Assembly: GCF_022867795.2 (NCBI RefSeq) | Contig: NZ_CP107006.1 | Coordinates: 806,001 to 870,000, forward strand | Source: Chitinophaga horti | GTDB lineage: Bacteria > Bacteroidota > Bacteroidia > Chitinophagales > Chitinophagaceae | Reading direction: 5' to 3' | Length of the DNA: 64,000 bases | Part shown: piece after piece, positions 1 through 64,000 of the stretch | Position numbering within the stretch: position 1 is the first letter of the stretch | Layout: each line of letters starts with the position of its first letter | The notes under the pieces: generated by a model | Told to the model about the DNA's origin: nothing | Seen by the model: the letters and a program-made list of their open reading frames with translations, nothing else | Databases searched by the model: none | Made by a program: the position numbers and the translations under genes

Positions 1-1
1 C

Positions 2-1483
2 GAGGGCTATACGCAAACGTTTTATGGTTACGACCTGATGGCGAGTAACTCGGCCGTGGTAAACCCGACGACGCCTTATAAAACGTATTTGTCTACACCT
101 ACAGTGGCGCAAACCAGGACATTGGGTTTTAGTGATAACATCATCAACCGCCCGATTACCCGTTACCTGTCGTACTACGCTGCCGGTAACTATGATTTCA
201 AACGCCGTTACTTCCTGTCTGGTAGCCTTCGTTTCGATGACTATACAGAACTGGGACTCGAGAGGAGAAACCGTGCAAAACCTTTCTGGTCGGCAGGTGT
301 GAAGTGGGACCTTACGCAGGAATCATTTATGGACGCTATCACACCGATCAACTACGCGGCGGTTAGGTTCACGGTGGGTACCGCTGGTAAAGTGCCTAGC
401 AATGGTATCCCATTATCCCTGTATAACTATTCCGGTATCGACCAAAACAGTACGTTGCCTTACGGCTCTATCAGTCTCCCGGGCAACCCTGATCTGCGTT
501 GGGAAACTTCCCGTACGTTCAACACAGGCCTCGACCTGCGTATGCTGCAGCAGCGGCTGCAGTTTACGTTCGATGTGTACCAGCGCCGTTCCAATGGTAT
601 CCTGGTGAGCATGAACGTGAACCCTACGTTGGGCTGGACGAACCTCACGTACAATACAGGTAACATGAAGAGCAACGGTTTTGAGCTGGCAGTGAGTGGC
701 GAAGTGATTCGCACGAGGGATTGGAAATGGACGCCGTCATTCAACATCGCACATACTTCGACAAATGTGTCTGACGATCGCTTCGGTACACAGTTCGTAA
801 CCTCGCCTACTTATGCAGGACAAATCTCCGGTTACCCGGTAGACAGGATGTTTGCTTATCGTTGGGCTGGTCTGGATGATAAAGGTCAGGCGCAGATCTA
901 TAATGCAAAAGGTGAGATCATCAGTTCTCTGGCTCCTAAGCCTATCACCTTTGATGATCTGGTATATGTAGGAAATTCACAGGCGCGTACAACGGGCGGT
1001 TTAACCCAAACCGTTAGCTATAAGAAATTCACTCTTGTAGCCAGAATTGCTTATTACTTAGGTTATAAAATCATGTACGACCCGATCGATTCAAGAAGCC
1101 TGCCTACCGGCTCACAGGCCAGCGGCTATCTGAGTGCAGCGAAAGGTATGGTGAACCGTTGGCGCCAGCCGGGCGATGAAGCGCGTACGGACATTATTGG
1201 TATCAGCAATATCAACTTCAACTCTGTGAACTGGTTTGCGCAATCAGATATCAACGTGATCGATGGCGACAATATCCGTTTCCAGCAGTTAAGTCTGAGC
1301 TACGCGGTGGGCAATATCGGCACCTTTATAAAGAATGTGAATGTGGGAATAACCGCGGCAAATCTCGGCCTGATCTGGAAAAAGAATGATGTGGGTGTAG
1401 ATCCGCAGTACATCTTTACCAGCCATTACAGCAGCCTGCGTCCGGCGCCGAATTACAACTTTTCCCTCAACGTTAATTTCTAA
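2..1483 (+). CDS. SusC/RagA-family TonB-linked outer-membrane protein, C-terminal part (5' end outside window)
   Basis: The frame is open from base 2 with no start in the window, so this is the last 494 residues or so of a longer SusC protein (family length about 1000). The visible part is transmembrane beta-barrel: alternating aromatic and polar strands, the usual SusC stretch around RYFLSGSLRFDDY, and the late barrel motif NRWRQPGDEARTD that recurs in the SusC at 57712-61359. It ends in NVNF, an aromatic C-terminus typical of proteins inserted by the BAM machinery. A SusD gene follows 13 bases later, so the two form an import complex. The substrate cannot be read from this part; the following metalloprotease hints at peptides, which is inference. 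Confidence 0.93.
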   Translation, partial: EGYTQTFYGYDLMASNSAVVNPTTPYKTYLSTPTVAQTRTLGFSDNIINRPITRYLSYYAAGNYDFKRRYFLSGSLRFDDYTELGLERRNRAKPFWSAGVKWDLTQESFMDAITPINYAAVRFTVGTAGKVPSNGIPLSLYNYSGIDQNSTLPYGSISLPGNPDLRWETSRTFNTGLDLRMLQQRLQFTFDVYQRRSNGILVSMNVNPTLGWTNLTYNTGNMKSNGFELAVSGEVIRTRDWKWTPSFNIAHTSTNVSDDRFGTQFVTSPTYAGQISGYPVDRMFAYRWAGLDDKGQAQIYNAKGEIISSLAPKPITFDDLVYVGNSQARTTGGLTQTVSYKKFTLVARIAYYLGYKIMYDPIDSRSLPTGSQASGYLSAAKGMVNRWRQPGDEARTDIIGISNINFNSVNWFAQSDINVIDGDNIRFQQLSLSYAVGNIGTFIKNVNVGITAANLGLIWKKNDVGVDPQYIFTSHYSSLRPAPNYNFSLNVNF

Positions 1484-1496
1484 CCAAGTCTGAACA

Positions 1497-2876
1497 ATGA
1501 GAAAATCATTTTTGATATATACTTTCGGTGCCCTGATGCTGGTTGCAGCAGGTTGCCGTAAATACGTGGAGATCGATCAGCCCGGAAGACGAGTGCTGAA
1601 GCTGACCGCTGACTTTGATGCGTTGCTGAACAACACATTTATCATGAACAACGGCTATACCTTACCGCTGCTGATGAATGATGATATGGACATCGCCGAT
1701 CCGATACTGCAACAACGTATCACCAACACCAACCGCATGGCTTACACCTGGTCCGAAAACCTTTACGGGGATTTGAACGATGCGGATTGGGACCGTTATT
1801 ACAAGATGATCTATACCGCCAACCAGATCACCGATGCGGTAATGGAAAGCGAAGGTGGAACGGAAGATCAGAAGCGGGCTATTCATGCCGAAGCGCGTAT
1901 GTTTCGGGCCGCCGCTTACCTGGATCTGGTGAACATTTATGCTAAACATTATAACGAAGCAACGGCTGCCACAGATCTCGGTGTGCCTATGCTGCTGAAA
2001 GCTCAATTCGAGGGCGTAGACATGCGACGCGCCACTGTAAAAGCCGTATACACACAAATCGTAAAAGATCTGGTGGAAGCAATACCGTTTTTGCCGTCGC
2101 AACCATTCCGCAACAACGAGGGGTCACAAATGGGAGCTTATGGTTTGTTGACGCGTGCTCATTTGTATATGGGAGCATACGATGATGCCCGCCGCTATGC
2201 AGATAGCGCACTGGCGCGTAACAACCAGTTGTTAAATCTGGCCCCATTCGTCAGCGGTGCATTCTATCCCACTAAGCAGAATAACCCGGAATATTTGTTT
2301 GCCAGGGGTATCAATACCAGCTTTTCCCACTTTACGATGAGTGCCTCATTGCAGGCATTGTTTACGCCACAAGACCTCCGCTGGCGGGTATACACCGTAG
2401 ACGGTGGAAGCTATCCTATATCACCTGTATTTACAGGTAGAGGATATTTTCGTCAGCGCCTGGTGTTAGTAGGCGATCACGTAGGTGGTTTGCAGATCGG
2501 TCCGGATGTACCTGAGATGATGGTGACTAAAGCGGAATGCCTGGCACGCGCCGGCAAAACGCAGGAAGCTGTAGACGTTCTCAATGAGTTGCGGAAAAGC
2601 CGCTTCCTGCCAGCCGACTACCAGTTGCTGACAGCCGCCACGCCGGACGATGCACTACGTTTATCCCTTGAGGAAAGAAGAAAGGAAATGATGTGGAATG
2701 GTACCCGCTGGTTCGATCAAAAACGCCTGAACCTGGAAGCGCGCTTCGCACAAACGATGACGCGTGTTTACCTCGGTGAAACGTATACATTGGCGCCAAA
2801 TTCCAACCGCTATGTATTCCCTATCTCCACTAAATACATTCAAATGAATCCTGAGATCGAACAGAATCCCAGGTAA
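1497..2876 (+). CDS. SusD/RagB-family nutrient-binding lipoprotein
   Basis: 459 residues. An N-terminal lipoprotein signal ends LVAAGC with Cys20 as the acylation site, so the protein is anchored in the outer membrane. The body has the SusD-like helical (TPR-type) fold, including the LYGDLNDADWDRYYKMIYTAN region and AEARMFRAAAYLDL, both common in this family, and the C-terminal block EERRKEMMWNGTRWFDQKR. It is the lid that closes over the SusC barrel encoded just upstream. Spacing to both neighbours is short (13 and 24 bases), so it sits in one operon with the SusC and the zinc protease. Ligand unknown. Confidence 0.93.
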   Translation: MRKSFLIYTFGALMLVAAGCRKYVEIDQPGRRVLKLTADFDALLNNTFIMNNGYTLPLLMNDDMDIADPILQQRITNTNRMAYTWSENLYGDLNDADWDRYYKMIYTANQITDAVMESEGGTEDQKRAIHAEARMFRAAAYLDLVNIYAKHYNEATAATDLGVPMLLKAQFEGVDMRRATVKAVYTQIVKDLVEAIPFLPSQPFRNNEGSQMGAYGLLTRAHLYMGAYDDARRYADSALARNNQLLNLAPFVSGAFYPTKQNNPEYLFARGINTSFSHFTMSASLQALFTPQDLRWRVYTVDGGSYPISPVFTGRGYFRQRLVLVGDHVGGLQIGPDVPEMMVTKAECLARAGKTQEAVDVLNELRKSRFLPADYQLLTAATPDDALRLSLEERRKEMMWNGTRWFDQKRLNLEARFAQTMTRVYLGETYTLAPNSNRYVFPISTKYIQMNPEIEQNPR

Positions 2877-2900
2877 TCAAATCCTTATAATAGACTAATC

Positions 2901-5429
2901 ATGCTTACAAGAAAATTGCCGCTGTTCGCATTGCTCACCGCATGTGCGATCATGGGAGCAGACAGCTCTGCAAGCGCGCAGAAACGGAAAAAGAAAAAAG
3001 GACAGACCACTGTTGCCGCTCCTGCCGCCAAACCTGCTGCAGACAGCACCCGCAAGAATCAGCCGCCAAAGGTGAAGAAGTATAGTGAGGTGATCACCAA
3101 GGATATGGAAACGCGTAAGGGCTTTCTCACCATCCATAAGAAGGACGAAAAGTACTTTTTTGAGGTGCCTTTTACACTGTTTCGTCGCGATATCATGACG
3201 GTGAACAGGGTGTCAAAAGCGTCTGTGGACATGCGTAACGGAGCCTCCGGCCTCGTGGGTGACCAGATTGGCGAGTCGGTGTACCGCTTTGAAAAAGGCC
3301 CCGGCGACCGCATGTTCCTGCGTCGTATTTCTTATACCGAATACACAAAGGATTCTACTTCGGATATGGCGAAAAGTGTAACGTTGAACAACGTGCAGGC
3401 CATCGCCATGGCATTTCCGATTGCTGCTTATAATAACGATTCCACCGCTGCGGTGATTGATGTGACTGACTTTTTGAACAGCGATAACAACATTCTTTAT
3501 TTCGAGAATGATAAGCTGAAACAGCGGGCTGGTATGGGCGCGCAGCAGAACGATCGCAGCTACATCGAGTCTGTAAGAATTTACCCTACCAACCTGGAAG
3601 TGAGGGCGGTTAAAACGTATGCTGCCGGCATGAATCCTACGCACAGCAACTACACCGTGGAGCTGAACGCTTCGCTGGTATTGCTGCCAGAAGTGCCGAT
3701 GCGCCCGCGTATTATGGACGAGCGTGTAGGCTATTTTACGAAGTCGCACCGTGACTTTGATGTTCATCCGCAAAGTGTAAAGGTGGTTAGTTACGCCGTT
3801 CGCTGGAGGCTGGAGCCCAAGCCGGAAGACGTGCAACGTTACCTGAAAGGCGAATTGGTAGAACCACAAAAGCCGATAATTTTTCATATTGATCCGGCAA
3901 CACCTAAGAAATGGGTGCCTTATCTGATCGCTGGTATTAACGACTGGAACAAGGCTTTTGAACAGGCAGGTTTCAAGAATGCCATCATCGGCCTCGAAGC
4001 GCCAACCAATGAACAGGACAGCACCTGGAGCCTGGATGATGCGCGTAACTCCGCGATCATCTACCGTCCGTCTGCGATCGCGAACGCCATGGGACCAAAC
4101 GTAAACGACCCGCGCAGCGGCGAGATCCTCGAAAGCCACATCTTCTGGTACCATAACGTAATGTCTATGTTACAGAAATGGTACCTGGTACAGTGTGCTA
4201 CTTCCGACCCGCGCGCCCGCAAACCCGTTATTGACGACGCCCTGATGGGCGAGTTGATCCGTTTTGTGTCATCGCATGAAGTAGGCCACACCCTTGGTCT
4301 GCGCCACAACTTCGGCTCCAGCTCCACCGTTCCGGTAGAGAAACTGCGCGATAAACAATGGCTCGCTAAATATGGTCACACGCCATCTATCATGGACTAT
4401 GCCCGTTTCAACTACGTAGCGCAACCGGAAGATAATATTGGCACCGAAGGGCTCTACCCACGTATCAACGACTACGACAAGTGGGCGATCGAGTGGGGAT
4501 ATCGCTGGAGGCCTGAATACAAAGATGAATGGGAAGAGCAGAAAGCGCTGGCCCGCATCGTTTCAGACAGCCTGAAAAACAACCACCGCTTATGGTTTGG
4601 TGGTGAAATGGAGCCAGATGATCCGCGTAGCCAGAACGAGGACCTGGGCGATGACGCCATGAAAGCGAGTGAATACGGTATCAAAAACCTGAAAAGGATT
4701 GTTCCGCAACTCGTAAACTGGACCAAAATCCCGCAGGAAGGCTTCAAGGAGCTGGAAGCCACTTACTCTGAAGTACTGGGACAGTACGGCCGTTACCTTG
4801 GTCACGTGACCAAAAACATCGGTGGCATTTATAATACTTATAAAGTGGCCGCCGATCCGGGCCCCGTATTTGTGCCGGTGGAATATGAGAAGCAGAAACG
4901 TGCCATGAAATTCCTGAACGACTACTTCTTTCAAACACCTGAATGGCTTAATAACCGCGATATATTTGAACGTTTGCCTTACTCGTTCGGTATGGAGTTC
5001 GCCAAAATGCAGGAAGAAGGAATTGACCTCCTGGTCAGCCGCAGGCGTATGAGCCACCTGATGGACCCAGTGTATAACAAGTCTGCCAGACAATACACCC
5101 TGGAAGAGTTTTTCCGGGATATGGACAAAGGCATACTTACAGAAGTATATGCAGGTAAAAACGTGGACTTCTACCGCAGGAACCTGCAGAAACTCTACGT
5201 GCTGCGCCTGATACAACAGGCCTTCACACAGGATTCAAAAGGAATGATCAGCATGGGCACTTACAATGTGGCCGGTTCCGACATGCAGGGCATTATGCGT
5301 GATGCATTAAGGCAGCAGCAGCAATTGTTCAAACGCCAGATGAAGAATATGGCTTTGGATAAAGTAACCCGTATTCACCTTACGGAAATGCACGACAGGA
5401 TAGAAAAGAGTTTTGACGCGAAGAATTAG
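2901..5429 (+). CDS. Secreted zinc metalloprotease, DUF5117/DUF4953 type (metzincin motif)
   Basis: 842 residues with an N-terminal signal peptide (about 1-26, ending SASAQ) followed by a Lys-rich stretch. The catalytic site is plain: HEVGHTLGLRH at residues 459-469 gives the three zinc histidines and the catalytic Glu460 of metzincins, and SIMDY with Met498 is the expected Met-turn. The N-terminal half matches the DUF5118/DUF5117 arrangement found before the protease domain in Bacteroidota proteins of this length. It is last in a SusC-SusD-protease operon and is followed by a strong terminator. A role in cutting peptides or proteins before or after SusCD import is inferred; no substrate is known for the family. 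Confidence 0.9.
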   Translation: MLTRKLPLFALLTACAIMGADSSASAQKRKKKKGQTTVAAPAAKPAADSTRKNQPPKVKKYSEVITKDMETRKGFLTIHKKDEKYFFEVPFTLFRRDIMTVNRVSKASVDMRNGASGLVGDQIGESVYRFEKGPGDRMFLRRISYTEYTKDSTSDMAKSVTLNNVQAIAMAFPIAAYNNDSTAAVIDVTDFLNSDNNILYFENDKLKQRAGMGAQQNDRSYIESVRIYPTNLEVRAVKTYAAGMNPTHSNYTVELNASLVLLPEVPMRPRIMDERVGYFTKSHRDFDVHPQSVKVVSYAVRWRLEPKPEDVQRYLKGELVEPQKPIIFHIDPATPKKWVPYLIAGINDWNKAFEQAGFKNAIIGLEAPTNEQDSTWSLDDARNSAIIYRPSAIANAMGPNVNDPRSGEILESHIFWYHNVMSMLQKWYLVQCATSDPRARKPVIDDALMGELIRFVSSHEVGHTLGLRHNFGSSSTVPVEKLRDKQWLAKYGHTPSIMDYARFNYVAQPEDNIGTEGLYPRINDYDKWAIEWGYRWRPEYKDEWEEQKALARIVSDSLKNNHRLWFGGEMEPDDPRSQNEDLGDDAMKASEYGIKNLKRIVPQLVNWTKIPQEGFKELEATYSEVLGQYGRYLGHVTKNIGGIYNTYKVAADPGPVFVPVEYEKQKRAMKFLNDYFFQTPEWLNNRDIFERLPYSFGMEFAKMQEEGIDLLVSRRRMSHLMDPVYNKSARQYTLEEFFRDMDKGILTEVYAGKNVDFYRRNLQKLYVLRLIQQAFTQDSKGMISMGTYNVAGSDMQGIMRDALRQQQQLFKRQMKNMALDKVTRIHLTEMHDRIEKSFDAKN

Positions 5430-5449
5430 GTGGTGAATAGGATAAATCA

Positions 5450-5488
5450 AACAGCCGGCACATTTTTGTTGCCGGCTGTTCCTTTTTA
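5450..5488 (+). terminator. Rho-independent terminator after the SusC-SusD-protease operon
   Basis: Perfect 11-bp inverted repeat AACAGCCGGCA / TGCCGGCTGTT with a 9-base loop, followed by CCTTTTTAA. It begins 20 bases after the protease stop codon and touches the stop codon of the convergent gene. Confidence 0.88.
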
Positions 5489-6403
5489 AGCCTGATGAAG
5501 TTGCCTGTACACCAGCAGCGCCGCCGCCAGGTCTTCGATCGCCAGTCCGGCCGATTTAAAAAACGTGATCTCTCTTGCATCCTTTCTGCCGGGATGTTTG
5601 CCCGAACAAAGCTCCACGATATCTGCCTCCACATCTGCTGCTTCAATAATATTATTTTTCAGCGGGATGGCCAGCTCCCCACATTCATGCAGCGCGCCCG
5701 CCCTCGAATCCACGAATATCGACGATTTCATGATCGCCTCATCGTCTGCCTCGCGCGTATTTGGTTTGTAAGATCCTACCATGTCGAGGTGTTGCCCCTC
5801 GCGCAGCCAGGCCCCTTTGATAATCGGCGTTTCTGCCATAGTGGAGCAGGATATCACATCCGCCTCACGCACCGCTTCTTCCAGGTTCGTCACCACTTCT
5901 ACAGGATCGCCCAGTAACGCCTGTAATTCATGCGCTTTCGCCTCATTACGGCCCCATAACATAATCTTCCGGTACTTGCGTACACTCGCATGTGCCGGCG
6001 CCATATAGCGGGCCACTTTGCCAGTGCCGACGATCAGGAGGGTAGCGGCTTCGTGATGCGCCAGGTAATCTGCTGCCAGCGCAGAAGTACAGGCCGTGCG
6101 GACGGACGTGAGCAGGGAGGCGTTCATGATGGCGAGCGGCTCACCGGTACGGGCGTTGAGCAGCGTATACAGTGCATGGATGCTCGGCAGCCCCGCTTCT
6201 TTGTTCGCCGGGGCGACGATCACCTGTTTAATGCCCATGTACTCGTGCGTCCAGGAGGGCATGAGGATGAGCGTATTGTCGTTGTAGAAGTGGTGATGCC
6301 TCAACGGCATGGTAAAGTCGCCGGAGAATGTCGCTCTTAAAGTCTGTATCAGGTCGGGGCAGTTGAGCGCCCGTTGAATATCGTTGTCGGAAATGTGCAG
6401 CAT
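5486..6403 (-). CDS. Ornithine cyclodeaminase / mu-crystallin family NAD(P)-dependent enzyme
   Basis: 305 residues from the ATG at 6403, giving MLHISDNDIQ, the normal start of the family. A longer reading (to 6442) would place a TATCTTTG promoter box inside the gene, so I reject it. Rossmann motif VGTGKVA lies at residues 125-131; Lys59 (GIKQ) and Arg102 (SVRT) match the substrate-binding Lys and Arg of the superfamily. Members include ornithine cyclodeaminase, alanine dehydrogenase, ketimine and pyrroline-2-carboxylate reductases and siderophore enzymes like SbnB; sequence alone does not separate these. It stands alone, convergent with the protease operon and divergent from the reductase gene. 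Role in amino-acid breakdown is the most likely. Confidence 0.85.
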   Translation of the reverse strand: MLHISDNDIQRALNCPDLIQTLRATFSGDFTMPLRHHHFYNDNTLILMPSWTHEYMGIKQVIVAPANKEAGLPSIHALYTLLNARTGEPLAIMNASLLTSVRTACTSALAADYLAHHEAATLLIVGTGKVARYMAPAHASVRKYRKIMLWGRNEAKAHELQALLGDPVEVVTNLEEAVREADVISCSTMAETPIIKGAWLREGQHLDMVGSYKPNTREADDEAIMKSSIFVDSRAGALHECGELAIPLKNNIIEAADVEADIVELCSGKHPGRKDAREITFFKSAGLAIEDLAAALLVYRQLHQA

Positions 6404-6415
6404 GCCGCAAAGATA
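6404..6415 (-). promoter_or_regulatory. Bacteroidota -7 box for the OCD-family gene, with near-leaderless start
   Basis: TATCTTTG on the minus strand (bases 6415-6408) fits TAnnTTTG exactly. Only four bases separate it from the ATG at 6403, so the transcript would have almost no leader. No clear TTTG sits about 19 bases upstream. Confidence 0.6.
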
Positions 6416-6483
6416 GGCGGATTTAGTACGCGATACCCCCATTTTTGTCGTGTTATACCCCCGGAAATGTCTGCATCATCGCC

Positions 6484-6491
6484 TACTTTTG
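6484..6491 (+). promoter_or_regulatory. Bacteroidota -7 box for the DHFR-family gene
   Basis: TACTTTTG fits TAnnTTTG exactly and ends 17 bases before the ATG at 6509. No TTTG is found at the usual distance upstream, so the call rests on the -7 box alone. Confidence 0.5.
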
Positions 6492-6508
6492 AATAAAGCT
6501 TAAATCAT

Positions 6509-7060
6509 ATGAGAACTGTAACTTTTGGCATGAATATAAGCCTCGACGGCTACTGCGACCACAACCTCTTCAGCCCCGATGAAGAAGTGATGGAATACTT
6601 TACCAGCACGATGGATGGAGTAGACCTGTATTTTTTCGGGCGCGTGATGTACGAGCTGATGTTTCCTTACTGGGATGATGTGGCGAAAGACCAATCCGGC
6701 TCACCGTCGGAAAATGAGTTTGCCCGCAGGTTTAGTGCGATCGACAGGGTAGTGGTGTCGCGGTCACTGGAAGTGAACGACCCGAAAGCACGTGTCATCC
6801 GTAGCAACCCCGTTGAGGAATTATCTAAACTAAAGCAGCAGCCCGGTAAAAATATATCGGTAGATAGTGTGAGCATGCTCCCCGACTTCATAGCGGCAGG
6901 CCTTATCGACGAGTTTAAGCTCGTCGTGCATCCGGGGCTGGCAGGTAACGGAAGGCTGTTATTACCGCCGGGAAGTCTTACCGAAAAGCTGGACTTGAAG
7001 CTCACGGAAAAGATACATTTCAAGTCCGGAAGTGTGGCCCTGCACTATGTAAAACAGTGA
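6509..7060 (+). CDS. Dihydrofolate reductase family protein (RibD C-terminal-like)
   Basis: 183 residues. The start MRTVTFGMNISLDGY and the block VDLYFFGRVMYELMFPYW are typical of the stand-alone RibD_C / DHFR-like reductases common in soil bacteria; DEFKLVVHPGLAGNGRLLL near residue 135-155 is the conserved C-terminal strand-turn where NADPH binds in this fold. The proteins are cytoplasmic and NADPH-linked, but most have no assigned substrate, and few of them are real dihydrofolate reductases. Single gene with its own -7 box upstream and a strong terminator 23 bases downstream. Confidence 0.85.
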   Translation: MRTVTFGMNISLDGYCDHNLFSPDEEVMEYFTSTMDGVDLYFFGRVMYELMFPYWDDVAKDQSGSPSENEFARRFSAIDRVVVSRSLEVNDPKARVIRSNPVEELSKLKQQPGKNISVDSVSMLPDFIAAGLIDEFKLVVHPGLAGNGRLLLPPGSLTEKLDLKLTEKIHFKSGSVALHYVKQ

Positions 7061-7083
7061 GCAAAACAAATTACTGATCGCGA

Positions 7084-7109
7084 AAGCCCATCGAAAGATG
7101 GGCTTTTTT
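7084..7109 (+). terminator. Rho-independent terminator after the DHFR-family gene
   Basis: Stem AAGCCCATC / GATGGGCTT closed by a GAAA tetraloop and followed by a run of T (six counting the stem end). Confidence 0.93.
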
Positions 7110-7206
7110 CATGATTATTTGGCTATTTTTACCCGGACAGTCCTACTATGGTAGTTGTCGCCCTACTAGTCAGTAACCACATTACAAACGGCATAAAACC
7201 TACTGA

Positions 7207-8274
7207 ATGAGATTATTAAAACAATGGACGACTATTACACCGATACTGGCCTGGGTCTTATTTTTCACAGGATTGGTCTACGACAGTAGCCTTTTTCAGA
7301 TCATTGCAAGTGTATTATTGATTGGCAGCGTGATGGCTGCGGTGCATCATTCTGAAGTAATTGCACACCGGGTGGGGGAGCCGTATGGTACCATTATCCT
7401 TGCCGTGGCGATTACCGTAATTGAAGTATCCATTATTATTTCCCTGATGGTGGCTGGCGGTGATGAAGCGGCCTCACTGGCGCGCGATACCATCTTATCT
7501 GCGACCATGTTGATCCTTAACGGCATTGTCGGGCTTTGCTTGTTTTTAGGCGGCCTGAAATTCCGGGAACAGATCTTCACTAAACATTCAGCCACCATCG
7601 CACTTGTTTCGCTGATCGCTATCGTGATTCTCACCCTCGTTTTTCCTACGTTTACCACGAGCGTCCAGGGGCCCTATTACTCGACGCCACAGCTTGTTTT
7701 CGTATCCATCGCCTGCCTGGTGATCTATTCCTTTTTCCTGCTGGCGCAAACCCGCAGGCATCGTGAGTATTTTCTGGCGGAAGATGGAGTTAACGATGCG
7801 CATGCGATCGTTATTACGAATAAGCAGATGATCGTGAGCCTGGTATTTTTGTTACTTAGTTTAGGCATCGTGGTATTACTGGCCAAAACACTGTCACCCA
7901 CGATCGAACGCATCGTAATCGGCTACCATCTTCCGAAAACATTAGTGGGGGTGATTATCGCCGCTGTGATATTACTACCGGAGGGCATTGCAGCTATCAA
8001 CGCGGCCCGCAAAAACAAACTGCAAACAAGTTTGAACCTGGCTTTAGGATCGGCATTGGCAAGTATCGGGCTCACCATTCCCTGCGTCTCGATCGTGAGT
8101 ACGTTATATGGCATGAATATCATTTTGGGGCTTGATATTAAGTCGATGATACTGCTCGGACTTTCCGTATTTACGGTGATGCTGTCGCTCGCCAGCGGGA
8201 GGACCAATATCGTCTACGGGGCTGTGTTGCTGGTGAACCTCGCGGCGTTTATATTTTTGATTATTCATCCCTGA
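7207..8274 (+). CDS. chaA: ChaA-like calcium:proton antiporter (CaCA superfamily)
   Basis: 355 residues, about eleven hydrophobic segments. The two inverted alpha-repeats of cation/calcium antiporters are visible: HRVGEPYGTIILAVAITVIEV at about residues 52-73 and LLPEGIAAINAARKNKLQTSL followed by ALGSALASIGLTIP at about 257-295, each holding the acidic residue (Glu in TVIEV and in LPEG) that binds the cation. The block HHSEVIAHRVGEP is characteristic of the ChaA branch. It would export Ca2+ (possibly also Na+ or K+) from the cytoplasm against protons. Single gene, bounded by terminators on both sides; the 97-base upstream region has short direct repeats of CCTACTA at 7142 and 7165 but no clear -7 box. 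Confidence 0.88.
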   Translation: MRLLKQWTTITPILAWVLFFTGLVYDSSLFQIIASVLLIGSVMAAVHHSEVIAHRVGEPYGTIILAVAITVIEVSIIISLMVAGGDEAASLARDTILSATMLILNGIVGLCLFLGGLKFREQIFTKHSATIALVSLIAIVILTLVFPTFTTSVQGPYYSTPQLVFVSIACLVIYSFFLLAQTRRHREYFLAEDGVNDAHAIVITNKQMIVSLVFLLLSLGIVVLLAKTLSPTIERIVIGYHLPKTLVGVIIAAVILLPEGIAAINAARKNKLQTSLNLALGSALASIGLTIPCVSIVSTLYGMNIILGLDIKSMILLGLSVFTVMLSLASGRTNIVYGAVLLVNLAAFIFLIIHP

Positions 8275-8294
8275 CGGGGATATAGCTTAGTGAT

Positions 8295-8328
8295 AACGCC
8301 TCGCTTTAAGAAGAAGCGGGGCGTTCTT
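8295..8328 (+). terminator. Rho-independent terminator after chaA
   Basis: Twelve-bp stem AACGCCTCGCTT / AAGCGGGGCGTT (one G-T pair) followed by CTTGTT. The T-run is short, so strength is uncertain. Confidence 0.7.
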
Positions 8329-8376
8329 GTTAATCGACAAGTGGTGTTGTCCGCGTTACACTTATGGAAGCAATAA

Positions 8377-8937
8377 TTATTCATGACTTTTAAATCTTGC
8401 CTTTCGTAGTCTCACGAATGCCACAACCATGCTGAAATATATAGTTGCCCAGAGTAGCGCGGTGAGCCAGAAGTTTATCCCAAAATCGCGATAGTAGCCC
8501 CAGCTTGATGGTAGGTAATCCCTGAATACGCCTGTCCATATAATGAATACGTTTTCCATCCTCACACAAATATTTAAGACCAGCACCATGAACAGGCTAA
8601 AGATCCAGTTTTGCCTTAATCTTGCTGACAAGGCAAATATAGATGTGACAGTCGTAAGTAAAATAGCGAGGATGAAGGGACCTTGTCTGTAAGAGAAGAA
8701 TGTATAATCACCATCGGAAATTGCATTGTAATTCCTTATCAATTCTGAGAGCAGCGCTACAGATAACAAGAGGCCTGCACAGGAAGCTATAATATTTGCT
8801 GAATCGAAATACTGTATCGCTTTGTCCTTGGGGCGATGTGTAATTTTTGCGAATATTACGAGGATGAGCGTTGATAGGCCATACCCGCAAAAAAGGGATC
8901 GTAATATTTCAATGGTATTGGAAATTAGTTCCGTCAT
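8377..8937 (-). CDS. Small multi-pass membrane protein of unknown function
   Basis: 186 residues. Five likely membrane helices: about 15-33 (GYGLSTLILVIFAKI), 48-66, 85-105 (GPFILAILLTTVTSIFALSA), 110-128 (WIFSLFMVLVLNI) and 155-175 (LTALLWATIYFSMVVAFV), with a basic C-terminal tail. I recognise no family or motif. Base composition is more AT-rich than most of the window. Single gene, convergent with chaA, on the same strand as the two tRNAs upstream of it. The near-match TTACTTTG lies 24 bases or so before the ATG and may be its -7 box. The gene is supported by length, the membrane pattern and clean gaps on both sides. Confidence 0.65.
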   Translation of the reverse strand: MTELISNTIEILRSLFCGYGLSTLILVIFAKITHRPKDKAIQYFDSANIIASCAGLLLSVALLSELIRNYNAISDGDYTFFSYRQGPFILAILLTTVTSIFALSARLRQNWIFSLFMVLVLNICVRMENVFIIWTGVFRDYLPSSWGYYRDFGINFWLTALLWATIYFSMVVAFVRLRKARFKSHE

Positions 8938-9035
8938 TGGATTTGAGGTAAATAATACTTATCTCAAAGTAAGTTCATTATTGCAACCCGCACGTATCCA
9001 TTAGATATTGCAAGTCTTCGCAAAAAATGGAGAAT

Positions 9036-9075
9036 AAAAAAAGCGCCACCAATCATTACGATCAGTGGCGCTTTT
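9036..9075 (-). terminator. Terminator after the tRNA-Leu/tRNA-Gly unit
   Basis: Inverted repeat AAAAGCGCCAC / GTGGCGCTTTT. Read on the minus strand the second arm runs into seven T, directly downstream of tRNA-Leu. The shape could also work in the other direction. Confidence 0.85.
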
Positions 9076-9081
9076 CCTTTG

Positions 9082-9167
9082 TACCCCAGACGGGAGTCGA
9101 ACCCGTACGAGCGTTGCGGCTCACAGGATTTTAAGTCCGGCGTGTCTACCAATTCCACCACCAGGGT
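9082..9167 (-). tRNA. tRNA-Leu (anticodon TAA)
   Basis: 86 bases with a long variable arm as expected for leucine. Acceptor stem ACCCTGG pairs with CTGGGGT; the D-arm is GTGGAATTGGTAGACAC; the anticodon loop CTTAAAA gives TAA; the T-arm holds GGGTTCGACTCCC. Discriminator base A; the CCA tail is not encoded. One mismatch (C-T) is seen in the anticodon stem. Confidence 0.95.
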
Positions 9168-9188
9168 ATCCTTCAAGTAAATGTAAAC

Positions 9189-9219
9189 AAAAAATCCAAA
9201 CCGACATTCAGTTTGGATT
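9189..9219 (-). terminator. Terminator-like hairpin between tRNA-Gly and tRNA-Leu
   Basis: Nine-bp perfect stem AATCCAAAC / GTTTGGATT; on the minus strand it runs into six T, 11 bases past the 3' end of tRNA-Gly. It would reduce read-through into tRNA-Leu, or act as a processing hairpin. Confidence 0.75.
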
Positions 9220-9229
9220 CTCCATTTAG

Positions 9230-9302
<73 letters not shown>

Positions 9303-9365
9303 ATTTCGATTTAAGAACTTTCCCGTTTACTCGTAAGCCTATTGGCTTGTTTTTCATTGGGATTG

Positions 9366-9395
9366 CAAAGATAAGGATTGTTTCGAATTTGCAAA
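9366..9395 (-). promoter_or_regulatory. Promoter of the tRNA-Gly/tRNA-Leu unit
   Basis: On the minus strand TTTG (9395-9392), 18 bases, then TATCTTTG (9373-9366): a full match to the Bacteroidota housekeeping promoter. The tRNA-Gly 5' end is about 57 bases downstream of the likely start site. It is the cleanest promoter in the window and a useful reference for the others. Confidence 0.85.
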
Positions 9396-9461
9396 ATCTT
9401 TTTAGAAATTTCCCACAATACCGCCTCCGGACGCTGGTTCACGGGCCGGAAAGCAAGTAGG

Positions 9462-9486
9462 GTTGCCAGGCATCACACCTGGCAAC
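9462..9486 (-). other. Hairpin just downstream of the SDR gene
   Basis: Nine-bp perfect stem GTTGCCAGG / CCTGGCAAC with a 7-base loop, 5 bases past the SDR stop codon. There is no T-run on the minus strand after it, so it may protect the mRNA end or be a weak terminator. Confidence 0.5.
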
Positions 9487-9491
9487 GGTTG

Positions 9492-10307
9492 TCAAAAATT
9501 CCCGGCAATCGTCTCCAGGTATTGCTCTATAGGCATGCTGTTCCGCATCACCATCAATGACTTGCCCATATCGCCTACGACGGTCCTGAACTGGTTGCTC
9601 TTGCGGGTGGCCAGACTGTCAATCACATCCACGATGTCCTGCGGGGCGGATAACTGGCTGGTGTCCCGGGTGGACATGAGGCTTTTGAGTTTGGAGGTAA
9701 GATCGTCGTACGCCTTGATGTCTGACTCATTACTCCAGGCAATGTTCTCCCGGAAGTTGTTACCCGTAGAACCACCCTGCTCGACCAATCTCAATTCTAT
9801 ACCCAATGGTTTCAGTTCATAATAAAGACCTTCGGTTAAACCTTCGAGCGCAAACTTGGACATGTTGTATAACGAACCAAGGGGCACAGCGGTGGTAACG
9901 CCCATGAAGGAACTGATGTTGATGAAAAGCCCGCCGCCATTGGCGCGGAAGTGGGGCAGGAAGGCGCGGATCACGTTGATAGGGCCTCTTGTGTTTACGG
10001 CGAATTGCCAGTCTATATCTGTTTCTTTCGCGAGTTCCAGCGCGCCGTAGGCGCCCATGCCGGCATTGTTTACGACAACGTCTATCTTCCCGAAAGCTGC
10101 TATGGCCTGCTCAACGGCCTCCTTGGCTTGTGCTGGAGAGGTAACGTCCAGGGGAAAGATGCGGATGTTGGGGTATTGGGTGAGTTCTGTTTCTTTCTCC
10201 GGGCTACGCATGGTCGCCACCACGTTCCAGCCCTGTTGTGCGAAGTGTTTTGCGGTAAGTTTCCCTAAACCGGAACTGGTGCCGGTAATGAATATTGTCT
10301 TTGCCAT
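9492..10307 (-). CDS. Short-chain dehydrogenase/reductase (SDR family)
   Basis: 271 residues. Classical SDR features are all present: nucleotide-binding TGTSSGLG at residues 8-15, NNAG at 80-83, the catalytic Ser at 132-133 (NISS), and Tyr147-xxx-Lys151 (YNMSK). After the Rossmann motif the sequence MRSPEKE suggests an NADP preference (Arg34 following the second strand), which is inference. The C-terminal region with VEQGGSTGNNF is typical of the SDRs that sit next to HxlR or TetR regulators. It is divergent from the HxlR gene, with 90 bases between the start codons, so it is the probable target of that regulator. Substrate unknown. Confidence 0.92.
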   Translation of the reverse strand: MAKTIFITGTSSGLGKLTAKHFAQQGWNVVATMRSPEKETELTQYPNIRIFPLDVTSPAQAKEAVEQAIAAFGKIDVVVNNAGMGAYGALELAKETDIDWQFAVNTRGPINVIRAFLPHFRANGGGLFINISSFMGVTTAVPLGSLYNMSKFALEGLTEGLYYELKPLGIELRLVEQGGSTGNNFRENIAWSNESDIKAYDDLTSKLKSLMSTRDTSQLSAPQDIVDVIDSLATRKSNQFRTVVGDMGKSLMVMRNSMPIEQYLETIAGNF

Positions 10308-10329
10308 TTTTGTTTGTTTTTTGATAAAG

Positions 10330-10360
10330 CAAAGCTATCTCCAAAATTGGTATAACTTTG
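10330..10360. promoter_or_regulatory. Back-to-back -7 boxes of the SDR and hxlR genes
   Basis: CAAAGCTA at 10330-10337 is TAGCTTTG on the minus strand (SDR gene); TAACTTTG at 10353-10360 serves the regulator on the plus strand. Both fit TAnnTTTG. Only 15 bases separate them, so each promoter occupies the upstream region of the other. Confidence 0.65.
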
Positions 10361-10366
10361 TAACCA

Positions 10367-10382
10367 GTATACAGGAGTATAC
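10367..10382. promoter_or_regulatory. Candidate HxlR operator
   Basis: GTATACAGGAGTATAC: two self-complementary GTATAC hexamers with centres 10 bp apart, one helical turn. It starts 7 bases after the plus-strand -7 box, a position suited to autorepression. A related GTATAA lies at 10350. Binding by the neighbouring regulator is inferred. Confidence 0.5.
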
Positions 10383-10397
10383 CAAAACCAGCATCAT

Positions 10398-10769
10398 ATG
10401 GCTACAAAGCAACCTGTCAGAAACCAGGAAGAAGAAATTCAGGCGTTGCAGGATACGATCTACGTCATCGGCGGTAAGTGGCGCCTGCCCATCATTAACT
10501 CCATGTGCAACGGGAACAAGCGTTTCCGGGAAATACAGCGCAGTATTCCGGGCATCACCACGCGGATGTTATCTAAAGAACTAAAGGAAATGGAGCTGAA
10601 TAAGATCATCATCCGAAAGGTGTATGATGCATCCCCGGCGTTGGTCGAGTACGAAACGACGCCTTATTGCAAAACGTTCAGCGATATTATTCTTGCCATG
10701 ATCGCCTGGGGCAAAGCACATAAAAAGGTCGTTACCGGTAAGAATAAGCGATCTCTCCAGATCATCTAA
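10398..10769 (+). CDS. HxlR-family winged-helix transcriptional regulator
   Basis: 123 residues, the usual length. The family core is visible: KWRLPIINSMCNGNKRFREIQ (residues about 26-46) followed by SIPGITTRMLSKELKEMELN, the recognition helix region, then the wing IIIRKVYDASPALVEYETTP and the C-terminal helix IILAMIAWGKAHKK that forms the dimer. One cysteine (Cys36) could act in thiol sensing as in some relatives, which is speculation. Its divergent partner is the SDR gene; the shared 90-base region holds both promoters and the GTATAC repeats, so it probably represses itself and the SDR. Confidence 0.92.
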   Translation: MATKQPVRNQEEEIQALQDTIYVIGGKWRLPIINSMCNGNKRFREIQRSIPGITTRMLSKELKEMELNKIIIRKVYDASPALVEYETTPYCKTFSDIILAMIAWGKAHKKVVTGKNKRSLQII

Positions 10770-10787
10770 TCTCCCTCCAAAAAAAAC

Positions 10788-10818
10788 TTTCCCAAAATCT
10801 AAAAGTTTAGTATGTTTG
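10788..10818 (+). promoter_or_regulatory. Promoter of the GntR regulator gene
   Basis: TTTC at 10788, 19 bases, then TATGTTTG at 10811-10818, a full TAnnTTTG match. It overlaps the palindrome at 10812-10831 and shows that the upstream ATG at 10812 lies inside the promoter and cannot be the start codon. Confidence 0.65.
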
Positions 10819-10831
10819 AACATTCGAACAT
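10812..10831. promoter_or_regulatory. Palindromic operator 1 of the mannan locus (GntR gene)
   Basis: ATGTTTGAACATTCGAACAT, a 20-bp inverted repeat with 8 of 10 half-site positions paired. It covers the -7 box and the first bases of the GntR start codon. The same element (15 of 20 identical) recurs at 11623-11642 over the start of the kinase gene. Confidence 0.7.
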
Positions 10832-11561
10832 GAGTTTAAGAATAGACCATAAAAGCAAATTACCGCTCCACGTTCAGGTAGAAGAACTGCTCAGAAGACT
10901 GATCAGCGAGCCGGAATACCAGAATGGCTCCTTCCTCCCTAAGGAAGTAGAGCTGGCTAACCGGCTGGGCGTTTCCCGCAACACGATCCGACAGGCCACG
11001 AATAAACTCGAATACGAAGGCCTGCTCGCCCGCAAAAAAGGCGTCGGTACCAAGGTTGCACAACGTCAGCTGTCCACGAGCCTGCAGGACTGGCAAAGTT
11101 TCACGAAAGAAATGTCTAAACGTGGTATCGCTACCTCCAACCTGTTGCTCACGTTAGACAGGGTAAGGGCAGATGAAAAGCTGGCTGGATTTTTTAATAT
11201 TCCAATCGACACACCGGTTTGTAAACTCAGCAAACTGAAAGGGGTAGAAGAGGAGCCGATCGTTTACTTCGAAAGCTATTTCCATCCACGCATCACACTC
11301 GCAGATAACGATGATCTCAACCGCCCGCTTTACGAACTGCTGTCGGAAAAGTTCGATATTATCGTGGTGCGCTCCAGTGAACATATCAGCGCGCTGGCTG
11401 CCGGTACGGTGGCTAAGAAGCTGGCTGTCGATCCTAAATTCCCGGTATTGTTCCGCGAACGTTTTGTATATGATCCGGGTGACAGGCCCATCGAATATAA
11501 TGTCGGTTATTACCGGTCAGATAAATTTACTTATTCCATAGAGATCAGATCCGAAAGTTGA
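10830..11561 (+). CDS. GntR/HutC-family regulator with UTRA domain, likely mannan-locus regulator
   Basis: 243 residues from the ATG at 10830 (MSLRIDHKSK); the ATG six codons earlier is inside the promoter. Residues about 8-72 form the winged helix (LPLHVQVEELLRRLI, LPKEVELANRLGVSRNTIRQA, YEGLLARKKGVGTKVA). Residues about 90-235 form the UTRA effector domain, ending in the usual FRERFVYDPGDRPIEYNVGYYRSD. HutC-type regulators sense a sugar or its phosphate and release DNA. The gene is followed by a terminator and then by the kinase-isomerase-mannosidase operon, and near-identical palindromes overlap the starts of both units, so it should repress itself and the operon. Mannose or mannose-6-phosphate as effector is inferred from the genes. 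Confidence 0.88.
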   Translation: MSLRIDHKSKLPLHVQVEELLRRLISEPEYQNGSFLPKEVELANRLGVSRNTIRQATNKLEYEGLLARKKGVGTKVAQRQLSTSLQDWQSFTKEMSKRGIATSNLLLTLDRVRADEKLAGFFNIPIDTPVCKLSKLKGVEEEPIVYFESYFHPRITLADNDDLNRPLYELLSEKFDIIVVRSSEHISALAAGTVAKKLAVDPKFPVLFRERFVYDPGDRPIEYNVGYYRSDKFTYSIEIRSES

Positions 11562-11572
11562 TCTGTTAAACG

Positions 11573-11609
11573 TCCTTTTCTTGTCCACGCAGGAAAAGGA
11601 TATTTTTTT
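11573..11609 (+). terminator. Terminator between the GntR gene and the mannan operon
   Basis: Stem TCCTTTTC / GAAAAGGA, 12-base loop, then TATTTTTTT. It separates the regulator transcript from the operon, so the operon needs its own promoter near operator 2. Confidence 0.75.
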
Positions 11610-11622
11610 GTCAATTCTTAAT

Positions 11623-11642
11623 ATGTTCAAACATATGAACAA
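11623..11642. promoter_or_regulatory. Palindromic operator 2 of the mannan locus (kinase operon)
   Basis: ATGTTCAAACATATGAACAA shares 15 of 20 positions with operator 1. It lies 13 bases after the terminator and covers the kinase start codon (11635). TATGTTCA at 11622 may be a weak -7 box. Confidence 0.68.
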
Positions 11643-12549
11643 TGAATATGTAATCGGGGCAGATATTGGTGGTTCACACATAACAGCGGCTTTGGTCAAC
11701 TTGCATAGCGGCGCTGTAGTGGATGATTCGAAGGTAAAGGTGCCGGTAAACGCAGGTGCAGATGCCGATGATATTCTTTCCCGGTGGACAAGTGCGCTGG
11801 ATGAAGTTTGCACTGCCGCAAACGGTCAGGTGGCGGCGATAGGCATTGCGATGCCAGGCCCCTTTGACTACGAGGGCGGCATCTCACAGATTAAGGGCGT
11901 AGCGAAATACGAATCCCTGTACGGCATGAACATCCGTACCGCATTACAAACCTCTGTTCCTTTCGCCGGCGATATTTATTTCGAGAACGATGCGTCCTGC
12001 TTCGCACTCGGCGAGGCCTGGTCCGGCGAAGGTGCAGGCTGCAGCAAAATGGTAGCGGTGACGCTAGGCACTGGTCTTGGGGGCACGTTCCTGCATAACA
12101 ACCGCATTCAGCACGAAGGAGAAGGGGTGCCGCCGGAAGGTTACATCTACCATTTGCCTTATAAAGACGGTATTGCAGAAGATTACATCTCTTCGCGCTG
12201 GTTGCTGAACGAGTATCATCAGCGTACAGGCAACCGTCTGGCAGAGGTTAAGTGCCTCGGCGAGCTGGCGGAAAAGGGTGATGATACAGCCTTGCAGCTG
12301 TTCGCAGAACTTGGCCACACGTTAGGCGAAGTATTGCATCCCTGGTTAGCAAAATTCCAGGCAGAAAGAATGGTGATCGGCGGCAACATCCGTAAGGCAC
12401 ATCCTTATTTCTTACCTGCGCTGGACAAATGCCTGTCCGCACACGGTATCTCTACTTCTGTACACATATCCAACCGTGGTGAAAACTCAGCGCTTTCCGG
12501 CGCGGCCTGGATATGCAAATCAATTCTTGATAACATCAATGCGCGATAG
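11635..12549 (+). CDS. ROK-family sugar kinase, probable mannokinase/glucokinase
   Basis: 304 residues from the ATG at 11635 (MNNEYVIGADIGGSH); the TTG at 11581 lies in the terminator loop. Phosphate-binding DIGGSH at residues 10-15, catalytic Asp119 in ENDAS, and TLGTGLGG at 143-150 mark the ROK kinase fold. The zinc-binding Cys cluster usual after this (CxCGxxGC) is absent: residues 160-190 read HEGEGVPPEGYIYHLPYKDG. Several sugar kinases of the family lack it too. It is the first gene of the mannan operon, four bases before a mannose-6-phosphate isomerase, so mannose is the likely substrate; it would make mannose-6-phosphate in the cytoplasm. Confidence 0.88.
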   Translation: MNNEYVIGADIGGSHITAALVNLHSGAVVDDSKVKVPVNAGADADDILSRWTSALDEVCTAANGQVAAIGIAMPGPFDYEGGISQIKGVAKYESLYGMNIRTALQTSVPFAGDIYFENDASCFALGEAWSGEGAGCSKMVAVTLGTGLGGTFLHNNRIQHEGEGVPPEGYIYHLPYKDGIAEDYISSRWLLNEYHQRTGNRLAEVKCLGELAEKGDDTALQLFAELGHTLGEVLHPWLAKFQAERMVIGGNIRKAHPYFLPALDKCLSAHGISTSVHISNRGENSALSGAAWICKSILDNINAR

Positions 12550-12552
12550 AAA

Positions 12553-14334
12553 ATGAACACGACCTTGAATTGGAGAAAAACGACTCAACCCCTGATGCCT
12601 GCCACTACGGAGGCTAAACAGCTTACGCCTGCAGGCACATACGACATTTACCCGTTTGCCAGCCTGGGTGCCGGCAACATCCATCGCGGTTACGCAAGCC
12701 TGGCCGAATGGATCATGGGACGTCAGGTGGTTTTGATTGACGGCTACATCGGTAACGACTGGGAGTACATCGGCAGCTCACTCGAGAAAGAACTCGCTGC
12801 AGCTGGTATGATCGTGAACATCGTATACACGTCCACGATGTTGAAATCACCCGCGGAGGTAGAAGCGCTGGTCGCGCCTTTCCTGGGAGAAAAAGGAGCG
12901 GTATGGGGCAAACGTGCAACGATCACATTAAGGGATCTTTTTGATGATGTGCAACTGAAAGGTATTGCTCCTGCGGCTGAAGGCACTACGCTGATCATCG
13001 GCACCGGCGCGGCGCTTACTGCTATCGATGCACCGGTGGTGTATATCGATCTGCCTAAAAATGAATTACAATACCGCATGCGCGCCGGTGTTGCCAATAA
13101 TCTCGGCAAACACCACCGCGATGATAACCAGGAAACGTACAAACGTTTCTACTTCGTGGATTGGGTATTGCTCAACGCGCATAAACAACAGATCCTGCCA
13201 CGCATCGAAGTGATTGCAGACGGCCAGTGGAAAGACCAGCTCACCTGGGCTACACAAGCCGCGGTAAGCCAGGGCCTGCAACAACTCGCGGGCAACGCTT
13301 TCCGCGTAAGACCCTGGTTCGAGGCGGGCGCATGGGGCGGCGACTGGATGAAGGAAAACATTCCGGGTCTCAATAAAGAAGAAGTAAACTATGCCTGGTC
13401 GTTCGAAATGATCGTTCCGGAAAACGGACTGGTTTTCGAAAGCGATGGCAAGTTGTTGGAAATAGCGTTCGACTGGCTGATGATGAAACACGCGAAAGAG
13501 GTATTGGGCCAGCAGGACGAGCAACGTTTCGGCATCGACTTCCCGATCCGCTTCGACTTCCTCGACACGTTCGATGGCGGTAACCTGTCTATCCAATGTC
13601 ACCCGCGCCTGGACTACATCCGCGAGAACTTTGGCGAAACGATTACGCAGGATGAAACATATTACATGCTCGACTGCCGTCCCGGCGCGAAGGTATACCT
13701 GGGTTTCCAGGAAAATATTGATCCTGCGGCGTTCCGTAATGCACTGGAAGAAAGTGTAGCGACCAATCAACCGATCGATATTGAAAGATATGTGCAGGCG
13801 CACGAAGCACATAAGCACGAGTTGTTCCTCATTCCTAATGGTACAGTACACAGCTCGGGTAAAGATAACCTGGTGCTGGAAATCAGCGCCACGCCTTACA
13901 TCTTCACGTTTAAGATGTACGACTGGGTACGCCTCGATCTGAATGGTAAACCAAGGCCGATCAACATTGATCATGCTTTTAAAAACCTCGACTTCTCCCG
14001 CAAAGGCGCGAAGGTGCAGGAAGAACTGATCTCCAAACAAACGGTGATAGAGAAAGGTGCAGACTGGCAATTGGTGCATGTGCCAACGCATGCGGAGCAT
14101 TTTTATGATGTGCATCGCATCGAGTTTAACAGCACGGTAGATGTAGCCACCGATGGCAAGTGTCATGTATTGATGTTGGTAGAAGGAAAGTCGGTGCTGG
14201 TAGAGACTGCCAATGGTTTAAGGCAACGGTACAACTACGCAGAAACGTTTGCGATACCTGCCGCCGCAGGTTCTTACAGGATCATCAATGAAGGCGATGC
14301 CACCGCCAAAGTGGTAAAAGCATTTGTGAAATAG
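12553..14334 (+). CDS. manA: Class I mannose-6-phosphate isomerase with extra N-terminal domain
   Basis: 593 residues, well above the roughly 320-390 of a plain class I isomerase. The C-terminal part (about 290-593) holds the cupin core: FDTFDGGNLSIQCHPRLDYI with Gln348 and His350, DETYYMLDC, and FLIPNGTVHSSG with His433, matching the zinc ligands of the family. The N-terminal part (about 60-230) looks like a nucleoside/uridine-kinase-like alpha-beta domain (VVLIDGYIGNDWEYIGSSL, then VVYIDLPKNELQYRMRAG and FYFVDWVLLNAHKQQIL) whose P-loop lysine is missing, so it is probably non-catalytic. Acts after the ROK kinase, turning mannose-6-phosphate into fructose-6-phosphate. Confidence 0.88.
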   Translation: MNTTLNWRKTTQPLMPATTEAKQLTPAGTYDIYPFASLGAGNIHRGYASLAEWIMGRQVVLIDGYIGNDWEYIGSSLEKELAAAGMIVNIVYTSTMLKSPAEVEALVAPFLGEKGAVWGKRATITLRDLFDDVQLKGIAPAAEGTTLIIGTGAALTAIDAPVVYIDLPKNELQYRMRAGVANNLGKHHRDDNQETYKRFYFVDWVLLNAHKQQILPRIEVIADGQWKDQLTWATQAAVSQGLQQLAGNAFRVRPWFEAGAWGGDWMKENIPGLNKEEVNYAWSFEMIVPENGLVFESDGKLLEIAFDWLMMKHAKEVLGQQDEQRFGIDFPIRFDFLDTFDGGNLSIQCHPRLDYIRENFGETITQDETYYMLDCRPGAKVYLGFQENIDPAAFRNALEESVATNQPIDIERYVQAHEAHKHELFLIPNGTVHSSGKDNLVLEISATPYIFTFKMYDWVRLDLNGKPRPINIDHAFKNLDFSRKGAKVQEELISKQTVIEKGADWQLVHVPTHAEHFYDVHRIEFNSTVDVATDGKCHVLMLVEGKSVLVETANGLRQRYNYAETFAIPAAAGSYRIINEGDATAKVVKAFVK

Positions 14335-14340
14335 TATTGC

Positions 14341-14368
14341 GACCGCCCGGCAATAGCCCCGGGCGGTC
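14341..14368 (+). other. Intercistronic hairpin between isomerase and GH92 genes
   Basis: Ten-bp perfect GC-rich stem GACCGCCCGG / CCGGGCGGTC with an 8-base loop. No T-run follows, so it is not a standard terminator; it may fix the relative mRNA level of the cytoplasmic and the exported genes. Confidence 0.65.
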
Positions 14369-14393
14369 ATCACACAAAAGAAGAATTGTACGT

Positions 14394-16721
14394 ATGAAAA
14401 AAGGAAATTGGATGCTATGGTTGCTGCTGCTGGTTACGGCATCGCAGGTAAGCGCGCAGCAAAAAGGAGAATTGGTGAGTTACGTAGATCCCCTGATCGG
14501 TACAGCGCATTGCCGCTGGTTTCATTTCGCGCCGGGTGCCGCACCATTTGGTATGGCGAAGCCTGGTCCGTCCACAAACGGCCACTATGGCAATCCTAAC
14601 GGATGGGAAGCGGTAGGTTATGATTACAGGCATACGTCAATTGAAGGCTTCCCAAACTTTCATGAGTTCCAGGTAGGCGGCGTTTCGCTGATGCCGACTA
14701 CGGGCCAACTGGTGACTACGCCAGGGGTGTTGGAAGATTCTATGTCGGGCTACCGCTCTGCGTTTGATCGTGCAGATGAACATGCAATGGCCGGTTACTA
14801 CTCGGTATTGCTGAAACGTTACGGTATCAAAGCCGAAGTTACAGCAACGCCACGTGTGGCCTTCCAGCGCTTCACGTTCCCTGCAGGCAACGCCTCACAC
14901 ATCCTGTTCGATATCGGCAACAAACAAGGTGAGAGCGGAGAGGTGAAGGAAGCAAAGGTTTCTATGACACCAGATGGTCGCATCGAAGGCTATGTAATTA
15001 CGCTGCCGGCTTATGTGCAGAAGTACCAGCGCGGAGCAGAAGTAGCGATGTACTTCACCGCTGTAGTAGATAAAAAGCCCACAGCGTTCGGCACTTTCCG
15101 TGGCGCTACGCAAACTGCGGGTGCAAGGGACGTGAGCGGACAAGGCGCAGGTATGTACCTCACATTCAACACCAGGAACAACGAAGCGGTAACGGTGAAA
15201 CTGGGCTTGTCTTATACATCTATTGAAAATGCCCGCCTCAACTTGCAGGCAGAAGCAGCTACGATGGCTTTCGATCAGGCTAAAGAACAATCGCGTAAGC
15301 AGTGGAACGAGTACCTGGGCCGCATTACGGTTACAGGTGGCACGAAAGCGGATCTTACGAAGTTCTACACTGGCTTGTACCACGCGGTGTTAGGCCGCGG
15401 CCTGGCCAGTGATGTAAATGGGGCTTATCCTAAAAACACCGGCGGCAACGGACAAATTCCGCTTAACGCACAGGGTAAACCTGCACACAATCATTACAAC
15501 ACAGATGCCGTTTGGGGTGCTTACTGGAACCTCACGCCGCTGTGGGCGCTGGCTTATCCTGAATACTATTCCGACTTCGTGAGCAGCCAGCTGCTCGTAT
15601 ACAACGACGCCGGCTGGCTCGGCGATGGCATTGCCAACAGCAAGTATGTGTCTGGCGTAGGAACGAACTTCGTAGGCCTGGTAATGGCCGGCGCGTACAA
15701 CTACGGCATCCGCGATTTCGATGTGGCTAAAGCTTATGCCGCTTCCCTGAAGAACGAACTGGGTTACGAGAATCGTCCCGATGGTGCTGGTAAAGAAGAT
15801 GTGGAACGTTTCCGCAAATACGGTTATGTAGATCATATCGATCCTGCTCCCGGTCAATGGTGCTTTTCGGGCTCGCACACGCTGGAGTACTCTTTCAGCG
15901 CTTTTGCAGTGGCGCAGTGGGCGAAGAAGCTGGGTAAGAAGAACGATTACAACACGCTGCTGAAACTCTCCAACAGCTGGAAGAACATCTTCGATAACGA
16001 AAGCAAATACATGCGTCCCCGTTATGCCAATGGCAGCTTCGTGGGCAACTTCAATCCGACCGAGCCATGGCGCGGTTTCCAGGAAGGTAATGCGGGACAG
16101 TACTCTTTCTACGTGCCACACGACCCGGAAGGGCTGATCGCTAAAATGGGCAAGGCGGAGTTTAACAAACGTCTCGACAGCATCTTCACGGCAGCACAGC
16201 AAACAACGTTTGGCGGTGGTAAAACCATCGATGCGTTTGCTGGTCTGGCAGCGCCCTATAATCATGGTAACCAGCCCTGCCTGCAAATGCCATGGATGTT
16301 CAACTACTCCGGCAAACCGCATCTGACGCAGAAATGGGTAAGGGCCATCTGTAACGAGTTTTACGGTACGGAAGGTATTCACGGTTACGGTTATGGGCAG
16401 GATGAGGACCAGGGTCAACTGGGCGCCTGGTATGTGCTGAGCGCGATCGGGTTGTTCGATGTCCAGGGTGGTGCGGCAGCGCAGCCAATGATGCAGATCG
16501 GCTCTTCTATTTTCGATAGCGTAAGCATCAAACTGAATAAAAAATACTACAAAGGGGATAAGCTGGATATCGTTACACGCAACAACAGTGCGGACAATAT
16601 CTACCTGCATCGCCCGACGTTCAACGGCAAAAAAGTACAGCGCAACGCTATTCCATTCGCAGAATTAACGAAGGGTGGCAAGCTGGAGTACGAACTGTCT
16701 AACCAACCAGCGGCCTTTTAA
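14394..16721 (+). CDS. GH92-family alpha-mannosidase, exported
   Basis: 775 residues from ATG 14394; the earlier in-frame ATG at 14337 would run through the hairpin. Signal peptide about 1-22 (MLWLLLLVTASQVSA). Family GH92 hallmarks: YVDPLIGTAHCRWFHFAPGA near the N-terminus, the (alpha/alpha)6 domain with HYNTDAVWGAYWN and YANGSFVGNFNPTEPWRGF, the HGNQPCLQMPWMFNYSGKP block and GYGQDEDQGQLGAWYVLSAIG, which carries the catalytic acid/base region. GH92 enzymes are calcium-dependent exo-alpha-mannosidases acting on alpha-1,2, 1,3 or other links. No lipobox, so it is periplasmic. It would strip mannan side chains from imported oligosaccharides. Confidence 0.93.
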   Translation: MKKGNWMLWLLLLVTASQVSAQQKGELVSYVDPLIGTAHCRWFHFAPGAAPFGMAKPGPSTNGHYGNPNGWEAVGYDYRHTSIEGFPNFHEFQVGGVSLMPTTGQLVTTPGVLEDSMSGYRSAFDRADEHAMAGYYSVLLKRYGIKAEVTATPRVAFQRFTFPAGNASHILFDIGNKQGESGEVKEAKVSMTPDGRIEGYVITLPAYVQKYQRGAEVAMYFTAVVDKKPTAFGTFRGATQTAGARDVSGQGAGMYLTFNTRNNEAVTVKLGLSYTSIENARLNLQAEAATMAFDQAKEQSRKQWNEYLGRITVTGGTKADLTKFYTGLYHAVLGRGLASDVNGAYPKNTGGNGQIPLNAQGKPAHNHYNTDAVWGAYWNLTPLWALAYPEYYSDFVSSQLLVYNDAGWLGDGIANSKYVSGVGTNFVGLVMAGAYNYGIRDFDVAKAYAASLKNELGYENRPDGAGKEDVERFRKYGYVDHIDPAPGQWCFSGSHTLEYSFSAFAVAQWAKKLGKKNDYNTLLKLSNSWKNIFDNESKYMRPRYANGSFVGNFNPTEPWRGFQEGNAGQYSFYVPHDPEGLIAKMGKAEFNKRLDSIFTAAQQTTFGGGKTIDAFAGLAAPYNHGNQPCLQMPWMFNYSGKPHLTQKWVRAICNEFYGTEGIHGYGYGQDEDQGQLGAWYVLSAIGLFDVQGGAAAQPMMQIGSSIFDSVSIKLNKKYYKGDKLDIVTRNNSADNIYLHRPTFNGKKVQRNAIPFAELTKGGKLEYELSNQPAAF

Positions 16722-16777
16722 GGCCAAGGATTTTCGATAATGCATTCCACAACTAATCAAACAAAAACACAAGGCTT

Positions 16778-19700
16778 ATGTTAGCTTATTGCCACGTTAT
16801 TGCAGCAAGACTACTGCGAGCAAAAGGCAGCCTGGTAATGGCACTATTGCTGTTACTGGGTTTAGCCCATGGCGCGTATGCTCAAAATTCCCGTACCGTA
16901 ACGGGCCGCGTTACGGATGATGCCACCAAAGAGCCGATACCCGGCGTATCGGTGTCATTAAAAGGCACCAATATTGGTACGGCCACGTCAGTGGAGGGTA
17001 CCTTTACTTTAAACATCCCCACGGGTACAGACCAGTTCCTGGTGTTCTCGTCCCTGGGGTATACCGGCCGCGAACTGGCGCTGCCCGCTTCCGGCGCGGT
17101 GAATGTAACACTCAAAGTGGCCAGCAGCAACCTTTCCGACGTTGTAGTGGTAGGTTATGGTACGCAAAAACGTACGAGCCTGACTGGCGCGGTGAGCGTA
17201 GTGACGTCGAAAGACCTGGAAGGCAAACCTGTTACCAGCGCGGTGCAAGCCTTACAGGGTGCGGCACCTAACCTGATCATCCAGCAGAATGCAACGGAGC
17301 CCGGTGCTGCCATGAACATCAACGTTCGTGGTGTAAGTACCGTCAACAACAGCAGCCCGCTGATCCTGATCGACGGCGTGCCTGGTTCGCTGGACCTCAT
17401 CAACCCCAACGACATTGAGAGTGTAAGTGTACTGAAAGATGCGGCTTCATCTGCCATCTACGGTTCCCGTGCAGCCAATGGCGTTATACTGGTAACTACA
17501 AAGACAGGCCGCCAGAACAAAGTGCCGCGTATTACTTACAACGGCTTGTTCGGTGCACAACAGCCCACGTTTCTCATTAAACCAGTAAGCGGCGTAGAGT
17601 ATATGCAGTTGAAGAACGAGGCGCTCGTTAACTCCGGTCAAACCGCCCAGTTCTCCCCCGCACAAATCCGTGCGCAGGGCGAAAAGGGGTCTGAAAAATG
17701 GTGGATGGATGAAGTGTTGCGTCCGGCGGCGCTGCAACATAACCATAACCTGGGTGTGAACGGTGCAGTAGGTAAAGTGAACTACCTGGTATCGGGTGGT
17801 TACCTGGATCAGAACAGTTTGTATCGCGGTCCGGATTATGGCTACCAGCGTTACAACGCCCGCGCCAACCTCACCACGCAACTCGGTAAACTGAAGCTGG
17901 GCGGTAACTTCGCTTATGCCAAACAAAAGATTCGTGAGCATGCGTATTATTCCGACTGGTTGATCTCTACCGCGCTGCGTATTCCGCGCATTTACCCGAT
18001 CAGGGATACCTCCGGTAACTTCTTCCTGGCACCTACTGCTTCCAACAACCCGCTGGCACAGCTGGAAAAAGGTGGTCGCAGGTTATATAATAACGACAGT
18101 TATAACTATATGGCCAACGCCGAGTACGCGCTTACCAAACACTTATCTGCCAAGGTGGTGTACGGTGCCGACGTACGCGTGAACAACATGGACGAGTTCC
18201 GCAAAACGATTGACTATGCGCCGTACTCCGGTTCCGACAACCAGAGCGCCCGCAGCATCAATCACTCCCGCAGCGTGCAGGATAACTTCCAGGCGTTGCT
18301 GAACTACGATCGTACGTTCAATGAGAAACACGAAGTGAAAGTGTTACTGGGTTATGCTACTGAAGGATGGAAAAACGAATACCGTCAGAGCCGCCGTATC
18401 AACGTAGACAATGTAACGGGCGACTCCATCGCAGGTACGCAAACGCTGAGAGGCTTTAACGATACCTACGATACGCGTATCGACCAGTGGGCGCTTAACT
18501 CCGCTTTCGGTCGTTTGAACTATGCATTTGACAATAAGTATTATGTGGAGTTCAACTTCCGTTATGATGCGTCCAGCCGTTTTGCGAAAGGTAACCGCGG
18601 CGCGTTCTTCCCGTCGTTCTCTGCCGCCTGGCGTATTACCGACGAGGCCTTCATGGAACCACTTAAAAAGATCGGCGACCTGAAACTGCGTGGTTCATGG
18701 GGTCAACTAGGTAACCAGCAGATCATTTCCAATTATGGTTACCTAAACGTATACACGACCATCAGCAATATGTATGGTTTCAACAACCTGCCGCAAGCTG
18801 GTGCTTCCTTCTCCGTGGGCAACCCGGTAATTACCTGGGAGTCTGCCAACTCGGCTAACATCGGTTTCGATCTGTCGTTGCTCAACAACCGTTTAACGGT
18901 GAGCTACGATTACTTCCATAAAATTACCGATAACATCCTGCTGCAACTGCCTGCTCCCGGCCTGTATGGCGCTACGCCTGCCTTCCAGAACGCCGGTAAG
19001 ATCAAGAACCAGGGCTTTGAACTGGCTGTGAACTACCGCGCTAAAACTGGCGATTTCGATCACAACATCGGTGCTAACCTGGCCGATAACCTGAACGAGA
19101 TCGTCGACTTCAAAGGCAGAACATTCATACAGGAAGGCGACGTGACCTACATCAACCGCGAAGGTTTCCCGATCAGTTCCTACTATGGCTACCAGGCAGC
19201 CGGCTTCTACCAAACGCCTGAAGACATTAAGAACAGCGCACGTCCTACGTTCGTGAACGACGTGAAACCGGGCGATATCAAGTATGTAGACCGCAACAAA
19301 GATGGTGTGATCGACAACAACGACCGCTTCGTGATGGGCAACCCGTTCCCGCGTTACACCTTTGGGTTTAACTATAGCGTGAACTGGAAAGGGCTGGATG
19401 CAAGCATCTTTATCCAGGGTGTGGGCAAAAGAAATGTGTACCTGCGTGGTGAAGGCGTAGAAGCGTTCCACAACAACTGGGATAACGTGTATTCACAGCA
19501 CCTCGACCGCTGGACGCCAAATAATCCAAACGCAGAATATCCGCGCCTGACCATCGGTACGGCCTCTGTTAACAACAATGCCAATTCTACCTTCTGGCTC
19601 GAGAATGCGGCATATGCCCGTTTGAAGAATGCGCAGGTAGGTTATACTTTCCCCACCTCGCTCACTAACAAAGCGAAGCTGCAGAAAGTACGCGTATACC

Positions 19701-19867
19701 TGACCGGCCAAAACCTGTTCACCATCGCGAACATGAAGAGCGGCCTGGATCCGGAGATCACCGAGTTTAACAGCACCCTTAACCTGAATGCGCTCGGCAG
19801 TTCTACCAGCGGTCGTATCTACCCGCTTCAGAAAGTATGGGCACTCGGTCTCGATATCAACTTTTAA
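16778..19867 (+). CDS. SusC/RagA-family TonB-linked outer-membrane transporter of the mannan locus
   Basis: 1029 residues. Signal peptide about 1-35 (LLLLLGLAHGAYAQ), then a carboxypeptidase-like regulatory domain (about 40-120, RTVTGRVTDDATKEPIPGVSV), the SusC linker VVVGYGTQKRTSLTGAVSVV, the plug (LQGAAPNLIIQQN, NVRGVSTVNNSSPLILIDGVP, SVLKDAASSAIYGSRAANGVI) and the barrel ending LGLDINF. There is no STN domain, so it does not signal to an anti-sigma factor, which fits control by the GntR regulator instead. With the following SusD it imports mannan oligosaccharides at the cost of TonB energy. Confidence 0.95.
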   Translation: MLAYCHVIAARLLRAKGSLVMALLLLLGLAHGAYAQNSRTVTGRVTDDATKEPIPGVSVSLKGTNIGTATSVEGTFTLNIPTGTDQFLVFSSLGYTGRELALPASGAVNVTLKVASSNLSDVVVVGYGTQKRTSLTGAVSVVTSKDLEGKPVTSAVQALQGAAPNLIIQQNATEPGAAMNINVRGVSTVNNSSPLILIDGVPGSLDLINPNDIESVSVLKDAASSAIYGSRAANGVILVTTKTGRQNKVPRITYNGLFGAQQPTFLIKPVSGVEYMQLKNEALVNSGQTAQFSPAQIRAQGEKGSEKWWMDEVLRPAALQHNHNLGVNGAVGKVNYLVSGGYLDQNSLYRGPDYGYQRYNARANLTTQLGKLKLGGNFAYAKQKIREHAYYSDWLISTALRIPRIYPIRDTSGNFFLAPTASNNPLAQLEKGGRRLYNNDSYNYMANAEYALTKHLSAKVVYGADVRVNNMDEFRKTIDYAPYSGSDNQSARSINHSRSVQDNFQALLNYDRTFNEKHEVKVLLGYATEGWKNEYRQSRRINVDNVTGDSIAGTQTLRGFNDTYDTRIDQWALNSAFGRLNYAFDNKYYVEFNFRYDASSRFAKGNRGAFFPSFSAAWRITDEAFMEPLKKIGDLKLRGSWGQLGNQQIISNYGYLNVYTTISNMYGFNNLPQAGASFSVGNPVITWESANSANIGFDLSLLNNRLTVSYDYFHKITDNILLQLPAPGLYGATPAFQNAGKIKNQGFELAVNYRAKTGDFDHNIGANLADNLNEIVDFKGRTFIQEGDVTYINREGFPISSYYGYQAAGFYQTPEDIKNSARPTFVNDVKPGDIKYVDRNKDGVIDNNDRFVMGNPFPRYTFGFNYSVNWKGLDASIFIQGVGKRNVYLRGEGVEAFHNNWDNVYSQHLDRWTPNNPNAEYPRLTIGTASVNNNANSTFWLENAAYARLKNAQVGYTFPTSLTNKAKLQKVRVYLTGQNLFTIANMKSGLDPEITEFNSTLNLNALGSSTSGRIYPLQKVWALGLDINF

Positions 19868-19887
19868 CCACGTTCAATTATCAGTAT

Positions 19888-21492
19888 ATGAGTATTAAAA
19901 GATATTGTTCAATAGTGCTGGGGGCATTGCTACTGGGAGCAGCAGGTTGTAAAGACCTGGACCTGGGGCCTTCCTACCAGGATACGGACCTTACCTTCTG
20001 GCAAAAGCCGGATGCAGCGGAACAGACGTTGAATAACTGTTACGCCGGTATGTATTCCGCCGACTACTTTTTCTTTAACGAAAGCCTGAGTGATAATTCA
20101 TTCAGCTCCAGCGCCGTGAATGGCGGCCAGGCACAGATCATTGCTGCCGGTGCGTACGATGGCCGTACCAACCGCGTAGCAGGAGAGTGGGCCTTCCATT
20201 TCGGAGGTATCCGCAACGTGAATAACCTGGTGGCCAACATCGATAAAGTACCTCAGCTCGACGCTGCGCTCAAAAGCCGTTACCTCGCAGAGGCCCGTTT
20301 TATCAGGGCTTACCATTACTTCCATCTTGTGAACTGGTATGGAGATGTGCCCCTGATCAAAGACGAAATTTCGTATGAGGGCAGCTTCCAGATCGCCCGT
20401 TCTCCTAAAGCGGAAGTGGTGAACTATATGCTCACCGAGCTGGATGCCATTACGCCTGTTTTACCGTTAAAAGGCGAGTATGCCGAAACGGACAAAGGCC
20501 GCATCACCCGTGGTGCAGCGGCTGCGCTGAAAGCACAGATACTGTTGTATGACAACAAGTGGGCAGATGCGGAAGCGGTGCTGAACCAGATCATGACGGG
20601 TACTTATGGCACGTACACGCTGTTCCCTTCCTTCAGTGGCATCTTCCAGCCGGAGAATGAGAACAACGACGAAGTGATCCTGGACTTGCAGTTTGTGCCG
20701 GTACAACGTACGCATTCCATGCAACGTTTCTTCCTGCCGTTTACAGAAGGTACGCTCATCACCGGTATGGCTCCTTCGCAGTCACTGGTGGATAATTTCA
20801 TCATGACCAATGGTAAGTCGATCACCGAAGCCGGTTCCGGTTACAACGAAGCAACACCTTATGCGAACCGCGATCCCAGACTGGAAGCAACGATCATCCA
20901 CGATGGCTCGTCTTTCGTGACCAAACGTGGCGAAACGGTGACTATCCGCACAGCCCCTGGTACAGGCGATAACGCGGTGGATAAATCCGACGCCTCCAAA
21001 ACCGGTTACTACTTCCGCAAATACTACGATCGCACGGCAGACGGTAACAACAACTCAGGTCTCAACCTGATCCTGATCCGTTATGCAGACGTACTGTTGA
21101 TGTACGCAGAAGCGAAAGCCATGCAGAACCAGCTGGACGAAGCCACCTGGAACAATACCATCAGGCTGATAAGGACCCGTGCAGGCTTTACGGACCCGGC
21201 TGCGCTCAATTTCTCGAGCTACAGCGGTATTGGTAATGCAGGACTGATAGAACTCGTGCGTCGCGAACGCAGGAGTGAACTGGCGCTGGAAAGTCAACGT
21301 GTATTCGACATCCGCCGCTGGCGCATCGCCGAAACCGTAATGAACGGTATTCTCAATGGTATGAAAGTAGGTAACAGCAACCTGGTAGTGGACCGCCGCG
21401 TATTCAACGCCGCCAGGCACTACCTGTGGCCCGTTCCGCAGGCAGATATAGAGATGAACAAGAACCTGCTGCCTAACAATCCAAACTGGTAA
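19888..21492 (+). CDS. SusD/RagB-family lipoprotein of the mannan locus
   Basis: 534 residues from ATG 19888; the in-frame ATG at 19837 lies in the end of the SusC gene. Lipobox LLGAAGC with Cys21. SusD features: TFWQKPDAAEQTLNNCYAGMY near the N-terminus, ARFIRAYHYFHLVNWYGDVPLI, LILIRYADVLLMYAEAKA and RRERRSELALESQRVFDIRRW. It caps the SusC barrel at the cell surface and binds the mannan fragment. The C-terminus RHYLWPVPQADIEMNKNLLPNNPNW is typical. Start codon is 20 bases after the SusC stop. Confidence 0.94.
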   Translation: MSIKRYCSIVLGALLLGAAGCKDLDLGPSYQDTDLTFWQKPDAAEQTLNNCYAGMYSADYFFFNESLSDNSFSSSAVNGGQAQIIAAGAYDGRTNRVAGEWAFHFGGIRNVNNLVANIDKVPQLDAALKSRYLAEARFIRAYHYFHLVNWYGDVPLIKDEISYEGSFQIARSPKAEVVNYMLTELDAITPVLPLKGEYAETDKGRITRGAAAALKAQILLYDNKWADAEAVLNQIMTGTYGTYTLFPSFSGIFQPENENNDEVILDLQFVPVQRTHSMQRFFLPFTEGTLITGMAPSQSLVDNFIMTNGKSITEAGSGYNEATPYANRDPRLEATIIHDGSSFVTKRGETVTIRTAPGTGDNAVDKSDASKTGYYFRKYYDRTADGNNNSGLNLILIRYADVLLMYAEAKAMQNQLDEATWNNTIRLIRTRAGFTDPAALNFSSYSGIGNAGLIELVRRERRSELALESQRVFDIRRWRIAETVMNGILNGMKVGNSNLVVDRRVFNAARHYLWPVPQADIEMNKNLLPNNPNW

Positions 21493-21528
21493 TATTCCAC
21501 ACAAATTCCAATTATAAAAGCATTGATC

Positions 21529-22674
21529 ATGATACGTTCCATCAAATCAAACATATACAGCCTGCTGGCCGCCACGTTGGCCATCACCACCTTCGCATCC
21601 TGCGAAAAGGATAAAGAGATCAACAGCAATATTTCTACAGTGAAAGAGCTGTACTATCCCGAAGTAGGCAAATACCTGAAACTGCAACCCGCTACCACTG
21701 CGGTAGTGAACTTCGAATGGAGTCCTGCAAGAGCGGAGGATGGCAGCCTGGTGATGTATGAAGTAGCCTTCGATACACTGGGGGGTGACTTCCAGCGGCC
21801 GATCTATACCGTTGCTTCTAACGGCAATGGTGTGCAGAATGCCTTATCACTTTCTCATAAAGTGCTGAATACAGTGGCCAGTAAAGCAGGCATCCAGCCT
21901 TCTACATCGGGCTCTCTGCAGTGGACGGTGATCGCCAGCAAAGGGCTGAACGAAAAGAAGGCAGAGGCTTCCAGGGTGATCGTGATCGAGCGTCCTTCCG
22001 GCTTTACCGAAATTCCGTCTAACGTATTCATCACCGGTGCTGCTACCGAAGGTGGTGCGGACCTGGCCAGTGCCAAACCGATGAAACTGAATGCCGACGG
22101 TGTTTTCGAGATCTTCACCCGCCTGAAAGATGGTGCTTACCAGTTCGTTGACCGTAACAGCGGTACGCCGGTAACTTATTCCATCCAGGGGACGCGCCTG
22201 GCAGAAGGTGGCGAAAATCAGCAGGCTGGCGACAAAGTATATCGTATCCGTCTCGACTTCGCTAACGCGGCTGCTGAAATGACGGAGATCACGGGTGTGG
22301 GTGTATTTGCATCTGCCTATAACCGTTCTGTGGGTAACCTCGCTTATGCAGGCAATGGTACCTGGACAGGCACCAATCTTCCGATCGCTTACTACGATTT
22401 CGGTAGCTGGAAAGATGATCGTTTCAAGTTCCAGTTGCTGACGGCAGACGCAGGTGGCACGCCAGGCGCAATGTTCTACGGTAGCGTGAATCAGTCTAAC
22501 TCTACACCTCCCGATGCGAACACACCGGAAGCTTACTACAGCGTAGTGCCCGTAGATAATTCACAGTGGGATTTCACTTATAAATACCCGGCCGGTTCCG
22601 ACGGTAAAGCAGGTGATTTTACACTGGAGCTGAATGCAGCGGGAGATTATAAATACAAGCTCACCGTACGCTAA
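21529..22674 (+). CDS. SusE/SusF-like outer-membrane lipoprotein
   Basis: 381 residues from ATG 21529 (a TTG two codons earlier is also open). Lipobox ITTFASC with Cys25. The first 120 residues after it (LYYPEVGKYLKLQPATTAVVNFEWSPARAEDGSLVMYEVAFD) match the SusE N-terminal immunoglobulin-like domain; the rest (VFITGAATEGGADLASAKPMKLNADGVFEIFTRLKDGAYQF) resembles the starch-binding-module-like repeats of SusE/SusF. It is exposed on the surface and helps hold polysaccharide near the SusCD complex. Position after SusD is the standard one. Mannan as ligand is inferred from the operon. Confidence 0.86.
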   Translation: MIRSIKSNIYSLLAATLAITTFASCEKDKEINSNISTVKELYYPEVGKYLKLQPATTAVVNFEWSPARAEDGSLVMYEVAFDTLGGDFQRPIYTVASNGNGVQNALSLSHKVLNTVASKAGIQPSTSGSLQWTVIASKGLNEKKAEASRVIVIERPSGFTEIPSNVFITGAATEGGADLASAKPMKLNADGVFEIFTRLKDGAYQFVDRNSGTPVTYSIQGTRLAEGGENQQAGDKVYRIRLDFANAAAEMTEITGVGVFASAYNRSVGNLAYAGNGTWTGTNLPIAYYDFGSWKDDRFKFQLLTADAGGTPGAMFYGSVNQSNSTPPDANTPEAYYSVVPVDNSQWDFTYKYPAGSDGKAGDFTLELNAAGDYKYKLTVR

Positions 22675-22699
22675 TCGTATCACCATTAAAGGTTTTCAC

Positions 22700-23899
22700 A
22701 TGAGATTTCTTGTTTTAACAATAGCCGCAGCGGCAGTGTTGCTTACCAGTTGTTATAAAACCCGGGAAGATGTGCCGGTGCTGGTGGATAGAGATACCAC
22801 CTCCACAGACCTGACGTACAAAATGAAGGCACGCCAGGCGATGGACAATATTTATAGGTATTACAGTGCCGGTGGTACCGTATTCGTGCGCGAAAGTTAC
22901 CCGACACAGCCCGGCGATCCTCGCTACGCTTACCTGTGGCCTTACTCTGCCATGTTCACCGGTGCCACCTTGCTGAAGCAGATGGGTTATACCGATGATG
23001 TGGCGCAAGGTTACTACACCAGTACCTTAACCGGCATGGAAGCGTATAAAGACGTTTCCCGTACACCGGCTGCCTACCAGTCAGTTCCCTTGAGCGAAGG
23101 CCTGGCCGACCGTTTCTACGACGATAACGCCATTACAGGTATCGATATGCTCGAAGCGTATCACTTAACGAAAGAGCAGCAGTTGCTGGATAATGCTAAG
23201 CTTTGCTACACCTTCTGCGCATCGGGCGAAAGTCCGGAAGCGGGTGGAGGCCTGTACTGGAACGAGGGAGTAAATAATAATCCGGATCACCGGGACTACA
23301 TGAAGGCCACCAATGTGACCGCCCTTTCTGCCACGCTGGCGCTGCAATTATATCAGCAGGAAAAACAGGAGGCATATCTCACTTCCGCTAAACGCTGGTA
23401 TAACTGGGTAAAACAGTATATGCTCGATCCGGTTGACAAAGGTTTCTGGAACTCCATTACCATTAAGGATGGCAGCATCAACTATGCAAAATGGACGTAC
23501 AACTCCGGCGCCATGATCCAGAATGCGGCTTTGCTGTACAAGATCACGGGCGAACAGGTGTACCTCGACGATGCTAAAGTGTGGGCGCAAGGAGCGTACA
23601 ACATCTTTACCCGCGAGGTAGCCAACCAGGGCCGTTTCTACACCGCTAACGATCCATGGTTTACGGCCGTACTGCTTCGTGGTTACCTCGAACTGCACGC
23701 GATCGACAAGAACAGCACGTACATCGATACGCTGGTAAGCAATGTCGATTACGCCTGGCAGCATGCCCGCCTGCCGGATACCTTCCAGTTTTATGAAGAC
23801 TGGTCTGGCTCGGATTTAGGCAGATACCATTCCCTGCTCACCCAGGTGGCTATGGTGGAAATTTATGCACGGATATCTATCTGGAAAGCCGAAAAATAA
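22700..23899 (+). CDS. GH76-family endo-alpha-1,6-mannanase, surface lipoprotein
   Basis: 399 residues from ATG 22700; the ORF opens earlier inside the previous gene. Lipobox VLLTSC with Cys18, so it is lipid-anchored and probably at the cell surface. The (alpha/alpha)6 toroid of GH76 is evident, with the catalytic pair Asp141-Asp142 in RFYDDNAITGIDMLEAY, and YLWPYSAMFTGATLL and GGLYWNEG, which line the substrate groove in the family. It would cut the alpha-1,6-mannose backbone outside the cell into pieces that SusCD can import. A strong terminator follows its stop codon. Confidence 0.9.
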   Translation: MRFLVLTIAAAAVLLTSCYKTREDVPVLVDRDTTSTDLTYKMKARQAMDNIYRYYSAGGTVFVRESYPTQPGDPRYAYLWPYSAMFTGATLLKQMGYTDDVAQGYYTSTLTGMEAYKDVSRTPAAYQSVPLSEGLADRFYDDNAITGIDMLEAYHLTKEQQLLDNAKLCYTFCASGESPEAGGGLYWNEGVNNNPDHRDYMKATNVTALSATLALQLYQQEKQEAYLTSAKRWYNWVKQYMLDPVDKGFWNSITIKDGSINYAKWTYNSGAMIQNAALLYKITGEQVYLDDAKVWAQGAYNIFTREVANQGRFYTANDPWFTAVLLRGYLELHAIDKNSTYIDTLVSNVDYAWQHARLPDTFQFYEDWSGSDLGRYHSLLTQVAMVEIYARISIWKAEK

Positions 23900-23904
23900 G
23901 CAGT

Positions 23905-23942
23905 AAGCCCGTCCTGGTATCTTTGCCGGACGGGCTTTTTTT
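23905..23942 (+). terminator. Strong Rho-independent terminator between the two GH76 genes
   Basis: Ten-bp stem AAGCCCGTCC / GGACGGGCTT with a 13-base loop and a run of T to 23942. The loop contains TATCTTTG, a -7-like sequence. It splits the mannan locus in two, with the second GH76 and the transporter beyond it. Confidence 0.9.
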
Positions 23943-23954
23943 ATATATGGAGAT

Positions 23955-25124
23955 ATGAGAAGAATGATTTTGAGTACGCTGTTAAGTTGCACGCTGTTAT
24001 CTGCCTCCGCGCAGCAATTGCAGCCTGCCGCCGAATACCAGCGCAGGGCAGAGGAAATGTTTCACCGTGTATGGACGTTATACCGCGTACCGCAACATGG
24101 CCTTTTTTCAGAATATTATCCGCAGCAGCATAAGGATTCGCTTACCTACATGCAGGATGGCAACGTACAGTCCAAAGCCGTAAGTTATCTCTGGCCGCTT
24201 AGCGGCGTGGTAACAGCTTCCAATATGTTGATACGGTTGCCCGGTAAAAAGGCCGCCTATCAACCTTATGCAGATACTGCGATGGCTGCGATGTACGCGT
24301 ACCGCGATACTACCCGTAACCCGACAGGCTACCAGGCTTATCCTGCTAAGTTTGAAAAGGTGGACCGGTATTATGACGACAATGGACTGGTAGCGATCGA
24401 CTACGCAGAAGCTTACCTGAATACCCGCAATCCTGTTTATTTGTCCAGGGCGAAAGAAGTATTCGCTTTCATTCTCAGCGGCTGGACCGATGTGCTGGGT
24501 GGCGGCGTCACCTGGCTTGAAGGGCACGGCGATCAGAAACCTGCCTGTAGTAATGGCATGGCCACTTTGGCGGCGTTAAAGATTTACAAAGCCAGTGGTG
24601 ATAAATACTACCTGCAGCAAGGCATTCGTTTTTACGACTGGATGCATAAACACCTGCGCGACTCGGCCGGTTTGTATGTGAACGATATTAAAACCGCTAC
24701 AGGTAAAGTGAACCCGGTATATTACACTTACAATACCGGTGCTATGCTGGAGGCCGCCATGATGTTACATTCCATCACGCATGAAAAGAAGTATTTAACA
24801 CATGCCCGTCAATCGGCCGAAGCCGCTTACCAGTATTTTGGTCAGCCACAACAAGGTATGCGCAGCGCGTTCTGCGACCTGCCCTGGTTTGCGACCGTTT
24901 TATTCCGCGGGTACGAGGCCTTGTACGAAGTCACCAAAGATAAAAAGTACCTTGCCGCCATCATCGACCGGGTTGATCACGCCTGGACGAACCGCGATCC
25001 GAATGGCTTAACAAATCACGATTGGAGCGAGCCACGCGACAATACCGGCAAGCCGAAGTGGTTGCTGGACGAAGCCTGTATCGCAGAGATTTACGCCCGT
25101 ATGGCATTGCTCGATCTTAAATAA
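23955..25124 (+). CDS. GH76-family alpha-1,6-mannanase, probably periplasmic
   Basis: 389 residues. Signal peptide about 1-19 (LLSCTLLSASAQQ) with cleavage after SASA and no lipobox in the right place, so a soluble periplasmic enzyme is more likely than a surface one. Catalytic Asp141-Asp142 in RYYDDNGLVAIDYAEAY; other GH76 features are SYLWPLSGVVTAS, GGGVTWLEG and YYTYNTGAMLEAAMMLHSIT. It differs clearly from the lipoprotein GH76 upstream, so the two are not a recent duplication. It would shorten imported alpha-1,6-manno-oligosaccharides after GH92 has removed side chains. Its start lies 13 bases after the terminator; an MFS gene follows 7 bases after its stop. Confidence 0.9.
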   Translation: MRRMILSTLLSCTLLSASAQQLQPAAEYQRRAEEMFHRVWTLYRVPQHGLFSEYYPQQHKDSLTYMQDGNVQSKAVSYLWPLSGVVTASNMLIRLPGKKAAYQPYADTAMAAMYAYRDTTRNPTGYQAYPAKFEKVDRYYDDNGLVAIDYAEAYLNTRNPVYLSRAKEVFAFILSGWTDVLGGGVTWLEGHGDQKPACSNGMATLAALKIYKASGDKYYLQQGIRFYDWMHKHLRDSAGLYVNDIKTATGKVNPVYYTYNTGAMLEAAMMLHSITHEKKYLTHARQSAEAAYQYFGQPQQGMRSAFCDLPWFATVLFRGYEALYEVTKDKKYLAAIIDRVDHAWTNRDPNGLTNHDWSEPRDNTGKPKWLLDEACIAEIYARMALLDLK

Positions 25125-25131
25125 TTAACTT

Positions 25132-26283
25132 ATGACCCAGCCTCCTAAAACAAGCATATTTCAACTGGCACCGATCCTATTCGGTTTCTTCATTATGGGC
25201 TTTGTGGACGTAGTAGGTATTGCTACCAACTATGTAAAGAATGACTTTGGTCTGTCCGATACGTTATCGAACCTCTTGCCGATGGCCGTGTTCCTGTGGT
25301 TCCTGATCTTCTCTGTACCTACCGGTATGCTCATGAATAAGATAGGTCGCAAACGTACCGTGCAATTGAGTTTGGTGATTACAGGCATCGGGTTACTCGT
25401 GCCCCTGTTATCTTACACCTTACCCATCGTGCTGGCAGCTTTTGCTTTACTGGGGATAGGTAACACCTTGTTACAGGTGGCCTTAAACCCGCTGCTGACA
25501 AACGTTGTAAGCAAAGATAAACTTACCAGCACCCTCACTGCCGGGCAGTTTACCAAAGCAATATCCTCTTTTCTCGGTCCGATCATCGCGGCCTTTGCCG
25601 TAACGCAGTTCAATAACTGGCAATACCTGTTTCCCGTGTTTGCGGCTATCACACTATTGTCATTCCTCTGGCTGACCGCCACCCCTTTGCAGGAAGATAG
25701 CCGCAAAGAAAACACCTCCACCATCCGCGAGTGTTTCGCGCTGTTGGGTGATCCAAAAATATTCCTCTACTTCCTCGGCATCCTTACCCTGGTGGGGATT
25801 GACGTAGGCCTCAACGTATCCGGCCCTAAAATACTGATGGAGCGCACCGGTATGGAGCTGAAGGAAGCTGGTTACATCGCCAGCGTCTACTTCGTGTTCA
25901 AAACCGCCGGCACCTTCCTGGGCGCTATATTACTGGCTAAATGGTCTGCCAGACCTTTTTACATTGCCTCCGGCGTTGCTGCCGTAGCTGCGATGGTGTT
26001 ACTACTCTTTGCTTTTAATAGTCCTGCTATTTATGTGGCCGTAGCTTTGGCCGGCTTTGCCTGCGCCAACATTTTTTCTATCCTCTTTTCGTATGCCTTG
26101 CAAAGAAAACCCGAACGTTCGAACGAAGTTTCCGGCCTGCTCATCATGGGCGTTTCCGGCGGTGCGTTGTTCCCGTTACTGATGGGTATTGCGTCTGATG
26201 CGGCTGGTGCACAATGGGGTGCGATAGTCGTGTTGCTGGTGTGTTGCGCGTATCATTGCGTGTTAGCGGTGAGGGAAAAATAG
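25132..26283 (+). CDS. MFS sugar transporter (FucP/FHS-like), probable mannose importer
   Basis: 383 residues with about twelve membrane helices. The start PKTSIFQLAPILFGFFIMGFVD and NYVKNDFGLSDTLSNLLP are like the fucose/glucose/galactose:H+ symporters of Bacteroidota, and SVPTGMLMNKIGRKRTV carries the loop 2-3 MFS signature (GxLxxxxGRKxx form). It is the last gene of the mannan locus and lies 7 bases after the second GH76. It would bring mannose released in the periplasm into the cytoplasm, where the ROK kinase takes over. Substrate is inferred from the locus. Confidence 0.87.
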   Translation: MTQPPKTSIFQLAPILFGFFIMGFVDVVGIATNYVKNDFGLSDTLSNLLPMAVFLWFLIFSVPTGMLMNKIGRKRTVQLSLVITGIGLLVPLLSYTLPIVLAAFALLGIGNTLLQVALNPLLTNVVSKDKLTSTLTAGQFTKAISSFLGPIIAAFAVTQFNNWQYLFPVFAAITLLSFLWLTATPLQEDSRKENTSTIRECFALLGDPKIFLYFLGILTLVGIDVGLNVSGPKILMERTGMELKEAGYIASVYFVFKTAGTFLGAILLAKWSARPFYIASGVAAVAAMVLLLFAFNSPAIYVAVALAGFACANIFSILFSYALQRKPERSNEVSGLLIMGVSGGALFPLLMGIASDAAGAQWGAIVVLLVCCAYHCVLAVREK

Positions 26284-26330
26284 CTTATCTCACCAGTAAA
26301 GATGGGGAAGCGCTAATTGTGCCTTCTTTT

Positions 26331-26348
26331 GGGTTCTTTTTTGAACCC
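26331..26348. other. Hairpin after the mannan locus
   Basis: Perfect inverted repeat GGGTTC-TTTTTT-GAACCC, 48 bases past the MFS stop codon. The T-run is in the loop and none follows, so it is not a textbook terminator, though it is the only candidate here for ending the transcript. Confidence 0.4.
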
Positions 26349-26372
26349 GGTAACATTTCCCAATTTATCCCC

Positions 26373-26380
26373 TATATTTG
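26373..26380 (+). promoter_or_regulatory. -7 box of the His/Cys protein-ABC-receptor operon
   Basis: TATATTTG fits TAnnTTTG and ends 15 bases before the ATG at 26396. A TTTG lies at 26340, 29 bases away, too far for the usual spacing. Confidence 0.5.
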
Positions 26381-26395
26381 CAACGTCGTTACAAT

Positions 26396-26692
26396 ATGGG
26401 GCATACTAAACAGCTGAAACGCATATTATCAGTGTTAGCACTGGTACTGTACGGGTTTATGATAACTCCCGTATCGCTTTGGCATGCCCACGACCATGGT
26501 CATGAACAGACGATAACATCCGGCGACGACTGCCCGGTTTGTGATCACAGTTATACTCCTTACATCTCCACCCACCAAGACTGGAACTGCCAGTTGGTAG
26601 TTACCCGGTACTTTTACATCGACGCACACCCTGAAGGCATTGCCGGCCTGCCGGTGCATCATGGTAATACACGCGGCTCTCCCGTAGTGTAA
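26396..26692 (+). CDS. Small exported His/Cys-rich protein, putative metal binding
   Basis: 98 residues from ATG 26396 (MGHTKQLKRILSVLALVLYG). Residues 8-28 form a signal peptide or membrane anchor. Right after it come HAHDHGHEQ (residues about 31-39) and CPVCDH (about 46-51), a dense set of metal ligands facing the periplasm. The C-terminus is PVHHGNTRGSPVV. Small Bacteroidota proteins of this plan (anchor, His-rich patch, CxxC, RGxP tail) often precede TonB receptors or metal transporters; I know no assigned function. It heads the ABC/receptor operon. The last 57 bases or so are repeated 93 bases downstream, beyond its stop codon. Confidence 0.65.
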   Translation: MGHTKQLKRILSVLALVLYGFMITPVSLWHAHDHGHEQTITSGDDCPVCDHSYTPYISTHQDWNCQLVVTRYFYIDAHPEGIAGLPVHHGNTRGSPVV

Positions 26693-26821
26693 TTCCCTTC
26701 CTTTCCGGGAACGCTCCGTCGTACCGGTGGCATTTCCTGCCTTCCGGTGTATCACGGTAATACACGCGGCTCTCCCGTAGTGTAAGCTTTCCTTTCTTAA
26801 AACGATCCGTCGTGCGGACGG
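26636..26821 (+). repeat. 93-bp tandem duplication at the 3' end of the His/Cys gene
   Basis: Two copies, about 26636-26728 and 26729-26821. A 30-base core including the stop codon (26663-26692 and 26756-26785) is identical, and the flanks differ by several bases. The second copy stays in frame with the gene but lies behind its stop codon; it would encode CLPVYHGNTRGSPVV. Confidence 0.85.
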
Positions 26822-26844
26822 TGATGCTACGCTGCCATAGGCAG
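26807..26844 (+). other. Two small hairpins before the ABC ATPase gene
   Basis: CCGTC-GTGCG-GACGG (26807-26821) and CTGCC-ATA-GGCAG (26832-26844). They lie in the 183-base gap between the small gene and the ATPase gene and may set mRNA stability or translation of the operon. Confidence 0.4.
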
Positions 26845-26875
26845 TCGTAAACCTGTACATTATTAAATCAAGCTT

Positions 26876-27580
26876 ATGTCAATAGTATTAGAAGCCGTGC
26901 AGCTGACGAAAACGTATCAGCAGTATACGGCGCTGCGCGAATTATCTATCAGCATCAATGCGGGCGAAATATTCTGCCTGCTCGGACAAAACGGTGCGGG
27001 TAAAACAACCACCATCAACCTGTTCCTCGGATTCCTGGCCGCCAGCAGCGGTAAGGCGCTCATCAAGGGGGTGGAGGTAACGCCGGATAATGCCGCCACC
27101 AAAAATATGATCGCTTACATCCCCGAAGTAGTGCAGCTGTACGGCAACCTGAGTGGTATCGAGAACCTGGATTTCTTCAGCCGCCTGGCCGGATTTAAAT
27201 ACAGTACGGAAGAACTGGCAACGTTCCTCAACAAAGCCGGTCTGCAAACAGAGGCGCACAACAAGCGGCTGGGCGCTTACAGTAAAGGTATGCGTCAGAA
27301 GGTGGGTATCGCGATAGCGCTGTCTAAGAATGCAGACGTGATCTTTATGGACGAGCCAACGAGCGGCCTCGATCCGAAGGCGACGGCGGAGTTTACTGCC
27401 ATCTGTAAAGAGCTGGCGGCCGAAGGCAAAACGATCTTCATGGCCACGCACGACATCTTTAATGCGGTAAATATGGGCTCACGTATCGGCATCATGAAGC
27501 AGGGCAGCCTGGTGCACGTTGTGAATACGGGCGGCATTACCGCCAATGAACTACAGGAACTCTACCTGGAAACGATCTAA
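26876..27580 (+). CDS. ABC transporter ATP-binding protein, partner of the DUF3526 permeases
   Basis: 234 residues. Walker A GQNGAGKT at residues 37-44, Q-loop in IPEVVQLYG, signature SKGMRQKVG near 139-147, Walker B VIFMDEP near 157-163 and the switch histidine in ATHDIF. No membrane segment. The short single-domain form with CcmA/NosF-type sequence fits an exporter or a membrane-maintenance transporter rather than a binding-protein-dependent importer. Its permeases are the genes at 30092 and 31535; a TonB receptor gene lies between, 15 bases after its stop. Confidence 0.93.
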   Translation: MSIVLEAVQLTKTYQQYTALRELSISINAGEIFCLLGQNGAGKTTTINLFLGFLAASSGKALIKGVEVTPDNAATKNMIAYIPEVVQLYGNLSGIENLDFFSRLAGFKYSTEELATFLNKAGLQTEAHNKRLGAYSKGMRQKVGIAIALSKNADVIFMDEPTSGLDPKATAEFTAICKELAAEGKTIFMATHDIFNAVNMGSRIGIMKQGSLVHVVNTGGITANELQELYLETI

Positions 27581-27595
27581 GCTAACTTACCTACC

Positions 27596-30088
27596 ATGAA
27601 ACTAATTATCTTGCTGGCCACGCTGTTGATCACGTTCACAGTCGCTAACGGTCAGCATACGCTCAAAGGCGTCATCATCAATGAGCAGGGACAGCCTGTT
27701 CCCGGCGCTTCCGTCACCATCAAACAAAAGCCGGGCACCCGGATGGCTACAGCCGATACTTTGGGCCATTATATGCTGGAAACGCCTGTACCCGGCAAAG
27801 CGGAAATCATCGTCACCGGTATCGGCTATGAAACTGTGCATGAGTGGTTGAACCTGTCGAAGGATACGGAGTACAATGTAGCGCTGTACTCAAAGTCGGC
27901 GCAGCTGCAGGCGGTAGAAGTGTTGGGCCGTGCGGCAAGGAATTACAATAGTGACTATAGTTTTAGTGCCACGCGCACGGCGATCCTTAATAAGGATTTG
28001 CCGCAGGCGATCGGTACGGTGACGAAAGAGATCATGAAGGACAGGCAGGCGTTCCAGCTGGCGGATGCAGTGAAGGTGATACCGGGTGTGGTAGCGTCCA
28101 GCTTTTACAACCAGTATTCCATCAGGGGGATCAGCCAGAATGAGGAAGGGCAGATTGTGAACGGCATGCGTACGCGTCAATACTATTTCCTGCAGCCGCT
28201 TACGGCGAACATCGAAAGGGTCGAGGTGCTGAAAGGTCCGGCCAGTGCGTCGTTTGCGAGTGTGGACCCGGGTGGTAGCATTAACCTGGTAACGAAAAAG
28301 CCACTGGCTACGGAGCGTAAGGACGTGAGCCTGAGCGCCGGCAGCTTCAATACGATTCGCGGTACGCTGGACTTTACCGGTCCGCTGAATAAAGAAAAGA
28401 CCTTGCTGTACCGCCTCAACGGTGCTTACCAGCGGGCGCAGAGTTACCGCGACCTGGTGCGCAACAATGCGTTACTGATCTCCCCTTCTTTCTCTTATAT
28501 CCCGAATGATAAAACGGCCATCAACGTAGAGATCATCTACAGCGATATGGAAGGCAACCTAGATCGTGGTCAGCCGATATTTGGTGCGGTGGCAGGCAAG
28601 ACTAATCTCGCCAGCACGCCCATCAGCCTGAACCTGGGTGCCGCCAGCGATCACTTTAAATCGAAAGAGTTTATCATCACCAGCACATTTACGCAAAAGT
28701 TCAGCGAGGCGATCAGTCTGAACGCAGCGTATATGAAACAAACCTGGGAAGAGGATTTGCAGGAGCATCGTACGACTAATGCCTACGCACCGGATATCAA
28801 CAACCAGCCCGTCACTTCCATGGTGGGCATGCAGTTCGTGCAGCGCGCGCAACATTGGAATACAGATAACGTGAACGTTTACTTTAATTTCCGCTTTGCC
28901 ACGGCAGCCATCAAACATGAACTGCTCGTCGGTTATGACCTCAGCAGCTGGCGGAAGATGATGGGCGGCGGCCAGAACGCGGCACGCGGCTACCTGCTGA
29001 AAGACGGCTCCATAGCCAGTTCCTTCGTGCCGGCCAATGCAGCCAATTACCAGACGATCACGTACAATGGCGCCACGCTGCCAAAGCCGAACGTCGCGCA
29101 CTTCGACCTGAATAATCCGTCGTACACGATGCGTAATATCAATGACTACACGTTCAATTCGCGCGTAGTGATTCCATCCGCCTTAACAACTATCCACGCG
29201 CTGTATGTGCAGGAACAACTGCGCTGGCAAAAGCTCATTGTGCTGCTGGGGCTGCGGCATGACTGGTTCAAAGACATCACGAACTACAAAGCTAACCGGG
29301 AGCTGAGCTTTACAAATAGCCGGCTGCTGCCGCGCATCGGCGTTACGTATGCCGCCACCAAACAGGTGAATGTGTATGCTACTTATGTAGAAGGTTACCA
29401 GCCGCAGAGCAACACGGCTACGCTGCTGCCAAGTACTGGCAGTTACTTATGGACCGACCAGTCGGCCGCCCGCTTTAAGCCATTGATTAGCAATCTGAAG
29501 GAGTTCGGTGTTAAAACAGCATGGTGGAATGGCCGCCTGAGTGCCAATGCAGCCGTGTTTGAGATCAATCAGCAGAACTTATTGATGAACGCTAACCTGC
29601 CAGCCTACCCCGACTCGGTGGTCACGCGGGGAGCAGAGCGCAGCCGTGGCTTTGAGCTGGATATTACCGGCAGGCTATTGCCCAACTGGCAGGTGTACGC
29701 CTCTTATAGTTACATTGATGCGCGGATCATGGAAGATAACAATCCTGCCCTTAAAGACGCCCGCAAACAGAACACGCCTTACAATAGCGCCAACCTCTGG
29801 ACGCGCTACGACTTTCGTAAAAACAGCCGCCTGAAGGATATAGGCATAGGCGCCGGCGTGCAGCATAACGGCGATCGGGTGCCCTGGTTCGACCGGTCTT
29901 TTAAAACACCGGCCTACACGCTGCTCGATCTTGCGCTTTACTACCATCCGGGCAATGGCAATATGCAACTGGCCCTTAACGTGAACAACGTGTTGAACGA
30001 TACCTATTGGATCGGTGCGCAGAACTATCAGCGTTTGTTTCCCGGTGCGCCGCGGAATGCTATGCTGACTGCCACTTATAACTTTTAG
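27596..30088 (+). CDS. TonB-dependent siderophore-type receptor with carboxypeptidase-like N-terminal domain
   Basis: 830 residues. Signal peptide about 1-20 (LLATLLITFTVANGQ), carboxypeptidase-like regulatory domain about 22-100 (LKGVIINEQGQPVPGASVTIKQ), plug about 130-240 (FQLADAVKVIPGVVASSFYNQ, YSIRGISQNEEGQIVNGMR, IERVEVLKGPASASFASVDPG, GSINLVTKKP) and a 22-strand barrel ending ATYNF. The plug motifs match the FhuA/FecA-like siderophore receptors, not SusC. There is no STN domain and no FecR partner. Its place between the ABC ATPase and its permeases is unusual for an uptake receptor and ties them to one substrate, probably a metal complex (inference). Confidence 0.9.
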   Translation: MKLIILLATLLITFTVANGQHTLKGVIINEQGQPVPGASVTIKQKPGTRMATADTLGHYMLETPVPGKAEIIVTGIGYETVHEWLNLSKDTEYNVALYSKSAQLQAVEVLGRAARNYNSDYSFSATRTAILNKDLPQAIGTVTKEIMKDRQAFQLADAVKVIPGVVASSFYNQYSIRGISQNEEGQIVNGMRTRQYYFLQPLTANIERVEVLKGPASASFASVDPGGSINLVTKKPLATERKDVSLSAGSFNTIRGTLDFTGPLNKEKTLLYRLNGAYQRAQSYRDLVRNNALLISPSFSYIPNDKTAINVEIIYSDMEGNLDRGQPIFGAVAGKTNLASTPISLNLGAASDHFKSKEFIITSTFTQKFSEAISLNAAYMKQTWEEDLQEHRTTNAYAPDINNQPVTSMVGMQFVQRAQHWNTDNVNVYFNFRFATAAIKHELLVGYDLSSWRKMMGGGQNAARGYLLKDGSIASSFVPANAANYQTITYNGATLPKPNVAHFDLNNPSYTMRNINDYTFNSRVVIPSALTTIHALYVQEQLRWQKLIVLLGLRHDWFKDITNYKANRELSFTNSRLLPRIGVTYAATKQVNVYATYVEGYQPQSNTATLLPSTGSYLWTDQSAARFKPLISNLKEFGVKTAWWNGRLSANAAVFEINQQNLLMNANLPAYPDSVVTRGAERSRGFELDITGRLLPNWQVYASYSYIDARIMEDNNPALKDARKQNTPYNSANLWTRYDFRKNSRLKDIGIGAGVQHNGDRVPWFDRSFKTPAYTLLDLALYYHPGNGNMQLALNVNNVLNDTYWIGAQNYQRLFPGAPRNAMLTATYNF

Positions 30089-30091
30089 ACC

Positions 30092-31531
30092 ATGAAGCAA
30101 ACGAAGATTATAGCAGGACATTTCCTCAAGATAGTGATACGCAGCCGGGCCATGACGATCGTGTTCCTGGCATGGCTGCTGTTGGTGGCTTACGCTGCGA
30201 TAACGGGTTACGAAACGTACACCGCTCAGCAGCAGATGCGCATCAACTTTCAACAACAGGCACGACAAAGCTGGGAAGCCAACCCGGATAAACATCCGCA
30301 TCGTATGGCACATTTCGGCACGTTCGCTTTCCGCCAGAAACATCCGTTGAGTATGTTCGACTACGGCATGGAAAGTTATACCGGCAACGCCGTGTACCTG
30401 GAGGCGCATAAACAAAACACGGTGAACTTCAGTGAGGCCGGCTTTAGCACGGGCCTGCTGCGGTTTGGGGAGATCAGTCTCGCCATGTTGGTTCAGATCG
30501 TATTACCGTTGGTGTTGTTCTTTCTCGGATTCAACGCCATCGCGCAGCAAAAGGAGAATGGCACGCTGAAGGTGCTGTTAAGTCAGGGCGCGGGATTTCG
30601 GTCGATTATTTGGGGAAACAGCGTAGGCTTGTTTACGTTAGCGCTGATCTTCCTGTTGCCCGTTGTACTGGTCTTGCTCGTGCAACTCGCCTTACAATCC
30701 ACGCTGCCCGCTGGTGGCGCGGTATGGGCACGCACGATCGGTTTACTGTTCGGCTGCCTGTGCTTCCTCTGGCTCGTCAGCGTAGTCGCGATATGCGTTT
30801 CTGCACTAAGCGCAAACAGCCGCTCCGCCTTACTTTCCCTCCTGGGGATATGGCTGCTCATGAGCATCGTGCTGCCTAAAACGGTTCAGGCCATTGGTAG
30901 CGCATTACATCCGGCACCCGGTAAGATCGAGTTCGATACAGCGGTGGAAAAGGACATACTGCAGATAGGGGACAGCCATAACCCGAACGACCCGCATTTT
31001 AAACGTTTAAAGGATTCTGTACTGAAGGCCCATCATGCAGACTCCGTACAGCAGCTGCCTTTCAACTATTCGGGTTTCCAGATGAGGGAGGGCGAACGGA
31101 TGAGTGCAGAGGTGTATAACCAGCGCCTGCAGCAATTGTACGATGTATATGAGCGGCAAAACGATGTCAGTAATTATTGCTCGCTCATCGATCCGGTGAT
31201 CGGTATCAAGAACATGAGTATGGCACTCGCCGGTACGGATTTCATTGCGTATCGCAGGTTCCAGGACCAGGCCGAAGATTACCGTTACCAGCTGGCCCAA
31301 ACGATGAACGAGTTGCAGATGAAATACATCAGCAACAGCAAACCGAAGGACGATCATCCACACATGATCGGTAAGGAGCATTGGGCGGAGTTTGCAGACT
31401 TTACGCATACGTTCGAACCGGTAAGCGTTACGGTGAAGGCCGCCTGGCTGGCCTTTACAGCCACGCTGTTATGGTTCCTGTTAAGTTTTATCCTGATCCG
31501 TTTCACCGCTGTCAAAGCAAAAGCACTGTAA
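30092..31531 (+). CDS. ABC transporter permease, DUF3526 type (first)
   Basis: 479 residues. One helix near 22-44 (MTIVFLAWLLLVAYAAITGY), a large non-cytoplasmic loop, a cluster of helices at about 125-260 (LVQIVLPLVLFFLGFNAI, LFTLALIFLLPVVLVLLVQ, IGLLFGCLCFLWLVSVVAI, SALLSLLGIWLLMSIVLPKTV), a second soluble loop of about 150 residues and a final helix. QQKENGTLKVLLSQG is the usual cytoplasmic loop before helix 3 of ABC-2/NosY-type permeases. The start codon lies 4 bases after the receptor gene. It pairs with the following related permease; the two together with the ATPase make one exporter-type complex. Confidence 0.87.
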   Translation: MKQTKIIAGHFLKIVIRSRAMTIVFLAWLLLVAYAAITGYETYTAQQQMRINFQQQARQSWEANPDKHPHRMAHFGTFAFRQKHPLSMFDYGMESYTGNAVYLEAHKQNTVNFSEAGFSTGLLRFGEISLAMLVQIVLPLVLFFLGFNAIAQQKENGTLKVLLSQGAGFRSIIWGNSVGLFTLALIFLLPVVLVLLVQLALQSTLPAGGAVWARTIGLLFGCLCFLWLVSVVAICVSALSANSRSALLSLLGIWLLMSIVLPKTVQAIGSALHPAPGKIEFDTAVEKDILQIGDSHNPNDPHFKRLKDSVLKAHHADSVQQLPFNYSGFQMREGERMSAEVYNQRLQQLYDVYERQNDVSNYCSLIDPVIGIKNMSMALAGTDFIAYRRFQDQAEDYRYQLAQTMNELQMKYISNSKPKDDHPHMIGKEHWAEFADFTHTFEPVSVTVKAAWLAFTATLLWFLLSFILIRFTAVKAKAL

Positions 31532-31534
31532 GAT

Positions 31535-32884
31535 ATGTACCGTTTAGCATTTAAGAATTTTATACGAAGCCGGTCGGTGGTGATAGCATTGGTGCTTTTC
31601 CTGTTCGTTGGACTGGTAAGCATTGTGATCGGCAAACAGTTCCTTGAAAAGCAACAGGTGTCGGTGGAAGCCGTTACCCGCCTGCAACAGGAACAGATAG
31701 AACGTAACGTGCAACACATTCCCGACCAGTTCGGCCTGCTGCTTTATTACCTGCGTTTCGCCTACATCAATCAGCCCGATCCCACGGCTGCACTGGCTGT
31801 TGGCCAGCAGGACGTAAACTCGTCTATCCAATATTTAAACATACGCGGCCTCGAAGGGCAGCGTTACGATACAGGTTTATACAATCCGTACAACCAGCTC
31901 ACCGGCAACCTGGATCTCAGCTTCGTAGTACTATTCCTGTTCCCGCTGCTGATCATTGCCTTCAACTTTAATGTGTTATCGCAGGAAAGTGAACAGGGCA
32001 CCTGGTCACTCGTACGGGTGCAGGAAAACAGGCCGTTGCGCTTTATCCTGCAAAAATTAAGTATCAGGCTGATGGTGGTGCTCGGACTCTTTTTCGTGCT
32101 GCTGTTACTTGCTGTTATCATTATCGGGCTACCGCTGAACGAGCGCCTGCTGGCCTTTGCGTCGACTGGTATATTGTACATCCTGTTCTGGACTGCCCTC
32201 AGCTTCCTGGTGATCGTGTTACGCCGGAGCAGCAGTATCAGTGCTCTCATGTTGTTAAGCGCCTGGGTGCTACTTTGCCTGTTGCTGCCTGCGATGGTGA
32301 ACAACTATATCACCGCCCGCTACCCGGTGAAGGAAGCTTACAGCACCTTCATCAAACAACGCGACGGCTATCACACCAAGTGGGATACGAACGAAGACAG
32401 TACGATGAACGCTTTCTTTAAACATTACCCGCAGTTCCGTGAGTATGTGTGGAACAGTCCTAAGTTCAACTACATGTGGTATTATGCCATGCAACAGTTA
32501 GGAGATGATGAATCTGCTGCAGAAGGCAGAGCGATGCGCGATAAGTTGCTCGCACGACAAGCTTCTGCCGCGAATGCTGCATTGTTCTTTCCGACCATGC
32601 AGGCGCAGTTGCAGTTCACGGCCATCGCGGGTACGGACCTGGACAGGCACCTGGCTTACCTCGATAGTACGGGCGTGTTCCACGAACAAAAGAAGCTGCA
32701 CTTCTACCCGAAAATATTTGGCGACAGCGCAGTGGTGAATGAGGATTGGTCGAAACATGTGCCGCAGTTCTTTACCGCCAAAACGCCTGTCAACTGGGGT
32801 GATATGGTCACTCCGTTCATCCTGTTCACCCTGCTGCTTGGTGTTGGCGGTGCTGTCATCTTCCATCGAAACGGTACCCGATGA
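31535..32884 (+). CDS. ABC transporter permease, DUF3526 type (second)
   Basis: 449 residues, same plan as the preceding protein: N-terminal helix (SVVIALVLFLFVGLVSIVIG), large loop, helix cluster near 125-255 (LSFVVLFLFPLLIIAFNFNV, LMVVLGLFFVLLLLAVIIIG, ILYILFWTALSFLVIVL, ALMLLSAWVLLCLLLPAMV), second soluble loop, final helix (PFILFTLLLGVGGAVIF). SQESEQGTWSLVRVQ is its cytoplasmic coupling loop. Similarity with the first permease is by plan and motif order, so they probably form a heterodimer. Its stop overlaps the next start (ATGA at 32881-32884), a sign of coupled translation. Confidence 0.87.
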   Translation: MYRLAFKNFIRSRSVVIALVLFLFVGLVSIVIGKQFLEKQQVSVEAVTRLQQEQIERNVQHIPDQFGLLLYYLRFAYINQPDPTAALAVGQQDVNSSIQYLNIRGLEGQRYDTGLYNPYNQLTGNLDLSFVVLFLFPLLIIAFNFNVLSQESEQGTWSLVRVQENRPLRFILQKLSIRLMVVLGLFFVLLLLAVIIIGLPLNERLLAFASTGILYILFWTALSFLVIVLRRSSSISALMLLSAWVLLCLLLPAMVNNYITARYPVKEAYSTFIKQRDGYHTKWDTNEDSTMNAFFKHYPQFREYVWNSPKFNYMWYYAMQQLGDDESAAEGRAMRDKLLARQASAANAALFFPTMQAQLQFTAIAGTDLDRHLAYLDSTGVFHEQKKLHFYPKIFGDSAVVNEDWSKHVPQFFTAKTPVNWGDMVTPFILFTLLLGVGGAVIFHRNGTR

Positions 32885-35007
32885 AATATTGCCTGCTGTC
32901 TATGAGCTTGTTTTTCGCGCTGCAGCCGCAGGTGCGCGCACAACAGCCAGCGCCGGCCGAAAAGGTGCCCCGCTTGTCCGGCGTCACGGTACAGGCGGCC
33001 CGCCCGGCCGTTTCTGTGAACAAGGGAAAAATAGTATACAACGTGCAACAGGCTACTAACGGTGCCGGGCAAACGGCATTGGAGGTTTTGACGAAAGTGC
33101 CCGGCATCACCGTGGATGGAGAAGGAAATATTCAATTTGGCGGCAGCGCCGGTGTAAACGTAATGGTCAATGGTCGTATGACCTGGCTGTCTGGCCCGCA
33201 GCTGGCCAACTTCCTGAAAGGGTTAAGCGCCGAAGATATCGCCCGCATCGAAACCACGGTATCGCCGGGCGCCTCGCTCGACGCTGCCGGCAATGCAGGT
33301 ATCATCAATATCATTACGAAGAAAAGGCCTGCCCAGGGCTGGGGTGTCGACCTGCGCAGCGCCATCAGCGCCGGTAAGTATACGATGACTAACCAGCAGA
33401 TCGCTGTTCATGCAGGCGGCCGTCACCTCAGCGTGTATGGCTCCTTCGATTATAATACGCCGCATAAGTTCTTTACGAGAGAAGGCGGTAATGCGGTAGG
33501 ACCTGAACAGCTGGAAAGGCAAACCACTACATCTCAGAAAATAAAATACTACACCTGGCGCGCCGGTGCCGAATGGAAACCCGCTGCCAGGCACACGATC
33601 GCCGTCAACTACCACGGCTACCTCGATGATTTCACCTGTTTGCATGAATCGTTGCTTCAGATTGGTGGATCCACTACCGCTTCGCAAAACAACATCGTAG
33701 AGCCTTATCACTATGACGCGGTCAATGCAGGGTATCGGTTTGATATTGATTCTTCGGGAAAGAAATTCACCGTAGATGCAGACTACACCAGCTATCGCAA
33801 TTACTCTGATGCGTTGATGACCATGCAGTACTATCAACCTGATGGAAGTTTTCAGCGGGAAAATAAACTTGCTTCCTATCAACCCGGTTTTGTAAAGATC
33901 CGCTCCATCAAGTCGGACCTGGAACTGCCGTTCGGTCAAACTACGGTTAAAGCCGGACTGAAATTCGCGCATGTCAGTAATGATAACAACTATCGTTTTG
34001 ACTCCGTGGTCAATGGTCAGCTAACGAATATCGCGAACATCAGCGATCATTTTCTGTATGAAGAACGCATCAGTGCCGCCTACATATCTGCTGCCAGGCG
34101 TTTTGATAAGACCAGCATCACCATCGGTTTACGCCTGGAGCATACAAATGCCGACGGCACTACTGCGAAATCGGGTGTCCTGAATAAATGGACCTACACC
34201 CAATTGTTCCCATCCCTGCTGATGGAACAAGCTTTAGGCGAACAACAGCAGCTCAGTTTATCCATCAGCCGCCGCATTAACCGCCCCGCCTACACCGACT
34301 TAAACCCCGTACGCTGGTACCGCGACGAATACTTTTATTACTCCGGCAACCCTGCCCTGGTGCCCGAACTGGCCTGGAGCGCTTCGGCCATCTATAGCCT
34401 GCGTAGCCGCTACATCTTTTCCCTGGTTTACCGTCGCAGTAACGACTATATGTCTGAGCAGCTGGCCTTCGACAACTATTCCCCCGCTATCAGGAGCCAG
34501 CGTGCCAACTTTGGCACCATGCAGCGTGTGGAGGCCACGGCCGCTGTACCTGTCGCCATATTGCCTGTCTGGCAACTGCAATTGAACAGTAACGTAAATT
34601 TTACCACTTACCCTGTGACGATGATCGCCGGTAACAGGCAGCTGTCCCAATGGGCCGCCGCTTTGTCCCTACAACAGGATATTTCCCTGCCGGTCGGTTT
34701 CAAAGTTTCCCTGGCCACCTATTATACCACCCGGGAAGTAAGGGGCATCTTCCGCACCGCCGCCATCTGGTACCAGGAAGCCGGCGTTAAAAAATCCTGG
34801 CTGCAAGGCCGCCTGAACACTATGGTGTCTTTTAACGACATCTTTGATACTTACAGGCTGCAGGGCCGCTCCGTATCCGATTTCACGAACTTCTGGTACA
34901 ACGACAAACCCGACAGCCGCAGGGTGGGTGTGTCGGTGACGTACCGCCTGGGCGGTAAAGTGATGAAGGGGTATAACCGGAAAACGGAGGAGCAGGAGCG
35001 GTTGTAG
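32881..35007 (+). CDS. Outer-membrane beta-barrel protein, TonB-receptor-like (OMP_b-brl_3 type)
   Basis: 708 residues. Signal peptide about 1-20 (SLFFALQPQVRAQQ), no carboxypeptidase-like domain, a plug-like domain about 35-155 (KIVYNVQQATNGAGQTALEVL, KVPGITVDGEGNIQFGGSAG, VNGRMTWLSGPQLANFLK, DIARIETTVSPGASLDAAGNA, GIINIITKK) and a barrel with the RRINRPAYTDLNP motif. It ends with a charged tail (RKTEEQERL) after the last strand. Proteins of this type lack a known substrate and some lack a TonB box. It overlaps the second permease gene by four bases, so the operon links an ABC complex with two outer-membrane barrels. Confidence 0.87.
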   Translation: MKYCLLSMSLFFALQPQVRAQQPAPAEKVPRLSGVTVQAARPAVSVNKGKIVYNVQQATNGAGQTALEVLTKVPGITVDGEGNIQFGGSAGVNVMVNGRMTWLSGPQLANFLKGLSAEDIARIETTVSPGASLDAAGNAGIINIITKKRPAQGWGVDLRSAISAGKYTMTNQQIAVHAGGRHLSVYGSFDYNTPHKFFTREGGNAVGPEQLERQTTTSQKIKYYTWRAGAEWKPAARHTIAVNYHGYLDDFTCLHESLLQIGGSTTASQNNIVEPYHYDAVNAGYRFDIDSSGKKFTVDADYTSYRNYSDALMTMQYYQPDGSFQRENKLASYQPGFVKIRSIKSDLELPFGQTTVKAGLKFAHVSNDNNYRFDSVVNGQLTNIANISDHFLYEERISAAYISAARRFDKTSITIGLRLEHTNADGTTAKSGVLNKWTYTQLFPSLLMEQALGEQQQLSLSISRRINRPAYTDLNPVRWYRDEYFYYSGNPALVPELAWSASAIYSLRSRYIFSLVYRRSNDYMSEQLAFDNYSPAIRSQRANFGTMQRVEATAAVPVAILPVWQLQLNSNVNFTTYPVTMIAGNRQLSQWAAALSLQQDISLPVGFKVSLATYYTTREVRGIFRTAAIWYQEAGVKKSWLQGRLNTMVSFNDIFDTYRLQGRSVSDFTNFWYNDKPDSRRVGVSVTYRLGGKVMKGYNRKTEEQERL

Positions 35008-35087
35008 ATACGTAGATACGCTTGGTGCCCTCAATCTTTTCCTGTAAATTCATATAATCTTCCCCAACCCCTTTCAACCTAAAATCT

Positions 35088-35948
35088 ATGAACGAAGCAT
35101 TTCAGGAAAATACTTTGATTTGGCTGATGGTGTCAAGCGTTGTTGGAGGTATTATTGGTGCTGCTATCAAAGTTTTGAGCGAGAATGTGTTTACACATAA
35201 TATAATCCAAAACCGTCAGGCACTTGATCATTTCAAAACCTATTCCTTTAAATTGCTCAAGTCGGCACAGGCACTGAATCGCAGATTAGATTTTATTATT
35301 AAGGACAATGCTAATGTTTATCGCTATGAGGATGAAAATTCGAAAATGAGCCTCTATTACGTATTCGCCACCTATTTTGGGTGGTCAAAGATTATTCAAG
35401 AAGATGCATTGGACAAGTTTCAGCGAATCCCTAAGAAGATGCGGCAATTTAATATTGCATTCCTTAATACCTTGAAGGGCCTTTCCGGTAATCAATACTT
35501 TACTGACATTTGTAAAGTGGAGGAAGTATTTGCCCGATCGGCGGTTGTTCCAAATTATTGTTTTACTGCCATTGGAGAATTGATGATGGCGAATATTGAT
35601 GATAATAAAACATTAATCAAATCACCAGTGCTAGATTTCACCAGCTTCTGTATTCTTTATAAGGAGAATGAGGAATTTAGAAATTGGTTTATTTACATTG
35701 ATAAACTATTGTCTGAGATAGAGTATAGCGATGATAATCTTGCTTGGAACAGACTATTAATCTTTTCAATCAGCCTAAAATTACTTATTAATTATTTAGA
35801 TAAGAGAAATGATCTGACCGCGCCAATGCCGGATATTAACCACTTACAACTTCTTAGCCCAAAAGTAAAAATTAAGGTGCTTGATGATTTAAGATTATTT
35901 AGATTAAAGAAAATCGATCTGCCTAAATCACTCTCTAAACTTGCCTAG
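35088..35948 (+). CDS. Unknown protein with one N-terminal membrane helix, AT-rich gene
   Basis: 286 residues. A membrane helix lies at about residues 11-30 (IWLMVSSVVGGIIGAAIKVL); the rest is charged, helix-rich and probably cytoplasmic. I recognise no family. The gene is visibly poorer in G and C than both neighbours, with many AAT, TTA and ATT codons, so it may have been acquired by transfer. It is a single gene 80 bases after the TonB-like gene, followed by a gene-free stretch. There is no sign of a phage or transposase nearby. A defence or stress role is possible but nothing in the sequence shows it. Confidence 0.65.
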   Translation: MNEAFQENTLIWLMVSSVVGGIIGAAIKVLSENVFTHNIIQNRQALDHFKTYSFKLLKSAQALNRRLDFIIKDNANVYRYEDENSKMSLYYVFATYFGWSKIIQEDALDKFQRIPKKMRQFNIAFLNTLKGLSGNQYFTDICKVEEVFARSAVVPNYCFTAIGELMMANIDDNKTLIKSPVLDFTSFCILYKENEEFRNWFIYIDKLLSEIEYSDDNLAWNRLLIFSISLKLLINYLDKRNDLTAPMPDINHLQLLSPKVKIKVLDDLRLFRLKKIDLPKSLSKLA

Positions 35949-36287
35949 CAATTGCGACAATTCGTACGGTCGTTGTCAGTGCTTTCCAAGAGCTTAATGT
36001 CGTTGATTGTGTTCATAATATCGACTTCCAGGTGTAAATCTTAATCCGGATTATCTATTCCGGGTACAAACCTATTTTAGGACGTGACAAAAGCGTATAA
36101 GCGGTACCCAACCATCACCCAGCCATCACTGAACCATCCCGCCCGGTATCGGGCCATAAATAGTGAAAACCCGCGCTATCCCTTTGCAGATAAAGGTTTG
36201 ATGCGGAAAATGTCAATTTGACCCTACTCCAAAGTACAGTTGCCCCTATCTCCCCAGGGCAACCTATGTCCGATCTTTGTCGAAAAA
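35949..36287. other. Gene-free stretch
   Basis: 339 bases without a credible gene. The right end holds an inverted repeat, GTTGCCC (36239-36245) / GGGCAAC (36257-36263), and GATCTTTG at 36272-36279, a one-mismatch -7 box 8 bases before the next start. I see nothing else in the rest; no tRNA, no terminator with a T-run. Confidence 0.6.
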
Positions 36288-36908
36288 ATGATCCAGCAAG
36301 ATTTCAACGCCATATCCACTGGTGCCACCGGCATGTTCGGTAAGCAGGTAGTGATGTACATGCGCTACGGTAAAAAGATCGTCGCGAAGGCCCCGCGCAA
36401 ACGTCCCGGTAAGGGCACGCCCAACCAGGAGCGAACCAAAGCCGATTTTACGAAAGCGGCGGGCTGGTCGGCCCGGGTGCGTGCAAATGCCGACTTAAAC
36501 GCGCGGTATAAGGCAGGCCTTACTGGCGGCAAAAACGTTCATAACCTCGCCATTGCTGATTACCTGGTGGCTCCTGTCATCCACGGGGCGACCGTCGTGA
36601 AAGGCCGTGTCATCATTCATGCAACAGATAACTTCCGGGTGGCATCGGTAAAAGTGATGGTGTATCATGCCAACGGGGATTTATTGGAGGCAGGGCTGGC
36701 CGCAGAAGGAGCTTCCGGCCAGTGGACGTATAGCCCCCTGTCTTTGCCTGCGGGCTGTAGTATTGTCGTGGTCGCAACTGATCTGCCCGGGAATGAGTGC
36801 AGGTACGAGTGTACGTTGCCACAGAACGGCCAGCCCGCCTGGCGGGTAACGATGGTGCGTGTGGCGTGCCGGGAGGTGGTGCATGATGGGGTAGTAGAAA
36901 CGGGATAG
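36288..36908 (+). CDS. Unknown protein, possibly DUF6266-like, with Ig-like C-terminal part
   Basis: 206 residues from ATG 36288 (MIQQDFNAIS); the earlier in-frame ATG at 36240 lies inside an inverted repeat. No signal peptide or membrane helix. Residues 10-85 read GATGMFGKQVVMYMRYGKK, then a Pro/Arg/Lys segment ending TPNQERTKADFTKAAGW and NVHNLAIADYLVAPVI. This order (Gly-Lys turn, basic patch, NQxR, AAxW, NxAxxDY) recalls the DUF6266 family of Bacteroidota, which has no known function; the match is by eye and weak. Residues 100-200 look like a beta-sandwich (VIIHATDNFRVASVKVMVYH, WTYSPLSLPAGCSIVVVATD). High GC content. Single gene. Confidence 0.6.
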   Translation: MIQQDFNAISTGATGMFGKQVVMYMRYGKKIVAKAPRKRPGKGTPNQERTKADFTKAAGWSARVRANADLNARYKAGLTGGKNVHNLAIADYLVAPVIHGATVVKGRVIIHATDNFRVASVKVMVYHANGDLLEAGLAAEGASGQWTYSPLSLPAGCSIVVVATDLPGNECRYECTLPQNGQPAWRVTMVRVACREVVHDGVVETG

Positions 36909-37083
36909 CAGATATCCGCTTCAGTTCGCGTTTGCAAAGCCCTGCCATGCTGGCCGGGTGTAGCAATCCGCCCGCCGCCAGGGCTCCCGTCGTAAGATGC
37001 CGGGCCAGCGGCAGCGGAGCAGCTTATCCAGCTTACAAAGCACCCGGGCAAAAGGCTCCGCCGCTTTGGGATAGGCTGTTATA

Positions 37084-37100
37084 GTTCTTTGACATATTGG
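37084..37100 (+). promoter_or_regulatory. boxA-like antitermination sequence
   Basis: GTTCTTTGACATATTGG resembles the boxA element (core TCTTTGACA/TCTTTAACA) that precedes 16S rRNA genes and binds NusB/NusE. Here it lies in the leader of a sigma factor gene, 154 bases upstream of its start. No rRNA gene is in the window. Confidence 0.45.
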
Positions 37101-37137
37101 AAAATAAACAAGACAAGGCGTTCTTTATATATATCAT

Positions 37138-37161
37138 AAAGGGGGGCCACGGCTCCCCTTT
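37138..37161 (+). other. Hairpin in the sigma-gene leader
   Basis: AAAGGGG / CCCCTTT, 7-bp perfect stem with a 10-base loop and only TATCTA after it. It could be a weak terminator that the boxA-like element upstream would overcome, which is inference. Confidence 0.45.
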
Positions 37162-37253
37162 ATCTATACGCAGCCAGGTTAGGATAATCGGCGAGGTAGC
37201 ACTATATTCGTCACAACCGAACAACTGAAAAGGGCTGCGGCCCGGTGTTAGAA

Positions 37254-37835
37254 ATGAAGCGCAACCTGGATGATCTCTCGGATCAGGAACTTTTGGAGCT
37301 TGTCAAAAAAGCGGACCAGCCGGCCTTCGTCTGTATTTACAGGCGCTATTGGTCGGAGCTGTACCGTTGCGCTTTCCGCATTTTTCCTAATCAGCATACC
37401 TGCGAGGAACTGGTGCACGATGTGTTCCTGTACCTGTGGAATAAGGGGCGCGATACGGATATCCGCTCGCTGAAAGATTACCTGTATATCGCGGTGAAGA
37501 ACCGGGCGCTGAACAGGATCAGGGCGGAAAATAACCTGCTCACTGAGGTGGACGATCATGCGCTTAACGCCACTTCTTCGCTACAGGCGGAGGAAAGGGT
37601 CAATTGCCTGGAGATCAACCGGATATATGACCAGGCACTGTCCGAACTCCCGGAACGTTGCCGTACGATCATGATCATGAGCAGGCATGAACATCTTTCT
37701 AACAAAGAAATAGCCGCCAGGCTTGATATTGCGCCTAAAACAGTCGAGAACCAGATCACCATCGCCTTGCGGCATATCCGTACGCGGCTGGGGGAGTACC
37801 TGGTGACTTTATTACTCTTCTCTCTATTGATCTGA
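37254..37835 (+). CDS. ECF sigma-70 factor, FecI-like
   Basis: 193 residues from ATG 37254; a GTG three codons earlier is also open. Region 2 lies at about 20-90 (AFVCIYRRYWSELYRCAFRI, EELVHDVFLYLWN, LKDYLYIAVKNRALNRIR) and region 4 at about 125-178 (LSELPERCRTIMIMSRHEHLSNKEIAARL, TVENQITIALRHIRT). The C-terminus has a hydrophobic tail LVTLLLFSLLI seen in many Bacteroidota FecI-like factors. The FecR gene follows 64 bases downstream, then an STN-type SusC, so the three make a cell-surface signalling chain that switches on the transport operon when substrate binds. Confidence 0.94.
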   Translation: MKRNLDDLSDQELLELVKKADQPAFVCIYRRYWSELYRCAFRIFPNQHTCEELVHDVFLYLWNKGRDTDIRSLKDYLYIAVKNRALNRIRAENNLLTEVDDHALNATSSLQAEERVNCLEINRIYDQALSELPERCRTIMIMSRHEHLSNKEIAARLDIAPKTVENQITIALRHIRTRLGEYLVTLLLFSLLI

Positions 37836-37857
37836 AAATATTTTATTTCTTTTTGGG

Positions 37858-37879
37858 GGCACCGTGATTTTGCGGTGTC
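37858..37879 (+). other. Hairpin between sigma and FecR genes
   Basis: GGCACCG / CGGTGTC, 7-bp stem with one G-T pair and an 8-base loop, followed by TTTACTTT. It could lower read-through from the sigma gene into the fecR operon. Confidence 0.5.
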
Positions 37880-37899
37880 TTTACTTTAAAGCACCATTC

Positions 37900-38817
37900 A
37901 TGAAAGGGACGAACGACGATTCAACAGCAAGAGGTGTTTCCGAAGCCATCGATCAACTCCGGGACAACCCTGTTCCCTGGAACGAGGCCTCCATGGGCAG
38001 CGAGAAGGCTACGGAAGAAAAGATCTTAAGCCGCCTGCTGTTGAGCATCAACGAAACCGGCAGCCGCCCGAAACGTATGGGCCGCCGCGTGTTCCTGTGG
38101 TCTGCCGCAGCAGCGGTGGTGGTGTTAGTGGCAACGGTGTGGTATCAACAAACCCGCACGGTCTACTATCCGCAGGTGTTGGTAGCTACCAAAGCTGCTC
38201 AGCGCGAAAAGGTGGTGTTGCCCGACGGATCAGAAGTATTGCTGAATGCAGGCAGCCGCCTGCAGTATCCCGAACAGTTCGGCCGCGACAAACGCGAGGT
38301 AACGCTGCTCGAAGGCGAAGCTTACTTCTCTGTCAAAGCAGATGCGAAAAGGCCCTTCATCGTTCAGGCGGATAGTACGCGCACAACGGTGCTGGGAACA
38401 ACTTTCAACGTAAGGGCTTATCACTTTATCGGTGAGGTAACGGTAACGGTATCGAGTGGTAAAGTGGCCGTAAGCGCCACACAGGAGTTGATCGTAACGC
38501 CCGATCAGCAGGTAACCTACAGCAAAACAAAACGCGATCTGCAGATGAAAGCTGTCGATGCAGACGAGGTGCTGGGCTGGATAGATGGCAAACTGGTGTT
38601 CGCCAACGAAACGTTCGGCCAGGTAGCCGGCTTACTCGAAAATAAATACAATGTGAAGATCGTATTTGACGACCCTTCCCTTACCAGATATCACTTTACG
38701 GCCACTTTTGAGGCGACGGAAACGCTAAACGATGTGCTGGATGCACTCACGCTCACCAAAGGACTGGAATACACAGCGACGAACAATACCATTCATATTT
38801 TTCAATCTAAAATCTAA
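37900..38817 (+). CDS. FecR-family anti-sigma factor
   Basis: 305 residues from ATG 37900. A cytoplasmic N-terminal part of about 75 residues, one membrane helix at about 78-95 (VFLWSAAAAVVVLVATVWY), then the periplasmic FecR domain (about 110-220: KVVLPDGSEVLLNAGSRLQYP, EAYFSVKADAKRPFIVQ, VLGTTFNVRAYH) and a C-terminal DUF4974/STN-like domain (about 235-305: KLVFANETFGQVAGLLENKYNV, NDVLDALTLTKGLEYT). It holds the sigma factor until the SusC at 38951 signals through its STN domain. The N-terminal cytoplasmic part is of normal length. Confidence 0.93.
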   Translation: MKGTNDDSTARGVSEAIDQLRDNPVPWNEASMGSEKATEEKILSRLLLSINETGSRPKRMGRRVFLWSAAAAVVVLVATVWYQQTRTVYYPQVLVATKAAQREKVVLPDGSEVLLNAGSRLQYPEQFGRDKREVTLLEGEAYFSVKADAKRPFIVQADSTRTTVLGTTFNVRAYHFIGEVTVTVSSGKVAVSATQELIVTPDQQVTYSKTKRDLQMKAVDADEVLGWIDGKLVFANETFGQVAGLLENKYNVKIVFDDPSLTRYHFTATFEATETLNDVLDALTLTKGLEYTATNNTIHIFQSKI

Positions 38818-38821
38818 CATT

Positions 38822-38901
38822 ATCGACCAGACTGTCTGACATTCAACCAGGATCAACTTTAGCTATCAACCAAACGAGTCTAATTATTATCAACCAAACG
38901 A
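38822..38901 (+). repeat. Direct repeats and palindrome between fecR and susC
   Basis: Two exact copies of TATCAACCAAACGA (38864-38877 and 38888-38901), with weaker relatives ATCGACCA (38822), TTCAACCA (38842) and ATCAACTT (38852). The palindrome CAGAC-T-GTCTG lies at 38828-38838, 10 bases after the fecR stop. This is the region where the sigma-dependent promoter of the susC operon should lie. Confidence 0.7.
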
Positions 38902-38950
38902 CTAGTGTCGCAACGGGCCACCTGTGCCTATCACTTATTAAAACACTTGC

Positions 38951-41900
38951 ATGCATATGGAAAATTATACGCGCAGCTTACGGCTGGTGTCTAATAGTCT
39001 GGGTATCATTCTTTCCTTTTTAGCGGTGATATTGCCATTTGCCGCCACTGCCCAAAACAACGGGGAAACGAAGGTGACGGTCAACTTCCAGAACGTTCCC
39101 CTGAAGCAGGCGCTCCGCGAGCTGGAGACGGCCGGTAAACTGAAGTTCGTGTACAATGACGAGTCGGTAACGCCTTACCGGGTAACGTTAAAAGCACAGA
39201 ACGAACCGGTAAAACAGGTGCTCACACAGCTGTTGAAGTCTACCCGGCTGGAATTCCAGTTCCGCGACAACAAATGTATTATTATGGAAAAGAAGTCGGT
39301 AAGTTCGGTAAAGATGGGCGGTATGACGGCCGCCACACAAACATCGGTGCCGGCTACTACTTTATCTCCACGCAGGATTCGCGGCCGGGTGATCTCTGCC
39401 GAAACGAACCTGCCGCTGGCGAATGTATCACTGGGTTTCCGGGAGGCAGGCAACGCCGCCACCATGTCTGGCGAGAACGGTGAGTTTGCCATGACCTTTC
39501 CCGCGAATGCACGGATGCTCGTGGTGCGCCACGTAGGTTATGTGCAGAAAGAAGTGCCTATCGGTCCGGCCGATGAATACGTGATCAGCCTGGAGGTATC
39601 GCAGGAAAAACTGAACGAGGTCGTAGTGATGGGGCCTTTCAACCGGAAAGCCGAAAGCTTTACCGGTTCCTCCGCTACTTTTACGCAGGACCAGCTGCGC
39701 GCTGTGGGCAACCAGGATCTTATCCAAAGCCTGAAGGTGCTGGATCCGTCTTTTGTACAGATACAAAATAACATCGCAGGTTCCGATCCCAACACCTTGC
39801 CTAATCTTCAAATCCGCGGCAGCAGCAGTTTGCCTGGCTTGCAGGGTGAATACTCGAGCATGGCGAACATGCCGCTTTTTATCCTCGATGGATTTGAAGC
39901 TACCCTGGAAAGGATCTACGACCTGGACATGAACCGCGTGGCTTCTGTAACATTACTGAAAGATGCGACGGCCAAAGCGATCTACGGATCGAAGGCCGCT
40001 AACGGCGTAGTGGTAGTAGAAACGAAACGCCCGCAGGCTGGTAAACTGCGCGTAAGTTATACCGCCGATCTCAAACTCACCGTGCCCGACCTTAGCAGTT
40101 ACAACCTCACCAATGCCACAGAAAAGTTGCAGGCAGAAGTGAATGCAGGCCGCTATAATGCTACGTATTATCACTCCGCACAAGCACTGGCCGAACAATA
40201 CAACCAGATTTATTCGGAAGTGGTGCGCGGTGTGAATACGGACTGGCTGGCCAAGCCGGTACAAACAGGCGTAGGCCAAAAGCATACGGTATCGATCGAA
40301 GGCGGTGATGAATTTTTTCGTTACGGCGCCGATCTTACCTATAACGATATCAAAGGTGCCATGAAGGAATCGGACCGTAAAACGACTTCAGCCAACATCT
40401 TTCTTTCTTACCGTGTAAAGAAGTTTTTATTCCGGAATAACTTAACGGTGGGCTTCAACCGCAGCGACGATTCTCCCTATGGCTCTTTCGCGCAGTATGC
40501 CCGCCTCAATCCTTACTGGACGCCCTACGACGATAAAGGCAACCTGAAACGTGTACTGGGAACGTTCAGTCGCGGTACGGGTACGCCGGATACGTACTTT
40601 AACCCGATGTACGATGCATCTATCGGAACGAAGAACTTTTCACGCTACATCGATATCACCAATAACTTCCAGGCGGAGTGGAGCCTCGCGAAAACATTAA
40701 GGTTGATCGGTCGCTTTTCTTATAACCTGCACCAGACCAGCCGCGAAGACTTTTATCCTGCGAGCAGCACGCGGTACATTGACTACCCGGACTCCATGTT
40801 TTTCATGCGTGGCGACTACTCCATCACCGATGGTCGCGATGTATCGCTCCGTTCGGACCTCACGCTTAACTACTCCAAACAATGGGGCAAACACCTGGTA
40901 TTCCTCAACATTGGCGGTAACATCGCTGACGTGAGCGGTGAAACACATGGTATGGCTGCGCAGGGCTTCCTGAATGATCGGGTAGACAATATCAGCTTCG
41001 CCAAACAATATGCCTTGAACGGCCGCCCGATGGGATCCGATGCCAAGTCGAGGGAAACGGGTGTATTATCAGCACTCAACTATTCTTACGACGATCGCTT
41101 TCTTACCGATCTCACTTACCGTCGCCAGGGCTCCAGCATCTTTGGTGCGGATAATAAATGGGGCAGCTTCTGGTCGGCCGGTTTAGGCTGGAACGTGCAC
41201 AACGAGAACTTTTTCAAAAATATCACCTGGATAGATCAGTTGAAACTGCGCACCTCAACGGGTTATACCGGCAGCCAGAACTTCAATCCGTACCAGGCGA
41301 TGTCGACCTATACCTACTTCACCGACACTTACTATGATAACATCGTGGGTGCGAAGCTGATGGCGCTTGCCAACAACGAGTTGAAGTGGCAGGAAACACA
41401 GGACTATAACTTCGGTATCGACCTGAAACTGTTTAACCGTTTCGGTTTACGTTTCGATTACTACATCAGCAATACCGATAACCTGCTTACCGATCTGCCA
41501 TTGCCAGGTTCCACGGGCTTCCAGACCATCAAAGAAAATCTGGGTGGCGTACAGAACAAAGGCATTGATGCGACCCTGAGTATGAAGGTAATCGCGAATC
41601 CTAAAAACGGATCTTTCCTCAACGTGTTCGTAAGTGCGGGCGGATATAAAAACAAACTGGTACGCATCTCCGACGCCCTCAAATCACTGAACGATCAGCG
41701 TGAAGCGGCCAGGGCGGCTTCCGGCGAAACAGCGCCGTTCATCCGTTACAAAGAAGGCGAATCAACCACTGCTATTTATGCAGTACACTCATTGGGCATC
41801 GATCCTTCCACAGGTAAAGAAATCTTCCTGAAAACCAATGGCGAGAAGACGTTTGTATGGGACGCAAACGACCAGGTACGTTTCGGTGATTCTAACCCGC

Positions 41901-42352
41901 TGCTGAACGGTAGCTTTGGTTTCAACTCACAGTATAAAGGCTGGGGACTGAACTGTGCATTCATGTATCGTGTGGGCGGACAGTACTACAATCAAACCCT
42001 GGTAGATCGTGTAGAGAACGTGGACATCCAATACAATGTGGACAACCGCGTGTTCAGCGGTACCTGGACGAAGCCCGGCGACGTAACGTTCTTCAAAGCC
42101 ATTACGCCAACGCCGAGCCGTACCAACCCGTCTTCCCGTTTCGTACAGGACATGAATGAACTCACTATGTCGTCCCTGAACCTGACCTACGATTTTAAAG
42201 ATGCGGCCTTCCTGAAAAGAACGACCATGCAGCGTTTGCGCGTAACCATGTTTACGAACGACTTGTTTGTACTGTCGTCTGTAAAGGCAGAACGGGGCCT
42301 TAGTTATCCTTTCGCGCGCAACATTTCTTTTTCCGTTCAAGCTACCTTTTAA
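38951..42352 (+). CDS. SusC/RagA-family transporter with STN signalling domain
   Basis: 1133 residues; the Met at codon 3 (38957) is an equal start candidate. Signal peptide about 10-35 (IILSFLAVILPFAATAQ), STN domain about 42-112 (VTVNFQNVPLKQALRELETAG, KLKFVYNDESV, LTQLLKSTRLEFQF), carboxypeptidase-like domain about 143-225 (RRIRGRVISAETNLPLANVSL), plug (DQLRAVGNQDLIQSLKVLDPS, LQIRGSSSLPGLQGEYSS, PLFILDGFEATLERIYD, VTLLKDATAKAIYGSKAANG) and barrel ending FSVQATF. The STN domain talks to FecR, so this is a signal-transducing transporter under the sigma factor at 37254. Substrate unknown; no glycosidase lies in the operon. Confidence 0.94.
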   Translation: MHMENYTRSLRLVSNSLGIILSFLAVILPFAATAQNNGETKVTVNFQNVPLKQALRELETAGKLKFVYNDESVTPYRVTLKAQNEPVKQVLTQLLKSTRLEFQFRDNKCIIMEKKSVSSVKMGGMTAATQTSVPATTLSPRRIRGRVISAETNLPLANVSLGFREAGNAATMSGENGEFAMTFPANARMLVVRHVGYVQKEVPIGPADEYVISLEVSQEKLNEVVVMGPFNRKAESFTGSSATFTQDQLRAVGNQDLIQSLKVLDPSFVQIQNNIAGSDPNTLPNLQIRGSSSLPGLQGEYSSMANMPLFILDGFEATLERIYDLDMNRVASVTLLKDATAKAIYGSKAANGVVVVETKRPQAGKLRVSYTADLKLTVPDLSSYNLTNATEKLQAEVNAGRYNATYYHSAQALAEQYNQIYSEVVRGVNTDWLAKPVQTGVGQKHTVSIEGGDEFFRYGADLTYNDIKGAMKESDRKTTSANIFLSYRVKKFLFRNNLTVGFNRSDDSPYGSFAQYARLNPYWTPYDDKGNLKRVLGTFSRGTGTPDTYFNPMYDASIGTKNFSRYIDITNNFQAEWSLAKTLRLIGRFSYNLHQTSREDFYPASSTRYIDYPDSMFFMRGDYSITDGRDVSLRSDLTLNYSKQWGKHLVFLNIGGNIADVSGETHGMAAQGFLNDRVDNISFAKQYALNGRPMGSDAKSRETGVLSALNYSYDDRFLTDLTYRRQGSSIFGADNKWGSFWSAGLGWNVHNENFFKNITWIDQLKLRTSTGYTGSQNFNPYQAMSTYTYFTDTYYDNIVGAKLMALANNELKWQETQDYNFGIDLKLFNRFGLRFDYYISNTDNLLTDLPLPGSTGFQTIKENLGGVQNKGIDATLSMKVIANPKNGSFLNVFVSAGGYKNKLVRISDALKSLNDQREAARAASGETAPFIRYKEGESTTAIYAVHSLGIDPSTGKEIFLKTNGEKTFVWDANDQVRFGDSNPLLNGSFGFNSQYKGWGLNCAFMYRVGGQYYNQTLVDRVENVDIQYNVDNRVFSGTWTKPGDVTFFKAITPTPSRTNPSSRFVQDMNELTMSSLNLTYDFKDAAFLKRTTMQRLRVTMFTNDLFVLSSVKAERGLSYPFARNISFSVQATF

Positions 42353-42363
42353 ACTTGAAGCAA

Positions 42364-43803
42364 ATGAAAACAAACATCATATTTCAGCGGGTGGCACCAC
42401 TACTGGCCGTTCTGGTAACATTCGCCTCGTGTAATAAATGGCTGGACGTAAAGCCCGAATCACAAGTAAAGGACACCGAGTTGTTCTCTACCGAAACAGG
42501 GTTTAAAGAGGCGTTGTCCGGCGTATACAGTTCGCTTACATACGAGCCGCTGTATGGTAAAGAAATGACTTTTGGGTTGATGGGTGTACTGGGTTGTGAG
42601 TGGGATTACCAGAACTCGAGCTATGCAGCCGATAAAAGCTACACTTATCAATCCAGCGTGACCTCGCTTAACCGCATCGATGCGATCTGGAATGGTTTAT
42701 ATAATTCCATCGCCAACGATAATAAGATACTGGAGAACATCGACCAGCAGAAGTCTGTTTTCAGCGGTGTAAACTACCAGGTGATCAAAGGCGAGGCGCT
42801 GGCCCTACGGGCGTTTATCCACTTCGACCTGCTGCGTGCCTTTGGCGCCAGTTACGCCGAGAACCCGGATAAGCTGACGATCCCTTATGTGACGAGCAGC
42901 TCTAAAGCCATCTTCCCGCAGTTGTCGGTTACACAGGTGATCGATAAAGTGATTGCCGACCTGGTGGCTGCAGAAGAATTGCTGAAGTCGGACCCGATTT
43001 TCACCGGTAAGGTAGTAACTATCGCAGACGATAACGGTTACCTGATCAACCGCCAGGTGCATCTGAACTACTATGCAGTAAAAGGTTTGCTGGCACGTGT
43101 ATATCTCTATAAAAGCGATTTCGTTAACGCACTGGCCAACGCAAAGGCAGTGATCGAGTCGACGAAGTTCCCGTGGGTGTCGGCTGCAGCGTTGAGCAAC
43201 CGGTCAACGGCCGATCTAACCTTTTCATCGGAACACTTGTTTGCGTTGAACAATATCCGACTGGGTGTGATCTCGAACAACTCTTTCAGCAACACCGGCA
43301 GCAGTGTGTTTTACATCTACAAAGCTAGCCTGGGCGACTACTACAACAGCGCCGCCGAAGACTATCGTTACCTGCACTGGTTCCGCATCAACGACCTGGG
43401 CGACTACTACTTTAACATGTACACCCAACTCACCGATGCTTCGTGGCCAATGGCTTACCGAAACAAAATGCCGCTGCTGAAGCTATCCGAAATGCATCTC
43501 ATCGCTGCAGAAAGTTTAGTGAAAGTCGACTTCGATGCTGCTGCCGGTCATGTGAACGAACTGCGGAAGGCGCGTGGCCTGGCTGCTTCGCCTATCAATG
43601 TAGCTGATTTCGATGCCGTGCTGGCACAGGAGTACAGGAAAGAGTTTATCGGCGAAGGGCAACTGTTCTTCTATCACAAGAGAAAGAACAATGCCGCCAT
43701 TCCCAAGGCTTCCGGCCTGGACCTGATCGCCCTGAAAGGCTACAAACTGCCGATGCCGCTGGCTGAATATGAGAACGGTGTAAACCGCGTGGATAACCAA
43801 TAA
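42364..43803 (+). CDS. SusD/RagB-family lipoprotein
   Basis: 479 residues from ATG 42364; the open frame begins three codons earlier with TTG. Lipobox LVTFASC with Cys23 or so. SusD pattern: WLDVKPESQVKDTELFSTETGFKEA at the N-terminus, IKGEALALRAFIHFDLLRAFG, LLKLSEMHLIAAESLV and LRKARGLA. The C-terminal block KEFIGEGQLFFYHKRKN is the form found in SusD proteins that precede DUF4843 and PKD-like lipoproteins. It covers the SusC barrel encoded 11 bases upstream. Confidence 0.93.
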   Translation: MKTNIIFQRVAPLLAVLVTFASCNKWLDVKPESQVKDTELFSTETGFKEALSGVYSSLTYEPLYGKEMTFGLMGVLGCEWDYQNSSYAADKSYTYQSSVTSLNRIDAIWNGLYNSIANDNKILENIDQQKSVFSGVNYQVIKGEALALRAFIHFDLLRAFGASYAENPDKLTIPYVTSSSKAIFPQLSVTQVIDKVIADLVAAEELLKSDPIFTGKVVTIADDNGYLINRQVHLNYYAVKGLLARVYLYKSDFVNALANAKAVIESTKFPWVSAAALSNRSTADLTFSSEHLFALNNIRLGVISNNSFSNTGSSVFYIYKASLGDYYNSAAEDYRYLHWFRINDLGDYYFNMYTQLTDASWPMAYRNKMPLLKLSEMHLIAAESLVKVDFDAAAGHVNELRKARGLAASPINVADFDAVLAQEYRKEFIGEGQLFFYHKRKNNAAIPKASGLDLIALKGYKLPMPLAEYENGVNRVDNQ

Positions 43804-43814
43804 AAACGACATTC

Positions 43815-44570
43815 ATGAATAGGATACTACTATTGCTGTTGATGACTATCACCTTCTTCTCCTGCCAGAAGTCATCTGAAATTACTTATAAGTCGGAGAC
43901 AGATGCGGTGAACATCTGGTTAGGCACCTCGCTGTCTGCCAAACCCGACAGCATGGAATATAACTTTGCCTTTCGTCCGGCGGTGCCTACCGACTCCGTT
44001 GTTTTTACCGCCATGGTGCTGGGTAACACGACCGCGCAAGATCGCCGCTTTGTATTAAAAGCCATTGGTGGTGATACCAACCGCGTAAAACAGGGCGTGC
44101 ATTACGAATTCGGCGACTATACGATCAGGGGTAACGGCTATACGGATACCTTTGCGATCTATATCAAACGTACCAACGATTTTAAGGTGAACGGCGCCCG
44201 CATTGTATTTGGCGTGTCCGAAACCGGCGATCTGAAAAGAGGACTGATCGAATCTTCTAAAGTAACCATTATCCTGAAAGATATATTTGCCAAACCGGCC
44301 CACTGGGACGTAGACCCGTATCCCTATACCAAACTGTCTACCTACTTCGGCGTGTACAGCAATGTGAAGTTTCAGTTCATCACCACCGTGATCGGGAAAG
44401 CGCCCATCTTCAGGGTGCTGAGCGCCGGTACATTGAAGGAGGGAGAAGTGGACTTCACGACGGTTACCTATTACAAGAACAGCTGCATCAAACAGTTAAA
44501 TGTTTACAACGCAGCTAATCCCGGTAACCCGCTGAGAGATGAAAACAACAATCTTATCACCATCCCTTAA
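43815..44570 (+). CDS. DUF4843-type lipoprotein of the SusCD locus
   Basis: 251 residues. Lipobox LMTITFFSC (Cys17). The mature part is beta-rich: VNIWLGTSLSAKPDSMEYNFAFRP, VFTAMVLGNTTAQDRRFVLKA, VKQGVHYEFGDYTIRGN and RIVFGVSETGDLKRG, fitting the DUF4843 family that regularly sits third in STN-type SusCD operons. It probably sits on the outer surface and helps bind or hold substrate; no member has a proven role. Gap to SusD 11 bases, to the next gene 7 bases. Confidence 0.85.
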   Translation: MNRILLLLLMTITFFSCQKSSEITYKSETDAVNIWLGTSLSAKPDSMEYNFAFRPAVPTDSVVFTAMVLGNTTAQDRRFVLKAIGGDTNRVKQGVHYEFGDYTIRGNGYTDTFAIYIKRTNDFKVNGARIVFGVSETGDLKRGLIESSKVTIILKDIFAKPAHWDVDPYPYTKLSTYFGVYSNVKFQFITTVIGKAPIFRVLSAGTLKEGEVDFTTVTYYKNSCIKQLNVYNAANPGNPLRDENNNLITIP

Positions 44571-44577
44571 CTGAATT

Positions 44578-46137
44578 ATGAAAGTAACAGTCTATATAGG
44601 TTTGTGTTTAGCCATGCTGGTCGCATTTGGAAGCTGTTCCAAAGACCGGGGCAATTATGATTACATTCAACTGGATAGTATCAATATCGACGTGTCGGAC
44701 CTGGCAGCTTCTTATTCCATGCTGCGTTTCGATACCCTCAAACTGAATCCCGTAGTGACTTACAAGGGAGAAGTGGTAAACCCGGCAGCACCGCAGTTTG
44801 AGGAGCTGAGCTTCGCCTGGGAAATGTATCCCAGTTCACTTAATCCATCTATCCTGGAAAAGTACACGCTCGACAGTACCATCGGCCTTAAAGCCATTAT
44901 GGATAAGAAGGAAGCGATCTGGGAACTGTTGTTTACCGTTACTAATACAAAAACAAAGATCAAGGCCTTCGCCAAGTTCGCCGTCGCTATTACGCCATCG
45001 CTGGCAGAAGGCTGGATGGTATTGTACGAAAGGAACGGTCATACAGACGTAGGGATGATCGTCAACAACGAGATCAGCAAAACGGCGGTAACGTCCGAAA
45101 GAGTACTGCTCGACATCTATTCCAATTCGAACAATGCGCCGATGGCGGGTACGCCAGGCTCCATCATCTATTCGCTGGTGAACCTTACCGGTGCGCATAA
45201 ATTATACATTCAAAGCGGGGGAGAAGCAGTGTCTGTGAACCCCAGCACTTTCGAACGTATCGATAACTTCGAGTCGATCTTCTGGACGACACCTGCGGTA
45301 AAGGCGCCCCAATTGGTACATGTAACCGAACGGAGAAAGGAGTTCATGATCAACAACAACCGACTGCACGTGATCGACTACACGATTTTGGGTAATGGTC
45401 GTCGTGCTTTTGAAGATGCGCTGACCGGCAACTACGGCAGTCTTGCGCCCTGGATGGCGACTACCTCCGGTGCGGCTTTCGATGCGGTGTTGTACGATCA
45501 GACCAACAAGAAGTTTATGAAAGTAGTGGCCCGTGGGAATGAACTGATACCGTTTACCACGGTGCAAAACCCTACCGCCGCCTTCGACGTGAACAACGTA
45601 GGCATGACCTTCAAGTTTGCCGACCTGGGCTGGAACTATTGGGAGCACTTTATCATGGCAGATGCAGCTGGCAAACACTTCCTGCTCACTGCCGATTTCA
45701 GGACCGGGGAAATTGCGACGATAGGTAAAGGTAAATACGATATGAGCAACAGCCCGGAGATTGCCGATGCCGTGGCGATGGCTACCGGTTACTACGGGGA
45801 AGTATGTTACTACAGTTCTCCCTCCAGCCTCTACCAATTCCGCTACACCGCTGGTATTACCGACAAACTATGGACGGTTCCCGCGGGAGAAAAGATCACA
45901 AACATTTCCCTGCAGAAGTATTACAACACCAACCCGGCTTCCGGCAGGTTCTACGATCCGAAGAACATCTGTAAAATATTATACATCGCCACCTATAACG
46001 AGCAAACCCAGACCGGCTCCGTTTACCAGATGCAGGTAAACCAGTCCAGCGGCGCTATCATACCCGATACGCAGAAGCGGTACACCGGTTTTGGCAAGAT
46101 CAAAGAGATGGCCTGGAAACCTTTTATTATACTTTAA
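44578..46137 (+). CDS. PKD-like family lipoprotein of the SusCD locus
   Basis: 519 residues. Lipobox MLVAFGSC (Cys22). Residues about 25-140 form one or two immunoglobulin/PKD-like domains (DYIQLDSINIDVSDLAASYSM, KLNPVVTYKGEV, ELLFTVTNTKTKIKAFAKF); the rest (SLAEGWMVLYERNGHTDVGMI, QLVHVTERRKEFMINNNRLHV, and later repeats) looks like a beta-propeller. This two-part plan is that of the PKD-like proteins that follow DUF4843 in Bacteroidota loci. A surface substrate-binding role is inferred. No catalytic motif seen. Confidence 0.83.
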   Translation: MKVTVYIGLCLAMLVAFGSCSKDRGNYDYIQLDSINIDVSDLAASYSMLRFDTLKLNPVVTYKGEVVNPAAPQFEELSFAWEMYPSSLNPSILEKYTLDSTIGLKAIMDKKEAIWELLFTVTNTKTKIKAFAKFAVAITPSLAEGWMVLYERNGHTDVGMIVNNEISKTAVTSERVLLDIYSNSNNAPMAGTPGSIIYSLVNLTGAHKLYIQSGGEAVSVNPSTFERIDNFESIFWTTPAVKAPQLVHVTERRKEFMINNNRLHVIDYTILGNGRRAFEDALTGNYGSLAPWMATTSGAAFDAVLYDQTNKKFMKVVARGNELIPFTTVQNPTAAFDVNNVGMTFKFADLGWNYWEHFIMADAAGKHFLLTADFRTGEIATIGKGKYDMSNSPEIADAVAMATGYYGEVCYYSSPSSLYQFRYTAGITDKLWTVPAGEKITNISLQKYYNTNPASGRFYDPKNICKILYIATYNEQTQTGSVYQMQVNQSSGAIIPDTQKRYTGFGKIKEMAWKPFIIL

Positions 46138-46150
46138 TCGCAAACGGAAA

Positions 46151-47323
46151 ATGAAACCAACATTATTAACCGCATTAGCAGTATGTGCCAGCCTGGCATC
46201 CGCGTTTGCCCAGGGCACGTACCGCATCACGGGTACACTGAAGAACCAGGGTAACGAGAAGATCGTGATCAATTATTTCGATGGGAAGGAAAACGTAACG
46301 AAGTCGGTAGATGCCGTTGACGGCTCCTTCACGCTGGAAGGCACAGCGCCCGAAACGCCCGTTGTTGCGCGGTTGAACACCAGTCTTGACAGGAACCTGT
46401 ACCTCGGTGAGCGCCAGAACTCCATGGCCATTCCTGCCCAACCGCTGGATGTGGTGTTGAGCAAAGATTGTAAACTCACGATTACCGGCACCGCCGAAGA
46501 TCTGAATATGGCTACCGTAACAGGCGATGCGTATAACGCCAGCTTCAACGCCCTGCGCGAGGCCGAACGTGCGAATTTGGCAGAAAGAAAAGAACTGCAA
46601 CAGAACCTGATGCAGCTACGTAAGATGGGTGTGAAGGATGGTCTTGACGAGGTTGGCAAAAAGATGCTCACCAACTATCAGGGACTGAATGCGATCCATA
46701 AGAAGTTTATCAAAGAAAATCCGGCTGCTTACGCCAGCGCCTGGCTGCTCGCCCGCACGGCAAAAGAGTATTCACTCACCGAGTTGAAGGCGGCATATGA
46801 AGGATTGGATGCTTCGTTGAAAAGCAACAGCTTCGGTCAGGCCGTTGCTTCGCGGATCGAGATCGTGGCGGCTACTGCCAAGTCAGGCCCCGCGCCTGAG
46901 TTCTCCAAACCTTCTCCCGATGGCAACTTTATCAGCCTGTCGCAATTCAAAGGCAAGTATGTACTCATCGACTTCTGGGGCAGCTGGTGCGCACCTTGCC
47001 GCGCTGCCAACCCGCACCTGAAGGAGTTGTACGCTACCTATAAAGACAAAGGTTTTGAGATACTCGGCGTAGCAAGTGAAAAAGTAAGTGGTCAGAAAGA
47101 AGCAGAAACCTTATGGAAGAAAGCGATCCAGGCGGACGGACTTACCTGGCCACAAGTACTGAACAACGAGATCGGTATGAAAACGGACGTAGTGAAAATG
47201 TACGGTGTAGATGCGTATCCCACCAAACTGCTGATCGACCGTAGCGGTAATATCATTGCCCGCTGGCAGGGAGCAGAAAGCCGCGAGCTGGACGAGAAAC
47301 TGAAATCTATTTTTAGCAACTAA
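46151..47323 (+). CDS. TlpA-like thioredoxin-fold lipoprotein/periplasmic protein with DUF4369 domain (first)
   Basis: 390 residues from ATG 46151; the open frame begins in the preceding gene. Signal peptide about 1-20 (LAVCASLASAFAQ). Residues 22-120 resemble DUF4369 (YRITGTLKNQGNEKIVINYFDG); a helical linker follows; the C-terminal 140 residues are a thioredoxin domain of the TlpA/ResA kind with active site WGSWCAPC and the cis-Pro loop VDAYPTKLLID. It works as a periplasmic thiol-disulfide reductase. Its stop codon overlaps the start of a second protein of the same plan. Confidence 0.9.
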   Translation: MKPTLLTALAVCASLASAFAQGTYRITGTLKNQGNEKIVINYFDGKENVTKSVDAVDGSFTLEGTAPETPVVARLNTSLDRNLYLGERQNSMAIPAQPLDVVLSKDCKLTITGTAEDLNMATVTGDAYNASFNALREAERANLAERKELQQNLMQLRKMGVKDGLDEVGKKMLTNYQGLNAIHKKFIKENPAAYASAWLLARTAKEYSLTELKAAYEGLDASLKSNSFGQAVASRIEIVAATAKSGPAPEFSKPSPDGNFISLSQFKGKYVLIDFWGSWCAPCRAANPHLKELYATYKDKGFEILGVASEKVSGQKEAETLWKKAIQADGLTWPQVLNNEIGMKTDVVKMYGVDAYPTKLLIDRSGNIIARWQGAESRELDEKLKSIFSN

Positions 47324-48501
47324 TGACAATGAAAGTATTCAACAAATACAGCTTGCTGGCCGCCCTGTTACTGTTCGCAGTAGCAGCCGGCGCGCAGGTG
47401 AAGAAACAGATCAGCATCACCGGCAAGGTACAATACCAGAACCCGGACATGCTGAAGAAATACAACATGGTTTGGCTGAAGAAAGGTTTGGGTGCGGCTG
47501 CCAAAACAGTTGACTCCGTAGTCGTGAAGCCCGATGGCAGCTTTAGTTTTAAACTGGCCGTGAGCAAGCCAGGCATTTATCAGCTGGACATCCTCATGTG
47601 GCAAACCACCGCGTTCTGGGCCGATCAGGATGTGGAAGTAGTCGCGCGTGGTTACGATACCTCCAAATACCAGCGCAAGAACTCCGGCTTCGTAAAGATG
47701 ACGAGCAAGTCTGCCGGTACGCAACTCATCAACCTGGCGATGTACAACCGTTTCCTGGATGAAGAATTGCTGGGCGAACTGCTGGACGAGGGCTTTGCCG
47801 CGCAGAAGCGCCGTAGCGTAGATTCTGCCTGGTACGTATTTTACCGCAGGCAGATGCTATACCGCAAAGTCGAAGAGCAGGGTGCTGCAAGAGAACGTGC
47901 TTTGATAGAAGCGTCGATCAGCAATCCTGCATCGGTGTATTTGTTGGCAACGATGAATACCAAAAGAGATGCGCAGTTTGCGTTAACACAATTGGATAAG
48001 TTGCTCGCTGCTAATCCATCTTTCGAAGAAGCCCTGCTCGCCAAAAAAGAAATCAACGCCCGTCTCGCACAGGAGCGTGCACTGGCCAAAGGTGCTGTGC
48101 CGCCGAACATCGCCTACGCTAATCCCGATGGCAATGTGACTACGCTGGCATCTTTCAAAGGCAAATACGTAATTGTCGACTTCTGGGCAAGCTGGTGTGG
48201 CCCCTGCCGCAAATCCATTCCCAGGTTGAAGGAGTTATACGGCCTGTACAAAGACAAAGGTTTCGAGATTCTGAGCGTATCTGTGGACAAAGACAGTAAC
48301 GCCTGGAGAAGAGCCATGTCGGAAGAACAAATGCCATGGTCGCAGGTGCTGAGCCCTGATATGAACAAAACCATGTCGGAGTTTATGATCCAGGGTATTC
48401 CCACCATGTTCCTGCTCGACAGGGAGGGTAAGATCGTGGAGAAGTTTACGGGATATAGCCCGAAGCTGGATGAATTATTGAAGGCGAAGATGGGGGCATA
48501 A
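47323..48501 (+). CDS. TlpA-like thioredoxin-fold protein with DUF4369 domain (second)
   Basis: 392 residues; start ATG overlaps the previous stop (TAATG), with a second ATG two codons on. Signal peptide about 1-23 (LLAALLLFAVAAGAQ). Same plan as its neighbour: DUF4369-like N-terminal part (QISITGKVQYQNPDMLKKYN), helical middle, C-terminal thioredoxin domain with WASWCGPC and cis-Pro loop IQGIPTMFLLD. The two share motifs but are diverged, so the duplication is old. Together they suggest that the SusCD substrate carries thiols or disulfides or that exported partners need redox repair; both are inference. A strong terminator follows. Confidence 0.9.
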   Translation: MTMKVFNKYSLLAALLLFAVAAGAQVKKQISITGKVQYQNPDMLKKYNMVWLKKGLGAAAKTVDSVVVKPDGSFSFKLAVSKPGIYQLDILMWQTTAFWADQDVEVVARGYDTSKYQRKNSGFVKMTSKSAGTQLINLAMYNRFLDEELLGELLDEGFAAQKRRSVDSAWYVFYRRQMLYRKVEEQGAARERALIEASISNPASVYLLATMNTKRDAQFALTQLDKLLAANPSFEEALLAKKEINARLAQERALAKGAVPPNIAYANPDGNVTTLASFKGKYVIVDFWASWCGPCRKSIPRLKELYGLYKDKGFEILSVSVDKDSNAWRRAMSEEQMPWSQVLSPDMNKTMSEFMIQGIPTMFLLDREGKIVEKFTGYSPKLDELLKAKMGA

Positions 48502-48522
48502 CCCTCGCAGGTTTTTTACAGC

Positions 48523-48559
48523 GCAGGCAGCCGGCTTTTCCGGCTGCCTGCGTGCTTTT
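48523..48559 (+). terminator. Rho-independent terminator after the ECF/SusCD/thioredoxin operon
   Basis: Twelve-bp perfect stem GCAGGCAGCCGG / CCGGCTGCCTGC with a 5-base loop CTTTT, followed by GTGCTTTTA. It ends at the stop codon of the convergent hydrolase gene. Confidence 0.9.
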
Positions 48560-49538
48560 ATCCTTTCCTTTTAAACGATTTGCCGTCCCAAAACACTTCT
48601 TCCTGCGTTAATAACCACGTTCTGCCCTTATCATTGTTGCCCTGGTAAAACAGGTAAGTCCTGCCGTCTTTATCGTCGAATATATGCGGATGCCCGGACT
48701 CACTGCTGTTCCATTCGCCCGGTTTACCGTTTGGCAGAAAAGGCTGCTGCGACAGGCGCTGCCAGTTAATGCCGTCTTCACTGACCGCCAGCCCGATCTG
48801 CTGTGGCGCATTGTTGTACGCACCTGCATAAAACATGAACAGGCGGTTGCCGCGTTCAATAATCGACGCGCCTTCTATACATTCGCCTTCCCAGTCCAGC
48901 TGCGGATAAAGAATGGGTTTGCCGGCCGCCTGTTTCCACTGGTCGCGGTTAAAGTTCGTGTGTGCCGGTGCCGTGGCTACCCCGATCATCTGTATTTTCA
49001 TCGCCGTGTCGCGGGTGGCGAAGTAGAGGAAGTACTTGTTGTTGAAGAACGCTACTTCCGCATCAATGGCCCGCCCGCTCGTCCAGCTGCCGGTGGGGTG
49101 AAAAATAGGATTGGAGCTGTTGCGGGTGAACGTAAGTCCGTCGGCCGACCAGGCATGGCAGATGGCATCGTTTTTCCCGTTGCCGTAAGTCTGGTAAAAC
49201 AGGTGTACGGTATCGTTGCGTACAATGGCGCCGGGGGCACAGAGGCCCTTTTGCTCATAGGCTGCACCTGCTGCCGGCCGTATTTCACCCACCTTGTTCC
49301 ATTGCACAAGGTCTTTGCTCTCGGCAATACCAATATTCCAGCCGGAAGCAGGGTTGTTGGCGAAGGGTGGAATAGAGAAGTACATCAGGTACCGCCCTTT
49401 GAAAGATACGACGTGCGGATCTTTGGAATAAGGAAGTCCCTTACGGGAAGTATCGCCGTACTTCATGACGAACTGCTGAGCGGTAGTCGTGGTGGCGCTG
49501 AGCAGGAATGCGCTAAGTAATAAAGCGTAGAATTTCAT
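48558..49538 (-). CDS. GH43-like five-bladed beta-propeller glycoside hydrolase, exported
   Basis: 326 residues. Signal peptide about 1-20 (LLLSAFLLSATTTTAQQ). Repeated blade motifs with acidic residues in the expected places: YSKDPHVVSFKGRYLMYFS (candidate base Asp), GRAIDAEVAFFNNKYFLYF (second Asp) and GECIEGASIIERGNRLFMFYAG (candidate acid Glu), plus SGHPHIFDDKDGRTYLFYQG. This fits the GH43/GH32-like propeller group; GH117 or GH130-type relatives are possible, so the exact family and sugar are open. It is convergent with the thioredoxin operon and divergent from the outer-membrane gene at 49730, 191 bases away. Confidence 0.8.
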   Translation of the reverse strand: MKFYALLLSAFLLSATTTTAQQFVMKYGDTSRKGLPYSKDPHVVSFKGRYLMYFSIPPFANNPASGWNIGIAESKDLVQWNKVGEIRPAAGAAYEQKGLCAPGAIVRNDTVHLFYQTYGNGKNDAICHAWSADGLTFTRNSSNPIFHPTGSWTSGRAIDAEVAFFNNKYFLYFATRDTAMKIQMIGVATAPAHTNFNRDQWKQAAGKPILYPQLDWEGECIEGASIIERGNRLFMFYAGAYNNAPQQIGLAVSEDGINWQRLSQQPFLPNGKPGEWNSSESGHPHIFDDKDGRTYLFYQGNNDKGRTWLLTQEEVFWDGKSFKRKG

Positions 49539-49593
49539 AAACGGATGGGTTGTTTTAAACCGGTGAGTAGTCGCCAGGTAAGATACATCGTGT

Positions 49594-49626
49594 TTTGATA
49601 AAATACAGAAGCGATGTGTATATTTG
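49594..49626 (+). promoter_or_regulatory. Promoter of the outer-membrane protein gene at 49730
   Basis: TTTG (49594-49597), 21 bases, TATATTTG (49619-49626). Good match to the Bacteroidota consensus with slightly long spacing; about 97 bases of leader follow. Confidence 0.65.
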
Positions 49627-49729
49627 CTGCGTAGCCCGACGAAGGATTGGCGCGGAGCAAAGCAAACCGCATGCGTAACAGTTCAGCCTCACAAGAAAAC
49701 TATACCCAATAAAATTTTCTCCGGTAAAC

Positions 49730-52408
49730 ATGTGTAAAAGTCCGCGTTGCCTCTGCCTGCTTATGTTGTTGCTGCTCGTTTCGGGACTGGCGGCAGCGCA
49801 GGCTAACCGTAACGGCCGTATTTCGGGCCGGGTAACAGATGCGGCCAGCCGTAAACCGCTTGAGGCAGCTACCGTGTCTGCGGTGCGGGCGAAAGATAGT
49901 TCCCTCATCACTTATGCCGCTACCAATGCCGAAGGTGTATACCGTTTAACAGGGTTACCCCTGGATCAGCCTTTCGAAGTATTTATCACCCGCCAGGGAT
50001 ATCGCGATACGGTGGCGGTATTTAAGCTCCCGGCCGCCCATCCGCACCTGGATAGTGTGAACTGGGCGATCGCGGTGCTGCCGATCGAATTAAAAGGAGT
50101 AAGTGTAGTGGCTCCGCGTGCACCCTTTACTTATCGAAAGGATACGCTGGAATTTCATGCCCCGGCTTACCCGGTAAAACCAAATGGTACCGTGCGCGAC
50201 TTGATTATGAGGCTGCCGGGCGTGGTCATCGACGCATCGGGCGGCATCACGTTATTCGGTAAACGGGTAGACCGTATACAACTGGAGGGCAAAGACTTTT
50301 ACGCCGGCGACTTGGATATGTCGGTAGAAAACCTGCCAGCTTATATTATCGAAAAGGTGCAGGTAGCGACCACGTATACCAAACTGGACGAACTAACACC
50401 CGGCCCCAAGAAGCGGTCGCAGAACCTCACCATCAACCTTACCCTGAAGAGTGATAAAAAGCAGGGCTTCCTGGGTAAAGCGTATGCTGCGGCCGGCACA
50501 CAGGAGCGTTACAGTGGGGCGCTCTCCTTAAATCGTCTTGGAGGAAAGGTGCGTTTTGGCGCCTACGGACAAGCCGGGAACCTTGGGCAGGGCAACTATA
50601 CCGGCAGCAGGGGGCGCATCCGTAATGAGTCGGTAAATATGACGTCTAACGTGGAGGTAGGAAAAAAAGCACATGTGGATGTTGACTACAGCATCATCCG
50701 CAATTCGATGTACACGGAAATGCAGTCGGAACGTATCAACTTTTTGCCGGATAGCAGTTTTACCAACAAGACGACTAACAATAATCAGAATGAAACCAGT
50801 GGTCATAACCTGAACGCCAGGATGAATTACGATGCCGATTCGCTTACGAACTGGAATTTCCAGTTGTCCGCTTCGTTCCGGAATAACGAATCTCTTGGCA
50901 ATAACAGTGCTTCCTCGCTCAGTGAAGAAGGTACACTCATCAATGCTACCAATAGCCGGCGTAAAGACGCCAGCAAATCACAGAACCTGTCTTCCACTAT
51001 CAGTTACCGGCGGATGACGCGCAACCGTAAAGGATCGCTCAACGCGCAATATGGAAGCTCGTTTAATCTCAGTGACGGAGATGGATTTCAGTATTCCATC
51101 AATTCGTTTTTGAAGAAACCATCCGATACGCTGGACCAGCGGTCATTTAACGATAACCTCTCGCAATCGCATACACTGAGCCTGGAATTGTCTTATATGT
51201 TGTTGAAAGACATATCCCTGGCCGGTGGGTACCGGTTCAATTATGCAGGCAATAACCAGCAGCGCGAAACTTTTAATGCTACACCGGCTGGCTACACGAA
51301 ACCGGATTCGCTCTTATCTGCCCATAACCGGATGGACAATATTTACCAGCAACCTTATGTAAGCCTGGGATATCGCCTCAATAACTTTGGTATTACGTTA
51401 AACGGCGCCTGGAGTTTCCTGGACCAGCGCAGTAAATTCCTTTGGGAAGATTCTTCGGTCGTGATCAAACAACAGCAGTTCTCGCCGTCTGTTACCATCG
51501 ATCAGAGTTTTGAATGGGGCAGTATCAATGTTTCTTACAACAATAGCACCAGCGCGCCGTCTCCTTATGAACGATCGCCGATTATCGACAACCGCAACCC
51601 GCTGGCCGTTATTATTGGTAACCCGTCGCTAAAGAGTACGATGGATCACAGTGCGTCCGTCAACCTCTCGATGTTTCAGCCAAAAAGCGGACTCGGAGGC
51701 AGTATTGCGCTGGACGGGTCGGTGACGCAGAACCAGATCGTGGAGGACATTAGTTACGATAGTTTAAGGCGGCAGGTCACCCGGTTCCGTAATACCAATG
51801 GTACGCAGAGCTTCCGGATGTCGGGCAATATGAACTCGGCCAATCATATCGGCAAATGGATGGTAAGGGGCGGCATTAACGCCAGCGTGTCTAACGGCAG
51901 AGATGTGAGTTACCTGGATGCAAAGCGCAACGAGGCCAGTCGCTGGAGTATGGCTGGTTCTTTGAACGGCGGTGCCCACCACAGTGAAGTGCTGGGTTTT
52001 AACACCGGCGTCACGTATTCCTGGAGCCGTTCGATCAACAGTCTGGAAGGTCTTAATACGGTGGAAACGCAGCAGGTGCAATACCTGGCCGCGGTGGACA
52101 TACTGGGCATAAAAAAGATGGGCGGCAGCCTGCAGTATAACTATACGTTAAACAACCAGCTGCCGCCCGATATGGGCCGCCGCATGCATCGCCTGGCGGT
52201 GACGGTAGAGCGGCGGTTCCTTAAGAACGAGCGGCTTACGTTGATCGCCTCTGTCAGCGATCTGTTTAATAACCAGCAGAACGTACACCGTAACGTTACG
52301 CCCTCTTACGTGGAAAACCGCACGTCTAATGTACTGGGCCGTTACTTCCTGCTGCGTTTACAATTTAACTTCGACCTGTTGCATAAGGAGCGGAAAACAT
52401 GGTTATAA
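49730..52408 (+). CDS. Outer-membrane beta-barrel protein with carboxypeptidase-like domain
   Basis: 892 residues. Signal peptide about 1-24 (CLCLLMLLLLVSGLAAAQ), carboxypeptidase-like regulatory domain about 30-110 (GRISGRVTDAASRKPLEAATV), plug-like part about 130-225 (FTYRKDTLEFHAPAYPVKPNG, RDLIMRLPGVVIDASGGITLFG, IQLEGKDFYAGDLDMSVENLP) and a barrel of the OMP_b-brl_3 kind. The plug lacks the usual TonB-receptor LKGPxS block. It ends in FNFDLLHKERKTWL, past the last strand. Single gene with its own promoter; its last 6 bases overlap the convergent gene. Function not known; such proteins may take up or secrete at the outer membrane. Confidence 0.85.
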   Translation: MCKSPRCLCLLMLLLLVSGLAAAQANRNGRISGRVTDAASRKPLEAATVSAVRAKDSSLITYAATNAEGVYRLTGLPLDQPFEVFITRQGYRDTVAVFKLPAAHPHLDSVNWAIAVLPIELKGVSVVAPRAPFTYRKDTLEFHAPAYPVKPNGTVRDLIMRLPGVVIDASGGITLFGKRVDRIQLEGKDFYAGDLDMSVENLPAYIIEKVQVATTYTKLDELTPGPKKRSQNLTINLTLKSDKKQGFLGKAYAAAGTQERYSGALSLNRLGGKVRFGAYGQAGNLGQGNYTGSRGRIRNESVNMTSNVEVGKKAHVDVDYSIIRNSMYTEMQSERINFLPDSSFTNKTTNNNQNETSGHNLNARMNYDADSLTNWNFQLSASFRNNESLGNNSASSLSEEGTLINATNSRRKDASKSQNLSSTISYRRMTRNRKGSLNAQYGSSFNLSDGDGFQYSINSFLKKPSDTLDQRSFNDNLSQSHTLSLELSYMLLKDISLAGGYRFNYAGNNQQRETFNATPAGYTKPDSLLSAHNRMDNIYQQPYVSLGYRLNNFGITLNGAWSFLDQRSKFLWEDSSVVIKQQQFSPSVTIDQSFEWGSINVSYNNSTSAPSPYERSPIIDNRNPLAVIIGNPSLKSTMDHSASVNLSMFQPKSGLGGSIALDGSVTQNQIVEDISYDSLRRQVTRFRNTNGTQSFRMSGNMNSANHIGKWMVRGGINASVSNGRDVSYLDAKRNEASRWSMAGSLNGGAHHSEVLGFNTGVTYSWSRSINSLEGLNTVETQQVQYLAAVDILGIKKMGGSLQYNYTLNNQLPPDMGRRMHRLAVTVERRFLKNERLTLIASVSDLFNNQQNVHRNVTPSYVENRTSNVLGRYFLLRLQFNFDLLHKERKTWL

Positions 52409-53560
52409 ACGCAGGCCGTCTGTAGCATCCAGCCGGGCGATGAGTCCCCAGCCGTAGAAGTAGTTGGAGAGGCCGACCAGTATTTCATTCTTTCCTTTCT
52501 TTAACGGCAGCTTCACCACCGTATTCTCGATCGTGCACCGACCCTGGGGGAACTTTTGCCCGGGCGTACCGAAATGGTTTTTATCTACATGTACCAGTTC
52601 GCCATTGACAAATAACCACATCTCATCGCTAAAACCCATATGCAGCAACCGGTCCTGCGTACTATCCGATTCAATAACCGTTTTTGCCCAGGCCAGCCGC
52701 CGGTTGCGGAAGTCGGTGGCACCGAGCGCGCGGGTAAGGTTCAGGATGCCGCGGTCTTCAGTAACGGATGGCGTCCATGTGGTCGTGCTATCGGGATAGT
52801 GAGGACTGACCTGGTTGCGGAACCTGGGTGCAACATCCTGTCCGAAAGGGAAAGGAAAGGCTTTACTCACCTGCCAGTTGCGCAGGTAGCGGGTATCGTT
52901 ATAGGCAGATACGTAGCCTTTTACCGGGCTAAGGTCTTCAACGGCGTTGGGGGTGATCACCAGGTTGGCAAGGTAAATCTCACCGCCTGAAAATGCGATG
53001 CGGCCGCTTTCTGACGAGCCTTCCAGCGCAGGTACGATCAGTGCAGGCCGGGTCATGTCGTTTACATATGCCCGCATCTGTTTGCCTGATATCACTAACC
53101 TTACATGATTCCACCCCGGAATCCTGAGTGCCGCGCCGGCCTGGTACTCGTCGGTGAGGTCCCACAGGCTCATGCTGTCAATCATGGCGGAGTATTGCAA
53201 CGTGACGCGGCTGTGCGGGGAGGTGGTGCCAAAGTAGCGCAGGTAAAAGTGGTCGGCGTTCCTGCCATCGGGCGAAATGCGGAACGTAATGCCCGGGAAG
53301 CCGTAGCCGAAGGCCGCGTCGAACTCGATGGTACCGTTGGAGAACTGCACGTTCTTCGGGATCAGTGGGGGCGCCTGTTTGATATGAACGGCTTTGTAGT
53401 TTTGATAGGTGATAAATTCCGCGCCGGCGGTATCATATTGCCAATGCGCAGGTTCCATCGGGATGTTGATCGCCTTACGGGGCGTTTGCGCCTGTGCTGC
53501 AATACCATGCAGGGTAACCAGGATAAGAATGGCGGATGTTTTTACGAATGTCAAGGTCAT
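52403..53560 (-). CDS. Secreted protein with laminin-G/concanavalin-like domain
   Basis: 385 residues from ATG 53560 (MTLTFVKTSAILILVTLHGIAAQAQ), a normal signal peptide; the frame is open 33 codons further upstream but that part reads as non-coding, Cys/His-rich. Residues about 30-200 form a beta-sandwich like laminin G or 3-keto-disaccharide-hydrolase domains (FSNGTIEFDAAFGYGFPGITF, GWNHVRLVISGKQMRAYVND, RIAFSGGEIYLANLVI). Residues 250-385 are a second beta domain (SDEMWLFVNGELVHVDKNHFG, VVKLPLKKGKNEILVGLSNYF) like the galactose-binding fold. No catalytic set can be named. It is divergent from the HTH membrane protein, whose sensor part has a similar fold, and may be its target. Confidence 0.78.
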   Translation of the reverse strand: MTLTFVKTSAILILVTLHGIAAQAQTPRKAINIPMEPAHWQYDTAGAEFITYQNYKAVHIKQAPPLIPKNVQFSNGTIEFDAAFGYGFPGITFRISPDGRNADHFYLRYFGTTSPHSRVTLQYSAMIDSMSLWDLTDEYQAGAALRIPGWNHVRLVISGKQMRAYVNDMTRPALIVPALEGSSESGRIAFSGGEIYLANLVITPNAVEDLSPVKGYVSAYNDTRYLRNWQVSKAFPFPFGQDVAPRFRNQVSPHYPDSTTTWTPSVTEDRGILNLTRALGATDFRNRRLAWAKTVIESDSTQDRLLHMGFSDEMWLFVNGELVHVDKNHFGTPGQKFPQGRCTIENTVVKLPLKKGKNEILVGLSNYFYGWGLIARLDATDGLRL

Positions 53561-53586
53561 ATTTTTTAACTTTAAGAAACGATGCA

Positions 53587-53667
53587 GGCAAGTTAAGTGT
53601 GCCCCGTGTAAAGCCTTCGTGCAAGTGTGCGCCAAACCTGTGCAAGTACATTCAAACATGCTTAAGT
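53587..53667. promoter_or_regulatory. Phased GCAAGT direct repeats between two divergent genes
   Basis: GGCAAGT (53587), GTGCAAGT (53619) and GTGCAAGT (53640), with a looser TGCTTAAGT at 53659. The distances of 32 and 21 bp are about three and two helical turns, so a protein could bind all on one face. The 114-base region separates the starts of the secreted and sensor genes. Confidence 0.5.
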
Positions 53668-53674
53668 ATTGATA

Positions 53675-55102
53675 ATGAATAACAAAGGCGATACATACTA
53701 CCTGTCCTTACTGCTCCGGCAAATGGAGCGCACCTTCGCCCGCGGGGCCAGTAAGGATTGGTCGAGTTACGATTTTGAGAAGCTGTCCGACGCGGTTTAT
53801 GACCGTGCCCAGGTGCGCCTGAGCGTGACAACGTTAAAGCGGGTGTTCGGCAGGCTGAAGTACGACAGCGCACCCACGTTAAGTACGCTGAACGCCCTGG
53901 CGCAGTATGCCGCGGCGGAGGACTGGCAGGCGTTCAAGTTAGGTATAGCGGCCAGGGAATCGGAAGAAGACGGCACTGCGAAAGTTGGGGGAGTGAACGA
54001 AGCGGCACCCGCTGCCAATGGTTTGAACGGTGCCGCAGGTTTGAATAACGCTGTAACACCTGGTACTGGTTCCGAAGTAGCTTTACCGGCTGGTGGTTTA
54101 AATAACGTTGCAAGTTCGGAGCAAGTGGTTGCGCCCGGCAGTGCTCCGGCTGATAAGACGATACGACCATGGAAATCGCGGTGGATGCTCGCCGCCGGTG
54201 CCGCCGGTTTAATCGGCATTGCTGCGCTGTTAGTGTTTTTCCTGCCCGCAAAAGCACCATCTACTACTTACGATGCCGCGAACTTTGAGTTCAGTCTCAA
54301 CAAGGTCATCGCCAATGGCGTACCCAACTCGGTGATCTTTAACTACGCCGCCCGCGAAAAGCCCGATTCGCTGTTCATTGTTCAAACCTGGGACATGTCG
54401 CGCAGAACGCGGGTGTCACCCGATCAGCATGCGCATTCGGCCATTTACTATTATCCCGGTTATTTTAACACCAAACTGATCGCCAATGACCAGGTTGTGA
54501 AAACGCAGGGCCTGTGGATCACTTCCAACGGCTGGTTGTGTTTGTTGGAACATGATCCGGCGCCAGTTTACTTCAAAAAGGAAGATTGCGAAAAGGATGG
54601 CGTAGTGGCGGTGACAGAAAATATGCTCGCAGACCATGCGTCGCTGCCACCACTTGTACGTTTCTTTAACCAGCGCGATATGGGCCTGTTAATGAGCGAT
54701 CACTTCACGTTCGAAACGATGGTGAAAAACGATTTCGATGACGGGTCAAATGCCTGCCATCAATCGCAGGTGCTTATCCAGTGTAAAGATGATGTGATTA
54801 TTATTCCACTGGCCGACAAATCTTGTGTAGGTGACCTGGTGTTGTACTTTTGCGGCTACCGGGTAGAAAGTAAGTTCGCTGACCTGTCAGGTTTCGGCTG
54901 CGACCTCACCGAATGGACTTCCCTGCGCGTGGAAACGGTGGGCCGGGAGGCAACGATCTATGTAAATAATAAAAAGGCACACCACTTAACCTTCCCCAAC
55001 AAGCCTGCGGGCATCGTAGGTGTGCAATACCGCTTTAACGGCGCGGCGGCTGTAAAGGAAACACGGTTTGAGGCCGGTGCAAGGGTGTACGAGATGGACT
55101 AA
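53675..55102 (+). CDS. Membrane-bound HTH regulator with periplasmic sensor domain
   Basis: 475 residues from ATG 53675. Residues about 10-90 form the Bacteroidota HTH-like module (LLLRQMERTFARGASKDWSSY, LSVTTLKRVFGRL, TLSTLNALAQYAAAEDWQAFK). Residues 95-160 are a low-complexity linker rich in Ala, Gly and Asn (repeated GLNN/GLNG). One membrane helix lies at about 172-192 (MLAAGAAGLIGIAALLVFFLP). The periplasmic part starts with a PKD-like domain (VIANGVPNSVIFNYAA) and ends with a laminin-G-like domain (SDHFTFETMVKNDFDDGS, DLTEWTSLRVETVGREATIYV). The plan is a one-component sensor in the membrane. The divergent secreted protein is the likely target; ligand unknown. Confidence 0.75.
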   Translation: MNNKGDTYYLSLLLRQMERTFARGASKDWSSYDFEKLSDAVYDRAQVRLSVTTLKRVFGRLKYDSAPTLSTLNALAQYAAAEDWQAFKLGIAARESEEDGTAKVGGVNEAAPAANGLNGAAGLNNAVTPGTGSEVALPAGGLNNVASSEQVVAPGSAPADKTIRPWKSRWMLAAGAAGLIGIAALLVFFLPAKAPSTTYDAANFEFSLNKVIANGVPNSVIFNYAAREKPDSLFIVQTWDMSRRTRVSPDQHAHSAIYYYPGYFNTKLIANDQVVKTQGLWITSNGWLCLLEHDPAPVYFKKEDCEKDGVVAVTENMLADHASLPPLVRFFNQRDMGLLMSDHFTFETMVKNDFDDGSNACHQSQVLIQCKDDVIIIPLADKSCVGDLVLYFCGYRVESKFADLSGFGCDLTEWTSLRVETVGREATIYVNNKKAHHLTFPNKPAGIVGVQYRFNGAAAVKETRFEAGARVYEMD

Positions 55103-55133
55103 TATTTGCATCCTCTCTGCCAAAACATATCTT

Positions 55134-55535
55134 ATGAAAAAGGAAACCGTAGCAAATGGCGCCCGTTTACTGCTGGGGGCCAGCCTCATATACGCCGGCA
55201 TTAGTCATCTTACCTTTGCCCGCAAGGAGTTTCAGGCACAGGTGCCCGATTGGGTGCCGTTGAAGAAGGATGATACCGTGGTGTATTCCGGTGTTGCCGA
55301 AATCGCCCTGGGCAGTGCGTTATTGGTGGCACCGAAGAAGTACCGCCCCACAGTAGGGACCATCGCTGCCGCCTTTTTCGTAGCCGTTTTTCCCGGCAAT
55401 ATTTCCCAATACGTGAATAAACGAAGTGCATTCGGGCTGGATACTGATGCCAAAAGGTTGACCCGCCTGTTCTTTCAGCCGGCGCTGGTATACTGGGCGT
55501 GGAAGAGTACGCGGGCATCCGCGAAGAAGGCATAA
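55134..55535 (+). CDS. DoxX/MauE-like small membrane protein
   Basis: 133 residues from ATG 55134; the open frame begins in the previous gene. Four membrane segments: about 8-24 (ARLLLGASLIYAGISHL), 49-66 (VYSGVAEIALGSALLVA), 73-92 (VGTIAAAFFVAVFPGNI) and 112-126 (FFQPALVYWAWKST). FARKEFQAQVPDWVPLKKD between the first two helices is the form usual in DoxX-like proteins of Bacteroidota. Members take part in thiol or quinone redox in some bacteria; here no partner gene points to a role. AATATTTG at 55102-55109, one base off the -7 consensus, may be its promoter. Confidence 0.8.
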   Translation: MKKETVANGARLLLGASLIYAGISHLTFARKEFQAQVPDWVPLKKDDTVVYSGVAEIALGSALLVAPKKYRPTVGTIAAAFFVAVFPGNISQYVNKRSAFGLDTDAKRLTRLFFQPALVYWAWKSTRASAKKA

Positions 55536-55552
55536 ACCCATCGTTGCGAAAT

Positions 55553-55574
55553 TACCCTACCCATCTATAGGGTA
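55553..55574. promoter_or_regulatory. Inverted repeat before the second ECF sigma gene
   Basis: TACCCTA / TAGGGTA, 7-bp perfect, 8 bases apart. TACTTTTA, one base off the -7 box, follows at about 55581, so the repeat could be an operator just upstream. It could also form a hairpin ending the doxX transcript, although no T-run follows directly. Confidence 0.4.
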
Positions 55575-55613
55575 TTTTCGCTACTTTTATCCGGAGAATG
55601 CAATAACGCTATA

Positions 55614-56198
55614 TTGTCAGGGGAAACAACAAATACCGACCAGGATCTGATCGCCAGGATCGCTGCGGGGTCAGAGGAAGCTTTGGGCCAGCTGTTTGAG
55701 CGATACTGGGAGCAACTATATTTATCCGCTTACCGCAAGCTGGCCGACGATCAGTTAGCCCGCGAAGTGGTGAATGATGTATTTATGGATATCTGGCGCC
55801 TGCGTGGACAACGAGACATTTCCAACGTGCCCGCTTATCTGGGTAAAGCTGTTTACAACCGCGTTATCAACAAACTTGTCGGGAAGAAGGATGTTTACTT
55901 CTTCGATATCCTCGAAAATCATGGCGCCTCCCTGTACGAGGCGGACCAGAACCTGCTGCAGAAAGACCTGATCGCGATGATCGGCGCCTGGATAACCACC
56001 CTTCCGGAACGCCGCCGCGAGATATTCATCCGCCACTATTTCGAACACCTTACTACCGCCGAAATTGCCGAGAAGATGGGCATCTCCCAAAAAACGGTAC
56101 AAAATCAGCTGAGCGCCGCCGTGCAATATCTGCGCACGCATTACGGCCACCTGCTGCCTGCATTAATGCTAATGCAGTCATTCTTTCCCAGGAAATAA
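55614..56198 (+). CDS. ECF sigma-70 factor, FecI-like, TTG start
   Basis: 194 residues. The only start that keeps region 2 complete is the TTG at 55614: the ATG at 55599 is followed at once by a stop, and the next internal ATG comes after region 2 has begun. Region 2 is at about 18-88 (ALGQLFERYWEQLYLSAYRKL, AREVVNDVFMDIWRLRG, VPAYLGKAVYNRVINKLVG), region 4 at about 122-180 (LPERRREIFIRHYFEHLTTAE, MGISQKTVQNQLSAAVQYLR). The tail LLPALMLMQSFFPRK is hydrophobic. The FecR gene follows after 64 bases. It should drive the susC operon at 57712. Confidence 0.93.
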   Translation: MSGETTNTDQDLIARIAAGSEEALGQLFERYWEQLYLSAYRKLADDQLAREVVNDVFMDIWRLRGQRDISNVPAYLGKAVYNRVINKLVGKKDVYFFDILENHGASLYEADQNLLQKDLIAMIGAWITTLPERRREIFIRHYFEHLTTAEIAEKMGISQKTVQNQLSAAVQYLRTHYGHLLPALMLMQSFFPRK

Positions 56199-56262
56199 AA
56201 AAAGTTGGGTACAGGACGGGAAGATCGGCTTTAAAGCTTGTCTATATACCTAAACGCCTGTT

Positions 56263-57423
56263 GTGATTAAACCCGAATCAGAAGATATTATTCATTTTTT
56301 CAGGATGCTGGAACGGTATACTGCCGGTACGGCCAGTCCTGCGGAGACGGAGTTCGTGGAGCGCTATATGCAGCTGCTCGAATACCGGTCGCCGGCCCCG
56401 CCCGACTTTGCATCGACGAAGGATGATATAGGTAAGGAAATCAAAAACCAACTGTTTGATGCAATAGCCCAGGATACTGTGCGCCCGGCCATTCACCGGG
56501 TTCACTTCCTGCGGCGTTACTGGTGGGCGGCCGCGGCGGCCGTGGTATTGCTGGCCGGCGGTGGTTACGCCCTGTTACGTCAGCAACCGGTGCCACAAAC
56601 GCAGGTAGCGGCTGTAGTGGACGTACAACCCGGCAAATCGGGTGCAATACTAACACTCGCCAATGGCGAACAGGTGCTGCTGGATAGTCTCGGTAACGGG
56701 CAGGTGGCGGTGCAGTCAGGCGCTACTGTGCATATACAGAATGGTGCGCTGCTTTATGACCAGCACGGCGGGGATGGTGCGGTGGCTTTCAATACCGTGT
56801 CTACACCGAAAGGCCGCCAGTTCCGGGTAATACTGCCGGATGGTACGAAGGTATGGCTGAACGCAGCCAGCAGTCTTACTTATCCCACGCACTTCGATGG
56901 CCGGGAGCGCCAGGTGACGGTAGCGGGGGAAGCTTATTTCGAAGTGGCGCAAATCGCGCAGCAGCCCTTCAAGGTAAAAGTAAATGATCGTACCGAAGTG
57001 CTGGTACTGGGTACGAGCTTTAACATCAATGCTTACTATAATGAAGCCGGCATATACACCACGTTGCTGAGTGGTGCGGTAAAAGTGACGAACGACGCCG
57101 CCGGTAAAGTGCTGCGGCCCGGCGAGCAGGCCGGTATATTGGCGGGAAGCCGCGATATAGCGGTAGCCCCGGTGAATACAGCGGAAGTGGTAGCGTGGAA
57201 GAACGGCAGCTTCGCCTTCGCGAATGCGGACATTCAAACGGTAATGCGGCAGCTGGAGCGTTGGTACGACATAGAAGTGAGGTACGAAGGAGCAATACCG
57301 GAGGGTACTTTCAGCGGGGAGATAGACCGTTCACTCACGCTTACGCAGGTGCTGAACGGTTTGGCGAAAACCCGCATCCGTTACCGGTTAGAGGGGGAGC
57401 ATCAATTGATAATTCAACCATAG
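56263..57423 (+). CDS. FecR-family anti-sigma factor
   Basis: 386 residues from GTG 56263. The cytoplasmic part (1-80) begins IKPESEDIIHFFRMLERYTAG; the membrane helix is at about 88-105 (WWAAAAAVVLLAGGGYALL). The FecR domain follows (about 185-290: GRQFRVILPDGTKVWLNAASS, TYPTHFDGRERQVTVAGEAYF, VLVLGTSFNINAYYNEAGIYT), then the C-terminal DUF4974 domain (about 315-386: FAFANADIQTVMRQLERWYDI, LTQVLNGLAKTRIRYRL). The extra segment 110-180 (QPGKSGAILTLANGEQVLLDS) is typical of the longer FecR group in Bacteroidota. It pairs with the sigma factor upstream and the STN-type SusC downstream. Confidence 0.94.
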   Translation: MIKPESEDIIHFFRMLERYTAGTASPAETEFVERYMQLLEYRSPAPPDFASTKDDIGKEIKNQLFDAIAQDTVRPAIHRVHFLRRYWWAAAAAVVLLAGGGYALLRQQPVPQTQVAAVVDVQPGKSGAILTLANGEQVLLDSLGNGQVAVQSGATVHIQNGALLYDQHGGDGAVAFNTVSTPKGRQFRVILPDGTKVWLNAASSLTYPTHFDGRERQVTVAGEAYFEVAQIAQQPFKVKVNDRTEVLVLGTSFNINAYYNEAGIYTTLLSGAVKVTNDAAGKVLRPGEQAGILAGSRDIAVAPVNTAEVVAWKNGSFAFANADIQTVMRQLERWYDIEVRYEGAIPEGTFSGEIDRSLTLTQVLNGLAKTRIRYRLEGEHQLIIQP

Positions 57424-57439
57424 TGGTCAATAAAAAAAA

Positions 57440-57499
57440 CCGGGTGCAAAGATTGGCGTCCTGTCCCGGTTCCGTTTTGTTTTTAAACAGGTGTCTTAA
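57440..57499 (+). repeat. SusC leader element, copy 1
   Basis: Stem CCGGG (57440-57444) / CCCGG (57465-57469), extended by an outer A-T pair, encloses the 18-nt loop GCAAAGATTGGCGTCCTG; GGTGTCTTAA follows at 57490-57499. It starts 16 bases after the fecR stop codon. The same parts recur at 57623-57685. Confidence 0.85.
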
Positions 57500-57622
57500 A
57501 AAAGCCTATTGTCAAACTTAAACAGCGTAAAAGTATGAAAAAATCAGTGGATTCCGTCCCGCCGGGACTTTAGCGAAGAACGAGTAATCAACCAGAATTA
57601 AACAGCCGCATACACTATTGAT

Positions 57623-57685
57623 CCGGGGGCAAAGATTGGCGTCCTGCCCTGGCTATAGCCGATGCTGCGCTGCAAGGTGTCTTAA
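57623..57685 (+). repeat. SusC leader element, copy 2
   Basis: Stem CCGGGG (57623-57628) / CCCTGG (57647-57652) with one G-T pair, the same 18-nt loop GCAAAGATTGGCGTCCTG, and GGTGTCTTAA at 57676-57685. The stem differs from copy 1 at two positions, yet both pair. It ends 26 bases before the first susC ATG. Confidence 0.85.
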
Positions 57686-57711
57686 CCGCATTGTTCACTT
57701 AAATTATCGGA

Positions 57712-60700
57712 ATGCAAATGAAGGATCATTGCATCACGCTCCGCCGTGTGTCCAAAGGAAGGGCAGGAGCATCAACCAAAATTGAAAGAGCTATGAAATT
57801 AGTATCCATCATGCTGATGGCTTTTGCTTTACAGCTTAGCGCCAGGTCGATGGCTCAAACGATCAATTACTCCGGTAAAAATGTTGCCGTACAACAGGTG
57901 TTTGCTGCTATCAAAGCACAAACGAGTTACAAGTTTTTTTATCGTAACGAAGACCTCACCGGCTTAAACCATGTCACGCTCGAATTGAAGCAGGCATCGC
58001 TCGAAGAAGCGTTGCGAAAGGTATTGAACAACCAGCCGCTCGACTATTCCATAGAAGGTAACACCATCTTCATCACCCGTCGCCCCGAGCAAGTGACAGT
58101 CGGCATTCCCTACAGCGGTGTGCAGGAGATGAGGGGAGACGTGAAAGGAGTGATCACCGATATTCATAACAACCGCCTGAGCGGCATTACCGTTGTGGCG
58201 AAGGAAGGTAAACAAATGACCGTATCCGGCGAGCATGGTCAGTTTTTGCTCCGCAATGTAAAACAGGGCGACTCGATCATTTTCAGCAGCATCAACTACG
58301 AAAGGATGGCTATTCCCGCCACGTTCCAGGAACATATGGTGGTACTGAACTACAAAGTAACAGCGCTTTCGGGAGTGAAAATCGTATACAGTACGGGTTA
58401 CCAGGAAGTGTCGCGCGAGCGGGCCACGGGCGCTTTTGCCCAGGCAGATATGAAAGTATTTCAGCAACGCGCCACCACGAACGATATCCTGTCGCGACTC
58501 GACGGGCAAATTGCCGGTCTCACGGTAATGCCTAATACTTTCAACCAGGACGTATTAAATCCCGGTGTACAAACCAATAAAGTGGTGATACGCGGTCTCG
58601 GCTCTGTTAACTCAACCAATGACCCGATATACGTGGTGAACGGCGTGATCGTTACCGACTTTAGCACGGTGAATCCGCAGGATATAGAAGATATTACAGT
58701 ATTGAAAGATGCGGCCGCTGCGGCCATCTATGGTGCCAGGGCCAGTAACGGGGTGATCGTGGTACGTACCCGCGACGGTCAGAAAAAGCAACGCCTGCAG
58801 GTGAACTATGCGGGCAACTATACGTTCAGCGGCAAGCCGCACCTGGACTATGTACCGTACATGAACAGCCGGCAGTTTATCGAAACTTCGCGTGAAATCT
58901 TCGCACCGGACGTTTATCCCGCCGAAACGTTTGCCTATTCCAACATGCTGCCCCATACAAGGGTGATGTACGACGAATACCTTGGCCTCATTTCTTCCGC
59001 CACCGCCGATCACCTGCTGGATAGTATGGCGAATATCAGCAACCGCGGGCAGATACGTGACATGTTGTACCGCAATGCGATGCTGACTAACCACACGGTT
59101 TCCGCTTCGGGTGGCACGGATAACTATTCTTTTTATGCCTCTCTCGGTTATACTGGTGTACAGTCACCCACGCCCGGTGAGCGCGATAACAGTTATAAGT
59201 TTAACGTGTCGCAGCAGTTCAATGTTGGTAAACGCGTCACTATAGGCTTAAACACAACGCTGATCAACAGGAATACCAGCAAAAGAGGCGGCCTCTCAGC
59301 CTCCTATAGTTTCCTGCCTTACCAGTTGTTCAAGGATGGCGCAGGCAACGACCTTAACTTCGCTTCGCTGATGCAGTGGAACGATTCGCTGCGCAACGAC
59401 TACCAGTCGAGAAGCCGTGTTAACCTCGATTATTACCCGTTAATTGACCAGCAATATAACGAGTCGAAAAGCAACGCCCTGTCTATGAACCTTACCGCGA
59501 ACGTAACGGCAAATATCTGGCGGGGATTGAGCTACCAGGGTGTTTTCGGATATATTAAGAATCCCGGCACACAGGAAACATATACCGACAACCGCTCCTA
59601 CATGCAGCGCATGCAACAGCTGAATTTTACCATTGCGCCCACTGAAAACGATGTTCCACAGTATCTGCTGCCTGCCACCGGCGGTATGTACAGCACCACC
59701 AGCTTTGAGCAAAGAAACTGGACGGTGCGCAATCAGCTGGTATATGATACGCGTGTTCGCCAGGGCAGAGATGCCTTGTCGCTGCAGGCTGGGCAGGAGG
59801 TATTAGAGAACTTCAGTTCCTCCACACAAACGACCTTACTTGGTTATGACAGGCAGCTGGGTTCTTATCCGCTGATAGACTATGCCACCTTAAGTCAGCC
59901 CAACTTCGGAACGGTGACCGGCTTTGCGTCATTGGGCGTACGGCCCTTTGATATCACTACGGTTTTATCCCGCTTCCGTTCTTACTTCGCGCTGGGTAAC
60001 TATACGTTCGATGATCGTTACAGCCTGGACCTTAGCTGGAGGCGCGATCAGAGTAACCTGTTCGGTGCCGATATTGCCGCGCAAAACAAACCAGCATACA
60101 GCATAGGTGGTAAGTGGCAGATCAACAAGGAGCAGTTTATGCAGCGCATAAGCTGGGTAAATGAACTCGGCCTGCGGTTGAGCTATGGCGTTACGGGTAA
60201 CTCACCGGCCGCTATTGCCGGCAATGGCACTTCGATGGATATCTTAAACGCCATGCCGCAATCGCAATCGGGCAGTATTGCCGGCGATGCCTTAACGGTA
60301 GAAACAATTGCCAACCCCAAACTTACCTGGGAAGCGACCCGCACCATCAACGCCGGTTTAAACTTCCGGATACTTCAGGGCAGATTGCATGGCGTGTTCA
60401 ACTATTATCAACGTAAAACAGAAGGCCTGCTCGCAACCCTGCGCTTAAATCCTTTCTCCGGCTTTGCCGTAACGATGGGTAACCTGGGTGATATGGAGAA
60501 TAAAGGTATCGACTTAGAACTGCACGCTCAGAACATCATTGCCGGCGACTTCCGCTGGTCTACCGATTTGATTATCGGCCATAACCGGAATAAGTTATTA
60601 TCGCTGGGCGTTCCCTCCGCATCTTCTTACTCCAATACGCCGATGGGCAGGTTGTTCTCCAACCACATCGTCGGTTATTCCGCCCAAACCCTGTTCTCTT

Positions 60701-61359
60701 ACCGTTATGCAGGGCTCGACAATATGGGCGATCCGCTGATTTACCTGGCAGACAAATCCACTACAAAGGCACCTAATATCGCTACGGTGAAGGATATGGT
60801 GTACAGTGGCACGACGCAGCCCGTGGTAAATGGCGGCTTCCGCAATACGTTCGACTACAAAGGCTGGAGCCTGGGCGTGAACATGGTATACAGCTTCGGG
60901 CATGTGATGCGGGCAGACGTAAACAACAGTTATTCAGGCCAGCTGGCGCAGACGGGGATGTATGGCGGCATCAGTGGTAACAACCTTTCTACCTACTTCC
61001 TCAACCGCTGGAAACAGCCGGGTGACGAGGCAAAGACCGACATTCCTTCTTATGTAGCAGACATGTACACCGATGCTACACGTCGCCACACGAACTATTA
61101 TGTATATGCTGACAGAAATGTGCTCGATGCTTCTTATGTCAAAGTGCGGGACATCACCTTGTCTTATGACCTGCAGCCCGCGGCCCTGCGGCTGCTGCAC
61201 GTTAAACAGGTGAACGTGTTTGTACAGGCCGGCAACTTCATGGTATGGAAGGCCAATGACCGCGATATTGATCCGGAGTTTATCAGTCCGCGCGGCGGAG
61301 GCAGGGTTACACCTGCGGCCCGGCATACCTACACCGCTGGCTTAAATGTTACACTCTAA
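57712..61359 (+). CDS. SusC/RagA-family transporter with STN signalling domain
   Basis: 1215 residues; starts at 57712 or at the second ATG 57718, which matches the decayed copy upstream. A long N-region leads to the signal peptide at about 27-50 (MKLVSIMLMAFALQLSARSMA). STN domain about 52-125 (INYSGKNVAVQQVFAAIKAQT, YKFFYRNEDLTGL, LRKVLNNQPLDYSIEGNTIFI), carboxypeptidase-like domain about 143-225 (DVKGVITDIHNNRLSGITVVA), plug (NDILSRLDGQIAGLTVMPNTF, VIRGLGSVNSTNDPIYVVNG, ITVLKDAAAAAIYGARASNG) and barrel with NRWKQPGDEAKTDIPS, ending GLNVTL. The STN domain should signal to the FecR encoded upstream. Substrate unknown. Confidence 0.95.
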   Translation: MQMKDHCITLRRVSKGRAGASTKIERAMKLVSIMLMAFALQLSARSMAQTINYSGKNVAVQQVFAAIKAQTSYKFFYRNEDLTGLNHVTLELKQASLEEALRKVLNNQPLDYSIEGNTIFITRRPEQVTVGIPYSGVQEMRGDVKGVITDIHNNRLSGITVVAKEGKQMTVSGEHGQFLLRNVKQGDSIIFSSINYERMAIPATFQEHMVVLNYKVTALSGVKIVYSTGYQEVSRERATGAFAQADMKVFQQRATTNDILSRLDGQIAGLTVMPNTFNQDVLNPGVQTNKVVIRGLGSVNSTNDPIYVVNGVIVTDFSTVNPQDIEDITVLKDAAAAAIYGARASNGVIVVRTRDGQKKQRLQVNYAGNYTFSGKPHLDYVPYMNSRQFIETSREIFAPDVYPAETFAYSNMLPHTRVMYDEYLGLISSATADHLLDSMANISNRGQIRDMLYRNAMLTNHTVSASGGTDNYSFYASLGYTGVQSPTPGERDNSYKFNVSQQFNVGKRVTIGLNTTLINRNTSKRGGLSASYSFLPYQLFKDGAGNDLNFASLMQWNDSLRNDYQSRSRVNLDYYPLIDQQYNESKSNALSMNLTANVTANIWRGLSYQGVFGYIKNPGTQETYTDNRSYMQRMQQLNFTIAPTENDVPQYLLPATGGMYSTTSFEQRNWTVRNQLVYDTRVRQGRDALSLQAGQEVLENFSSSTQTTLLGYDRQLGSYPLIDYATLSQPNFGTVTGFASLGVRPFDITTVLSRFRSYFALGNYTFDDRYSLDLSWRRDQSNLFGADIAAQNKPAYSIGGKWQINKEQFMQRISWVNELGLRLSYGVTGNSPAAIAGNGTSMDILNAMPQSQSGSIAGDALTVETIANPKLTWEATRTINAGLNFRILQGRLHGVFNYYQRKTEGLLATLRLNPFSGFAVTMGNLGDMENKGIDLELHAQNIIAGDFRWSTDLIIGHNRNKLLSLGVPSASSYSNTPMGRLFSNHIVGYSAQTLFSYRYAGLDNMGDPLIYLADKSTTKAPNIATVKDMVYSGTTQPVVNGGFRNTFDYKGWSLGVNMVYSFGHVMRADVNNSYSGQLAQTGMYGGISGNNLSTYFLNRWKQPGDEAKTDIPSYVADMYTDATRRHTNYYVYADRNVLDASYVKVRDITLSYDLQPAALRLLHVKQVNVFVQAGNFMVWKANDRDIDPEFISPRGGGRVTPAARHTYTAGLNVTL

Positions 61360-61376
61360 CCTTTAAAAAAGAGTTT

Positions 61377-62828
61377 ATGAAGATGAAAAGAATTTATCCG
61401 CTGATATATATCGTTTGTTTGCTGCTCACTGCTTGCGGCGACAGCTTCCTCGACGTGATACCGCAGGGCAAAAGGATCGCCACCAATGTGGAAGATTATG
61501 ACCTGCTGATGAACGAAATGGGTCTGTTCCGCGATAATGAGTATGCTCCGGGAGGATGGTCGGAAGCCATGATCATGGGCGATGATGCCGCTGCTTCGGG
61601 CAGGTATTTGTCGACTACGCAGATATTTGCTACACGCCTGTTTAACTGGGAGGCGCTCGTATACCAGGACAATGATCAGCCACCGGTATTTCTGCAAACC
61701 GCAGTCACCAACCTGTATACGTTCAACAAAGTGATCGCAGAAGTGGGAGGGGCAGCTGGTGGTACCGCAACACAAAAAGCCGCCCTGCGCGGCGAAGCGC
61801 TGGCCAGCAGAGCATGGACGAACCTGCAGCTGATCAACTATTACGCAAAACCTTATGCTGCGGGCACGGCTGCCACCGACCCAGGTTTCCCGATCATCAC
61901 CATACCCGATGCTACCATTCAGCGTTATGAAAGAGGCACGGTGCAGCAGATGTACGATCACATCATCAAAGACCTGGAAGAAGCGATTGCCGTACTGCCC
62001 GTTACGCCGCGCATCCGGACCCGCTTCTCCAAACCCGCGGCGGAGGGTTTACTGGGTAAAGTGTACGTGTTTATGGGGCGGTACGCCGATGCGTTACCAC
62101 ACCTGAATAATGCATTCACCAGCCTTTCCGGCAGCAGCGTGCAGTTGTTCGACTACCAGCTTTTAACCGGCGTCGCCGATCCGAACTTTGGTTTTGACGG
62201 GCCGGGCAACGATCCGAACAACTTTACAGAAGATATCGTATCCAAAATATTCACCACCTCACCGCAGTCGTTTTTCCAGCTGAATAATCGCCCGTTGTTG
62301 CTCGCACCTGCTGCCGCAGCTTTGTACGACAGCCGCGACCTGCGCCTCAAATTATATTCAACCGGCGATGTAGATGGCAGTACCAATGCCGGCGGCCTGT
62401 TACGCAAATACGGTGTGCGCTATAACCGGTACGGATTACAGTTGCCTGAGCTATACCTGCTTCGGGCAGAGTGCCTCGCGCGTGGTAATAATCTGCCAGG
62501 CGCTGTGGCCGACCTGGAGGAACTTCGCAAGCACAGGATGCCTGCCGCCGCAGTAGCCGTACCATCGAATGTGGCTGCGGACCGGGACGCGCTTATTCGT
62601 TTCGTGATCGATGAACGTACCAGGGAGTTCGCGCTCCAGGGATATCGGTGGTTCGATATGCGCCGCCTGTCAGTAGATCCACTGTTCGCCAGCCAGACCT
62701 TTACACATACTACCTATAACCAGGACGGCAGCACTACCACCGTTACCATGGACCAACCCAACCGCCTGGTGATGAGAATACCCAACAGTTTTATGCTTAG
62801 CAATCCAGCCATGCAGAACAATCCATAA
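61377..62828 (+). CDS. SusD/RagB-family lipoprotein
   Basis: 483 residues. Lipobox LLLTAC with Cys20. The protein resembles the SusD at 1497: DVIPQGKRIATNVEDYDLLMN at the N-terminus, EALASRAWTNLQLINYYAKPY, QLPELYLLRAECLARGNNLPG and FVIDERTREFALQGYRWFDMRR. It closes the SusC barrel encoded 17 bases upstream. The C-terminus MRIPNSFMLSNPAMQNNP is typical. The next gene is an ABC ATPase 26 bases on, so SusCD and an ABC transporter share an operon. Confidence 0.94.
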   Translation: MKMKRIYPLIYIVCLLLTACGDSFLDVIPQGKRIATNVEDYDLLMNEMGLFRDNEYAPGGWSEAMIMGDDAAASGRYLSTTQIFATRLFNWEALVYQDNDQPPVFLQTAVTNLYTFNKVIAEVGGAAGGTATQKAALRGEALASRAWTNLQLINYYAKPYAAGTAATDPGFPIITIPDATIQRYERGTVQQMYDHIIKDLEEAIAVLPVTPRIRTRFSKPAAEGLLGKVYVFMGRYADALPHLNNAFTSLSGSSVQLFDYQLLTGVADPNFGFDGPGNDPNNFTEDIVSKIFTTSPQSFFQLNNRPLLLAPAAAALYDSRDLRLKLYSTGDVDGSTNAGGLLRKYGVRYNRYGLQLPELYLLRAECLARGNNLPGAVADLEELRKHRMPAAAVAVPSNVAADRDALIRFVIDERTREFALQGYRWFDMRRLSVDPLFASQTFTHTTYNQDGSTTTVTMDQPNRLVMRIPNSFMLSNPAMQNNP

Positions 62829-62854
62829 ACCGAAACAGACATAAAGCAAATACT

Positions 62855-63781
62855 ATGACGAGCATTGTAAAGCTCGAGCACTTGTCGCATAAATATGCAA
62901 GTGCCTGGGCGATCCGTGACATTAATATGCTAATCGGGCAAACCGGTATCATGGGGCTTTTAGGCTCCAATGGTGCCGGAAAGTCTACCACCATGAACAT
63001 TATGTGTGGAGCGTTAAAGCAAACCGAAGGCGAAGTTTTCATTAACGGCATCAATATGCGGCAGCAGCCCGAGCTGGCCAAACAGCAGATCGGCTTCCTG
63101 CCGCAGCAGGCCCCCCTGTACATGGACCTTACCGTGGCCGAGTACCTGCGTTACTGCGCCGAGCTGCGCGCGATTCCTTCTTCCGGCATCAAGGCGGCCT
63201 TAGGTGCTGCGATGGAACGTTGCGGCGTAGCACATTATGCCAACCGGCTTATCCGTAACCTGTCGGGCGGTTACCGCCAGCGGGTGGGTATTGCTCAAGC
63301 CATCATCCACGAACCTAAACTTGTCGTACTGGATGAGCCTACCAACGGCCTGGATCCCAACCAGATCACCGAAGTGCGTGGATTGATAAGGGAAATTGCC
63401 CGCGAGCGCGCGGTGATCTTCTCCTCCCATATCCTGTCGGAAGTGCAGGTGTTATGCGATGAAGTAACGATGATCGAAGGCGGACGGGTCGTATTTGCCG
63501 ATTCGATGGATGCGTTTAACAACTACATCGCGCCCCACAGTATTCTGATGGAAATGGAAAACCCTCCGGCAGCCAATACACTGCTTACCATTCCGGGTAT
63601 TACGAGCGTGGAGTTCTCTACCCCGCGTAAAGCGCGCATCTTCTTTAGCGGCGACCAGGAAATTGTGGAGGCACTGGTAGCGGCCAGCGTGCAACAAGGC
63701 TGGCGGCTGAGGGGTATTCAGCTCGAAAAGAATGCACTGGACGAAATATTTAAACAACTCTCGAAACAATCTGCACAATAA
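62855..63781 (+). CDS. ABC transporter ATP-binding protein, GldA-like
   Basis: 308 residues. Walker A GSNGAGKST at about residues 40-48, Q-loop IGFLPQQAPLY, signature LSGGYRQRVGIAQAI near 137-151, Walker B LVVLDEP near 157-163, then SSHILSEV with the switch His. The C-terminal 90 residues form the extra domain seen in GldA/CcmA-type exporters. GldA is the ATPase of the gliding and type-9-secretion associated transporter GldAFG, but the sequence also fits general ABC-2 exporters. Follows SusD after 26 bases; its permease starts 10 bases on. Confidence 0.92.
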   Translation: MTSIVKLEHLSHKYASAWAIRDINMLIGQTGIMGLLGSNGAGKSTTMNIMCGALKQTEGEVFINGINMRQQPELAKQQIGFLPQQAPLYMDLTVAEYLRYCAELRAIPSSGIKAALGAAMERCGVAHYANRLIRNLSGGYRQRVGIAQAIIHEPKLVVLDEPTNGLDPNQITEVRGLIREIARERAVIFSSHILSEVQVLCDEVTMIEGGRVVFADSMDAFNNYIAPHSILMEMENPPAANTLLTIPGITSVEFSTPRKARIFFSGDQEIVEALVAASVQQGWRLRGIQLEKNALDEIFKQLSKQSAQ

Positions 63782-63791
63782 TACAGTAACC

Positions 63792-64000
63792 ATGAAGATG
63801 ATATTTAAGATAGCCAGAATAGAAATCAAACAGCTGTTCTACTCGCCGATCGCATGGTTTCTGCTGATCGTATTTTTAGTGCAGTGCAGCATGGCCTACA
63901 GTGAAGTGCTGGACGGATATGCCCGCCGGCAGGAGTTGGGCGGCTCCGCCATGACATCCATGAAGCTGCTTACCTCCTGGATATTCGGGGTGCAGTACGG
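63792..64000 (+). CDS. ABC-2 type permease, GldF/GldG-like, N-terminal part (3' end outside window)
   Basis: Open from ATG 63792 to the window edge, 69 residues seen: MKMIFKIARIEIKQLFYSPI, then a membrane helix (AWFLLIVFLVQCSMAYSEVL) and the start of a periplasmic loop. The pattern of a short basic start, LFYSPIAW and a first helix is that of GldF-like or Gldg-type permeases. It is the direct partner of the ATPase upstream. Too little is visible to choose between families. Confidence 0.75.
   Translation, partial: MKMIFKIARIEIKQLFYSPIAWFLLIVFLVQCSMAYSEVLDGYARRQELGGSAMTSMKLLTSWIFGVQY

Follow-up and report, generated by a model that had tools for sequence, protein, structure and literature searches.

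The DNA between a fecR-type anti-sigma factor gene and the susC gene that follows it in the window (i.e., the whole 64,000-nucleotide stretch of DNA analyzed) is probably a tandemly duplicated gene for a cis-antisense small RNA of the DonS kind, directed against the susC leader. The hairpin before susC would be best read on the minus strand, namely, as the terminator of a small antisense RNA. An earlier sequence-only reading had recognized the duplicated element and had assigned it to the sense leader of susC; the observation is confirmed, and the interpretation is moved to the opposite strand.

The Duplicated Element before susC

The locus has the order ECF sigma factor gene, fecR, susC with an STN domain, and susD (Table 1). 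The two units of about 183 bp that had been proposed in the gap between the end of fecR (57423) and the susC start codon (57712) are real. The 30-mers at 57440-57469 and 57623-57652 share 90% identity at a distance of 183 bp; the 18-mer GCAAAGATTGGCGTCCTG is identical in both units (57446-57463 and 57629-57646), as is GGTGTCTTAA, which follows the 18-mer after 26 bases in unit 1 and 29 bases in unit 2, precisely as had been claimed. With up to three mismatches allowed, the 18-mer occurs just twice in the window versus 0.07 copies expected from shuffled sequences, and its identity in the two units is beyond chance. GGTGTC, which lies within the GGTGTCTTAA element, is retained in both units of four tandem-copy genomes. 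The described changes of the stem, from G-C to G-T and from T/T to G-C, are likewise present; the G-T pairs on the sense strand only, the opposite strand presenting C against A, and the stem of unit 2 is calculated at -12.4 kcal/mol in sense versus -8.9 kcal/mol in antisense orientation. The hairpin of unit 1, whose tip is named here by its sequence AAGATTGGCGTCC, is T-rich on the plus strand as well and would therefore possibly be a bidirectional terminator.

Unit 1 ends with GTAAAAGTATG followed by a 12-codon open reading frame, and unit 2 ends with the susC ATG. Since the ATG and the reading frame of unit 1 match the position of the susC start, the duplication took in the region up to that start. 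At the decayed susC-start site, ATGTAA or ATGAAAATTTAG is found in the other genomes with two copies. A leader peptide encoded by unit 1 was considered and rejected, the reading frame being conserved neither in length nor in sequence.

Two further observations concern the genes of the window. Between its outer ATG at 57712 and an inner ATG at 57793, which precedes the signal peptide, susC carries an in-frame extension of 27 codons (57712-57795), and the same pattern of outer and inner ATG is seen in many susC paralogues of the genome. A second fecR gene is located at about 38182 (L166), followed by a receptor-like gene; the gap between them contains repeated ATCAACCAAA and no A-run hairpin.

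Table 1: Features of the locus in window coordinates, with the basis of each assignment.
Feature	Position	Strand	Basis or remark
ECF sigma factor gene	55614..56198	+	Pfam Sigma70_r4_2, Sigma70_ECF; TTG start as listed, putative
fecR-type anti-sigma factor gene	56263..57423	+	Pfam FecR, FecR_C
Eight-A run on the plus strand, U8 tail of the predicted antisense RNA terminator, unit 1	57432..57439	-	Sequence; A-run bias of such hairpins
Predicted antisense RNA of unit 1, 77-92 nt	57432..57523	-	From box and terminator positions: start near 57508 or 57523, end near 57432
Unit 1 hairpin: AACCGGG 57438-57444, tip with 18-mer 57446-57463, CCCGGTT 57465-57471	57438..57471	-	Predicted intrinsic terminator
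Conserved 18-mer GCAAAGATTGGCGTCCTG, copy 1	57446..57463		Sequence, window count, profile
GGTGTCTTAA, copy 1	57490..57499		Sequence
Exact TAAGTTTG, candidate -7 promoter box, unit 1	57513..57520	-	Sequence
TACTTTTA, one base off TAnnTTTG, unit 1	57528..57535	-	Site of the exact box in single-copy relatives
Decayed susC-start copy: ATG and 12 codons, then TAG	57535..57573	+	Position homologous to susC start 57712
Unit 2 hairpin: CCGGGG 57623-57628, 18-mer 57629-57646, CCCTGG 57647-57652	57623..57652	+	No U-run on the minus strand
GGTGTCTTAA, copy 2	57676..57685		Sequence
susC, TonB-dependent receptor with STN domain	57712..61359	+	ATG 57712

Recurrence and Strand Polarity of the Hairpins

The anatomy of the element, its strand polarity, its recurrence, and the conservation of its tip are apparent from the sequences compared. 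Copies after other fecR genes, which the sequence-only reading had set as a test, were found before other susC genes. Of the 79 genomes of the genus, 21 contain the exact 15-mer AAAGATTGGCGTCCT; with one exception, it forms part of a hairpin of the window's kind in these genomes, and those loci that were compared lie between fecR and susC. When genome contigs were scanned with the 15-mer, the matches listed were mostly due to chance and included a relative carrying it, an uncultured Chitinophaga (L109). A profile of 23 distinct hairpins (R1), built on sequence without base pairs, reaches 34 of the 79 genomes, with strong matches in about 30. It also reaches three genomes from other genera of the family, each of which has the hairpin between fecR and susC. 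Weaker matches in the same genomes mostly represent a second stem type, CCTGGTG...CACCAGG around AAGATTGGCGTC; the tip thus persists through replacement of the stem, and some genomes have two to four loci in which unrelated stems bear one and the same tip. The ten fecR genes nearest to that of the window (53-68% protein identity) are all accompanied by a hairpin if the loop is disregarded. Three related genomes (G015, G005, and G009) share the tandem pair at this locus, the two copies being 227, 241, and 298 bp apart, respectively, versus 183 bp in the window, and the remaining relatives looked at have a single copy. The stem of unit 2 in G015 is GGGGA/TCCCC, with CAGT/ACTG past a bulge.

RNAalifold returned no pair for R1, since one-base indels in the loop shift the arms, and pairing was tested by arm swaps instead. 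On average, arms from the same genome pair better than arms of different genomes, which bears out the claim that the stems vary and still pair; unit 2 of the window is the outlier, its antisense pairing being clearly weaker than its sense pairing. The view that the element is a selected nucleic acid tied to susC genes under sigma/anti-sigma control is supported.

The strand was judged from the sequences following the 67 FecR loci of the genome (L162-L228), the polarity counts being made on 55 fecR-susC gaps. Many of the gaps contain a hairpin of 9-12 bp roughly 50-110 nt before susC, and three independent signs assign these hairpins to the minus strand. An A-run (at least six of eight bases) precedes the hairpin in 29 of the 55 gaps, and a T-run follows it in one; read on the minus strand, an A-run before the hairpin is a hairpin followed by a U-run. 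Imperfect stem pairs show the same preference. They are A-C in 29 instances versus G-T in 5, and in the GC core of the stems A-C in 24 versus G-T in 4 (p 0.0002), compared with 5 A-C versus 8 G-T in 18 ordinary sense terminators taken as control. Since an A-C mismatch turns into a G-U pair when the opposite strand is read, this wobble bias places the stem on the minus strand. Moreover, CAAANNTATG, i.e., the TAnnTTTG box on the minus strand, is located at exactly -7 of the susC ATG in 17 of 57 cases and near that position in none of 131 control starts; CAAANNTA corresponds, in reverse complement, to TAnnTTTG, the -7 box of Bacteroidota. On the minus strand, this box, a transcript body, and the terminator would together make up a small antisense RNA gene on the susC leader. 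Since U-runs, wobble bias, and the box near the susC ATG all belong to the minus strand, the earlier main reading of the element as a sense leader RNA is not supported in its original form.

In five genomes, covering three other genera of the family and the class, the 22 gaps include 11 A-runs, no T-run, and eight TAnnTTTG boxes at exactly -7, as well as 12 A-C versus 4 G-T pairs, a ratio that is not significant alone. The layout is clear in this family and class sample; in a phylum-wide check, it was mostly not seen in the best FecR_C matches outside the class. Counted against the antisense reading are the -33 element, none of which was recognized with the minus-strand boxes at susC starts, and YUNR, which occurs in 19 of 35 sense loops of the genome versus 8.5 expected, the loops being related by descent and the loop windows picked by hand. 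The YUNR enrichment hints that a sense hairpin may exist in RNA.

Other motifs were noted in the gaps. In the L162-L228 set, TCAACCAAA or parts of it occur in 24-34 of 48 fecR-susC gaps versus 3-8 expected, in two zones, of which one lies about 22 nt upstream of the susC ATG and the other, preceding the hairpin, about 115 nt upstream; in the window, the motif is found near 57590 and 57773, and it also stands before the inner susC ATG. An inverted repeat around the susC ATG, GTTACAAAAGT-ATG...-ACTTTTCGTAAC, is seen at L175, L180, L183, and L193. Downstream of the fecR gene of L208 (G000:C1:1533174-1535452), there is an array of imperfect repeats of roughly 50 bp (CATCATTGTTTGCCCCTGTGGCCTCGTGC...).

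Antisense Model, Conserved Tip, and Alternative Readings

In the ancestral single-copy form, the antisense RNA would be transcribed from a minus-strand promoter of the housekeeping type, with a TAnnTTTG box that overlaps the region of the susC start (CAAANNTATG). It would run back through the leader for about 80-100 nt and end at the hairpin and U-run just downstream of fecR. Its pairing with the susC leader would hold susC down until the gene is driven by the ECF sigma factor. After the duplication, which may have separated source and target, unit 1 with its terminator and candidate promoter would make the antisense RNA, and unit 2, situated directly before susC, would be its likely target. 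Transcription, this division of labor, and repression by pairing are what we infer. Unit 2 has lost the U-run and the promoter box and has retained the tip and a stem that pairs in sense orientation; correspondingly, the minus strand at the susC start 57712 carries no TAnnTTTG box. The predicted RNA of unit 1 would pair with the leader of unit 2 at -83 kcal/mol versus -35 kcal/mol for shuffles. If the two units had to remain complementary, the identity of the 18-mer and of GGTGTCTTAA amid the drift of the remaining sequence would be accounted for. Among the single-copy relatives checked, all those in which the loop core AGATTGGCGTC is preserved exactly have an exact box at the susC ATG. The weak point of the source and target model is the imperfect box of unit 1, which at the homologous place reads TAnnTTTA in all four tandem-copy genomes, a finding counted against the model. 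Near that site, an exact box is present in the window and in G009 only; in the window, the exact TAAGTTTG lies 15 nt nearer to the hairpin than TACTTTTA.

Also counted against the model is the hairpin tip, which demands more than antisense pairing. The strands of an ordinary antisense pair are complementary by construction, and sameness of a loop between species is thus not forced. Nevertheless, in one clade of these RNAs the same 11-12 tip letters are nearly unchanged across genera, whereas in other FecR clades the loops vary among close relatives (CGGCAAA, CTGCAAA, CTGCGAA). Mapped on the FecR tree, a fast tree with many weak forks, the loop label changes 5 times versus 32 times with shuffled labels. 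Candidate causes of the frozen tip are recognition of the loop by a protein, cross-talk between loci with the tip in common, or the sense helix GAU-UGGC-GUC. For the second of these, it is conceivable, if doubtful, that antisense RNAs from one locus kiss the leaders of sister susC genes in the same cell, giving a trans-acting hierarchy of transporters; in the window, the duplication would have separated the source (unit 1) from the target (unit 2). Copies of GATTGGCGTC in the own genome amount to about the chance number, and among the other fecR loci it occurs at L191 only. There (G000:C1:2877020-2877029, minus strand), next to a FecR outside the loop clade, the tip GATTGGCGTC sits in the fully paired stem CCGGAAGTGATTGGCGTCACTTCCGG; this likeness is due to convergence, exchange, or chance.

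The third candidate leads back to the sense strand. That the element acts in the susC mRNA, as a leader stem whose conserved apical helix GAU-UGGC-GUC with an AA/C internal loop is bound by a protein or by another RNA, would agree with a tip that is near-invariant across genera on differing stems, with the identical apical helix predicted in all seven variants folded in sense orientation, with the sense pairing that unit 2 keeps through G-U, and with the YUNR enrichment described above. The wobble bias and the U-runs place the family as a whole on the minus strand, however, and make such a leader unlikely, although it may coexist with the antisense RNA. Still less probable is that the tip is an ECF sigma factor promoter (-35 AAACC, -10 CGTC) that happens to sit in a terminator hairpin. 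A promoter of this type must exist somewhere before susC, unit 1 contains AAC N16 CGTC, which is similar to ECF promoters in general, and the loop class tracks the FecR clade; but the spacer varies from 14 to 16 nt across L311, L312, L329, and the window, unit 2 lacks AAC in both the window and G015, and the invariant part includes AAGATTG, for which a -35/-10 pair has no need. AAC N15-17 CGT or CGTC was not enriched in the other 48 gaps either, and with a variable spacer and no general AAC-N-CGT signal, an ECF promoter in the loop is not supported. As for a plain, possibly bidirectional terminator behind fecR, without any regulatory RNA and with a tip kept by descent only, the T-rich plus strand after the hairpin in this loop clade would fit. 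The generic hairpins of the genome, however, have no T-run after them, the variation of loops in other close relatives means that the invariance is not mere descent, and the -7 box at the susC start would be left unexplained; this option is regarded as highly improbable.

Relation to Known Systems

On sequence grounds, the antisense layout known from Bacteroides is predicted here to occur also in Chitinophaga-like bacteria and in the class to which they belong. The genus supplies dozens of natural variants per genome, this genome alone having 67 fecR loci, and it offers a frozen-loop clade beside free-loop clades as well as four genomes in which source and target are seemingly apart. With this material, the mechanism becomes directly testable, whether it consists in kissing of the loops, in transcriptional interference, or in a protein that binds the loop.

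The element resembles Rfam families in having a conserved loop on a changing, still-pairing stem before a gene; in Rfam release 15, no family was matched, the sole match being at chance level and far below the gathering score. A literature search for such antisense RNAs in Chitinophaga found no paper. CopA/CopT and hok/sok are antisense/target RNA pairs with YUNR U-turn loops. The present case is similar to these in its complementary hairpins and in the enrichment of YUNR in the loops of one strand, and differs in that chromosomal transporter genes are concerned.

DonS and other cis-antisense RNAs of Bacteroides polysaccharide utilization loci were reportedly the subject of Cao et al. 2016, J Bacteriol 198:2410. 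According to two articles, DonS of Bacteroides fragilis represents antisense RNAs of 78-128 nt that are divergent to susC homologues and repress them, and DonS-like RNAs have been seen in B. thetaiotaomicron, too (PMC7366714, PMC11697453); how RNAs of this type repress their transporter is stated as unknown in the latter (PMC11697453). Like DonS, the predicted RNA of the window would be antisense to a susC homologue at its 5' end, between the anti-sigma gene and susC, in an ECF sigma/anti-sigma neighborhood. It would also have an intrinsic terminator at its 3' end (the unit 1 hairpin followed by U8 on the minus strand). It may be of similar size (77-92 nt, as predicted from signal positions, versus 78-128 nt) and may have a promoter of the housekeeping type, the TAnnTTTG box being exact in single-copy relatives and, in the window, one base off at that place in unit 1, exact 15 nt nearer, and absent in unit 2. 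Unlike DonS, it belongs to a Chitinophaga-like genus and not to Bacteroides, the box is found at exactly -7 of the susC ATG, the terminator loop is near-invariant in one clade, and the unit is present twice, with source and target apparently divided between the copies. Membership in the DonS type is argued from this anatomy.
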